The notes below the pieces were generated by a model, which had not been told where the DNA came from, did no database searches, and saw only the letters and a list, made by a program, of their open reading frames with translations. Made by a program: the position numbers and the translations under genes. A DNA stretch of 34,245 nucleotides, taken from assembly GCA_021807595.1 (NCBI GenBank), contig JAKBCS010000050.1, positions 1 through 34,245 of the forward strand. The letters are read 5' to 3'. Below are positions 1-34,245 of the stretch, piece after piece. The DNA comes from Planctomycetota bacterium (GTDB lineage Bacteria > Planctomycetota > Planctomycetia > Gemmatales > Gemmataceae). Each line of letters starts with the position of its first letter. Positions within the stretch are counted from its first letter, which is position 1.

Positions 1-1650
1 GCGCTGAATCTGCTGACGGAGACGATAGAACGCCATGCGGCCCACGAAATAGGTGGACAGCTGACAGGAACTTTGTTTGGAGCGGATGATCTTGGCCAGG
101 GCCTCGCCCTCGGATTGGAAAGCGCGCTGGGTCAAGAAGGCCAAGGCTTCGTCGTCGCTCATGTTGGCGCAGTGCATTTTGTGATCGAGAATGGCATTGG
201 CCACGCTGCGCAAATACCACTTCAATTGATTCAGGCGTAAGGCCAAATCGCCCTTGCCGTAGCCCTGATCGAGCATCATCTGCTCGGTGTATACGGCCCA
301 GCCCTCGGCAAAGACGCCGGAAGAAAGCACGCGGCGAATACGCGAAGGATGGCGATTGGAATACTCCAATTGTACGTAATGCCCCGGATACGCTTCGTGG
401 ACGGTGAGAATCTGCAACATGCGCGTGTTGTACTCTTGCAGCAGCGTCTCAACGCGGCGGGCATCCCAACCGGAGGGCGGCGGGCTGACGGCATAATAAC
501 TGGCGGCCTTGACATCCAACGGCGGCGCGGGATTGAGATACGCCAGAGAATTGCCCCTGTGGAACTCCGGCATCTCGATGATCTTGCATTGATCGGGATC
601 GGGCAGGCGGAGAATGTCGTTGTCCCGGATGAACGCCTTGATGCGATCGACCGAGGCGCGCGCGTCGCGGACGAGGTTTTCGGGTTTACCGTGTTCGCGA
701 TTGAGCTTTTCAAGCACGAGGCGTATGGTTTCCGTTCGCCCCTTGGCATCATCGGGCGGCAGCGGTTTCCCAGGGTAAACGCCGCTCCACAGTTGTCGAG
801 CGACGATATACATGTCCCGCTCGACTCGCGCGAAGTCCGCCTCGGCTTCCTTCAACACCTCGTCGGCCGTCAGATTGGCGTCCAATTCAAAATCGAGTTT
901 GGTATTGAACTTCTCCTTGCCGATGCGCCATTCGCCCGTCGCCTGCGGCAGCAGCCCTTCCAGAAACTTCAAATGATCCTTCAAAAGCGGCGCGACGCGG
1001 TCGGCGGCGGGTTTCAGCTCGCTCAACTTCGGATTCTCGCCGGCAACTTCGTAGATGCCGTTCTCATAGAAGGCGATAGTGCCGCGCGTCTGGCGAATGG
1101 CCGTTTCCAAAATCACGCGCGGCGGATGGCGCAGATTCTCCTTGGCGGCGGCGATGATCTTAGGAAAATGGGTCATGCGCGCGACGCAGTTGCGCAGATT
1201 CGTCGCCTTGGGCTGCGTCGATTGCGCGAACAAAAGATAAACGCTATCGCTTAGATATTCGTTATAGACGCGCGGATCGTTCTCGAAAGGCTTCGTGTTC
1301 TCGGCCAGCCAGAGCGAGGCGGTGAGATAGCGCTTGAAGATTTCATAGTCGATCTGAGCCGAGCGCGACAGCTTGGCGTAATCGACTTTCTTGGGCAGAT
1401 CGGCGAGTGTCTGTCGATAGTGCGCCGTCCAGCCGTCGCGCGCCTTGGCGGAGATGTCGTCCAGCTGGTGGTCGAAACGGTGATCGCCCAGCCGCGTCGC
1501 CTCCAGTGGACGGCGTCGAAACGCCTCGTCCATGTACGTTTTGAAAAACGCGGCCAACCGTCCTTCTTCGTTCTCGTCCGCCGCCACGGGCGAGGCTGCG
1601 AACAACAACAACAAGGAGATCAGAGGAAGACAAGCGAACGCGGACTTCAT
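1..1650 (-). CDS. Secreted DUF885 family metallopeptidase-like protein (3' end cut by window edge)
   Basis: The minus strand stays open from an ATG at 1650 to position 1 (550 codons, no stop reached). The ATG is preceded by GGGAG about 8 nt upstream. The protein starts with a hydrophobic signal peptide (residues about 3-21, ending ASPVAA), so it is likely exported. A zinc-peptidase-like motif HEAYPGH lies at residues 418-424, and EGWAVYTE at 449-456 may hold a third ligand. This pattern is typical of DUF885, a family related to thermolysin-like gluzincins and often annotated as an uncharacterised peptidase. Family members are about 550-600 aa, so only a short tail is missing. tilS lies upstream on the same strand across a 127-bp gap with no clear terminator, so cotranscription is possible. 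The substrate is unknown. Confidence 0.88.
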   Translation of the reverse strand, partial: MKSAFACLPLISLLLLFAASPVAADENEEGRLAAFFKTYMDEAFRRRPLEATRLGDHRFDHQLDDISAKARDGWTAHYRQTLADLPKKVDYAKLSRSAQIDYEIFKRYLTASLWLAENTKPFENDPRVYNEYLSDSVYLLFAQSTQPKATNLRNCVARMTHFPKIIAAAKENLRHPPRVILETAIRQTRGTIAFYENGIYEVAGENPKLSELKPAADRVAPLLKDHLKFLEGLLPQATGEWRIGKEKFNTKLDFELDANLTADEVLKEAEADFARVERDMYIVARQLWSGVYPGKPLPPDDAKGRTETIRLVLEKLNREHGKPENLVRDARASVDRIKAFIRDNDILRLPDPDQCKIIEMPEFHRGNSLAYLNPAPPLDVKAASYYAVSPPPSGWDARRVETLLQEYNTRMLQILTVHEAYPGHYVQLEYSNRHPSRIRRVLSSGVFAEGWAVYTEQMMLDQGYGKGDLALRLNQLKWYLRSVANAILDHKMHCANMSDDEALAFLTQRAFQSEGEALAKIIRSKQSSCQLSTYFVGRMAFYRLRQQIQR

Positions 1651-1777
1651 GATAGCCACTCCCGATATGAGGGTTCCAAGCCAGGGATTATCGTAGCAGA
1701 TGAGAGATGGGAGAGTATCTCGGAGCCGTGCGGAAATTGTATCGAACGCCGCGGCGATTCTCGACGGTGCGGTTCGG

Positions 1778-2809
1778 CTACGACTCGTTCCGCAGGCCGA
1801 CTTGCACGACGCGCTCGAGACTGCGAACGCGGAGACGACCGGGGAGATCGACGGCGCTCTGTTCGCCGAAGACGACGGCGGCGACACGGTCCCATGCCGC
1901 ATAATCCATCGCGCCGAGCGGCCACTTCTCTCGAAGCCACACCAGTCGAAACATTTCGCGCACGCGCTGCCGCGCGGCCGACCGCAAAGGGAGACGCTGA
2001 AAGACGAGAATGGCTCCGGCGCGCGGCAACTCCGCGGCCGACAACAGAGCCAGGGCCGCCGTCTTTTCGTCGTGGTAGGTCGCTTCGGCTTGTTCGGACA
2101 AAGAGTTCAGGACCGCGAGGATAGCTGGATTGTATCGCTCGGCCAGGAGCGGCAACAGTTCGTGGCGAAGACGATTGCGCATGTAACGAAGATCGCTGTT
2201 GGTGGCGTCTTCCCGATACGACTGATTCAGCTCGCCAAGATAGGCGAGAATCTCTGTCCGCGTTGCCTCCAACAAGGGGCGTACCAGCGTGACGCCCTGT
2301 TCCAGTTCGCGCCGCGCTGCGATGCCGCGTAGGCCGCGCAATCCTGTGCCGCGCAGCAGACGATGCAACACCGTCTCGGCCCGATCGTTGGCGGTGTGGC
2401 CGGTGGCGACGATGGCCATGCCGTGTTGGCGCGCCACTTCGGCAAGCCAACCATAGCGCTCGCGGCGGGCCAAGGCTTCGAGGTTCGCCCGTTCGGCGCG
2501 CGCTTCGGCAGCGATGTCGCGCCGCGTTCGGGACAGCAGCACGGGGCCGCGCCCAAAAGAAGACAACTCGGCATGCAAATGAGCGACCGATTCCTCGTCG
2601 GCATCACTGTCCCTGCCCCGCAAGCCATGATTGAGATGCGCCAGGACGAGGGTGAGGGGGGAGTGTGGGCAGCGGGCGGCATCGAGAGCGCGAACGAGGG
2701 CCACGCTGTCCGCGCCTCCGGAAACGGCGACGACCATGCCCGTCGAACGCTCCGGCAAAGAACGCAGACAGCGTCGAGCCAGAGAGACGAGCCGCGCGAC
2801 TTCGGGCAT
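1778..2809 (-). CDS. tilS: tRNA(Ile)-lysidine synthase TilS (short form)
   Basis: TilS attaches lysine to C34 of tRNA-Ile(CAU), converting it to lysidine, so the tRNA reads AUA and is charged with Ile. The PP-loop ATPase signature SGGADS lies at about residues 30-35. The N-type ATPase core continues with LNHGLRG, the conserved ATGHTANDRAET and RPLLEATR, then N-R-R/L-R-H sequences (MRNRLRHELLPLL). At about 343 aa it is shorter than the E. coli enzyme and resembles forms with little or no C-terminal domain. The start at 2809 was chosen because GGAGG precedes it with 5-nt spacing; in-frame ATG 2821 and TTG 2824 lie just upstream. The GT87-like gene is divergent. The gene is normally essential. 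Confidence 0.93.
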   Translation of the reverse strand: MPEVARLVSLARRCLRSLPERSTGMVVAVSGGADSVALVRALDAARCPHSPLTLVLAHLNHGLRGRDSDADEESVAHLHAELSSFGRGPVLLSRTRRDIAAEARAERANLEALARRERYGWLAEVARQHGMAIVATGHTANDRAETVLHRLLRGTGLRGLRGIAARRELEQGVTLVRPLLEATRTEILAYLGELNQSYREDATNSDLRYMRNRLRHELLPLLAERYNPAILAVLNSLSEQAEATYHDEKTAALALLSAAELPRAGAILVFQRLPLRSAARQRVREMFRLVWLREKWPLGAMDYAAWDRVAAVVFGEQSAVDLPGRLRVRSLERVVQVGLRNES

Positions 2810-2885
2810 TCTCTCCTCCATCAATTTGCTACAATCCCTTCCAGCCGTTGCTGAACGCCATCGAGGCTAAGCGGCTCTCTGAAAA

Positions 2886-2916
2886 CCTCTCGCCCCCTGG
2901 TACTCAGGAAAGGAGG
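2886..2916. repeat. Dispersed stem-loop repeat, copy 1
   Basis: This GC-rich segment contains CTCTCGCCCC, then CCTG and CAGG around a GTACT-containing loop, ending AGGAGG. On the minus strand its flank reads GAGAGGTTTTCAGAGAGCC, similar to flanks of the copies at 7063 and 16476. It lies in the tilS/GT87 divergent spacer just before the GT87 start. The stem is degenerate in this copy. Confidence 0.45.
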
Positions 2917-2956
2917 CGTGCAGGCGCAAGCCCCGCGCCCTGTTTGGAGGCGCGAA

Positions 2957-4777
2957 ATGCCCGCGACTCCATCCATTGGTTCATTGTACGCCGTGTCGTC
3001 AACGAGAGTTCCCACGCCGATGAACGATCCCGTCAATCGTCAATCTGTCGCTCCCGAATGCCCCCGCGTCTCGGTCCATCGCTCCGGGGGGTGCGAATCG
3101 GCACGGGTTTCGCGTTTCTTATTTCAGCCTCGAACGCGCTGGATTCTGAGCTGGATTGTCGCGGTGGCGTCTGCGGTGTTTGTCGCGGAAGAAGCGTGGC
3201 GATGCAACGACGACAAACTCCGTCGGGACGGCAATGGCGGACACGCGAGTATCGACTTCGGCGGCCAGTGGCTTATGGCTCGCACTTTCGTCGTGGGACA
3301 AGGGAGACATCTCTATCGGCGCAATCATCTCCGACCCATCGCCCGCGCTAGCTATCCGCCCGGTTCCGAACGACCCGATGCGGAATTAAGCGATGCCGAG
3401 TCTTTGATGACTTGGTTGACGGGAACCGACGACGAGCAGGCACCGAACGCCGTCGCTTCCTTCGCGCTGCCTTTGGCCGGCAGCTCGGCTTTGAGCGAGG
3501 CGGTTTTGCTCGCCTCGGGGAAGACGATGTGGACGGAAGAACGGTTGGGGCATGTCACCGCGCCGCGGATCGGAGGCGCTTTGTACCCGCCGGTTCACGC
3601 TCTGTTGTACGCTCCGTTGGGGCTGCTGCCGCCGCGCGTCGCCTATCGCGTCATGCAGGGATTCGTACTCTCGATGGTCTTCTTTGCCGGTTGGGTGGCA
3701 CAGCGATTGACGGAACGGCGCGTGTGGATGCCGGTGGCGGCCGTATTCGTCATGATGTTTCCGGGCTTTGCCGGATGCGTCGGCTTGGGGCAGAACGGCT
3801 CGATCTCGATGACGATTGTGCTACTTGGATGGTGGCAATTGACGCGCGGGCGGGAGGTATCGGCGGGTATTTGTTGGGGGTTGCTCGCCTACAAACCGGT
3901 GTGGGCGCTGGCGTTCTTGCTCGTGCCGTTGCTTTTGGGACGTTGGCGCATGGCCGTGAGCATGGCGGGGATGGGGCTGACGCTGATCGTCCTAACGCTG
4001 CCGTTCGTCGGTTGGGAAGCGTGGCGCGATTGGCTCCAGGTCGGGCAAGCGGCCGCTCAAGAATATCGGCGACAAGAGAACTGGATTATTCTCAGCCGCG
4101 ATTTACTGTGCCTTCCGCGCCGCTGGCTGCTCGCCTTCGAGGATCAGGTCGCCAAAGATCTCGTCTGGCGAAGGGATTCCGTCTCCTCCGTTACCGCCGA
4201 TCCGCTCGACGCGCCGTGGGATCATCCGTTGCTTTCCCTACTAGGTTGGGGGCTTTGGACGGCGGTGCTGTCCACCACCCTCGTGGTGGTTTGGCGGCGA
4301 TGGCCGCGACGCGGGGAGAGGACCGAGCTGTTCCCTTCGTTCGCGTTGATGGGCGGGTTCTTCTCGTGCTACCACTTTCTGTACTACGATTTCGTCGTCG
4401 CCGCCGTGCCGGTTCTGCTATTGTTCTCACGGCCGCGCCGCTATCTTCCACCCCTCCGCGGCCTTTGGCGAACGACCGCCGCTCGGTGGAAGAGATCGGA
4501 CGGATCGTCTCGATGGGCGTACTTCCGCAACGCCTTTCCTCCACTTCTGCTGTTTTTGATTATCGTTGTCCCCGCCGTCAGTTGCATCCGCGACAAGACG
4601 TTTCACTTTCCGCCCTTCGATACGTTCGGGCTGCTCGCTTTGTGGGCGTGGTGCGGCTATCAGTTGATGTCGAAAAACCTACGACAGACCGCGAAGTTCG
4701 CGCACCTTGGCCCCGATGTCGGGAGCGCGCGCGAACGTCTCGCCGATCAGCATGGCACGGACTCCGGCCTTGCTTAG
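2957..4777 (+). CDS. Multipass membrane glycosyltransferase, GT87/DUF2029-like
   Basis: This protein of about 606 aa has one TM helix after an N-terminal cytoplasmic stretch, a large first extracytoplasmic loop, then many hydrophobic segments (for example VWMPVAAVFVMMFPGFAG and VWALAFLLVPLLLG). The sequence GLGQNGSISM followed by GLLAYKP matches the GQ-N and KP features of GT87/DUF2029 mannosyltransferases. These GT-C enzymes use polyprenyl-phosphate sugars on the outer face of the membrane. The ATG at 2957 is preceded by a perfect GGAGG with 6-nt spacing; an upstream in-frame GTG (2918) and a downstream ATG (3020) have poorer sites. The last 32 or so residues are encoded antisense to the 3' end of trpC. 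The exact substrate cannot be told. Confidence 0.82.
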   Translation: MPATPSIGSLYAVSSTRVPTPMNDPVNRQSVAPECPRVSVHRSGGCESARVSRFLFQPRTRWILSWIVAVASAVFVAEEAWRCNDDKLRRDGNGGHASIDFGGQWLMARTFVVGQGRHLYRRNHLRPIARASYPPGSERPDAELSDAESLMTWLTGTDDEQAPNAVASFALPLAGSSALSEAVLLASGKTMWTEERLGHVTAPRIGGALYPPVHALLYAPLGLLPPRVAYRVMQGFVLSMVFFAGWVAQRLTERRVWMPVAAVFVMMFPGFAGCVGLGQNGSISMTIVLLGWWQLTRGREVSAGICWGLLAYKPVWALAFLLVPLLLGRWRMAVSMAGMGLTLIVLTLPFVGWEAWRDWLQVGQAAAQEYRRQENWIILSRDLLCLPRRWLLAFEDQVAKDLVWRRDSVSSVTADPLDAPWDHPLLSLLGWGLWTAVLSTTLVVVWRRWPRRGERTELFPSFALMGGFFSCYHFLYYDFVVAAVPVLLLFSRPRRYLPPLRGLWRTTAARWKRSDGSSRWAYFRNAFPPLLLFLIIVVPAVSCIRDKTFHFPPFDTFGLLALWAWCGYQLMSKNLRQTAKFAHLGPDVGSARERLADQHGTDSGLA

Positions 4778-5464
4778 CCGTTCGATGTCGGCGCGCGTAC
4801 GAATGCCGCTCTCGCTGACGAGACACACATCGGGCGGCATCGCCTCGATCAGATCGAGGGTATGTTCGAGCCGCGTTTGGAACGAGCGCAGGTCGCGGTT
4901 GTTAACGCCGATCAGACGCGCGCCGCTGTCGAGGACGCGCGGCAGGTTGTCCCGTTCGTACAATTCGACGAGGGCTTGCAAGCCGAGTTCCGACGCCTCG
5001 CGGAGCAGACGCGGCAGTGCTTGTTCGTCGAGGATCTCGGCGATGAGCAAGACGGCGTCCGCTCCCGCCCAACGCGCCTCGAGCAGTTGATAGCGATCCA
5101 GAATGAAATCCTTGCGCAGCAGAGGCAGCGACACGGCGGAACGGATGGCGGAAAGATAATCCAGATGCCCTTGAAACGACGGCTCATCCGTCAGCACGCT
5201 GATGCACGCCGCCCCGTTGGCTTCGTACATGCGGGCGATGGCGACCGGATCGAAGTCGGCGCGGAGAAGTCCGGCGGAAGGCGAAGCCTTTTTGACCTCG
5301 GCGATGATCGCCGCTTCGGGGGCGCGTTCGAGGGCGGCGCGGAAATCGCGCGTCGGGGGCGAGGCTTCGATCCGCCTTTCGACTTGCTCGTCCGGCATAC
5401 GAAGTCGTGCCGCGTCGATTTCTCGGCGTTTGTAGCCCACGATGCGTTCGAGGATAGTGGACAT
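4679..5464 (-). CDS. trpC: Indole-3-glycerol phosphate synthase
   Basis: TrpC converts carboxyphenylaminodeoxyribulose phosphate to indole-3-glycerol phosphate in tryptophan synthesis; it is a cytosolic TIM barrel. Family motifs are in order: EVKKASPS (catalytic Lys), ISVLTDEPSFQG, LPLLRKDFI, VNNRDL, LVSESGI and AMLIGE near the C-terminus. The length of 261 aa is normal. The start at 5464 (MSTILERIV) was chosen because GGAAGAG lies just upstream; the open frame extends 54 codons further but that part has no TrpC homology and covers the start of the divergent CPBP gene. It stands alone here with no other trp genes, and its stop lies inside the convergent GT87 gene. Confidence 0.95.
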   Translation of the reverse strand: MSTILERIVGYKRREIDAARLRMPDEQVERRIEASPPTRDFRAALERAPEAAIIAEVKKASPSAGLLRADFDPVAIARMYEANGAACISVLTDEPSFQGHLDYLSAIRSAVSLPLLRKDFILDRYQLLEARWAGADAVLLIAEILDEQALPRLLREASELGLQALVELYERDNLPRVLDSGARLIGVNNRDLRSFQTRLEHTLDLIEAMPPDVCLVSESGIRTRADIERLSKAGVRAMLIGETFARAPDIGAKVRELRGLS

Positions 5465-5501
5465 GGTTCTCTTCCAATGGCCTAGTCTCAGAAAGTCAGA
5501 T

Positions 5502-6428
5502 ATGCAAGATGACCGCGCGAACGTCAACCTCGGCAAACCCTCGGTCCCGTGGAGCGGAGCGGAAATCGGCCTCGCAGCCTTCTTGGCGTTGGTGTTTTGG
5601 CCGGGACTGATGGCCGAATTGGTCAATGGAATTGGTTTCGAGCGTTGGTACTACGGCGAGGCGGTGGTAGACAAACGTCGGCTTTTGCTCTGGGTCAACG
5701 CCTTGGCCGCGCCGTTCCAGGTGTTGACGTATCCCCTCGTGTTCGCGGCGCTATGTGGTGCGCGCCCAGAGCAGCTCGGCCTGACGACGCGGCAACTCGG
5801 TCGCAACCTCTTGGCGGGCCTGGGGGGAATGCTGCTCGTCCCCGATGTGTTCGCTCTGTTTTGGCTGGTTCGCCGTTGCTGCGGCGCGAGCGGCGAGGAA
5901 GGCGTCGAGAAACACGCTTTGGAGATGCTCGCCGGTCAAGGTTTGTCGTTGAGCGAATGGATCTTGCTGTACTTCACGGCCACTATCGCCGCGCCACTGC
6001 ACGAGGAATTGGCCTTTCGAGGCGTTCTTCAGCCGTGGTTGGCGAAGGGGCGCTGGCGCGGACTGCTCGCGCTGCTCGGCGCGCTGGCGCTAACGCTATG
6101 GTATCGCCGTGCGCAAATCCACGGGGCTTACCCAGAGGGGTGGGGCAACGTCTTTGAGGCAGCCGTGCCGTTGTTCTTCGTATTGACCCTGTTTCCCTTG
6201 TATCTGCTTGCGGCTGGTTTCGGAGGCGAGCAAGCGGCGGCACTGGTCGGCGCTTCGGCGCTGTTTGCGTGCCTCCATTCGACTTGGCCGACGCCGATTC
6301 CGCTCTTCTTATTGGCACTTGGATTGGGTTTGCTGGCTCAACGAACGCAAAGCCTCGTCGCGCCCGTTTTGCTGCACGGCCTGTTCAATGCCATCAGTTG
6401 CATCCAGTTGTCGCTGGATGGTTTCTGA
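5502..6428 (+). CDS. CPBP family intramembrane glutamic endopeptidase
   Basis: This multipass protein of about 308 aa has the CPBP (Abi/CaaX protease-like, Rce1-type) motifs. EE and R occur in HEELAFRG (E168, E169, R173), followed by FACLHSTWP (H259) and PVLLHGLFNA (H292, N296). These are the residues that form the active site in Rce1-like proteases. Members cleave within membranes; some process prenylated or leaderless peptides, others have unknown substrates. The start at 5502 (MQDDRANV) is chosen over 5442, which would lie inside trpC. Only 37 bp separate it from the trpC start, so its promoter probably lies within trpC coding DNA. It is a single gene with no obvious partner. Confidence 0.85.
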   Translation: MQDDRANVNLGKPSVPWSGAEIGLAAFLALVFWPGLMAELVNGIGFERWYYGEAVVDKRRLLLWVNALAAPFQVLTYPLVFAALCGARPEQLGLTTRQLGRNLLAGLGGMLLVPDVFALFWLVRRCCGASGEEGVEKHALEMLAGQGLSLSEWILLYFTATIAAPLHEELAFRGVLQPWLAKGRWRGLLALLGALALTLWYRRAQIHGAYPEGWGNVFEAAVPLFFVLTLFPLYLLAAGFGGEQAAALVGASALFACLHSTWPTPIPLFLLALGLGLLAQRTQSLVAPVLLHGLFNAISCIQLSLDGF

Positions 6429-6508
6429 GCGGGGGCCATAGCCCACGGAGGATTACCCTATCGGAGGCCGACGAACCCCGCGCTCAGGTGACGCCGCCCT
6501 CGAAGCCG

Positions 6509-6781
6509 CTAGGCCACATCCTCGCCTCCCGACGCCGCCGGCGCGCCATCGGGCGGGAGTTCCTTGCTGCCGACGATGACGAGACTTGCGTTGATGAGTA
6601 CCGGCACATGCTGGCCTTCGATCTCAATGGTGGTTCGGCCATTGACGTACCAACCGAGCGAGCCGGTGGAAAATTCCTTGACCTCGGCCATTTGCGGCAC
6701 GCCGTTGACAGTCACGGTCACAGGTTTGGCTTTGGCCCGAAAGTCGGCGCGGCTGATGGGGCAAGTCGTTTTCTTGGCCAC
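6509..6781 (-). CDS. Conserved planctomycete small protein, MAKKTTCP type
   Basis: This 90-aa soluble protein starts at GTG 6781 behind a strong AAGGAG ribosome-binding site. It begins MAKKTTCPISRADFRAKA and contains GSLGWYVNGRTTIEI and VPVLINASLVIVGSKELP. I recognise this as a short, strongly conserved protein family of Gemmata-type planctomycetes with no assigned function. It has no signal peptide or TM helix. The beta-rich middle suggests a small barrel or sandwich fold, which is an inference. The C-terminal Gly/Ala/Pro-rich tail (DGAPAASGGEDVA) is probably disordered. A putative extended -10 promoter lies about 60 bp upstream. It is likely monocistronic. Confidence 0.8.
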   Translation of the reverse strand: MAKKTTCPISRADFRAKAKPVTVTVNGVPQMAEVKEFSTGSLGWYVNGRTTIEIEGQHVPVLINASLVIVGSKELPPDGAPAASGGEDVA

Positions 6782-6837
6782 GATGGTCTCCTTCTTGGAT
6801 CGAGAACATACGGATTCAACTTCACGCGAACCGGCAG

Positions 6838-6868
6838 ATCATACCATGCCCCCGTGGGGGGACGGCAA
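6838..6868 (-). promoter_or_regulatory. Putative promoter of the 90-aa protein gene
   Basis: On the minus strand an extended -10 box (TGGTATGAT, hexamer at 6843-6838) is preceded by TTGCCG (6868-6863) at 19 bp, which is slightly long. It lies about 57 bp upstream of the GTG start. Confidence 0.35.
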
Positions 6869-6904
6869 GCGAAATTACCGTTCGCGCGGAGTTTGACGAT
6901 TCAA

Positions 6905-6926
6905 CCCGGCAGCGAAAGATGCCGGG
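6905..6926. other. Hairpin CCCGGCA-8-TGCCGGG
   Basis: A perfect 7-bp GC-rich inverted repeat with an 8-nt loop lies in the 330-bp gap between the 90-aa gene and the small lipoprotein gene. It has no T-run on either side, so it is not a clear intrinsic terminator. Apart from this hairpin, the promoter and the repeat at 7063, nothing else is recognisable in the gap. Confidence 0.4.
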
Positions 6927-7062
6927 CCGGTGGCGAGCGTCCAAGAAGCGCGCCTCGACGAGAATCGTTGCAAGGATGGGTGCTTTCGGATTCCGATGAC
7001 TGCCCCTCGGCCGAAAAGCACCTCAAAGTACGACGTTTCGCTCTGAGTGGCTATCCGAGAAG

Positions 7063-7093
7063 CCCCTCTCCCCCGTACTCAGAGGGAGAGGGG
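7063..7093. repeat. Dispersed stem-loop repeat, copy 2 (perfect 10-bp stem)
   Basis: CCCCTCTCCC at 7063-7072 pairs perfectly with GGGAGAGGGG at 7084-7093; the 11-nt loop contains GTACTC. It lies 18 bp past the stop of the minus-strand lipoprotein gene, so it may act as a transcript end. The minus-strand flank GGGGCTTCTCGGATAG matches the flank of the copy at 16476. Confidence 0.65.
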
Positions 7094-7111
7094 AGCTTAT
7101 GAGACAGACTC

Positions 7112-7438
7112 TCAGCGGAATCCGCCCGTACTCGACATTCCCGACATATTCGGCGACAGGGGCGACATACTCGAAGCCATGTTCGGAGCTGCCATACCCG
7201 TAGGAGCGGCGGACGGGAACGCGTTCGATGCCCCCTGCATCCCCTGCGCGGCCGCGATACTGCCGAGGCCCGGCTGGGCATTCTGCGAGTACGACATGCC
7301 ACTTGCTGAACCGTATGGTCCGCTCTGCGCGGTCGGCGGAGCACCATAGCTGCTGTTGCTGTTGGCACTCTTGCAGCCCACCGCTGCCGCCAACAGAATC
7401 GCACCGTGCAGCCACCAGAGACGGCTGGACTTTTTCAT
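7112..7438 (-). CDS. Small predicted lipoprotein, Ser/Gly/Ala/Pro/Met-rich
   Basis: This 108-aa protein has a type II signal peptide: MKKSS, a hydrophobic core WLHGAILLAAAV, and a lipobox ending in Cys22 (AAVGC). The mature part is low complexity, rich in Ser, Gly, Ala, Pro, Met and Asn (for example SPLSPNMSGMSSTGG), with no recognisable fold. It is probably a disordered outer-membrane or periplasmic lipoprotein. The ATG at 7438 has AAGGAA upstream; the open frame runs 70 codons further but without signal-peptide logic. It follows the GT39-like gene after about 250 bp. Function unknown. Confidence 0.75.
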   Translation of the reverse strand: MKKSSRLWWLHGAILLAAAVGCKSANSNSSYGAPPTAQSGPYGSASGMSYSQNAQPGLGSIAAAQGMQGASNAFPSAAPTGMAAPNMASSMSPLSPNMSGMSSTGGFR

Positions 7439-7691
7439 CTTCAATTTCCTTTCCGTGTGAGCCTCGAAACGGCCCGGGAGTCCCCCGACTCCACCGTTCC
7501 AGACCGCTCCTCGAACTGCGGCCCCTCCAATCCTTATCATCGGCATTTCCGGAAGCGAACCATTGCTCACTTTGTCGAAATCCTCGATTTTTTGCAAAGA
7601 ACGGCGAACGACACCAACGCCGGATGAGTTGGCGCACCGGCTGTGCAAACGGTCGAGTAGGTAAGTCGGCTACCTGGAGTGTTTGGCCATT
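7439..7691. other. Intergenic gap without recognisable gene
   Basis: This 253-bp stretch between the small lipoprotein gene and the GT39-like gene holds no convincing ORF. It has a T-run on the plus strand near 7590 and short imperfect inverted repeats near 7625-7680, but no clear terminator or promoter. Confidence 0.4.
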
Positions 7692-9122
7692 TCAGCGCAC
7701 GGCGAGTTGGGAACCGTAGGGAACGCCGTACTCGGTTCCGGTGAAGTTTTGCCGCGCGTGGATGAACGCGAGCATGTTGGCGGAGAGGAAGAACTGGCCC
7801 AGGCAAAGCGAGAGGAGAAGAGCGCGGCCCAGACGAAGCGAGCGCGCCGGGTTCGCGCCGGAGTTCAAGGCGAGACGGGCAAGCCAGAGAAACTCAAGCG
7901 GAAACAATACGATCATGTAATGGCGATGGATCGAGAAACAAGAGAAAGTGAGCAACAGTCCGAAACCCCAGAGAGCGGCGTTTTGTGTGAAGGCGCTGGC
8001 CGAATGGCTCCCGCTTCCCAACGCGCGCCAATCGGATCGCTGCCGCCACAGGGCCAGGACCGCGCGGCTCAACAAGACCAACGCCGCGCCCGCGAGAAAC
8101 AAGTGCAGGGACGCAACGAGGTACGTCGGCCTGCCGAACACCAGAGGATACCGCTGAAACTCGCGGAAATACGGCCCGAATGTGTAGTCGATGCCGAAGC
8201 CGAACGGCTCGGTGAACCAACGAATCCAGAACTTCATTTCGACGGCGTGAACCCAACGGTGTGGATTGATGGGCCGTTCGCTCGGATGACGCAGCAGATG
8301 GACCAGCCACGGCAACAGGGGCAACGATCCCAACGCACTGCCCGCCAGCCACCCCCGCCAGGCAACGCGCCCGCATCTCCTCGCCCGGTCCTCCGACTCC
8401 GATGCCGACAAAACGGAACGCGAGGAACGATCGAACAGCAGCGTCCAAAGAGCAAAGCCTCCGGCGAAGAAGAAGCCGGCCATGTGAATCTGCCCCAGAC
8501 ACACGCCGACCAAACCCCACAGAAACGCGGGGGCGAAGCGGCGGCGATTCCACCACCCATACAGCATCGCCAAGGTCAGTAAAGGAAGTAAGCACGGCGG
8601 CCAGATTTTTCGATGGAACAACACCGCCAGTGGATTGACGGCCACCAGCGCCGCCGCCCACAACCACGCTTCGCGCTCGGCTTGGGGCACGCAGCGCGCG
8701 GCAAAAGCGACGAGCAACACCAAGGCGGCGATGTTGACCCACTCGACGGCGCGCGCCAGAGCGGGAGGATCTTCCGCCCCGCTGACGCGCTGCAACAACA
8801 TGAAAACCCACAGGCTCATGCCGGGGTTGGGAATGTCCACACTCGACGCCATGCCCAACCAAGGCAACTCGGCGTCGCGGCTGTGCTGAAAGGTCCAGGC
8901 TTCATCGGCCTTATATTCGATGTCGTTCGGCCAAATCAGACGCAGGCCCGCTCCAACCAGTACGGCGGTGAGAGTCAAGACGATGGCCGGGGAGAAGCCG
9001 CGCGGTCGATCGGCGGATCGCACGGCGAAGCGGAGCGGCGACACGGCAAGGAGTCGGTGCATCGACAAAATCCGCTTTTTTCCAGCCTTTACCTCTTCCG
9101 ATATCACGTCGGTCGATGTCAC
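7692..9122 (-). CDS. GT39/ArnT-like membrane glycosyltransferase
   Basis: This 476-aa multipass protein has about ten hydrophobic segments. The motif YKADEAWTFQ just after the first TM (D73-E74) matches the acidic pair in the first outer loop of GT-C enzymes of the PMT/ArnT group. These enzymes transfer sugars from polyprenyl-phosphate carriers to lipids or proteins on the periplasmic side. The start GTG at 9122 has GGGAG 5 nt upstream; ATG 9062 has no ribosome-binding site. It begins 36 bp after the Kdo hydroxylase stop, so the two are probably one operon. This hints at LPS or another envelope glycan as target, but the sugar and acceptor are not visible. Confidence 0.8.
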   Translation of the reverse strand: MTSTDVISEEVKAGKKRILSMHRLLAVSPLRFAVRSADRPRGFSPAIVLTLTAVLVGAGLRLIWPNDIEYKADEAWTFQHSRDAELPWLGMASSVDIPNPGMSLWVFMLLQRVSGAEDPPALARAVEWVNIAALVLLVAFAARCVPQAEREAWLWAAALVAVNPLAVLFHRKIWPPCLLPLLTLAMLYGWWNRRRFAPAFLWGLVGVCLGQIHMAGFFFAGGFALWTLLFDRSSRSVLSASESEDRARRCGRVAWRGWLAGSALGSLPLLPWLVHLLRHPSERPINPHRWVHAVEMKFWIRWFTEPFGFGIDYTFGPYFREFQRYPLVFGRPTYLVASLHLFLAGAALVLLSRAVLALWRQRSDWRALGSGSHSASAFTQNAALWGFGLLLTFSCFSIHRHYMIVLFPLEFLWLARLALNSGANPARSLRLGRALLLSLCLGQFFLSANMLAFIHARQNFTGTEYGVPYGSQLAVR

Positions 9123-9158
9123 CGCGTCTCCCTTTTGGCTTGGAACCCACCCTCGCGC

Positions 9159-10067
9159 TCAGGCCGCTCGGCGATTCGAGAAGGAGGCAGACGGAACCGA
9201 CACCGAGGACGATGCGTTCCGCAACAGGACCGGAGGCGACTCGTCCGGCAAGGCCAAGACGGCCGGCGCGATGAAGTACGAATGCTCCAGCGCGAAGCGG
9301 CCGCGCAGAACCGAATGGCTGCATGTGTCCGTCATGGCCAGCCACGCGCTGCCGGGCGGAAAGGTATGAAGATATTTCGGACCCTTTTCTTGGAAATCTT
9401 CGTTGAGCTTGAGATAATCGTGAAAGCGGAGCATGAACAAGTCGTAATCGGAACGGCGACCGACGCGCGGGCGGAGAAGGCCCATAATGCTCCGGCCGAG
9501 TTGAGACAGCCAGCGCGACCCGGCGCGACCCGGCAATCCCGCCTCTTCGCCATAGCGTTTGAGCAGCTTGGCGAACGGATCGCTCGTCACCCAGATGCGC
9601 GGCTCGCGCGGATTGATGTTGGCGAAGACGCGCAGAATCCGATTGCCGCGCGAGGGACGACCGGGGAACGCATCGACGTGCAACAGATCGTTGCGCGCCT
9701 TGGGGCGCAGTCGGCGCGTAGCCTCTTCTTGCGGTCGGAAACTGGCGCGATCGAGCTGCCAACCTTCGCGGTAGGGCAGGAGCGAACTCAACCAGTCGGT
9801 CGCCGCCGTCGAGAAATGGGCGAATATGGCTTGGAGGCGCGCTTCTTGTCCGGCTTCGCGGCGCACAAAGCCGTTTACCTTGCCGTTGGCCGGATTGTAG
9901 CTGATGTTCTTGTGCGCCAGACTGCCCAATTCCTGACGAAGAAGGAATTCCAGATCATCGCCTTGAGGCAAGGCGAACGGCGCGGAGGGGTAGTATAAAA
10001 CCTCGCCGCGTTCCAGGCGCTCCGCCGGCGATCCTAGCCCCTTCGAAGCGATCGCATTCGCTTCCAT
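9159..10067 (-). CDS. kdoO: Kdo hydroxylase (KdoO-like Fe(II)/2-oxoglutarate dioxygenase)
   Basis: This soluble protein of 302 aa matches the Kdo hydroxylase family (PF11004). LLHVDAFPGRPSRGNRILR and FANINP at residues 128-153 are the hallmark; H130 and D132 form the HxD iron site. The distal His is probably H251 in TDTCSHSVLRG. In Burkholderia and Yersinia, KdoO hydroxylates Kdo of the LPS inner core after its transfer, giving Ko-like residues. Here it suggests Kdo-containing lipid A. The ATG at 10067 has GGAGAG upstream; the frame extends 53 codons further without homology. A GT39-like gene follows after 36 bp. The symbol is by family resemblance. Confidence 0.82.
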   Translation of the reverse strand: MEANAIASKGLGSPAERLERGEVLYYPSAPFALPQGDDLEFLLRQELGSLAHKNISYNPANGKVNGFVRREAGQEARLQAIFAHFSTAATDWLSSLLPYREGWQLDRASFRPQEEATRRLRPKARNDLLHVDAFPGRPSRGNRILRVFANINPREPRIWVTSDPFAKLLKRYGEEAGLPGRAGSRWLSQLGRSIMGLLRPRVGRRSDYDLFMLRFHDYLKLNEDFQEKGPKYLHTFPPGSAWLAMTDTCSHSVLRGRFALEHSYFIAPAVLALPDESPPVLLRNASSSVSVPSASFSNRRAA

Positions 10068-10085
10068 GAACGTACTCTCCTGCGT

Positions 10086-10104
10086 CCCGTGGTCCCCACA
10101 CGGG
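10086..10104. other. Small hairpin in the kdoO leader
   Basis: CCCGTG and CACGGG form a 6-bp inverted repeat with a 7-nt loop, just upstream of the kdoO ribosome-binding site. It could affect translation; there is no direct proof. Confidence 0.3.
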
Positions 10105-10109
10105 TAGCC

Positions 10110-10139
10110 GCTATACCATCGGTCTGTTGGGAGAATCAA
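10110..10139 (-). promoter_or_regulatory. Putative kdoO promoter
   Basis: On the minus strand, TTGATT (10139-10134), an 18-bp spacer and TATAGC (10115-10110) resemble a sigma70 promoter about 45 bp before the kdoO ATG. Confidence 0.4.
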
Positions 10140-10229
10140 GAGCGAAGCGAATGCCCATGCGAATCGAGTATGGAGTGCGGAGCCGGTAGGTGTCGGTGCG
10201 CGCGACCCACCTTGGAGTCGCTCCACACG

Positions 10230-12005
10230 CTACGACGCGTGACGGCCGTTGGCTCGGGTAAGATGCAGCAACGGTGAATCGACAGCGTCTCCCTCCGGCA
10301 TGGCCAACCGGGGCAGCGTTAAGACGAATCGAGTCGGTTCGTGGCGGCGCGGGGGATCGAGGCGCAAGTCGCCCCCTTGTAACTGAGTCAGACGCCAGGC
10401 GATGGGCAGTCCCAAGCCGCGCCCGCGCCCGGCCGGCCGGCCCGAATAGAACGGATCGAACAGATGGGGCCGTTGCAGGGCGTCGGGGCCTGTTCCATTG
10501 TCTTCGATGGCCAATTCGATGTCCGCGCCTTCGATGGGGCGGCGTAGGATCAGCCGCGCCCAGCCATCGGTGGGCGCAGCTTCGATGGCGTTGCGTAGAA
10601 GGCAAGTCAACGCGGTTCGCAGTTGGCCGGCGTCCGCGTACACGGGCAATCGTTCGGGCTGAATAGCCACCTCAATGCGCACGCGCCGCTGTGCCGCCAT
10701 CTCGCCCAGACTGGCCGCCGTTTCGCCCAACAGCGTCGGTAGATCGAGCCAACCCGGACAGGGAGGAGCCGGCTTGGCGAACTGCATCAACTCGCGCAGG
10801 ATGCCGTGAATGCGGCGCGTCTGCGCGACGATCGCCTCCAAAGCCTTATGCGGCGCGTCTCTCGCATCTTCGCGGAACCAATCGCCTTCATGCGCGAGCA
10901 AGTATTGTGCTTGTCCAGAGATGACGGCGAGCGGATTATTGATTTCATGCCCCGCGCCGCCGGCAAACTCGGCTAGAGCGGCCAACTTGCCCGATTGGAG
11001 ACGGCACGCCTCGCCGTGGACTTGTTCTTCCAGGGCGCGTTGGAGGGCATCGATCTCTTGTTCGAGATGATCGTGCAACGGTTGCTGACGCAAGCGGCGA
11101 TTTTCGGCTGCCGACTCTAATAAGTCGCGCAGCAGGGGAACCTCGTTTGGTTTACCGGATAAGGAATCGGGAAGCGGAGAAGACAAAGGGAAGGCCGTGG
11201 AAGCCTCTAGCTCTCTGTCTCCCTGTCGGCCCGTATCCGCGTCGTCGTCCAGGAGCAGCGCGGCGCGGTCGGCGGAGGCAAATGCGCCTTGTCCCAAACC
11301 CAGATCGACGCCCTGTCGTCGCGCTTCTTCGATGGCCAGGCGCGCCAACGGAAACAGCACGGGATCGGCGCGAAAGGTCTGAGCTAATTCGGTGGGTAGG
11401 TGTAAATGTTCGGCGGCGGCGCTGGACCAAGGGGGCAATCGCCAACGCCGCGCCAATCGGCGGGCAATCGCTGCTGAATCGATCCCCCAGTGGCGACGCT
11501 GTGTCTCGGCGGGATCGGATCGCAGGGCGGGATCGGCCCAACAGGCGGCGACGGCCTCGACATCGACGGCGCACATGGCCAACCAGCCCAGGGGAGCCAG
11601 CAAGCCGCACGTCCAGGCGGCTTCCGGATCGCATTGCCCCGTTCGCTCGGCCAATCGATGCGCCAGGCGCGCGTACGCCAGACTTGCTTCGTAGACCGGT
11701 TGAACGAGCGGGTGATTCCACTCGACGAAGCACTCGGAATGCCGGAGCAGTGCCAGGGCGTCGTCAATGGCGGCGGCGCGAGCGAACGCGGCGGCATGGA
11801 AGGAAGGCGGAGGAGCGGAAGTTGTCCGGCCCGGCCAGGGTGCGTCGCTGTGCCGAACGAGAAGTAGTACCGCTCCGGGGTCGTGCCGGATGGCGGGCCA
11901 AGTGTCTTCGGTCAGCGGTCGTCCGAGAACCGCTAACGACGCAGCGCTCGGCGACAGCCAGGACAGACGCAGTACAGCCTCCGCCCGCTTCTCCGGGTCG
12001 CTCAC
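10230..12005 (-). CDS. HDOD-like domain / sensor histidine kinase fusion
   Basis: This soluble 591-aa protein has no signal peptide or TM helix. Residues about 60-250 look like an HDOD output domain (AWTCGLLAPLGWLAMC, then HWGIDSAAIARRLARRWRLP). A coiled-coil linker at about 288-340 leads to a HisKA domain with the phospho-acceptor H353 in GGAGHEINNPLAV. The HATPase domain shows an N-box with N472 (LLRNAIEAAP), DNG at 502-504 and GRGRGLGL at 526-533. It should autophosphorylate in response to a cytosolic signal. The GTG at 12005 has GAGGAG upstream. The HTH-receiver gene lies just upstream on the same strand, so the two probably form a two-component pair. The HDOD assignment is less sure than the kinase. 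Confidence 0.85.
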   Translation of the reverse strand: MSDPEKRAEAVLRLSWLSPSAASLAVLGRPLTEDTWPAIRHDPGAVLLLVRHSDAPWPGRTTSAPPPSFHAAAFARAAAIDDALALLRHSECFVEWNHPLVQPVYEASLAYARLAHRLAERTGQCDPEAAWTCGLLAPLGWLAMCAVDVEAVAACWADPALRSDPAETQRRHWGIDSAAIARRLARRWRLPPWSSAAAEHLHLPTELAQTFRADPVLFPLARLAIEEARRQGVDLGLGQGAFASADRAALLLDDDADTGRQGDRELEASTAFPLSSPLPDSLSGKPNEVPLLRDLLESAAENRRLRQQPLHDHLEQEIDALQRALEEQVHGEACRLQSGKLAALAEFAGGAGHEINNPLAVISGQAQYLLAHEGDWFREDARDAPHKALEAIVAQTRRIHGILRELMQFAKPAPPCPGWLDLPTLLGETAASLGEMAAQRRVRIEVAIQPERLPVYADAGQLRTALTCLLRNAIEAAPTDGWARLILRRPIEGADIELAIEDNGTGPDALQRPHLFDPFYSGRPAGRGRGLGLPIAWRLTQLQGGDLRLDPPRRHEPTRFVLTLPRLAMPEGDAVDSPLLHLTRANGRHAS

Positions 12006-12031
12006 GGCTCTCTCCTCGGTGAATCGTTGCG

Positions 12032-12096
12032 TTTTGCCGCGGCCCTTGGGAATGCGCGAGCGGGGGCGCTTCGCTTCCTCAGGGGTCGCGGCAAAA
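12032..12096 (-). other. Long inverted repeat between regulator and kinase genes
   Basis: TTTTGCCGCG at 12032-12041 and CGCGGCAAAA at 12087-12096 are perfect 10-bp arms. Pairing continues inward to about 16 bp with two G-T wobbles, and a smaller GCG-rich stem lies in the loop. It fills most of the 115-bp gap between the HTH-receiver stop and the kinase start. It could be an attenuator, an RNA-processing or stability element, or a terminator without T-run. Confidence 0.6.
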
Positions 12097-12120
12097 CGAG
12101 TGCGGGACTCCGAAAATCCG

Positions 12121-12705
12121 TTACGCCGGGGTTGTCACCGGCTCGATGTCCAGCAACGCGCACATCTCGTCGATCAACTCTTCGACGACGAACGGTTTGT
12201 GCAAGAACTTGTCGGCTCCGGCCAAACGCAGTTCGTGGATCTTGTCTTCTTCGATCATGCCGGAGATGCACAAGATGCGCACGTCTTCGAGCGTGGTATC
12301 GGCTCGAACGCGGTGGCAGACTTCCTTGCCGTTGATGTCCGGCAACATAACGTCCAGCACGATGATGTCGGGTCGATATTCCTTGACCATCATGCCCGCG
12401 TCGAAGCCGTTGGAAGCGATACGCACCTCGAAACGGCCGTCTTCATCCAGGAACCTGTTCATCACATCGACCAGTTCGGCGTCGTCGTCAACGAGCAGAA
12501 CCTTGCGCTTGCCGCTCTCCAGCGCGTCGGTGGGAATGCCGTTGTCCCTCATGAACTTGTAAAGAGCTTCGCGCGGTATGCGCCGGAAGCGCGAACCGGG
12601 CACGCGAAACCCCTTCAATTGGCCGTTGTCGAAACAACGGATAATAGTTTGTTGACTGACCTTGCAAACTTTGGCGGCTTCGCCGGTCGTAAATACGGTT
12701 TTCAT
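12121..12705 (-). CDS. Response regulator with N-terminal excisionase/MerR-like HTH and C-terminal receiver
   Basis: In this 194-aa protein residues 1-52 are a winged HTH of the excisionase/helix_turn_helix_17 type (FTTGEAAKVCKVSQQTIIR, with GFRVPGSRFRRIPREAL). Residues 67-188 are a CheY-like receiver: acidic D73-D75, phospho-acceptor D118 in VLDVMLPD, switch S148 and K170 in LHKPF. The order, DNA-binding domain first, is the reverse of most regulators; I know this layout mainly from planctomycetes and similar bacteria. The ATG at 12705 has AAGGAC upstream. It is followed by the HDOD/histidine kinase gene, its likely partner. A consensus promoter lies about 340 bp upstream. Confidence 0.9.
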   Translation of the reverse strand: MKTVFTTGEAAKVCKVSQQTIIRCFDNGQLKGFRVPGSRFRRIPREALYKFMRDNGIPTDALESGKRKVLLVDDDAELVDVMNRFLDEDGRFEVRIASNGFDAGMMVKEYRPDIIVLDVMLPDINGKEVCHRVRADTTLEDVRILCISGMIEEDKIHELRLAGADKFLHKPFVVEELIDEMCALLDIEPVTTPA

Positions 12706-13050
12706 GCGTCCTTCATTCCTTACTGGCCTCAGCCAGTCGCACGAGTGTGGCCCCGAACGACCATCCCTCAGCCGTTCGAGACCGGGATCATCCCTGATCT
12801 CTGACTCTTACTCACCTTCCTTGCCTAAGCCCGCAATCCGTAGACTGGGGAGAGGCAGGATTCTTAGGAACTTCTCTCGCTACGCCGTCGCGCTTCTCTT
12901 CCTCACTTTTCTCAACGTCCACACCTCGCGTGGACGTAAGAAAGCAGTCCGAAGACCTCAAGGGTGAGACCCGTGACGGTGAAGCCTATCCCGCGTGCGA
13001 TTGGAGCCTATCGAGTGTGAGGGGGATTGCCAATCTTTCCAACAACCGCG
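12706..13050 (-). promoter_or_regulatory. Long structured 5' leader of the HTH-receiver gene
   Basis: There is no convincing ORF in this stretch. It holds a hairpin with 8-bp arms (12915-12937, ACGTCCAC and GTGGACGT, 7-nt loop). A possible CCTAAG/CTTAGG stem with an inner AATCC/GGATT stem lies near 12825-12872. Two direct repeats AGCCTATC lie at 12983-12990 and 13005-13012. A transcript from the promoter at 13051-13078 would carry about 340 nt of leader before the ATG at 12705. It may be a regulatory leader or a separate small RNA; it matches no RNA family I can recall. Confidence 0.45.
12983..13012. repeat. Direct repeat AGCCTATC x2, 22 bp apart
   Basis: Two identical 8-mers start 22 bp apart, about two helical turns, and lie about 30-60 bp downstream of the predicted start site of the HTH-receiver transcript. 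This spacing suits a protein that binds one DNA face, possibly the regulator itself. Confidence 0.4.
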
Positions 13051-13078
13051 ATTATAACCAACTTCCGGAGCGTGTCAA
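13051..13078 (-). promoter_or_regulatory. Consensus sigma70 promoter for the HTH-receiver/kinase operon
   Basis: On the minus strand the exact consensus TTGACA (13078-13073) and TATAAT (13056-13051) are separated by 16 bp. The start should be near 13044. It reads toward the regulator gene. Confidence 0.7.
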
Positions 13079-13338
13079 CGCGAATCCTTCCACATCACTT
13101 GCCGTAACTCCTTAATTTATAGACACTTCCTCCGCGCCCTGCAAAAATCATACGCAGTTGTAAAAAAGCCATTCTCGTCCCGATTCGTCTCGACTCAGTT
13201 TGTTTCCCAAAAGCCCGTCCTTGCCCCATCCTCCTTGCTTCACCCTTCTTATCGGAACGCTCCCGCCGCCTTCGTCGCCTTGTCTCTCCCAGATTGCCGA
13301 AGGATCGAAATCTTCGCCGTTACGATCCAACCCATCCT
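13079..13338. other. Intergenic gap after mnmG
   Basis: This 260-bp stretch between the mnmG stop and the regulator promoter holds no gene I can support. A T-run on the minus strand near 13163-13168 follows no stable hairpin. An out-of-frame minus-strand ORF runs on from inside mnmG to 13148 but looks like a shadow. The rsmG gene, often next to mnmG, is absent. Confidence 0.4.
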
Positions 13339-15207
13339 TCAATCGAGATAGATGAGCAGGACTGCCAAGTCCGCCGGGCTGATGCCGCTGATGCGCCCGG
13401 CCTGACCGAGATTGACCGGACGAACACGGCTCAACTTCTCGCGGGCCTCGGCACGCAGTTGCGGCACTGCGTCGTAATCGAAGCGCGCCGGGATTGTTTT
13501 CGACTCCATCCGTTGAAAGCGCCGCACCTGCTCCGCCTGTCGATGAATGTATCCGGAATACTTGGCCTCTAGGATCACCTGTTCCAGCGCTGCTGGCGGC
13601 GTTTGCAGGGATTGCACTCCGGGCGACATGGCGACGATCTGATTCCATTCGACTTCCGTGCGGCGCAGCCATTGCTCCAACGTGGAGTTGTCGCGACGCT
13701 GGCAGCGCAGATACTCCTGAAGCTCGGCGACGGCGAACTCCTTTCGCTGCAATCGGTCCCAATCTTCGTCGCTTACCAGACCGACGCGACGGCCGATCGG
13801 AGTGAGGCGACGGTCGGCATTGTCGTGGCGCAGCAGCAGACGGTATTCGGCTCGGCTGGTGAACATGCGGTACGGCTCATCGACGCCTTTGGTAACGAGG
13901 TCGTCGATCAGCACGCCGATATAAGCCTGACTGCGATCCAAAATGAGCGGTTCTTCTCCTTTGATCTTGAGGGCCGCGTTGACTCCAGCCATCAGCCCCT
14001 GAGCCGCCGCCTCTTCGTAGCCGGTGGTGCCATTTATCTGTCCGGCGAAGTAAAGCCCTTCGACTTTTTTGGTCTCCAGCGTCGGATGCAACTGCGTCGG
14101 CGGCGCATAATCGTATTCGACCGCGTACCCCCAACGCAGCACTTCGGCGTTCTCCAATCCGGGGATGAGGCGCAGCATCCCCTGCTGCACATCCTTGGGC
14201 AAACTGGTGGAGATACCGTTGCAATAATACTCCCAGGTGTTGCGGCCTTCCGGCTCCAGGAAGATCTGATGGCGATCCTTGTCGGCAAAGCGTACGACCT
14301 TGTCTTCGACCGAGGGACAGTAGCGCGGCCCGCGCCCGTGGATTTGCCCCGAGTACATCGGTGCCCGGTGCAAATTGCCACGAATGAGATCGTGTACATC
14401 CTCATTGGTGTAGGTAATGTGGCAATCCAGCTGCGGCTGCGTCAAGCGCTCGGTGGCAAAGCTGAACGGTTGCGGCTCGTCGTCCCCCGGTTGGCGTTCG
14501 GTCTTAGTGAAGTCGATGGTGCGTCCGTTCAGTCGGCAGGGCGTGCCGGTTTTGAAGCGCGCGAGTTGGAAACCGCAAGCGGCGAGACTGTCGCTCAGCG
14601 ACTCCGCCGCGCCGTCGCCGGCGCGCCCGCCGCTTGTCTTGGCCTCGCCAGTGTGCATGATCGCTTTGAGAAATGTGCCGGTAGTCAGCACGACGGCCTT
14701 GGCGCGATACAGGGTATCTCCACGGGCCACAACGCCGCCGACGCGCTTCTTATCGGCCTGAGGCGCAAGCGAGGGTCCATTCGATTCGGTTTCGCCGCAG
14801 GTCGGTAAATCGTCGAGGACGAATCCCTCGACCATCTCTTGGCGCAGCGTCAGATTCGACTGCGACTCGACCCGATGTTTCATGGTGAACTGATACATTT
14901 TCTTGTCGGCCTGCGCTCGCGGCGAGTGCATGGCCGGCCCCTTGGTTCGATTCAACATGCGAAATTGGATGGCGCTGGCGTCGATGACCTTGCCCATCTC
15001 GCCGCCGAGCGCATCGATTTCGCGGACGATCTGTCCCTTGGCGACGCCGCCGATGGCCGGATTGCAACTCATCTGTGCGACCGCATCGGCATTCATGGTC
15101 AACAGGGCAGTCCGCATTCCGAGTCGAGCGGAAGCCAAAGCCGCTTCGACTCCGGCATGGCCGGCACCGACGACCACTACGTCGAAATCGTAGGTCAACG
15201 CAAACAT
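13339..15207 (-). CDS. mnmG: tRNA uridine-5-carboxymethylaminomethyl modification enzyme MnmG (GidA)
   Basis: MnmG works with MnmE to install cmnm5 or nm5 groups on U34 of tRNAs, using FAD and methylene-THF. The FAD-binding motif GAGHAG lies at residues 14-19. Family signatures [27 protein letters not shown] and [16 protein letters not shown] follow. The 622-aa length is normal. An insertion of about 20 residues ([16 protein letters not shown] region) sits before the [10 protein letters not shown] strand and is probably a surface loop. The ATG at 15207 is preceded by GAGCTAGATC, the same 10-mer that precedes purH. It is divergent from the phosphatase gene. mnmE and rsmG are not in the window. 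Confidence 0.96.
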
Positions 15208-15410
15208 GGTGATCTAGCTCAAGGATGCAGGACGTATCTCTCCCGGCAATATACCCGAAAAGGCGGGAAAGGATAAAGAGGGACTCGACGGGAAGTGCGG
15301 CGATCCCTCGATCCGACGGTTAAACGGTCTAGCCGCGAGGACGAGCATTTGGCATGATGCCGCTCCTCGTCCGGTGGAGAACCGGAACGAACCGGAGGTT
15401 CCGCGCCGAT

Positions 15411-16427
15411 ATGACAGACGATTTACCCGCTCCCCATTCTCGACGATTGCCGTGGCGCGCCGCCGCCAGAGGATGCCTCGCCGGCGCGCTGGTGGCGCTG
15501 GTCGCTCACCTTCTCTACGTTATGGTCGGAAGCAACTTTCACACCGTAATTCCCGGCGCGGTGTATCGCTCGGCGCAACTTTCGGCGGCGTCCCTGGATC
15601 GCTACCTTCAGGACAAACACATTCGCACCGTCATCAATCTGCGCGGTTGCTGCGATCCCGAAACGTGGTATCTGAACGAGGGGCGCGTGACGTTGCGCAA
15701 CGAGGTTTCTCTGGAAGATCTCGGTTTCTCGGCCGGTCGGCTGCCGTCGAGCCAGACTTTGCGCCAACTGCTCGAACTCATCGACCGCAGCGAATACCCC
15801 ATTCTGTTCCACTGTCATAAGGGGGCGGATCGCACCGGCATGGCCTCGGTTCTCGCTCTTTTGTTGCTCACCGACACGCCCTTGGACGACGCCGTCCACG
15901 AACTCGGCTTTCGTTCCGGACATTTGCCGATCGGCAGGACCGTGAACATCGATCGCTTCTTCGATCTCTATCGGGAATGGCTATCGAGTCGGAGCCTGAC
16001 GCATACGCCGGCGGTCTTGCGCCGTTGGATCGAGCGGGAGTATTGTCCCGGCGATTGTCGTTGTCGGATCGAGTTTGCCGATACCATTGCGTTGCCGTTG
16101 CATCTGTCCGGCCCCATGCCGTCGCCGCTGCGCATTCGATGCCACAACACGTCGATCGCGCCGTGGCATCTCCATCCGAGCGACAACTCCGGCGTCCATC
16201 TGATTTTCGTGCTATCTAACGATAGGGGACAATGTGTCGCCACCGGCAAGTCGGGCCTGTTTCATGCGACGGTCCCACCGGGCGGATCGATCGATTTGAC
16301 GGCGGTTTTACCCGGCGCGCTAGCCCCCGGACGGTACGAGTTGCGCGTGGACATGGACGAGGAGCAACACGCCTTTTTCATGCAGACCGGCTCGCAACCG
16401 TTGAGTTGCGCCGTGGAAGTGCCCTAA
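15411..16427 (+). CDS. Membrane-anchored Cys-type (dual-specificity/tyrosine) phosphatase with C-terminal beta domain
   Basis: This protein of about 338 aa has one TM helix near residues 20-38 (CLAGALVALVAHLLYVMV). Then comes a compact phosphatase domain with VIPGAVYRSAQLS, RTVINLRG and the P-loop HCHKGADRTG (Cys135, Arg141; CX5R). The C-terminal 130 residues look like an Ig-like beta-sandwich. With the helix as an N-in signal anchor, both domains would be periplasmic, which is unusual for this family and hints at a lipid or glycan phosphate substrate. ATG 15411 has GGAGG 12 nt upstream; the alternative ATG 15354 adds 19 residues. The downstream genes code for a UPF0104-type protein and a GT2 transferase, suggesting an envelope-lipid role. 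Confidence 0.82.
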   Translation: MTDDLPAPHSRRLPWRAAARGCLAGALVALVAHLLYVMVGSNFHTVIPGAVYRSAQLSAASLDRYLQDKHIRTVINLRGCCDPETWYLNEGRVTLRNEVSLEDLGFSAGRLPSSQTLRQLLELIDRSEYPILFHCHKGADRTGMASVLALLLLTDTPLDDAVHELGFRSGHLPIGRTVNIDRFFDLYREWLSSRSLTHTPAVLRRWIEREYCPGDCRCRIEFADTIALPLHLSGPMPSPLRIRCHNTSIAPWHLHPSDNSGVHLIFVLSNDRGQCVATGKSGLFHATVPPGGSIDLTAVLPGALAPGRYELRVDMDEEQHAFFMQTGSQPLSCAVEVP

Positions 16428-16431
16428 CCGT

Positions 16432-16462
16432 TCTCCCTCGCCCCTGTATTCAGAGGAGAGGG
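16432..16462. repeat. Dispersed stem-loop repeat, copy 3 (diverged)
   Basis: CCCTC (16435-16439) and GAGGG (16458-16462) flank a CCCCTGTATTCAG core, related to the copies at 7063 and 16476. It lies just after the phosphatase stop. Confidence 0.5.
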
Positions 16463-16475
16463 TTTTCCCATTTGT

Positions 16476-16505
16476 CTCCTCGCCCCCGTACTCGGGGGAG
16501 AGGAG
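16476..16505. repeat. Dispersed stem-loop repeat, copy 4
   Basis: CTCCTC-G-CCCCC and GGGGG-A-GAGGAG form an 11-bp stem with one mismatch around a GTACTC loop. The downstream flank GGGGTTTCTCGGAGAG matches the flank of copy 2. It sits between the phosphatase and UPF0104 genes. Confidence 0.6.
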
Positions 16506-16577
16506 TTGGGAGTGAGGGGTTTCTCGGAGAGGCGCAGAGCAATCGATCGTTCCGCGAAGAATCGATGGGGAGGATAT

Positions 16578-17702
16578 GTGAAAAAGTATTGGCGTCTCTT
16601 GGGAAGCGGCATTCTGGTGGTGTTTCTGATCTGGCATGTGGAATGGAAAAAAGTGGCCTCGGCGTTCGTTCAGTTGGATGCGACCTACTGGGTTTCGGCT
16701 CTGGGAATGTTCTTCGTCATTCAATGCGTCAGCGCGCTCCGCTGGCAGATGCTCGGACGGATGCTCGGATTGGGAGGGCGCTGGCACGAGTATCTGGCTT
16801 ACTATTACGTCGGGATGTTCTTCAATCTCGTCCTGCCGACTTCGGTGGGCGGCGACGTGGTGCGAGCCTGGTATTTGGGACGTTTAGAGGGCGAGAATCC
16901 CGCAATGGGACGGCGGACGGCGGCCTTCGTAAGTGTTTTGGCCGACCGTCTCAACGGATTCGCCGTCATGATCGTTGTGGCGTCCCTCGCGGCGTTGTGT
17001 TGCCCGATAGCGCTGCCGAGTTGGATCGCTTGGACCGTCGCCGGTTTGGGAGCGGGCTGCACCATCGGATTGGCCGTCCTGCCGGTCTTGCCTAGGGTTC
17101 GACCTTGGCTGCCGTCGCATCCGCGCCTGATGCGGATTTTCGACGCTGCCGACCTGTGCCTGCGGGATCGGATCGGCATGGTCTGGGTCACACTATTGTC
17201 GGTGTTAGTGCAGCTGGGCAACATCGTTTTCGCCTGGTTGATCGGCGTGGGCATGGGCTTGCAGATCCCAGCGTTGTACTATGCGGTGCTGATTCCCTTG
17301 GTGTCGATTTTGACCCTATTGCCCATCAGTCTCAACGGCATGGGGCTGCGTGAAATCGGCACGGTGGGGTTATTGGAACCGTTGCACGTCGATTCGGCCA
17401 CGGCGGTCACTCTGTCGCTGTTACTGTTCGCCGTGTATACCACGGCTAGCTTGTCGGGCGGCTTGGTTTATTTGTTCGGGCGCGCTCCTCGCTTTCAGGC
17501 GGCGGAGGCCGGGCGGGCGGCGCAAGATTCTTTCACCGCGTCTCGCGGCACGGAGGCATCCGGTCATGCGGACCCTGTCGGTAGTGATTCCGATCAAGGA
17601 CGAAGGGGCAAATCTACGGCCACTCCACGAGCGGCTGCGCCGTGCGCTCGATCCACTTTGTGTGGGGGGGGAAGGCCGTCTCCCTCGATTGGAGAACTAT
17701 GA
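16578..17702 (+). CDS. UPF0104 / lysylphosphatidylglycerol-synthase-TM-like integral membrane protein
   Basis: This protein of about 374 aa has about eight TM helices. Motifs NLVLPTSVGGDVVRAWYL and ISLNGMGLREIGTVGLL are typical of the UPF0104/LPG_synthase_TM (AglD/MprF flippase-like) family. Members are tied to lipid flipping or glycosyl transfer to polyprenyl lipids. The GTG start at 16578 has GGGAGG 5 nt upstream; a TTG at 16506 lies inside the repeat region and is unlikely. The last 45 or so codons lie over the start of the GT2 gene in another frame; that tail is polar and low complexity. It is probably cotranscribed with the phosphatase and GT2 genes. Confidence 0.83.
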   Translation: MKKYWRLLGSGILVVFLIWHVEWKKVASAFVQLDATYWVSALGMFFVIQCVSALRWQMLGRMLGLGGRWHEYLAYYYVGMFFNLVLPTSVGGDVVRAWYLGRLEGENPAMGRRTAAFVSVLADRLNGFAVMIVVASLAALCCPIALPSWIAWTVAGLGAGCTIGLAVLPVLPRVRPWLPSHPRLMRIFDAADLCLRDRIGMVWVTLLSVLVQLGNIVFAWLIGVGMGLQIPALYYAVLIPLVSILTLLPISLNGMGLREIGTVGLLEPLHVDSATAVTLSLLLFAVYTTASLSGGLVYLFGRAPRFQAAEAGRAAQDSFTASRGTEASGHADPVGSDSDQGRRGKSTATPRAAAPCARSTLCGGGRPSPSIGEL

Positions 17703-18573
17703 GATCCTTTTTGTAGACGATGGCAGCGGCGACGACTCCTTCGCCGTCTTGAACGAGTTGGCCGCCCTCGACCACCGCGTAAAAGTGGTGTGCCTGCGCC
17801 GCAACTTCGGCCAGACGCCCGCCCTCCGCGCCGGCATCGATTGGTCCACGGGCGACGTTCTCGTCACCATGGACGGCGATCTACAAAACGATCCCGCCGA
17901 CATTCCCATGTTGCTCGACAAGCTCGATGAGGGACACGACGCCGTTTTTGGCCTCCGCGCCAATCGCCAGGATCATTTCTTCGTCCGTAAGCTGCCCAGC
18001 TTTTTCGGCAACTGGTTGATCCGCCGCGTTACCGGCGTGCGCATCCGCGACATGGGATGCACCCTCCGCGCCATGCGACGCGATCTCGCCGAATCGCTCC
18101 CCTTGTACGGCGAACTGCACCGTTTCGTGCCCGTGCTGGCGCAGATGCACGGTGCCCGAATCGTACAGGTTCCCGTGCGCCATCACGCGCGTGTCGCCGG
18201 CAAAACGAAGTACGGCCTAACTCGCACCGTCCGCGTCTTGCTCGACCTGATTACGGTGAAGTTTCTGCACACCTATTTAGCGCGGCCGATGCACGTCTTG
18301 GGAACCGCCGGCCTTGTCTCCATGGCGGTGGGCGGCCTCAGTTTATTGGCCACCATCGCCATGAAATATCTGCTGAATCCGCCGGTGTTCATGACCGGCA
18401 ATCCGCTGTTGTTGCTCAGCGTGATGCTCGAGTTGGTCGGCGTGCAGTTCATCTCGATGGGCCTGCTCGGCGAAGTGCTGACACGCACCTATTTCGAGAG
18501 TCAGGGCAAAACGTCGTACACTGTGCGAACGACCTTGAATCTCAACGAAGCCGGCCACCGCCGCGCCGCTTGA
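17566..18573 (+). CDS. GT2 family polyisoprenyl-phosphate glycosyltransferase (DPM1/ArnC-like)
   Basis: This 335-aa protein has an N-terminal GT-A domain: VVIPIKDEGANL, DDGSGD at 51-56, RRNFGQTPALRAG, and the metal-binding DGDLQNDP at 103-110. Two TM helices follow at the C-terminus (about 230-305). This layout is typical of enzymes that load a sugar onto undecaprenyl phosphate on the cytosolic face, such as ArnC, GtrB and DPM1 relatives. An extra 12-15 residues (LCVGGEGRLPRL) lie before the second strand. The ATG at 17566 has GGAGG upstream and overlaps the UPF0104 gene by 137 bp, suggesting translational coupling. Its product could feed the GT-C enzymes elsewhere in the window. Confidence 0.88.
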   Translation: MRTLSVVIPIKDEGANLRPLHERLRRALDPLCVGGEGRLPRLENYEILFVDDGSGDDSFAVLNELAALDHRVKVVCLRRNFGQTPALRAGIDWSTGDVLVTMDGDLQNDPADIPMLLDKLDEGHDAVFGLRANRQDHFFVRKLPSFFGNWLIRRVTGVRIRDMGCTLRAMRRDLAESLPLYGELHRFVPVLAQMHGARIVQVPVRHHARVAGKTKYGLTRTVRVLLDLITVKFLHTYLARPMHVLGTAGLVSMAVGGLSLLATIAMKYLLNPPVFMTGNPLLLLSVMLELVGVQFISMGLLGEVLTRTYFESQGKTSYTVRTTLNLNEAGHRRAA

Positions 18574-18607
18574 GAAGTCTGCAGCGTCGGCGAGCGAGGA
18601 AACAACA

Positions 18608-18641
18608 AGCTCCTCCCCCTAAGCGCGGGGGCGAGGGAGCT
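18608..18641. terminator. Stem-loop between convergent genes (repeat copy 5 / bidirectional terminator)
   Basis: AGCTCC (18608-18613) pairs with GGAGCT (18636-18641), with inner CCCCC/GGGGG pairing around TAAGCG. It lies between the convergent GT2 and glutaredoxin-like genes. There is no T-run. It resembles the dispersed repeats in composition but has a different loop. Confidence 0.5.
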
Positions 18642-18655
18642 GGGCGGACAATGGC

Positions 18656-18961
18656 TCACGCGACAGGCTCCGAGGATCCCGCTTCCAAAAGTCGTCGGAG
18701 AAGCACCGGATTGACGATGCCCCGAAAGCGTACTCGTTCGTTGACGACCACGACCGGCACGCACTCGCCGAACCGCCGCACGAGATCGGCGTCTCCATCG
18801 ACATCGACGCAACGCAGTGAAAACTCGTAACGCCGCCGTTCCCGTTCGAGTTGCCCCCAGGCTTGCTCGCACAAATGACAGCCCCGGCGCGTGTACAGGA
18901 CGATGTTCCAATGCCGCAGCTTCTTTCGCTTCCACCAAGCGCTCAACCAAGATCGCACCAT
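18656..18961 (-). CDS. Glutaredoxin-like thioredoxin-fold protein (DUF836 type)
   Basis: This small cytosolic protein of 101 aa has the redox motif CHLC (Cys28, Cys31) in VLYTRRGCHLCEQA. The cis-Pro region ECVPVVVVNERVRFRGIV and a final helix complete a short thioredoxin fold. Such proteins are usually thiol-disulfide oxidoreductases; the substrate is unknown. The basic N-terminus WWKRKKLRHW comes before the first strand. It is convergent with GT2 and divergent from ftsH. Confidence 0.82.
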   Translation of the reverse strand: MVRSWLSAWWKRKKLRHWNIVLYTRRGCHLCEQAWGQLERERRRYEFSLRCVDVDGDADLVRRFGECVPVVVVNERVRFRGIVNPVLLRRLLEAGSSEPVA

Positions 18962-19169
18962 TCGATCCTCCGTCGTCCGCGCGCCTAGAATGTAGTATAG
19001 ATAAGATGTCCGCGCCCACGACCCGCATAGTCGGATCGCGCGGGTTTTGCTATCTTAACTGTTGTATGTGTACGTTTCCGGGTGAGGGCGTCGAAGCATT
19101 GCAGGCGGCGCGGGCCGACGGAACCGGCACAAGGACCGTGAAGCCGACGAAACGCTAAGAGGAATTCGT

Positions 19170-21125
19170 ATGCCCTCTGAACCGACCCCCAATTCCAATC
19201 CTCCGCCATCGAACAAAGCGCGACGCCGCCCGGCTCCCGGCGTGGGAGGCAATCTACTCTGGGTCGTCGTACTGATCGTGGTTGTAGGTTGGTTCATCGT
19301 TCAAGCGCCGAGCGGCGGCGGAACCATCGAATGGGGCGACTTTTGGGTGTTGCTGGTTAAGCACAAGCTCAAGAAAGTCGTCGTCGGTACCGACCGAATC
19401 AGCGGCGAACTCAAAGAAGTCGGCATGGACGATCTCCCCGACAACGTGAAGAAATCACTGGAGAAAATTCGCGGCAAGAAGTTCAACGTCGAACGGATTC
19501 GTCTCGACGATTTGAAACTGCTGCCACGCCTTCAAGAAGAAGTCGAACAACAGGACATGCAGCTGGTCGAGGAACCGGATCACCTTTGGTTTATGCAGCC
19601 GTTGGTGGTCTTCGTCTTGCCTCTGGTGATTCTATTGGGGGTGTTCCTGTTTCTGCTGCCGCGCTTCCGCGACCCTTTGGGCGGCGGGTTTCTCAGTAGT
19701 TACATTAAAAGCCCGGCGAAACGCTACGAACGCAGCAAACTGCGCGTCACGTTTGAAGATGTGGCCGGGATGCAGAACGCCAAGAGCGAGTTGCAAGAGG
19801 TCGTCGAGTTCCTTCGGTCGCCGGAGAAGTTTCAGCGCTTGGGCGCGGTCGTCCCCAAGGGTGTCCTGTTGGTCGGCCCTCCGGGTACCGGCAAGACGCT
19901 GTTAGCCCGCGCCGTTGCCGGCGAAGCGGGGGTGCCGTTTTACAGCATCAGCGGCTCGGAATTTATTCAGATGTTCGTTGGCGTCGGTGCCAGCCGCGTC
20001 CGCGATATGTTTAAGACCGCCAAGGACAACGCTCCAGCGATTTTGTTCATCGACGAGATCGACGCCGTGGGACGGATGCGCGGCGCGGGTGTCGGCGGCG
20101 GCTCGGACGAACGCGAACAAACGCTGAATCAGATTCTCAGTGAAATGGACGGCTTCACCCCGACCGAGACCGTCATCGTCATGGCCGCCACCAATCGGCC
20201 CGACGTTCTCGATTCCGCCCTGTTGCGTCCGGGCCGTTTCGATCGCCACGTCACCATCGACCGCCCCACTTGGCAGGGACGTTTGGCCATCCTCAAGGTG
20301 CATACGCGCACCAAGCCGTTGGCCGACGACGTGAACTTGGAGGCCATCGCCCGCGGCATGATCGGCATGACGGGTGCCGACTTGCGCAATCTCGCCAACG
20401 AGGCCGCGCTCTTGGCCACGCGCGAGAACAAGAACAAAATCGACCGGATCGACTTCGAGCGCGCCGCCGACCGCGTGCTGATCGGTCCCAAACGCGAAGA
20501 GGTACTCTCGCCGGAAGAGAAACGGCGCACCGCCTATCACGAAGCTGGCCATGCTCTGGTCTCTTGGCTCGTGCCGGAAGGCGAGAAACCGATGAAAGTG
20601 TCCATCGTACCGCGCGGCCGAACCGGCGGCGTCAACCTACTTGCGCCCGACGAAGACCGCTACCATCACGGCAAGGACTATTTCAAAGCCCGCCTCATCA
20701 TGCTGATGGGAGGCCGAGCCATTGAGCGGCTCATCTACGGTCAACCCTATGCCGGCGTCGAGGCGGATTTGAAACAGGCCACCAAAATGGCGCGCTACAT
20801 GGTCACACATTGGGGCATGAGCGACCGGCTCGGACCGATGTCGTTTCGCATGGGCGAGGAACACGTCTTTCTCGGTAAGGAGATTCAGGAGGCCCGCGAT
20901 TTCAGCGAGAACTCGGCCGCCATCATCGACGAGGAAGTGCAGAAATTGCTGCGCGAGGCGGACGAAGAGGCTTACGAACTGCTCAAAGCCAACCGCGACA
21001 AAGTCGAGCGTATCGTCGATGCCCTGATGCAGCGCGAAGAACTACTGCGCGAGGACATCGACGACCTCCTGAAGGCTCCGTCCAACGGCATCGTAACCCG
21101 GCCTTCATCCAACGGAGCGAGTTGA
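19170..21125 (+). CDS. ftsH: ATP-dependent zinc metalloprotease FtsH
   Basis: FtsH is a membrane-bound AAA+ hexamer that degrades misfolded membrane proteins and short-lived regulators. Two N-terminal TM helices (about 29-44 and 143-163) flank a periplasmic domain. The AAA module shows Walker A GPPGTGKT (236-243), the pore loop FVG (269-271), Walker B ILFIDE (291-296), and the Arg-finger region LLRPGRFDR. The protease domain has HEAGH (457-461), and D533 is the likely third zinc ligand. The length of 651 aa is normal. The Pro/Asn-rich N-terminus (first 28 residues) is lineage-specific. AGAGGA precedes the ATG. A decayed Uma2 gene follows. Confidence 0.96.
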
Positions 21126-21182
21126 ACTCGCGCTCCACCGAGCCAGGCGTCTTAGCACCATTTCAGGTAGTTTATATCTCGG

Positions 21183-21458
21183 ATGGACCCGTTGCGAGGC
21201 TCGGCGAAAGGAGCGAACGTGACTCCGGCTAACCGAGCGATACTTGGAGACTATCCCCGATCACGAGGTCGAGGTGCGAAGCAAGAACGATTCCGTGCCG
21301 GGCGCGCAAGCTGGCTGGGTGGTCGATCCCGCCGCGCCCCAGTGACGGTTCCTCTCCCCGGCGAAGATGCGAAAGCGTACCAGGATACGGACACCCTGAC
21401 GTTGGAAGACATCATTCCGGGATTTGAACTGCTCGTGAGCGGCGGACTGCGGGAATGA
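21183..21458 (+). pseudogene. Decayed Uma2 family (DUF820) endonuclease remnant
   Basis: Pieces of an Uma2-type protein appear in two frames. One frame (21241-21345) reads YLETIPDHEVEVRSKND and GWVVDPAAP before a stop. The other (about 21343-21458) reads VPLPGEDAKAYQDTDTLTL and EDIIPGFELLVS and ends at 21458. Together they match the VEVRSKND, WVVDP and DTLTL-PGF blocks of Uma2, with a frameshift near 21335-21345, a likely loss of about 14 codons before GWVVDP, and no N-terminal half. Uma2 genes are greatly multiplied in Gemmata-type planctomycetes. A 91-aa ORF covers the region but its first half is out of frame. Confidence 0.65.
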
Positions 21459-21480
21459 CGCTCGAATCAACCGCCAACGC

Positions 21481-23124
21481 CTAATGTCGAAAATGCCTGA
21501 CGCCGGTGAACACCATCGCCAGGCCGTGTTCGTCGCACGCCTGGATTGACTCGGCGTCGCGCACGGAGCCTCCCGGTTGCACGATGGCCGTCACGCCAGC
21601 GCGGGCGGCCTCGTCGACGTTGTCGCGGAACGGGAAGAACGCATCGGAAGCCATGACGCTGCCCTTGCTCCGCTCCCCGGCCTTGCGAACGGCCATGTAA
21701 ACCGAATCGACTCGGCTCATCTGTCCCGCGCCGACGCCGACGATCCGCGCGCTTTTACTCAGTACGATGGCGTTGCTTTTGACGTGCTTGCATACCAGCC
21801 AAGCGAAGCTCAGCTCGCGCAATTCCTCCTCATTAGGTGCGCGTTTCGTCACGACCTTGAGTTGGGCGAAATCGTCGCCGCCCGCGTCGCGGTCTTGCAC
21901 GAGTAGTCCACCCCGAACGCGGCGATAATCGAGATTCGCTAAGCTCTGGGCTGCGCCATCGAGCGATCCGGCGCGCAGGATGCGAACGTTTTTCTTCCAA
22001 CTGGGCCGGGTGGTTAAGATTTGGAAGGCAGCGTCCGTATAGCTTGGCGCGACGATGCACTCGACAAAGCGATTCGGCTCGCTGATTTGCAGTGCCGCCG
22101 CCTCATCGACTTCTCGATTGAAACCGAGAATGCCGCCAAAGGCGCTGAGCGGATCGCCTTCGTAGGCATTGCGGAATGCCTCGACCAGTGAATCGGCGCA
22201 GGCCGCTCCGCAGGGGTTGTTGTGCTTGACCACCACGGCGGCGGGTTCGGTAAACTCGCGGACGAGATTCAACGCACTATCGAGATCGAGCAAGTTGTTG
22301 TAAGACAGTTCCTTGCCGTGCAACACTTCGGCGCGGGCCAACGAACCCGCAGCGGCGTTCGGCTCGATGTAGAAAGCGGCGCGCTGATGCGGATTCTCGC
22401 CGTAGCGCAGCAATTGTCGGCGTTCCAAGTAGAGATCGAGCAAAGGAGGGAAGGCTTCCTCACTCTTCGCGCTCTCGTCACTCTTCTCATCCTCAACTCC
22501 CGTCAACTCTGCCGAAAGAGAATCGATTAAATGGGTAGAGAGGTTTTTGGCGATGGCGTGATCGTATCCGGAAGTATATGCGAATGCGGCGGCGGCGAGG
22601 ATCTGGCGCATCATCAAATGCAACGCACCCCCATGTCGTTTCATCTCGTTGAGGATGAGTTTGTAATGACTTGGATTTGTGGCGACGGCGACATCGCGGT
22701 AGTTCTTCGCTGCCGAGCGCACCATCGACGGGCCGCCGATGTCGATATTCTCGACGATTTCTTCGTAAGTCACTCCGGGACGAGCCGCGGTCGCCTCGAA
22801 CGGATAGAGATTGCAGACGACGAGATCGATAGGTTGAATGTCGTGGGCTTGCAGCGTTTTTATGTGTTCGGGATTGTCGCGCACGGCGAGAATCCCTCCG
22901 TGAATGCGCGGATGCAGCGTCTTGACTCGGCCATCGAGCATTTCTGGAAAACCCGTGACTTCGGAGATGTCGCGTACCTCCAATCCGGCCTCGGCCAACA
23001 CCTTGCGCGTGCCGCCGGTGGAAATCAACTCGACCCGGAAGGCGGCGAGGCCGCGCGCGAATGCGACAAGTCCGGTTTTATCGCTGACACTGAGCAGGGC
23101 GCGACGAATGGTGCGAAGACTCAT
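21481..23124 (-). CDS. purH: Bifunctional AICAR transformylase / IMP cyclohydrolase
   Basis: PurH carries out the last two steps of IMP synthesis. The N-terminal IMP cyclohydrolase (MGS-like) domain shows SVSDKTGL, STGGTRKVL, GRVKTLHPRIHGG and NLYPF. The AICAR formyltransferase domain has LRYGENPHQRA, KHNNPCGAA, SAFGGILGFNR and SDAFFPFRDNVDEAA. The length of 547 aa includes an acidic Ser/Glu/Lys-rich insert (DEKSDESAKSEEAF, about residues 213-226) between the domains, which the E. coli enzyme lacks. The ATG at 23124 has GGGAG upstream. It is divergent from prpB. Confidence 0.97.
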   Translation of the reverse strand: MSLRTIRRALLSVSDKTGLVAFARGLAAFRVELISTGGTRKVLAEAGLEVRDISEVTGFPEMLDGRVKTLHPRIHGGILAVRDNPEHIKTLQAHDIQPIDLVVCNLYPFEATAARPGVTYEEIVENIDIGGPSMVRSAAKNYRDVAVATNPSHYKLILNEMKRHGGALHLMMRQILAAAAFAYTSGYDHAIAKNLSTHLIDSLSAELTGVEDEKSDESAKSEEAFPPLLDLYLERRQLLRYGENPHQRAAFYIEPNAAAGSLARAEVLHGKELSYNNLLDLDSALNLVREFTEPAAVVVKHNNPCGAACADSLVEAFRNAYEGDPLSAFGGILGFNREVDEAAALQISEPNRFVECIVAPSYTDAAFQILTTRPSWKKNVRILRAGSLDGAAQSLANLDYRRVRGGLLVQDRDAGGDDFAQLKVVTKRAPNEEELRELSFAWLVCKHVKSNAIVLSKSARIVGVGAGQMSRVDSVYMAVRKAGERSKGSVMASDAFFPFRDNVDEAARAGVTAIVQPGGSVRDAESIQACDEHGLAMVFTGVRHFRH

Positions 23125-23168
23125 GATCTAGCTCCCGGGGGATTCGTTCCGACACAACGGGTATGGTA

Positions 23169-23178
23169 AGGAATTCCT
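23169..23178. other. 10-bp palindrome AGGAATTCCT
   Basis: This perfect palindrome lies in the purH-prpB divergent spacer, about 30 bp upstream of the predicted prpB -35 box. It could be an operator; chance is also possible. Confidence 0.25.
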
Positions 23179-23206
23179 ATTCGCGCAGCGGAGTTTCGTC
23201 CAGACT

Positions 23207-23234
23207 TTGCTCGCATGAAACAAGACGCTACAAT
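23207..23234 (+). promoter_or_regulatory. Putative prpBC promoter
   Basis: TTGCTC (23207-23212), a 16-bp spacer and TACAAT (23229-23234) resemble sigma70 boxes. The start would be near 23241, giving a leader of about 130 nt before prpB. Confidence 0.5.
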
Positions 23235-23371
23235 CGTACTCTTTGTCGGCGATCCGAGGGATCTGGCGGACCTGGCTGCGGAAAACGGCGGGGCCACGCG
23301 CCGGCGCGGAACCGAGGCTATCTCCGGCAATCGGTTTCCCTATAAGATGAGAAGGAGAAGGAGATACGCCG

Positions 23372-24256
23372 ATGCCTAGCGCTTACCCAGAGAGTCGTTC
23401 GCCCGGTCGGCGTTTGCGCGCGGCGTGGAGTGCCGCTCCGCTCGCGGTGCCGGGCGCATTCAACGCGCTGGTTGGTCGCATGGCGGAACGGCTCGGTTTT
23501 CAGGCCGTTTATCTTTCCGGCGCGGCGCTGTCGGCGTCGATGGGTTTGCCGGATGTCGGCTTGGTGACGCTGACGGAGTTCGTCGACGCGGCGCGCAGGA
23601 TCGCGGCGGCGACCTCCCTCCCCCTCTTGTGCGATGCCGACACCGGCTTCGGCGAAGCGCTGAACGTCGAACGGTGCGTGCGAATGTTCGAGGACGCCGG
23701 CGTCGCCGGCATTCATCTCGAAGATCAACGGATGCCCAAGCGTTGCGGTCATCTGTCCGGCAAACAATTGATCGAGGCGGACGAGATGGCCGCCAAGATT
23801 CGGGCGGCGGCAGCGGCGCGGCGGGACGCCGATTTCGTCGTGATCGCCCGTACCGATGCGCGCGGCGTCGTTGGCTTCGACGAAGCCGTCCGCCGCGCCC
23901 GTCTCTATGTCGAAGCGGGAGCCGATGCCCTCTTTCCCGAAGCGCTGGAGAGCCGCGACGAGTTCGCCGCTTTCGCGCGGGCGCTCGTTCCCGTTCCCTT
24001 GTTGGCCAACATGACCGAGTTCGGCCGCAGTCCCAATCTCGATTTCCAGGAGTTAGCAGACCTCGGTTATCGACTTATCCTCTATCCCGTGACGACGTTG
24101 CGGGCAGCCCTTCATGCGACGCGAGCGGTGTTAGCGGACGTTCTCGCCAAGGGACATCAACGCGATCGACTCGGAGACATGCTCACGCGCGCCGAGTTGT
24201 ACGATTTGCTGGATTATGCGGGCTACGAACAACGAGATCGATCTTATTTCCGATGA
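23372..24256 (+). CDS. prpB: 2-methylisocitrate lyase
   Basis: PrpB cleaves 2-methylisocitrate to pyruvate and succinate in the methylcitrate cycle for propionyl-CoA disposal. The 294-aa protein shows the ICL/PEP-mutase pattern: VPGAFNALVGRMAE, YLSGAALSASMGLPD, CDADTGFG (metal site D88/D90), HLEDQ (E117, D118) and the catalytic loop KRCGH (123-127, Cys125). The ATG at 23372 has AAGGAG 8 nt upstream. Its stop overlaps an in-frame ATG of the prpC frame (ATGA at 24253-24256), so the two genes are in one operon. prpD or acnD are not in the window. Confidence 0.92.
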   Translation: MPSAYPESRSPGRRLRAAWSAAPLAVPGAFNALVGRMAERLGFQAVYLSGAALSASMGLPDVGLVTLTEFVDAARRIAAATSLPLLCDADTGFGEALNVERCVRMFEDAGVAGIHLEDQRMPKRCGHLSGKQLIEADEMAAKIRAAAAARRDADFVVIARTDARGVVGFDEAVRRARLYVEAGADALFPEALESRDEFAAFARALVPVPLLANMTEFGRSPNLDFQELADLGYRLILYPVTTLRAALHATRAVLADVLAKGHQRDRLGDMLTRAELYDLLDYAGYEQRDRSYFR

Positions 24257-24279
24257 GCGAACGGCCGGAGGAATATGCC

Positions 24280-25401
24280 ATGACGACGGAGATCTATTCG
24301 CCGGGTTTGGAAGGCGTGATTGCGGGCGAGACGGCCATCTCGACCGTTGCCGACGGCTTGCGTTATCGCGGCTATCCGGTGACGGAGTTGGCGGAGATGG
24401 CCACGTTCGAGGAAGTCGCCTATTTGCTGCTGCACGGCGAACTACCGACGGCACAACAGCTCGCCGAGTTTCAGAATCGCGTCGCCTCGGCGCGTCGTTT
24501 GCCCGGCCCCTTGATTAACCTCTTGGGCGTGGTGCCGCGCGAGGCGTCGTCGATGGACGTGGTTCGCAGCGCGGTGAGTATTTTAGCCCATTTTGACTCC
24601 GATACGTCCGATTCTTCGCCCGCGGCCAATCTCCGCAAAGCCGAGCGGCTTCTGGGTCAGATCCCGGTCGCCGTCGCCGCGCACCATCGACTCGCCAGGG
24701 GCCAAGCTCCCTACACCGCGCGCCCCGATCTCGGCCAGGCCGCCAACTTTCTCTACATGCTGCGCGGCGAGGAGCCGACTCCCGCCGCCGCGCGCGCCCT
24801 CGATGTGTCGTTGATCCTTTATGCCGAACACGAGTTCAATGCTTCGACGTTTACGGCGCGGGTGGTTTGCTCGACCGAGTCGGATTTGCATTCGAGCATT
24901 GTGGCGGCCATCGGAGCGCTCAAAGGTCGGTTGCACGGCGGAGCGAACGAACGGGTCGTGGAATTGTTGCAGAAAACCGGCGGCCCCGCCAACGCCGAGA
25001 AGTGGGTACGCGCGGCGCTGGCAAACAAGGAACGCATCATGGGCTTCGGCCACCGCGTTTACAAGAGCGGAGACGTGCGCGCCGGCATCCTGCGGAGCCA
25101 TGCCCGGCAGGCGGCGGAGGCGGCGGGTTCGCTTCAGTGGGAGGAAACCGCCGAGATCATCGAGCGAGTCCTCGCCGCTGAGAAGCAGCTATTTCCCAAT
25201 CTCGATTGGCCGGCGGGACGACTCTATCACGCGCTGGGGCTGGAGATTCCATTGTACACTCCGATCTTCGTCATGTCGCGTGTGTCCGGTTGGAGCGCGC
25301 ACTTCATCGAACAGCAGCAGCACAATCGCCTCATCCGACCGCGCGGCCGCTACATCGGCCCGCAGGCGCGAAGCGTGAGACCCTTAGCCGAACGCGGGTA
25401 A
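24280..25401 (+). CDS. prpC: 2-methylcitrate synthase / citrate synthase
   Basis: This enzyme condenses propionyl-CoA (or acetyl-CoA) with oxaloacetate. It is 373 aa, normal for the short citrate-synthase type. Catalytic residues are visible: H219 in RLHGGANE, H258 in GFGHRVYK and D309 in PNLDWPAG. AEHEFNAST and the C-terminal YTPIFVMSRVSGWSAHFIEQ region also fit. ATG 24280 has a strong GGAGGA 7 nt upstream; ATG 24253, overlapping the prpB stop, is the alternative (9 residues longer). Position after prpB favours methylcitrate synthase over citrate synthase, though dual activity is common. Confidence 0.9.
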   Translation: MTTEIYSPGLEGVIAGETAISTVADGLRYRGYPVTELAEMATFEEVAYLLLHGELPTAQQLAEFQNRVASARRLPGPLINLLGVVPREASSMDVVRSAVSILAHFDSDTSDSSPAANLRKAERLLGQIPVAVAAHHRLARGQAPYTARPDLGQAANFLYMLRGEEPTPAAARALDVSLILYAEHEFNASTFTARVVCSTESDLHSSIVAAIGALKGRLHGGANERVVELLQKTGGPANAEKWVRAALANKERIMGFGHRVYKSGDVRAGILRSHARQAAEAAGSLQWEETAEIIERVLAAEKQLFPNLDWPAGRLYHALGLEIPLYTPIFVMSRVSGWSAHFIEQQQHNRLIRPRGRYIGPQARSVRPLAERG

Positions 25402-25407
25402 CACACT

Positions 25408-25443
25408 GCGCGTCTCACTCGAACGAGCGAGCAATCGACGCGC
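25408..25443. terminator. Hairpin between convergent prpC and HlyD genes
   Basis: GCGCGTC (25408-25414) pairs with GACGCGC (25437-25443), with an inner CTCG-AA-CGAG stem. Its place between two converging genes suggests a shared transcript end; there is no T-run. Confidence 0.45.
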
Positions 25444-25469
25444 GATGTCCCTGTGGATGCGAGTCGAGT

Positions 25470-26618
25470 TCATCGTCCCGTCGATTCCGGCGGCGCGACC
25501 GGCTTGTTCGCCCCCTCGGATACGTCCAGGAACACGTCGAGTTGTTGACCGACGTAGACGGGTTTTCCCTCGGTCTTCAGCGAATAAATTGCCTGCAAGA
25601 CGCGCGTATCGACGCGCTCGGTGTTGTCGCCGGTCAGCGAGCGTTTGGGGATGACATACGGCTCGACGCGCACGAAGGTCAGCGGATACTGTTGGTCCGG
25701 CGCGCCGCGGAAGCTGGCCATGCCCGGTGCGCCCGGACGGTAGCGCGGGATGTCGTGTTCGTCGATGTCCACGCGGACATTGACGCAATCGGTGATGGCA
25801 CCGAGAACGACGAGCGATTGGCCGGGATTGGCACCGACGAATTCGCCGGGACGCACATTCACTTGCAGCACCATGCCGTCCATGGGCGCGCGGGCGACGG
25901 CTCGGTCGATGTCGGTTTGATCCTGCAAGACCTGAGCCTTGGCCAGCTCGACGGCGGCGCGCGCGATGGCCTTGTCCGGCTCCCAGCTTCCCGCTTTCAC
26001 CAGAGCCATATCGGCCTTGGCTTGGGCCAGTTGCCGCTGGGCCACGCGCAGGCTGAGGCGATGTTGTTGATACTGCTCCTCGTTAACCGATCCGGAGCCG
26101 ATCAGTTTGGCGTCGCGCTCGGCCACGTCGCGCTGCAATTCCATGCTGGCTTGGGCCACCTCTTCCTTCGCTTTGCTGACCGTCAACTCTTCGGGGCGCG
26201 GCATCTGGTCTAACTTGGCCAACTGCGCCTCGGCCGATTTGAGATTGGCCCGATGAAATGCCAGCTGCGACTTCAATTGCCGATCGTCCACGCGGAACAG
26301 CGGATCGCCTTGCTTGACGTGTCGGCCAATCAGCGCTTCCCACGGCGTTCGTCCGGGTTGAGCCGGCAAGCCGAGTTCCTCCGGCGACCACACTTTCAGC
26401 ACCACGCCCGGCAGCGCCGAGCCGAGGGCGATGTTCTGGCTGCGCGCTTCGATGATGCCCGCCCCGGCGACCGCGAGGCTAAACGGGGTGCGCGCCGGCT
26501 CCATCGGCGGTTGCGGCTTGGGCGGCTTCTGATACGCTTGCATCACATGATACACCGCGAAGCCCAACATACCCAACGCGAACAGCGGCAGTACGAACTT
26601 GCCAAAGCGGTTGAACAT
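25470..26618 (-). CDS. HlyD/DevB-type periplasmic adaptor (membrane fusion protein)
   Basis: This 382-aa protein has one N-terminal TM helix (about residues 6-24), a biotinyl-lipoyl-like strand pair (AGAGIIEARSQNIALGS and GSALPGVVLKVW; later RAPMDGMVLQVNVRPGEFV), a long coiled-coil hairpin at about 120-235 rich in Ala/Gln/Glu, and a C-terminal beta-barrel. Such adaptors link an inner-membrane ABC transporter to an outer-membrane channel. The ATG at 26618 is chosen because the TM segment follows directly; the longer frame (to 26717) adds 33 polar residues. It is the last gene of the TetR-permease-permease-ATPase-adaptor operon. Confidence 0.88.
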   Translation of the reverse strand: MFNRFGKFVLPLFALGMLGFAVYHVMQAYQKPPKPQPPMEPARTPFSLAVAGAGIIEARSQNIALGSALPGVVLKVWSPEELGLPAQPGRTPWEALIGRHVKQGDPLFRVDDRQLKSQLAFHRANLKSAEAQLAKLDQMPRPEELTVSKAKEEVAQASMELQRDVAERDAKLIGSGSVNEEQYQQHRLSLRVAQRQLAQAKADMALVKAGSWEPDKAIARAAVELAKAQVLQDQTDIDRAVARAPMDGMVLQVNVRPGEFVGANPGQSLVVLGAITDCVNVRVDIDEHDIPRYRPGAPGMASFRGAPDQQYPLTFVRVEPYVIPKRSLTGDNTERVDTRVLQAIYSLKTEGKPVYVGQQLDVFLDVSEGANKPVAPPESTGR

Positions 26619-26676
26619 GAACCTTGCCCTTCTCGTCGCGTGAGTCTCCCCACGTTCGGCCCACTCTATCCAGGAG

Positions 26677-27429
26677 TCAGGAACTAAAAGCGACGGTCCG
26701 TTCTTCCACGCGCTCAATCGCTCCGTCGCTCATGTGAACGATGCGATCGCCGTAACCGAAGACGCGATTGTCGTGGGTGACGACGATGACGGCGCGGCCC
26801 GGTTGCACGGCCACGCGCCGCAGCAATTGCATCACGGTCTGTCCCGAATGGGCGTCGAGAGCGGCGGTCGGTTCGTCGCAGACCAAGAGTTTTGGCTCGT
26901 GAACGAGCGCCCGGGCGATGGCGACACGTTGCTGTTGTCCGCCGGACAGCTGCGACGGTAGAGAGTTGACCTTGGAGGCGAGACCGACCGCTTCGAGAAC
27001 GGTTCGAGCCTTGGCCACCGCCTCGGCCCGTTTGCGTCCGGCGATAATCAGCGGAACCGCCGCGTTCTCCGCCGCCGTCAGCGCGGGCAACAGGTTGTAT
27101 TGCTGAAACACAAAGCCGATGTGCTGGCCGCGAAACTGTACCAACCGCCGCCCGCGCAGTCCGCGCAAACTCTGTCCCAGAACCGTCACCTCGCCCGCCG
27201 TCGGATCGAGCAGCCCGGCCACGATCGAGATCAGCGTCGTTTTGCCACAGCCGGATTCGCCGACCAAGAGCGTCATTTCCCCTCCCAAAACGTCCAGATT
27301 CACGCCGCGCAACGCCTGCACGCGCGTGTCCCCTTCGCCGAAATCCTTGGTCACGCCCCGACAAACGACCGCGCGGGCCAGGGATGCCGCCGTCGCCGGG
27401 GCGATGGATTGCACCGTCATGCGCTTCAT
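26677..27429 (-). CDS. ABC transporter ATPase, MacB/LolD/DevA type
   Basis: This 250-aa ATPase has Walker A GESGCGKT (57-64), signature LSGGQQQR (161-168), Walker B LLVCDEP (181-187) and switch His H219. LRGVNLDVLGGEMTLLVG and FQQYNLLPALTAAENAAVP are typical of the FtsE/MacB/DevA branch that drives FtsX-type permeases. The ATG overlaps the stop of the upstream permease (ATGA at 27429-27426), implying translational coupling and equal dosage. It powers export of an unknown substrate with the two permeases and the adaptor. Confidence 0.94.
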   Translation of the reverse strand: MKRMTVQSIAPATAASLARAVVCRGVTKDFGEGDTRVQALRGVNLDVLGGEMTLLVGESGCGKTTLISIVAGLLDPTAGEVTVLGQSLRGLRGRRLVQFRGQHIGFVFQQYNLLPALTAAENAAVPLIIAGRKRAEAVAKARTVLEAVGLASKVNSLPSQLSGGQQQRVAIARALVHEPKLLVCDEPTAALDAHSGQTVMQLLRRVAVQPGRAVIVVTHDNRVFGYGDRIVHMSDGAIERVEERTVAFSS

Positions 27430-28622
27430 CCTCGAAAGACGACGGCCGGTTCCAGAACCAGCACTTTGATGACACTAACTAAACTTGCCACCAGCACGAT
27501 GACGAAGATCGCCGCAGCCGTCGCCGCCAACACCTGCCAAGGCATCAGAAACGCCAGCCGACTGCCGCTGCTCGTCATCGCCTTGCCGAACAAAGCCGCC
27601 CCTCCCACACCCAGCCCGTACCCGATGAATCCGGCCAGAAGCGCCTGCGTCAACACCATGCCCACAATGCGCCGGTTCGTCAGCCCCATTGCTTTGAGCG
27701 ATCCGAATTGTCGCAAATTCTCCAGCGTGAACGAATAGAACGTCTGCCCGGCGACGGCGCAGCCGACGAAAAAGCCCAGACTGACCGTGATGCCGAAGTT
27801 GACCACGATGCCGGTGCGGCGGACGAAATACATCAGCGTGCTGTCGATAAACTGTTGGTTGGTCATGGCCTTCAGTCCGGGCCGCGCCGGGTCGCCGGGT
27901 TTGGCCGGCCGGAGCGCCGTCTGCTCTTGAATTCGCCGGCAAACCTCTTCCGCGTCCTCGCCAGGCTCCACCCCGACCAACATCGCCGACATCACCTTGC
28001 GCTCTTGGGGAACGTAGCGAATGGCTTGGTGATATTGACAATAAAAAATCGGAAATGTATTGAATGTCTCCGAAGCCTTGCAGATGCCGACGATGACGAC
28101 GCGACGGTCGTTCATCTCCAGCTCGCGTCCGAGAGCCAGCGGTTCGTTGGGCCAGACGTAGCGATAGCCGTTCTCGTCGATCATCACCGCGTCCGGCCGG
28201 CGCAGGTCGGCGAGCTTGCCCAAAACGATCTCGCGCGGCGCGCCCACCAAGGCCGCGTCGTCGATCCCGAAGACGACCGATTGCTGATATTTCGCCTTTT
28301 TCTTATCGCCGCCGATATCGAGCTTGAGCCGACCTTGCCCTTTGTAAAATCGCACGGCCCAGGCCACGCCCGGTACGCCGCGCACCCGATACAGATCGTT
28401 CTCGGTCAACGGCTTCAGCTCATCGATGAATTGAATGTTGGGGTCCATCACCCAAATATCGGCGTCGGCAATATCTTGAATGTGGGAGGTCGTTCGCATC
28501 AAGAGTCCAATGGCAATCGACGCCTGTTGCGCAATGAGCAAGGCGGCAAACGCGATGCCCGCGACAATGCCCAGATACTTGGCCCGATCTCCGGTCAGCA
28601 TCTTGATCGCAATCCAACTCAT
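27426..28622 (-). CDS. FtsX/DevC-type ABC permease, paralogue 1
   Basis: This 398-aa permease has one N-terminal TM helix (about 17-40), a large periplasmic domain (about 50-250, with DIADADIWVMDP, LGRELEMNDRRVVIVG and AIRYVPQERKV), and three C-terminal TM helices, the MacB/DevC type. It ends LVLEPAVVFRG, as is usual for DevC. The ATG at 28622 has GGAGCC upstream. It is closely related to the next gene upstream (same order of motifs, for example MNDRR and GLTNRRIVGMV vs GVGNLRIVGMV), so the two arose by duplication. It probably forms a heterodimer with paralogue 2. Confidence 0.9.
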   Translation of the reverse strand: MSWIAIKMLTGDRAKYLGIVAGIAFAALLIAQQASIAIGLLMRTTSHIQDIADADIWVMDPNIQFIDELKPLTENDLYRVRGVPGVAWAVRFYKGQGRLKLDIGGDKKKAKYQQSVVFGIDDAALVGAPREIVLGKLADLRRPDAVMIDENGYRYVWPNEPLALGRELEMNDRRVVIVGICKASETFNTFPIFYCQYHQAIRYVPQERKVMSAMLVGVEPGEDAEEVCRRIQEQTALRPAKPGDPARPGLKAMTNQQFIDSTLMYFVRRTGIVVNFGITVSLGFFVGCAVAGQTFYSFTLENLRQFGSLKAMGLTNRRIVGMVLTQALLAGFIGYGLGVGGAALFGKAMTSSGSRLAFLMPWQVLAATAAAIFVIVLVASLVSVIKVLVLEPAVVFRG

Positions 28623-28673
28623 CGACGGCTCCAACAATTTAGCAGTGCGGAGTTACTTTCGCGGCTCATTCGT

Positions 28674-29822
28674 TTATCGAAACACCGAAGCCGGTTCGAG
28701 GGCGAGGACGCGGCGGAGGCTGAACAGCGCCGAGGCGAGAACGATCAGCCCAGCGGCCGCGGCGGTGCCTAGAGGGATCGGCCAAGCCATGAAGTCCGCC
28801 GACGGCAAACCCGAATCGCGCAGCAGCCATTTCATCGCGTCCGAGAACCCGCTCGCCATGCCCAGGCCGATCGCATAACCGAGGACGCCCACTACCGAGC
28901 CTTGAAGCATTACCATGCCCACGATGCGCAGGTTGCCCACGCCCATCGCCTTGAGTGTGCCAAAATGCTTAAGATTGTCGATGGTGAAGAGATAAAAGGT
29001 CTGGCCGGCGATGGACGCGCCGATGATGAAACCGAGCAGCACCGTGATGCCGAAATTGACTGGAATCCCGGTGCGGCGCATGTAATAGCTCATCGTCTTC
29101 CACGAGAAATCGTCCTGCGGCAAGGCCGTCAATCCCGTCTGGTCCTCAATGCGGCGGCACACTTCCTTGGGATCGCGGTTGTCCTCCGACTTGGCCAACA
29201 CGAACGAGAGGGTGTTCCGCTCCTGGGCCGCGTAGCGCACGGCACGGCTATAGGTGGTGTAAGAGACGGGAAAGGTCTGAAAAGTCGGCGACGCCTTGCA
29301 GATGCCGACGATCTCGGCGCGGCGGTCGTTCATCTCGAAGACGCGGCCAAGCTGGATCGGTTGGCCGGGAAAGAGATAGCGGTAGCCGTTCTCGTCGAGG
29401 ATGATCCCGTCCGGCTTGCGCAGATCGGTCGCCGAGCCGAGTTTCATTTGCGTCGGCGCGCCGACCAGCGTTTGATCGTCGATGCCAAGCACGATGAACT
29501 GTTTGAAATTGCCTTCTTGAAACTGTGCCCGCGCCTTGCCGTAATAGAGTTTGATGGCCCAGGCCACGCCCGGCACACCGCGCACCTCCATCACCGCCTG
29601 ATCGTCCATCGGCGTCAGATCGTCGACGAATTCGACGCTGGGATCCATAGCCCAAATATCCGCCCCTTGGATGTCCCGTATTTGACTGGTCATGTTGCGC
29701 ATCAAGCCGGCGAAGATGGCCGCCTGCTGCGACATGAGCATGACGGCAAACGATACGCCGAAGACGATGGCGTAGTATTTGGCTCGATTGCCCATCAGCA
29801 TCTTCAAGGCGATCCAGTTCAT
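28674..29822 (-). CDS. FtsX/DevC-type ABC permease, paralogue 2
   Basis: This 382-aa permease starts at ATG 29822 (MNWIALKMLMGNRAK), with GAGGT just upstream. Topology is as in paralogue 1: one TM, a large periplasmic domain (QGADIWAMDP, LGRVFEMNDRRAEIVG), then three TMs ending LALEPASVFR. The periplasmic domain differs from its neighbour and lacks the KKK-rich insert (GGDKKKAKYQQ). It lies 51 bp upstream of paralogue 1 and 65 bp downstream of the TetR gene. Two different permeases with one ATPase suggest a heterodimeric exporter. Confidence 0.9.
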   Translation of the reverse strand: MNWIALKMLMGNRAKYYAIVFGVSFAVMLMSQQAAIFAGLMRNMTSQIRDIQGADIWAMDPSVEFVDDLTPMDDQAVMEVRGVPGVAWAIKLYYGKARAQFQEGNFKQFIVLGIDDQTLVGAPTQMKLGSATDLRKPDGIILDENGYRYLFPGQPIQLGRVFEMNDRRAEIVGICKASPTFQTFPVSYTTYSRAVRYAAQERNTLSFVLAKSEDNRDPKEVCRRIEDQTGLTALPQDDFSWKTMSYYMRRTGIPVNFGITVLLGFIIGASIAGQTFYLFTIDNLKHFGTLKAMGVGNLRIVGMVMLQGSVVGVLGYAIGLGMASGFSDAMKWLLRDSGLPSADFMAWPIPLGTAAAAGLIVLASALFSLRRVLALEPASVFR

Positions 29823-29887
29823 TACCTCAAACTTTCCCACATTGATCCGAGCCAGAAGCGTCCGCGACGGAGCATTCAACCCCTTGC

Positions 29888-30499
29888 TTACGCCTTTGGC
29901 TCCGACAAGGCGCGCAGGGTGAAGCGAACGATATGGTCGGCCAGCGCCCCCGTGTCGGCGTAGGGATCGTCGTACTCACCCATTAATAGGCTCACAATCG
30001 GCCTGTGGGTACAGTAAAACAGAATCTGCCCCATGATGCTGAACGCCGTCAGGGCGCGCCGCCGGCGCGGCGTGCCTTTGGGCAACAATTCTTCGAGAAT
30101 GCCGCCGAGTATCTTGCTCTTCGGTTCGATGTACTCGCGCACCAACTCGGTGCAAGCGTCGCTGGGCTGCGACAATTCGCGCATCATCAGCCGCGCGTGC
30201 CATGCCGGCTTATGCGGATCGAGTAGGCGGGCGACGTGATAGCGGATGAAGTCGGCCAGCTTGTCGGTGGCCGGCGTGCCGCTCGGCCAAGCGAGATGCT
30301 CGTCTGCATCGACGCAGGCACCGTGTTTGACCGCTTCAATATACAGTCGTTCTTTATCGCGGAAGTAATAGTTCACCGCCGCGATGTTGACACAGGCGCG
30401 GTCGATGATCTCGCGCACCGTCGCTCCCTTGAACCCCTTCTCGGCGAAGATTTCCCCCGCCGCCTCCAGCACGCGCTCACGCGGATTATCGACCGACAT
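29888..30499 (-). CDS. TetR family repressor (CerR/DUF1956-like C-terminus)
   Basis: This 203-aa regulator has the N-terminal HTH: RVLEAAGEIFAEKGFKGATV, REIIDRACVNIAAVNYYF and RDKERLY, typical of TetR proteins. The C-terminal ligand and dimer domain (WHARLMMRELSQPSDACTEL) resembles the CerR/YbiH group. The ATG at 30499 has AGGTGG 5 nt upstream. It is the first gene of the exporter operon, so it likely represses the exporter and itself and is released by an exported compound. A 16-bp operator-like palindrome lies 52 bp upstream. Confidence 0.93.
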   Translation of the reverse strand: MSVDNPRERVLEAAGEIFAEKGFKGATVREIIDRACVNIAAVNYYFRDKERLYIEAVKHGACVDADEHLAWPSGTPATDKLADFIRYHVARLLDPHKPAWHARLMMRELSQPSDACTELVREYIEPKSKILGGILEELLPKGTPRRRRALTAFSIMGQILFYCTHRPIVSLLMGEYDDPYADTGALADHIVRFTLRALSEPKA

Positions 30500-30507
30500 G
30501 CAAGCCA

Positions 30508-30520
30508 CCTAGAATCTAGG
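30508..30520. promoter_or_regulatory. 13-bp palindrome CCTAGAATCTAGG overlapping the TetR ribosome-binding site
   Basis: Six-base arms (CCTAGA/TCTAGG) flank a single base. On the minus strand its right arm merges into the AGGTGG ribosome-binding site. It may be a second operator or an RNA element. Confidence 0.4.
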
Positions 30521-30544
30521 CGAACGAAACAACTGTCTTAGTTA

Positions 30545-30573
30545 TTCGTATCAAACAAATGTTTGAAAGTCAA
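30545..30573 (-). promoter_or_regulatory. Putative promoter of the TetR-exporter operon
   Basis: On the minus strand TTGACT (30573-30568), a 17-bp spacer and a weak -10 TACGAA (30550-30545) lie about 45 bp upstream of the TetR ATG. The spacer is almost filled by the operator palindrome. Confidence 0.5.
30551..30566. promoter_or_regulatory. TetR-type operator TCAAACA-AA-TGTTTGA
   Basis: A perfect 16-bp inverted repeat (7-bp arms, 2-bp centre) fits the size of TetR operators. Its place between the -35 and -10 boxes fits direct repression of the operon. Confidence 0.7.
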
Positions 30574-30673
30574 GAGGGAAGCGATCGATTGATCTCACAA
30601 CCCGTCCTCGGGCCGCGGCCGGATCGCCACTCATCTTCTTCAGATTCGCGCCCCCGTTTTCCGATACAACTGG

Positions 30674-30679
30674 CATAAT
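30674..30679 (+). promoter_or_regulatory. Possible extended -10 for the Cys-rich lipoprotein gene
   Basis: TGGCATAAT is an extended -10 box with no good -35. It lies 178 bp upstream of the lipoprotein ATG. Confidence 0.3.
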
Positions 30680-30856
30680 GCGATCTCGCGGCGATCGACC
30701 GCCATCGAAATGAGGCTCTTTCTGGAGAAGATCTCCCGATGCGAGGATTGCTCAAGTAGTCGTCCATCCTCCCGACCAGGACGTTGGATGGCGTTTCCGT
30801 CTGGGCGTTCAAAAGCGAGATCGCCCTTCCCACGGCCCGTTCGTTCCGGAATCACC

Positions 30857-31726
30857 ATGCACCGCGTCGGGCTATTCCTGGCTCTCAGTCTCTGCTGCGT
30901 GACCGGCTGCACGAGTATGCGTCTCCGCCAGAGGACGGTTAACCAGGCAAGCACGCTATCCGAGTTGCAATATCAGCAGGTTCTCAACAATCTCGCTCAG
31001 TTCGCGGTCAACCCAACGGTTCTCCCCTTACATGTAAATCTCAGGGAAGGGACCACGCAGGTTACCGATTCCATCTCGGGAGGGTCGTTGGTGGATCTCG
31101 GCCCCCCCGCCGTGAGCCAGCCCCAGCTATTCGGCTCACGAACCGCCGTCGCCCAATGGGGCATGTCGCCGGTCATCGACCCAATCGAACTACGGCTCCT
31201 CTACATCGCCTATCGCCGCGCGCACGGTTTCCCCGATATGCCATCCCCCGAATTCCTCGATGATCTGGCTCACGAATTGAAGGATCAACTCGCCGCCAAT
31301 GTCGATCTCCGTTACGAGTCCGCGTGGTTTTATGATTTCCAAGCCCGCGCCAGCAAGGATGCGCGCGACCTGGAAGGTCGGATCGTGTCGACGAACGACG
31401 AAAGAGTCTGCCCGCTAGCCGGCACTCCGGGAGACCGCTCGCCGTTGGCGAGGAACGTGTGCCGTAAGATCGACTCGATCCAGCGCGACCTAGCCCGGAT
31501 CCAGTCCGGCTGGTTCCATGTCGGTCGCAAAAGGGACGTCCCGAAGGATGCCTGTTACGTCGGAATGTGCGGAAACTGTTACGCCTGGGTTTCTTCCGAA
31601 GGATGTGCGGAACTTACCGAGTTCACGCTCATCGTCCTAAAAATCACCTCCCTGATCAAAGAAGCCCCAATGCTCGCCAACCCGCCTGGATCCGTAAAGT
31701 TCTCTCCGGGTGACCGGGGCGGCTGA
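30857..31726 (+). CDS. Predicted lipoprotein with Cys-rich C-terminal region, unknown function
   Basis: This 289-aa protein has a signal peptide MHRVGLFLALSLCC followed by a lipobox ending in Cys18 (VTGC). The first mature part contains LQYQQVLNNLAQFAVNP and a VLPLHVNLREGTTQVTD stretch. I recognise this from planctomycete secreted proteins of unknown role. A central helical region follows. Near the C-terminus lies a Cys cluster (CYVGMCGNCYAW and GCAELTEF) that may bind metal or form disulfides. The ATG at 30857 is chosen for the lipobox; the longer frame adds 49 polar residues. The neighbour is a Tat-exported phosphatase. Confidence 0.72.
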   Translation: MHRVGLFLALSLCCVTGCTSMRLRQRTVNQASTLSELQYQQVLNNLAQFAVNPTVLPLHVNLREGTTQVTDSISGGSLVDLGPPAVSQPQLFGSRTAVAQWGMSPVIDPIELRLLYIAYRRAHGFPDMPSPEFLDDLAHELKDQLAANVDLRYESAWFYDFQARASKDARDLEGRIVSTNDERVCPLAGTPGDRSPLARNVCRKIDSIQRDLARIQSGWFHVGRKRDVPKDACYVGMCGNCYAWVSSEGCAELTEFTLIVLKITSLIKEAPMLANPPGSVKFSPGDRGG

Positions 31727-31747
31727 TCGACTTTGTCCAAGAGATCC

Positions 31748-31764
31748 GCGGCGCGATGCGCCGC
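31748..31764 (+). terminator. Hairpin GCGGCGC-GAT-GCGCCGC after the lipoprotein gene
   Basis: A perfect 7-bp stem with a 3-nt loop lies 22 bp past the lipoprotein stop. There is no T-run, so termination is uncertain. Confidence 0.45.
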
Positions 31765-31827
31765 CCCTCGAATTGGGCGATGTCCGCGAGAAAATGAATA
31801 GTGGAGTCAACCAACCCAAACATCAGA

Positions 31828-31833
31828 TACAAT
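31828..31833 (+). promoter_or_regulatory. Possible -10 box for the phosphatase gene
   Basis: TACAAT lies about 40 bp upstream of the ATG at 31872; no convincing -35 box is seen. Confidence 0.25.
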
Positions 31834-31871
31834 AATGGACGGATCGACTACCCCACCTTGGAGCCTCCGCC

Positions 31872-33146
31872 ATGATTTTAACCTCCCGCCGCCTCTTTCT
31901 TGGAACCTCGTTCGCCGCATTTTCCGCCGCTTGTCTCGTTGGCGACGACAAGCCGAGCAACTCCGCCAAGAAAACTCCCCCCGAAACGCCCTTCAATCCC
32001 GACACCCTGTTCCTCACCTGGCAGCGCGATCCGACCACAACCATGACGGTGCAATGGATCGGCGCGGCCGGCGAGACAGCGGATACCAGCATCGCCTACG
32101 CCGCGCTCAAAACCGAATCGTGGCAAACGAAAACGCCCAAGGTTCGACCGTATCCGCGCACCGATTTGAAAGTCTTTCGCGCCGAACTGACCGGCTTGAA
32201 ACCGGGGACCGATTATCGCTTTCGCATCGGCAAAGAGTCGCCGACCTATCGCTTTCGCACCATGCCGGCCAAGGCGACGGATGCCATTCACTTCGTCTCC
32301 GGCGGCGATTGCGGCGTCAACGTCCATGCCGTCGCCAACAACATCCAGGCGGCCCGGCAAGACCCGATGTTCGCCCTGATCGGCGGCGACCTCGGCTACG
32401 ACAACGGCACGTCGGCGGCCACCAGCCTGGCTTTCGTGCGCAACTACAGCAAGCACATGATCGGACGCGACGGCCGACTCATCCCGCTCATCGCCGCCAT
32501 CGGCAATCACGAAGTCGATGGTCGGTATAGCATGCCGCGCGCCAAGGCACCGTTCTTTTACGCCCTTTTCGATGGCTTATATCCGGAAAAAGGGTTTGCC
32601 TCCCTCGATTTCGGCGACTATCTCAGTTTGGTCTTGTTGGATACCGATCACACCACGCCCATCGCCGGCGAACAGACCGACTGGTTGGAAAAGACCCTGC
32701 GCGCCCGCAAGGATCATCCCAACGTCTTTGTCGTCAATCACGTCCCGGCCTATCCGTCGTATCGCAATCCGGAGTCGGTCAACGGCAAGGACGGCACCGG
32801 AGCGGAGAACCGCGAGCATTGGGTGCCGCTGTTCGAGAAATACCGCGTGCCGGTGGTATTGGAACACCACGATCATACTTTCAAGCGCACCAAACCGCTC
32901 CTGGGCGGCTTGTCGCATCACAACGGCGTGCTGTATCTCGGCGACGGTTCGTGGGGCAAGCTGCGCACGCCGAAATCGCCGGACAAGCTGTCGTATCTGG
33001 CCGCTAGCAGCAGCGATTATCACTTATCGCTGCACCGTATACAGGGCAAAGAACGCTTTCACCTCGCCCTCGACGAGCGTGGCCGCGTGATGGACGCCTG
33101 CCACAGCGGCCAACGCAAAACCGGCCTCGTCCCCGCTTCCAGCTGA
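31872..33146 (+). CDS. Purple-acid-phosphatase-like metallophosphoesterase, Tat-exported
   Basis: This 424-aa protein has a twin-arginine signal (TSRRLFLGTSFAAFSAAC). A fibronectin-III-like PAP N-domain follows (about 45-132: LTWQRDPTTTMTVQW, LKPGTDYRFRIG). The calcineurin-like fold shows the metal motifs in order: GGD at 144-146, GGDLGYDNG (D173, Y176), GNHE at 211-214, NH at 289-290 and HHDH at 332-335. The Tyr at the GDxxY position matches purple acid phosphatases, which hydrolyse phosphoesters with a binuclear metal centre outside the cytoplasm. The usual GHxH is HDH here. The start ATG has GGAG upstream. It may scavenge phosphate. Confidence 0.9.
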   Translation: MILTSRRLFLGTSFAAFSAACLVGDDKPSNSAKKTPPETPFNPDTLFLTWQRDPTTTMTVQWIGAAGETADTSIAYAALKTESWQTKTPKVRPYPRTDLKVFRAELTGLKPGTDYRFRIGKESPTYRFRTMPAKATDAIHFVSGGDCGVNVHAVANNIQAARQDPMFALIGGDLGYDNGTSAATSLAFVRNYSKHMIGRDGRLIPLIAAIGNHEVDGRYSMPRAKAPFFYALFDGLYPEKGFASLDFGDYLSLVLLDTDHTTPIAGEQTDWLEKTLRARKDHPNVFVVNHVPAYPSYRNPESVNGKDGTGAENREHWVPLFEKYRVPVVLEHHDHTFKRTKPLLGGLSHHNGVLYLGDGSWGKLRTPKSPDKLSYLAASSSDYHLSLHRIQGKERFHLALDERGRVMDACHSGQRKTGLVPASS

Positions 33147-33183
33147 AAGCGCCCGTGCCCCTCGTAAGGCAGGTCGGAAATTT

Positions 33184-33198
33184 GCCCCACAAAGGGGC
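33184..33198 (+). terminator. Small hairpin after the phosphatase gene
   Basis: GCCCC-ACAAA-GGGGC lies 38 bp past the stop. It is a weak terminator candidate without T-run. Confidence 0.3.
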
Positions 33199-33218
33199 CG
33201 ATGCGGTGCGACAAAACC

Positions 33219-33248
33219 TTGACGATGGAGTGGACCGTTCCCTAAGAT
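33219..33248 (+). promoter_or_regulatory. Putative promoter of tRNA-Leu
   Basis: TTGACG (33219-33224), an 18-bp spacer and TAAGAT (33243-33248) lie 41 bp before the tRNA; TACAAT overlaps just downstream as an alternative -10. Confidence 0.55.
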
Positions 33249-33288
33249 ACAATCTCACGCTTGCCGTTTCTCTCCGCGGTTCGTTGTT

Positions 33289-33373
33289 GCCGAAGTGGCG
33301 GAACTGGCAGACGCGCCAGGTTCAGGACCTGGTTCCCTTAACGGGAGTGGAGGTTCGAGCCCTCTCTTCGGCA
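33289..33373 (+). tRNA. tRNA-Leu (anticodon CAG)
   Basis: Acceptor arms GCCGAAG and CTTCGGC pair. The anticodon stem CCAGG/CCTGG encloses the loop TTCAGGA with anticodon CAG at 33323-33325. A long variable arm (CCC-TTAAC-GGG) marks it as class II. The T-arm GGAGG-TTCGAGC-CCTCT closes with one G-T pair. Discriminator A at 33373; CCA is not encoded. It decodes CUG. An integrase remnant follows 127 bp downstream, as is typical for islands inserted at tRNA genes. Confidence 0.95.
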
Positions 33374-33425
33374 CTGCAATCAGGGCAAGGGGTTACGGCA
33401 AATCCGGACCTCTTGCCTATTGCGT

Positions 33426-33445
33426 TTTACCAACGACTTGGTAAA
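33426..33445. other. Hairpin TTTACCAA-CGAC-TTGGTAAA beside the tRNA
   Basis: A perfect 8-bp inverted repeat with a 4-nt centre lies 53 bp past the tRNA and before the integrase remnant. It may be a recombinase or excisionase binding site, or a transcript end. Confidence 0.45.
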
Positions 33446-33499
33446 GTTTTGGAAATGAGATTTGCCCGACGTTGTGGTGATGCTGCGGAGGGCACAATC

Positions 33500-33814
33500 A
33501 TGGCGTCTCTGCAAGAACGAAACGGAAGTTTCCGAGTTCTTTTCTGCTACCACAGTAAGCTGCACACCTTCGCCATTGGCCAGGTCGAGAAGGACGAGGC
33601 CGAGAATAAAGCGCCGCAGGTCGATTACCTGCTCAAGCGACTCAAGTAGCGGCTGATCGTGCTGCCCGAAGGCACGGACATTCTGACCTTCGCGGAACAT
33701 GCCGGCAAGCCGCCGGACATCGGATCGACGCTGGCCGATGCGTCCCGACAGGCCGTCACCCTCGGCCATCTGAAAGACCGTTACCTCACTACTTCTACGC
33801 GCTTAGACCTGTAG
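33500..33814 (+). pseudogene. Tyrosine-recombinase (integrase) N-terminal remnant with amber codon
   Basis: The frame from ATG 33500 reads MASLQERNGSFRVLFCYHSK, LHTFAIGQVEKDEAENKAPQ and VDYLLKRLK, then a TAG at 33647-33649. After the stop the same frame continues with RLIVLPEGTDILTFAEHAGK to HLKDRYLTT and ends at 33814. This matches the N-terminal arm-binding region of planctomycete phage-type integrases, where a Gln (CAG) would fit the stop position. The SAM-like core and catalytic domain (R-H-R-Y) are missing. It is therefore a dead integrase, read away from the adjacent tRNA-Leu. The element is no longer self-mobile from this gene. Confidence 0.72.
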
Positions 33815-33836
33815 ATTCTCTGGTAACGTGAACACG

Positions 33837-33862
33837 GTTCGAGGCGAAATTGTGCCTCGAAC
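33837..33862. terminator. Hairpin between integrase remnant and helicase tail
   Basis: GTTCGAGGC (33837-33845) and GCCTCGAAC (33854-33862) form a 9-bp perfect stem with an 8-nt loop, just past the stop of the minus-strand helicase-like gene. Confidence 0.5.
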
Positions 33863-33878
33863 GCATACTTGCCGCCCT

Positions 33879-34245
33879 TCACTCCTTCGCCACCACCGTG
33901 TCGTACAGCCCGTAGTGGGTCAGCCCCTCGTGACTCTCGATGCCTGTATAGCACAGCGAGGCGTCCTCGTAGCGGCGGAACGCGAACACCGCCTGATTCA
34001 TCTGTTCGGTGTTGAACACCTTGAGACGCACGAGCATGTGGAAGTCGTTCACCGTCAGGCCGGTGACGGAGAGGAAAAGCTCCGGCTCCAGTTTGGTGAT
34101 GACATCCTGAAGCGTGTTCTCGCGGAGGTCGGTCAGGTACATGAACGCGGGTATCCGCGTCGCGAACTTGATCGGCTTCTCCTGGATGAGTTTGCGTTTC
34201 GACTTGTACTCCTTTTCCTCCTCGCTCAACTCCTTCTTCTCCTTG
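33879..34245 (-). CDS. C-terminal end of a probable restriction/defence SF2 helicase (5' part beyond the window)
   Basis: The minus-strand frame is open from the right edge to a stop at 33879 (about 121 codons). It has a highly charged stretch (ELSEEEKEYKSKRKLIQEKP), then RIPAFMYLTDLRE, LEPELFLSVTGLTVNDF, FNTEQMNQAVFAFRRYED and ASLCYTGIESHEG. I recall similar tails in large DEAD/DEAH helicases annotated as restriction enzyme R subunits, but no helicase motif lies in the window, so the assignment is tentative. No credible start is seen; the TTG at 34229 is not one. It is next to the integrase remnant, suggesting cargo of a genomic island. Confidence 0.5.
   Translation of the reverse strand, partial: KEKKELSEEEKEYKSKRKLIQEKPIKFATRIPAFMYLTDLRENTLQDVITKLEPELFLSVTGLTVNDFHMLVRLKVFNTEQMNQAVFAFRRYEDASLCYTGIESHEGLTHYGLYDTVVAKE

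Follow-up and report, generated by a model that had tools for sequence, protein, structure and literature searches.

The window analysed here, the whole stretch of 34,245 nucleotides, corresponds to positions 1-34,245 of contig JAKBCS010000050.1 (assembly GCA_021807595.1) from a Planctomycetota bacterium of the family Gemmataceae, order Gemmatales. The initial annotation had reported a cluster of a phosphatase, a UPF0104 protein and a GT2 at positions 15411-18573, which proved to be real, with the three genes on one strand:

15411..16427, + strand: membrane-anchored Cys-based (PTP/DSP-fold) phosphatase with a C-terminal beta sandwich, 338 aa (translation, Pfam, AF2 model)
15471..15527, + strand: hydrophobic anchor, residues 21-39, predicted N-in/C-out
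15717..15719, + strand: Asp103, candidate general acid, a putative role (alignment)
15810..15839, + strand: P-loop HCHKGADRTG, residues 134-143 (alignment)
16047..16424, + strand: C-terminal beta-sandwich module, Wzt-CBD-like / FW-like fold
16578..17702, + strand: UPF0104 / LPG_synthase_TM flippase-like membrane protein, an optional cluster member (Pfam)
17566..18573, + strand: ArnC/GtrB-type GT2 with two C-terminal hydrophobic segments (Pfam, profile search)

The UPF0104 and GT2 frames have 137 nt in common. A promoter scan gave no promoter-like site upstream of 15411, terminator-like sites were rarer than in shuffled sequences, and a repeat search gave nothing bearing on the cluster. A literature search, in which subscription journals were thinly covered, returned no paper on this cluster.

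The phosphatase belongs by score to the PTP/DSP superfamily (Pfam Y_phosphatase3, 48.3 bits against a cut-off of 22.2), and its Pfam matches include neither PAP2, the family of LpxE/LpxF, nor CBM20/CBM48, the modules of laforin/SEX4. Its AF2 model (mean pLDDT 94.2) consists of a helix (residues 14-38), the PTP domain and the C-terminal beta sandwich. Among 43 aligned phosphatases, H134, C135, G138, D140, R141 and T142 are invariant, so that HCxxGxDRT is kept in all of them, and the commonest letters of the P-loop are HC[RH][RQK]G[AS]DRTG. R, K or H stands at position 136 in 33 and at position 137 in 29 of the 43 sequences, which argues for a glycolipid substrate. Position 103 is occupied by D in 41 cases, E in one and N in another, making Asp103 a candidate general acid. 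Following the mechanism of the family, the P-loop would position a phosphate monoester for attack by Cys135, and the resulting phosphocysteine would then be hydrolysed. The protein shows a single hydrophobic segment, residues 21-39, with a net charge of +4 before and +1 after it, and a simple positive-inside count predicts an outward orientation for 43 of 51 homologues. These data support the earlier proposal of a signal-anchor with an outward-facing catalytic site, and with it a periplasmic location of both the catalytic and the beta-sandwich domains, anchored by one helix.

The fold itself does not discriminate among functions, since SsoPTP, PFA-DSP1, Siw14 and TpbA are tied in their Z scores with the phosphatase. 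A TpbA-like role, with the enzyme controlling glycan synthesis as a periplasmic phosphotyrosine or dual-specificity protein phosphatase, would agree with the place of TpbA among the closest sequences (5.3e-08) and folds (Z 15.7, rmsd 2.9, 147 aligned residues). According to the accessible part of PMC4409338, TpbA is exported and dephosphorylates phosphotyrosine peptides of TpbB. With such a phosphatase among the closest folds, the initial setting aside of phosphotyrosine as substrate would be premature. Nevertheless, neither a kinase nor a partner like TpbB is recurrent among the neighbouring genes, the P-loop letters differ from the HCKHGNNR of TpbA, and TpbA does not extend over the tail, all of which make this role quite improbable.

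The C-terminal domain, initially described as Ig-like, is confirmed as a confidently modelled beta sandwich, with N246 and W252 invariant in the 43 aligned phosphatases. Its top Foldseek match is the C-terminal O-antigen-binding domain of Wzt (8dky, E 3.4e-05, TM 0.62 by query), at 15% identity and with a Z of 9.2 that generic Ig folds equal (Z 8.7-10) and at which GH accessory domains also tie. The Pfam matches of the phosphatase include no Wzt family, and a PDB profile search with the tail gave weak matches only, mostly of Ig type. Relatives of the tail are fused to methyltransferases; this and the Wzt match count in favour of a glycolipid as substrate, and the generic Ig folds count against it. 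On the other hand, the combination of a phosphatase domain with a beta sandwich resembling the carbohydrate-binding domain of Wzt could also belong to a glycan phosphatase acting on an envelope polysaccharide rather than on a lipid, in the manner of laforin/SEX4 on glucans. Two 'plant phosphatase' entries in the fold lists (3nme and 4kyr), which we take to be the SEX4/LSF2 glucan phosphatases, point the same way. However, the lack of CBM20/CBM48 matches, together with the equally good match of generic Ig folds to a tail whose sugar binding is putative, leaves such an activity quite unlikely.

The GT2 (Pfam, 101.3 bits against a cut-off of 23.3) finds as best match of its family profile ArnC (9hwj, 2.1e-73), followed by sll0501 (5eke, 4.2e-57), presumably GtrB, and dolichol-P-mannose synthase (5mlz, 1.3e-30). 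Like the ArnC/GtrB polyprenyl-phosphate glycosyltransferases, which it matches over nearly its full length, it carries two C-terminal hydrophobic segments (TM peaks at 248 and 281), and both features place it in the ArnC/GtrB/DPMS class of polyprenyl-phosphate-sugar GT2s. The protein is therefore presumed, from its sequence, to be a polyprenyl-phosphate-sugar synthase. An ArnC equivalog was rejected, with 202.1 bits against the 529 bits of the NCBIfam NF007986 cut-off, and a score so far under it leaves the sugar unspecified.

The UPF0104 protein is recognised by PF03706 (116.3 bits, cut-off 33.4) and TIGR00374 (66.1, cut-off 43.2), and no solved relative was found for it. A flippase role has been proposed for the family, according to the accessible part of PMC5898192. 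Its gene occurs in only 26 of the 41 cluster loci (window included), which does not support it as a constant part of the cluster, and its place as the core flippase was rejected. Of 59 genomes, the own one among them, 27 contain the subfamily of the cluster, 26 within the cluster and one elsewhere (G026). A GT2 tree of 39 cluster rows, with the fragments L044 and L062 left out, requires UPF0104 to have been gained or lost three times, and well-supported branches demand two of these changes.

A lack of conservation of the cluster had been set beforehand as refuting, and conservation was found for the other two genes: phosphatase and GT2 are adjacent and on one strand in the window and in all 40 relatives fetched from the order. 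The pair appears in 60 of 65 named contigs (four of the misses are cut by contig ends and one is a true exception). Isolates with names, of the genera Limnoglobus, Zavarzinella and Gemmata, carry it too. The stop of the phosphatase overlaps the next start in 20 of 41 loci, and any other family recurs in six of the 41 neighbourhoods at most. Conservation of the pair across the order indicates that the gene cluster is more than chance, and this adjacency supports the link to polyprenyl-phosphate-sugar chemistry that was first suggested from the window. An anchored phosphatase found almost always next to an enzyme that would load sugar onto a membrane lipid suggests dephosphorylation of a glycolipid at the cell surface. 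A genome with the GT2 and without the phosphatase (G033) and a locus with the phosphatase and without the GT2 (L144) count against this glycolipid reading.

A phosphatidylglycerophosphate phosphatase of the PTPMT1 kind (3rgq; same fold, Z 13.8, rmsd 3.1, 148 aligned) would fit the f1/f2 genomes, where PgpA is missing from each of the 44 examined (the own genome among them), but nothing ties this substrate to an ArnC-like GT2. Moreover, neither this phosphatase nor PgpA is present in G033, PgpA is present in two of three genomes of f5, where the tailed phosphatase occurs, most genomes carry further PTP paralogues, and the step is also within the family repertoire of PAP2 or HAD enzymes. This activity thus seems highly improbable.

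Recycling of the carrier lipid at the outer face, by an undecaprenyl-pyrophosphate (or other polyprenyl phosphate) phosphatase, would be in line with the link to a polyprenyl-phosphate GT2 and with the absence of BacA from 14 of 59 genomes (own included), all of which carry the cluster. Lipid A and C55-PP are both substrates of LpxE in the accessible part of PMC6581854, and one enzyme could accordingly serve both. However, 12 of the 14 BacA-less genomes carry a PAP2 gene and the other two (G005 and G008) are 75% complete; BacA also occurs in 27 of 41 cluster genomes, and its pattern is not independent of descent, because the cluster genomes form one order and the others mostly lie outside it. 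ArnC/GtrB-type routes release polyprenyl monophosphate, not Und-PP. With BacA or PAP2 in 57 of 59 genomes (own included), a housekeeping C55-PP phosphatase is rejected as the main role, the pyrophosphate substrate contemplated at the outset is weak, and carrier recycling is on the whole unlikely.

The best explanation, a tentative one, is an envelope-glycolipid phosphatase that would free an acceptor site, perhaps on lipid A, to be glycosylated. The cluster would be a small envelope-glycosylation unit, in which the GT2 would charge polyprenyl phosphate with a sugar on the cytoplasmic side and UPF0104, where present, may help to move the polyprenyl-P-sugar outward. The tail, which resembles glycan-binding modules, would hold the substrate, most likely an envelope-glycolipid phosphate, for which lipid A or its core is the foremost candidate. 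Once the phosphate is gone, a bare hydroxyl would be left that an unlinked GT-C transferase could glycosylate from the polyprenyl-P-sugar. LpxK is found in 58 of 59 genomes (own included), which indicates that lipid A is made. None of the sequence tests favours lipid A over another phosphorylated lipid, glycan or protein. The Gemmatales cluster itself contains no GT-C, which counts against a glycolipid phosphatase; the own genome shows 13 PMT_2 matches, 12 of them over the cut-off.

Elsewhere, a GT-C gene (PMT_2-type by Pfam) adjoins the anchored phosphatase in L072, L078 and L152, an adjacency in favour of the glycolipid reading whose rarity (3 of 45 distinct other loci) counts against it. 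In Paracoccus (L160/L163), an anchored phosphatase near an ArnT-like, ArnC-like and LAB_N cluster is also in favour. The GT-C profile was partly trained on L072, L152 and L160, whose E-values are thus not independent, Pfam being the independent check. In f5, the tailed phosphatase occurs at two further loci (L075 and L076), where neither GT2 nor GT-C lies nearby, which again speaks against. Rhodobacterales relatives reach E <= 1e-15 in 60 of 149 genomes, G059 among them, and a profile search of 20 of their loci found none with a GT2 or GT-C within ~5 kb, a result that applies to ArnC-type GT2 and PMT_2-type GT-C only; the lack of such GT-C genes also counts against the glycolipid reading. GT2-looking frames were seen by eye near L210, L211, L214 and L217, in neighbourhood lists covering nine of the 20 loci, and an ABC transporter (Pfam) adjoins the PTP gene in L214, L217 and L223.

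A more specific version of the glycolipid reading seems somewhat unlikely: that phosphate on lipid A or on the LPS core of planctomycetes is exchanged for sugar, with its removal carried out by a Cys-based (PTP-fold) outward glycolipid phosphatase with a glycan-reading module, also in genomes where no PAP2-type (LpxE/LpxF-kind) enzyme was found. No PAP2 match appears in 12 of 41 cluster genomes and, to our knowledge, all lipid A phosphatases with a known sequence belong to PAP2. An enzyme of PTP fold that is tied throughout an order to a polyprenyl-sugar GT2 is a concrete, testable candidate. The accessible part of the survey PMC7663294 reports that no homologue of a lipid A 4'-phosphatase was found in Caulobacter crescentus, a species with a lipid A backbone (two GalA residues) called identical there to that of the study subject, and that neither LpxE nor LpxF was found in Aquifex aeolicus. 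For LpxE, the statement on Aquifex is contradicted by the available part of PMC6581854, where this enzyme is solved and assayed, and the gap in lipid A phosphatases is thus narrower than the survey says.

Among known systems, TpbA, the periplasmic DUSP of Pseudomonas aeruginosa, has in common the PTP/DSP fold, an N-terminal export segment, the HCX5R site and the loop Asp, but it is a 218-residue chain without the beta-sandwich tail, with other P-loop residues and with TpbB as target. The rhizobial LpxE/LpxF, RgtE and RgtD/RgtF, which exchange phosphate for GalA, follow the logic proposed here, of outward phosphatase, bactoprenyl-P-sugar GT2 and GT-C. LpxF is a PAP2 integral-membrane enzyme. 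So is LpxE, according to the accessible part of PMC6581854, whereas here the phosphatase has an unrelated, Cys-based PTP fold and one anchor, and no GT-C is clustered. CtpA of Caulobacter crescentus is a PTP-fold tyrosine-phosphatase homologue needed for normal lipid A; the literature search gave nothing on CtpA with Caulobacter lipid A. Finally, the laforin/SEX4 glucan phosphatases likewise combine a DSP domain with a carbohydrate-type beta sandwich; they are eukaryotic, carry CBM20/48 and have no membrane anchor. If the phosphate-for-sugar exchange holds, the phosphatase would be a bacterial counterpart of the laforin/SEX4 and PTEN architecture.

The cluster comprises three genes on the forward strand of the window:

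15411-16427, + strand, anchored Cys-phosphatase of 338 aa (Pfam Y_phosphatase3, 48.3 bits against a cut-off of 22.2)
16578-17702, + strand, UPF0104/LPG_synthase_TM protein (Pfam)
17566-18573, + strand, GT2 glycosyltransferase (Pfam)

The highest NCBIfam score of the GT2 was for ArnC (202 bits, below the cut-off of 529), and a profile of 38 orthologues matched the PDB entries of ArnC (2.1e-73), sll0501 (4.2e-57), which we take to be GtrB, and dolichol-P-mannose synthase (1.3e-30). Owing to these matches, the initial annotation's view that the GT2 charges polyprenyl phosphate is a fair one at the level of the family.

The phosphatase and the GT2 form a conserved pair. The sample of relatives comprised 59 genomes including the present one (G000-G058), and the best phosphatase locus was fetched from each of 40 relatives in two planctomycete family groups, f1 and f2 (loci L033-L071 and L083). 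In all 40, as in the window, a GT2 is encoded downstream of the phosphatase and in the same direction. Three of the 44 f1 and f2 genomes (own included) fall outside this 41-locus count: G007, with its phosphatase at a contig end and its locus outside the fetched set, G041, where the GT2 sits at a contig end (L228), and G033, with a GT2 and no phosphatase. In a named genome collection, of which the best 80 of 246 matches were kept, 65 loci (L084-L148) were taken as Gemmatales on the strength of the organism names given for them, which include Limnoglobus roseus, Zavarzinella formosa and Gemmata sp.; among these best matches the GT2 comes next in 60 of the 65, four of the rest are interrupted by contig ends, and L144 alone lacks it. 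Both sets have genomes in common. The phosphatase stop codon overlaps the following start in 20 of the 41 loci, and, once cluster genes and frames overlapping them (judged by representative and positions) are left out, the commonest other neighbour family occurs in just 6 of 41 loci (some of these being short). The unit therefore moves as a block. Of the genes that flank the cluster in the window, MnmG adjoins it in just one of the 40 relatives, the closely related G003, and FtsH and a glutaredoxin-like gene lie close to it in G003 and G030 (L037). The window also holds an HDOD-HisKA-HATPase hybrid kinase (10230-12005) and a regulator joining HTH_17 to a receiver domain (12121-12705), both by Pfam.

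UPF0104 is an optional member: 26 of 41 loci have it (the window and 25 of the 40 relatives), as do 28 of the 60 named loci within the best 80 of 246 matches. Its cluster subfamily occurs in 27 of 59 genomes, and beyond the cluster in G026 only. In the GT2 tree, 12 of the 14 UPF-less loci fall in one 14-row group, which also contains a single locus with UPF0104; no fewer than two changes of UPF0104 presence are forced. In 24 of 26 loci the UPF0104 frame runs into the start of the GT2; in the window both share 137 nt out of frame (17566-17702). A spacer of 150 nt (16428-16577), containing stretches that are GC-rich and look palindromic, separates phosphatase and UPF0104; it measures 103 nt in G003, and in many relatives the genes instead overlap by 4 or 8 nt.

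Across 43 aligned phosphatases, R53, N76, W86, H134, C135, G138, D140, R141 and T142 are invariant. Position 103 is D in 41, E in one and N in one, and, from its place in the loop ahead of the P-loop, Asp103 may be the general acid. Position 136 is R, K or H in 33 of 43 sequences, and position 137 in 29. Net charge is higher before than after the top N-terminal hydrophobic segment in 43 of 51 homologues, by a simple hydropathy count with script-chosen starts and not by topology prediction, which is consistent with a catalytic domain facing outward. The AF2 model (mean pLDDT 94.2, pTM 0.87) predicts a fold whose catalytic domain, by VIA-align, is matched by SsoPTP (Z 16.0, rmsd 3.6, 155 aligned), PFA-DSP1 (Z 15.8, 2.5, 143), TpbA (Z 15.7, 2.9, 147) and Siw14 (Z 15.4, 2.6, 145); as these are tied, the fold chooses no substrate, be it tyrosine, inositol pyrophosphate or other.

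The C-terminal tail (16047..16424), modelled by itself with mean pLDDT 95.4, gave as top Foldseek match the Wzt carbohydrate-binding domain 8dky (E 3.4e-05), in a list including 6o14, 2r5o and 5hnp. VIA-align returned 8dky at Z 9.2 and many Ig-like domains at 8.7-10.0, including the FW domains of ILRUN (9.8) and NBR1 (8.8); the NBR1-type Ig family of Pfam was found in 2 of 43 phosphatases (best E 0.0038). Since Ig-like domains match about as well as Wzt, the predicted fold is a common type of sandwich, and binding of carbohydrate is no more than suggested. Run against the 59 genomes, the tail profile also picked up weaker copies in proteins other than the phosphatases; 14 places were inspected and nine proteins from them scored, six being Pfam methyltransferases and three polytopic membrane proteins with no Pfam family. 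The module is thus common to several protein kinds, and its other hosts would fit envelope-glycan chemistry. In related genomes, L275, L276, L278 and L280 (with L277 and L279) carry it fused to SAM methyltransferases and polytopic membrane proteins. In bins of Nitrospirae and Syntrophaceae, the anchored phosphatases (L149, L150, L153, L154) end in a stretch of ~110 aa that by eye looks unlike this tail.

Outside the cluster, relatives at 45 distinct loci were tested for their neighbours; of these, 23 came from planctomycete families and a genome scan (L151 repeating the contig of L077), 20 from Rhodobacterales, and two were own paralogues. A same-strand GT-C glycosyltransferase of PMT_2 type, confirmed as PMT_2 by Pfam, adjoins the phosphatase in three: L072, an f5 planctomycete with a tailed phosphatase, L078, a second phosphatase of G032, and L152, a Baikal gammaproteobacterium. 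A rough, after-the-fact chance expectation is ~0.25 per 45 loci, assuming 4,700 genes and the 13 PMT_2 matches of the own genome. Behind a divergent response regulator, Paracoccus (L160, of which L163 is a copy) encodes a GT-C resembling ArnT (71.8 of 567 bits), a GT2 resembling ArnC and a LAB_N protein, with Pfam and NCBIfam applied to L160 only. PTP-type genes of Rhodobacterales (L214, L217, L223) adjoin an ABC transporter of MsbA-like appearance, and f3 planctomycetes (L079, L080, L081) carry two phosphatase-profile genes in tandem.

Phosphatase and GT2 very probably act in one envelope pathway. The GT2 would form a polyprenyl-phosphate sugar on the inner side, UPF0104 or another protein would carry it outward, the anchored phosphatase would remove a phosphate from an envelope glycolipid, and a GT-C encoded elsewhere would attach the sugar. 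An envelope glycolipid phosphate is put forward tentatively as the substrate class. The genes, their conservation and the invariant catalytic residues are direct observations and the fold is a prediction, whereas the orientation, the direction of the pathway and the substrate are inferred. LpxK was found in 58 of 59 genomes, the own included (missing in G032, whose genome is 86% complete), which implies that 4′-phosphorylated lipid A is made, at least transiently. PAP2 searches gave no match in 12 cluster genomes (G004, G005, G008-G011, G019, G035-G038 and G040), and LpxE or LpxF of known kind are therefore not seen there. Undecaprenyl pyrophosphate (C55-PP) would be favoured if the pattern of BacA/UppP were independent of descent: BacA was not found in 14 of 59 genomes (G000, G001, G003, G005, G008, G015, G017, G018, G021, G024, G026, G027, G030 and G031), every one with the cluster. 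However, the pattern is not independent of descent, and PAP2 occurs in 12 of these 14, the other two being 75% complete. As for phosphatidylglycerophosphate (PGP), PgpA was not found in any of the 44 f1 and f2 genomes (G000-G043). LpxE is described as acting on lipid A and C55-PP, and that of Aquifex also on PGP (PMC6581854); because it takes several substrates, these rivals to one another need not be exclusive.

Literature searches of open PubMed Central papers found none on this cluster, whose parts are known families. For UPF0104, a flippase role has been proposed, archaeal members being found with glycosylation genes (PMC5898192). By Foldseek, the whole phosphatase has PTEN and WzmWzt first by E-value (TM-scores 0.24-0.35, rmsd near 10 or more); these also contain a beta sandwich, but over their full length the chains do not superpose. 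By its position in the loop, the candidate Asp103 may be likened to Asp105 of TpbA, proposed as its general acid (PMC4409338).
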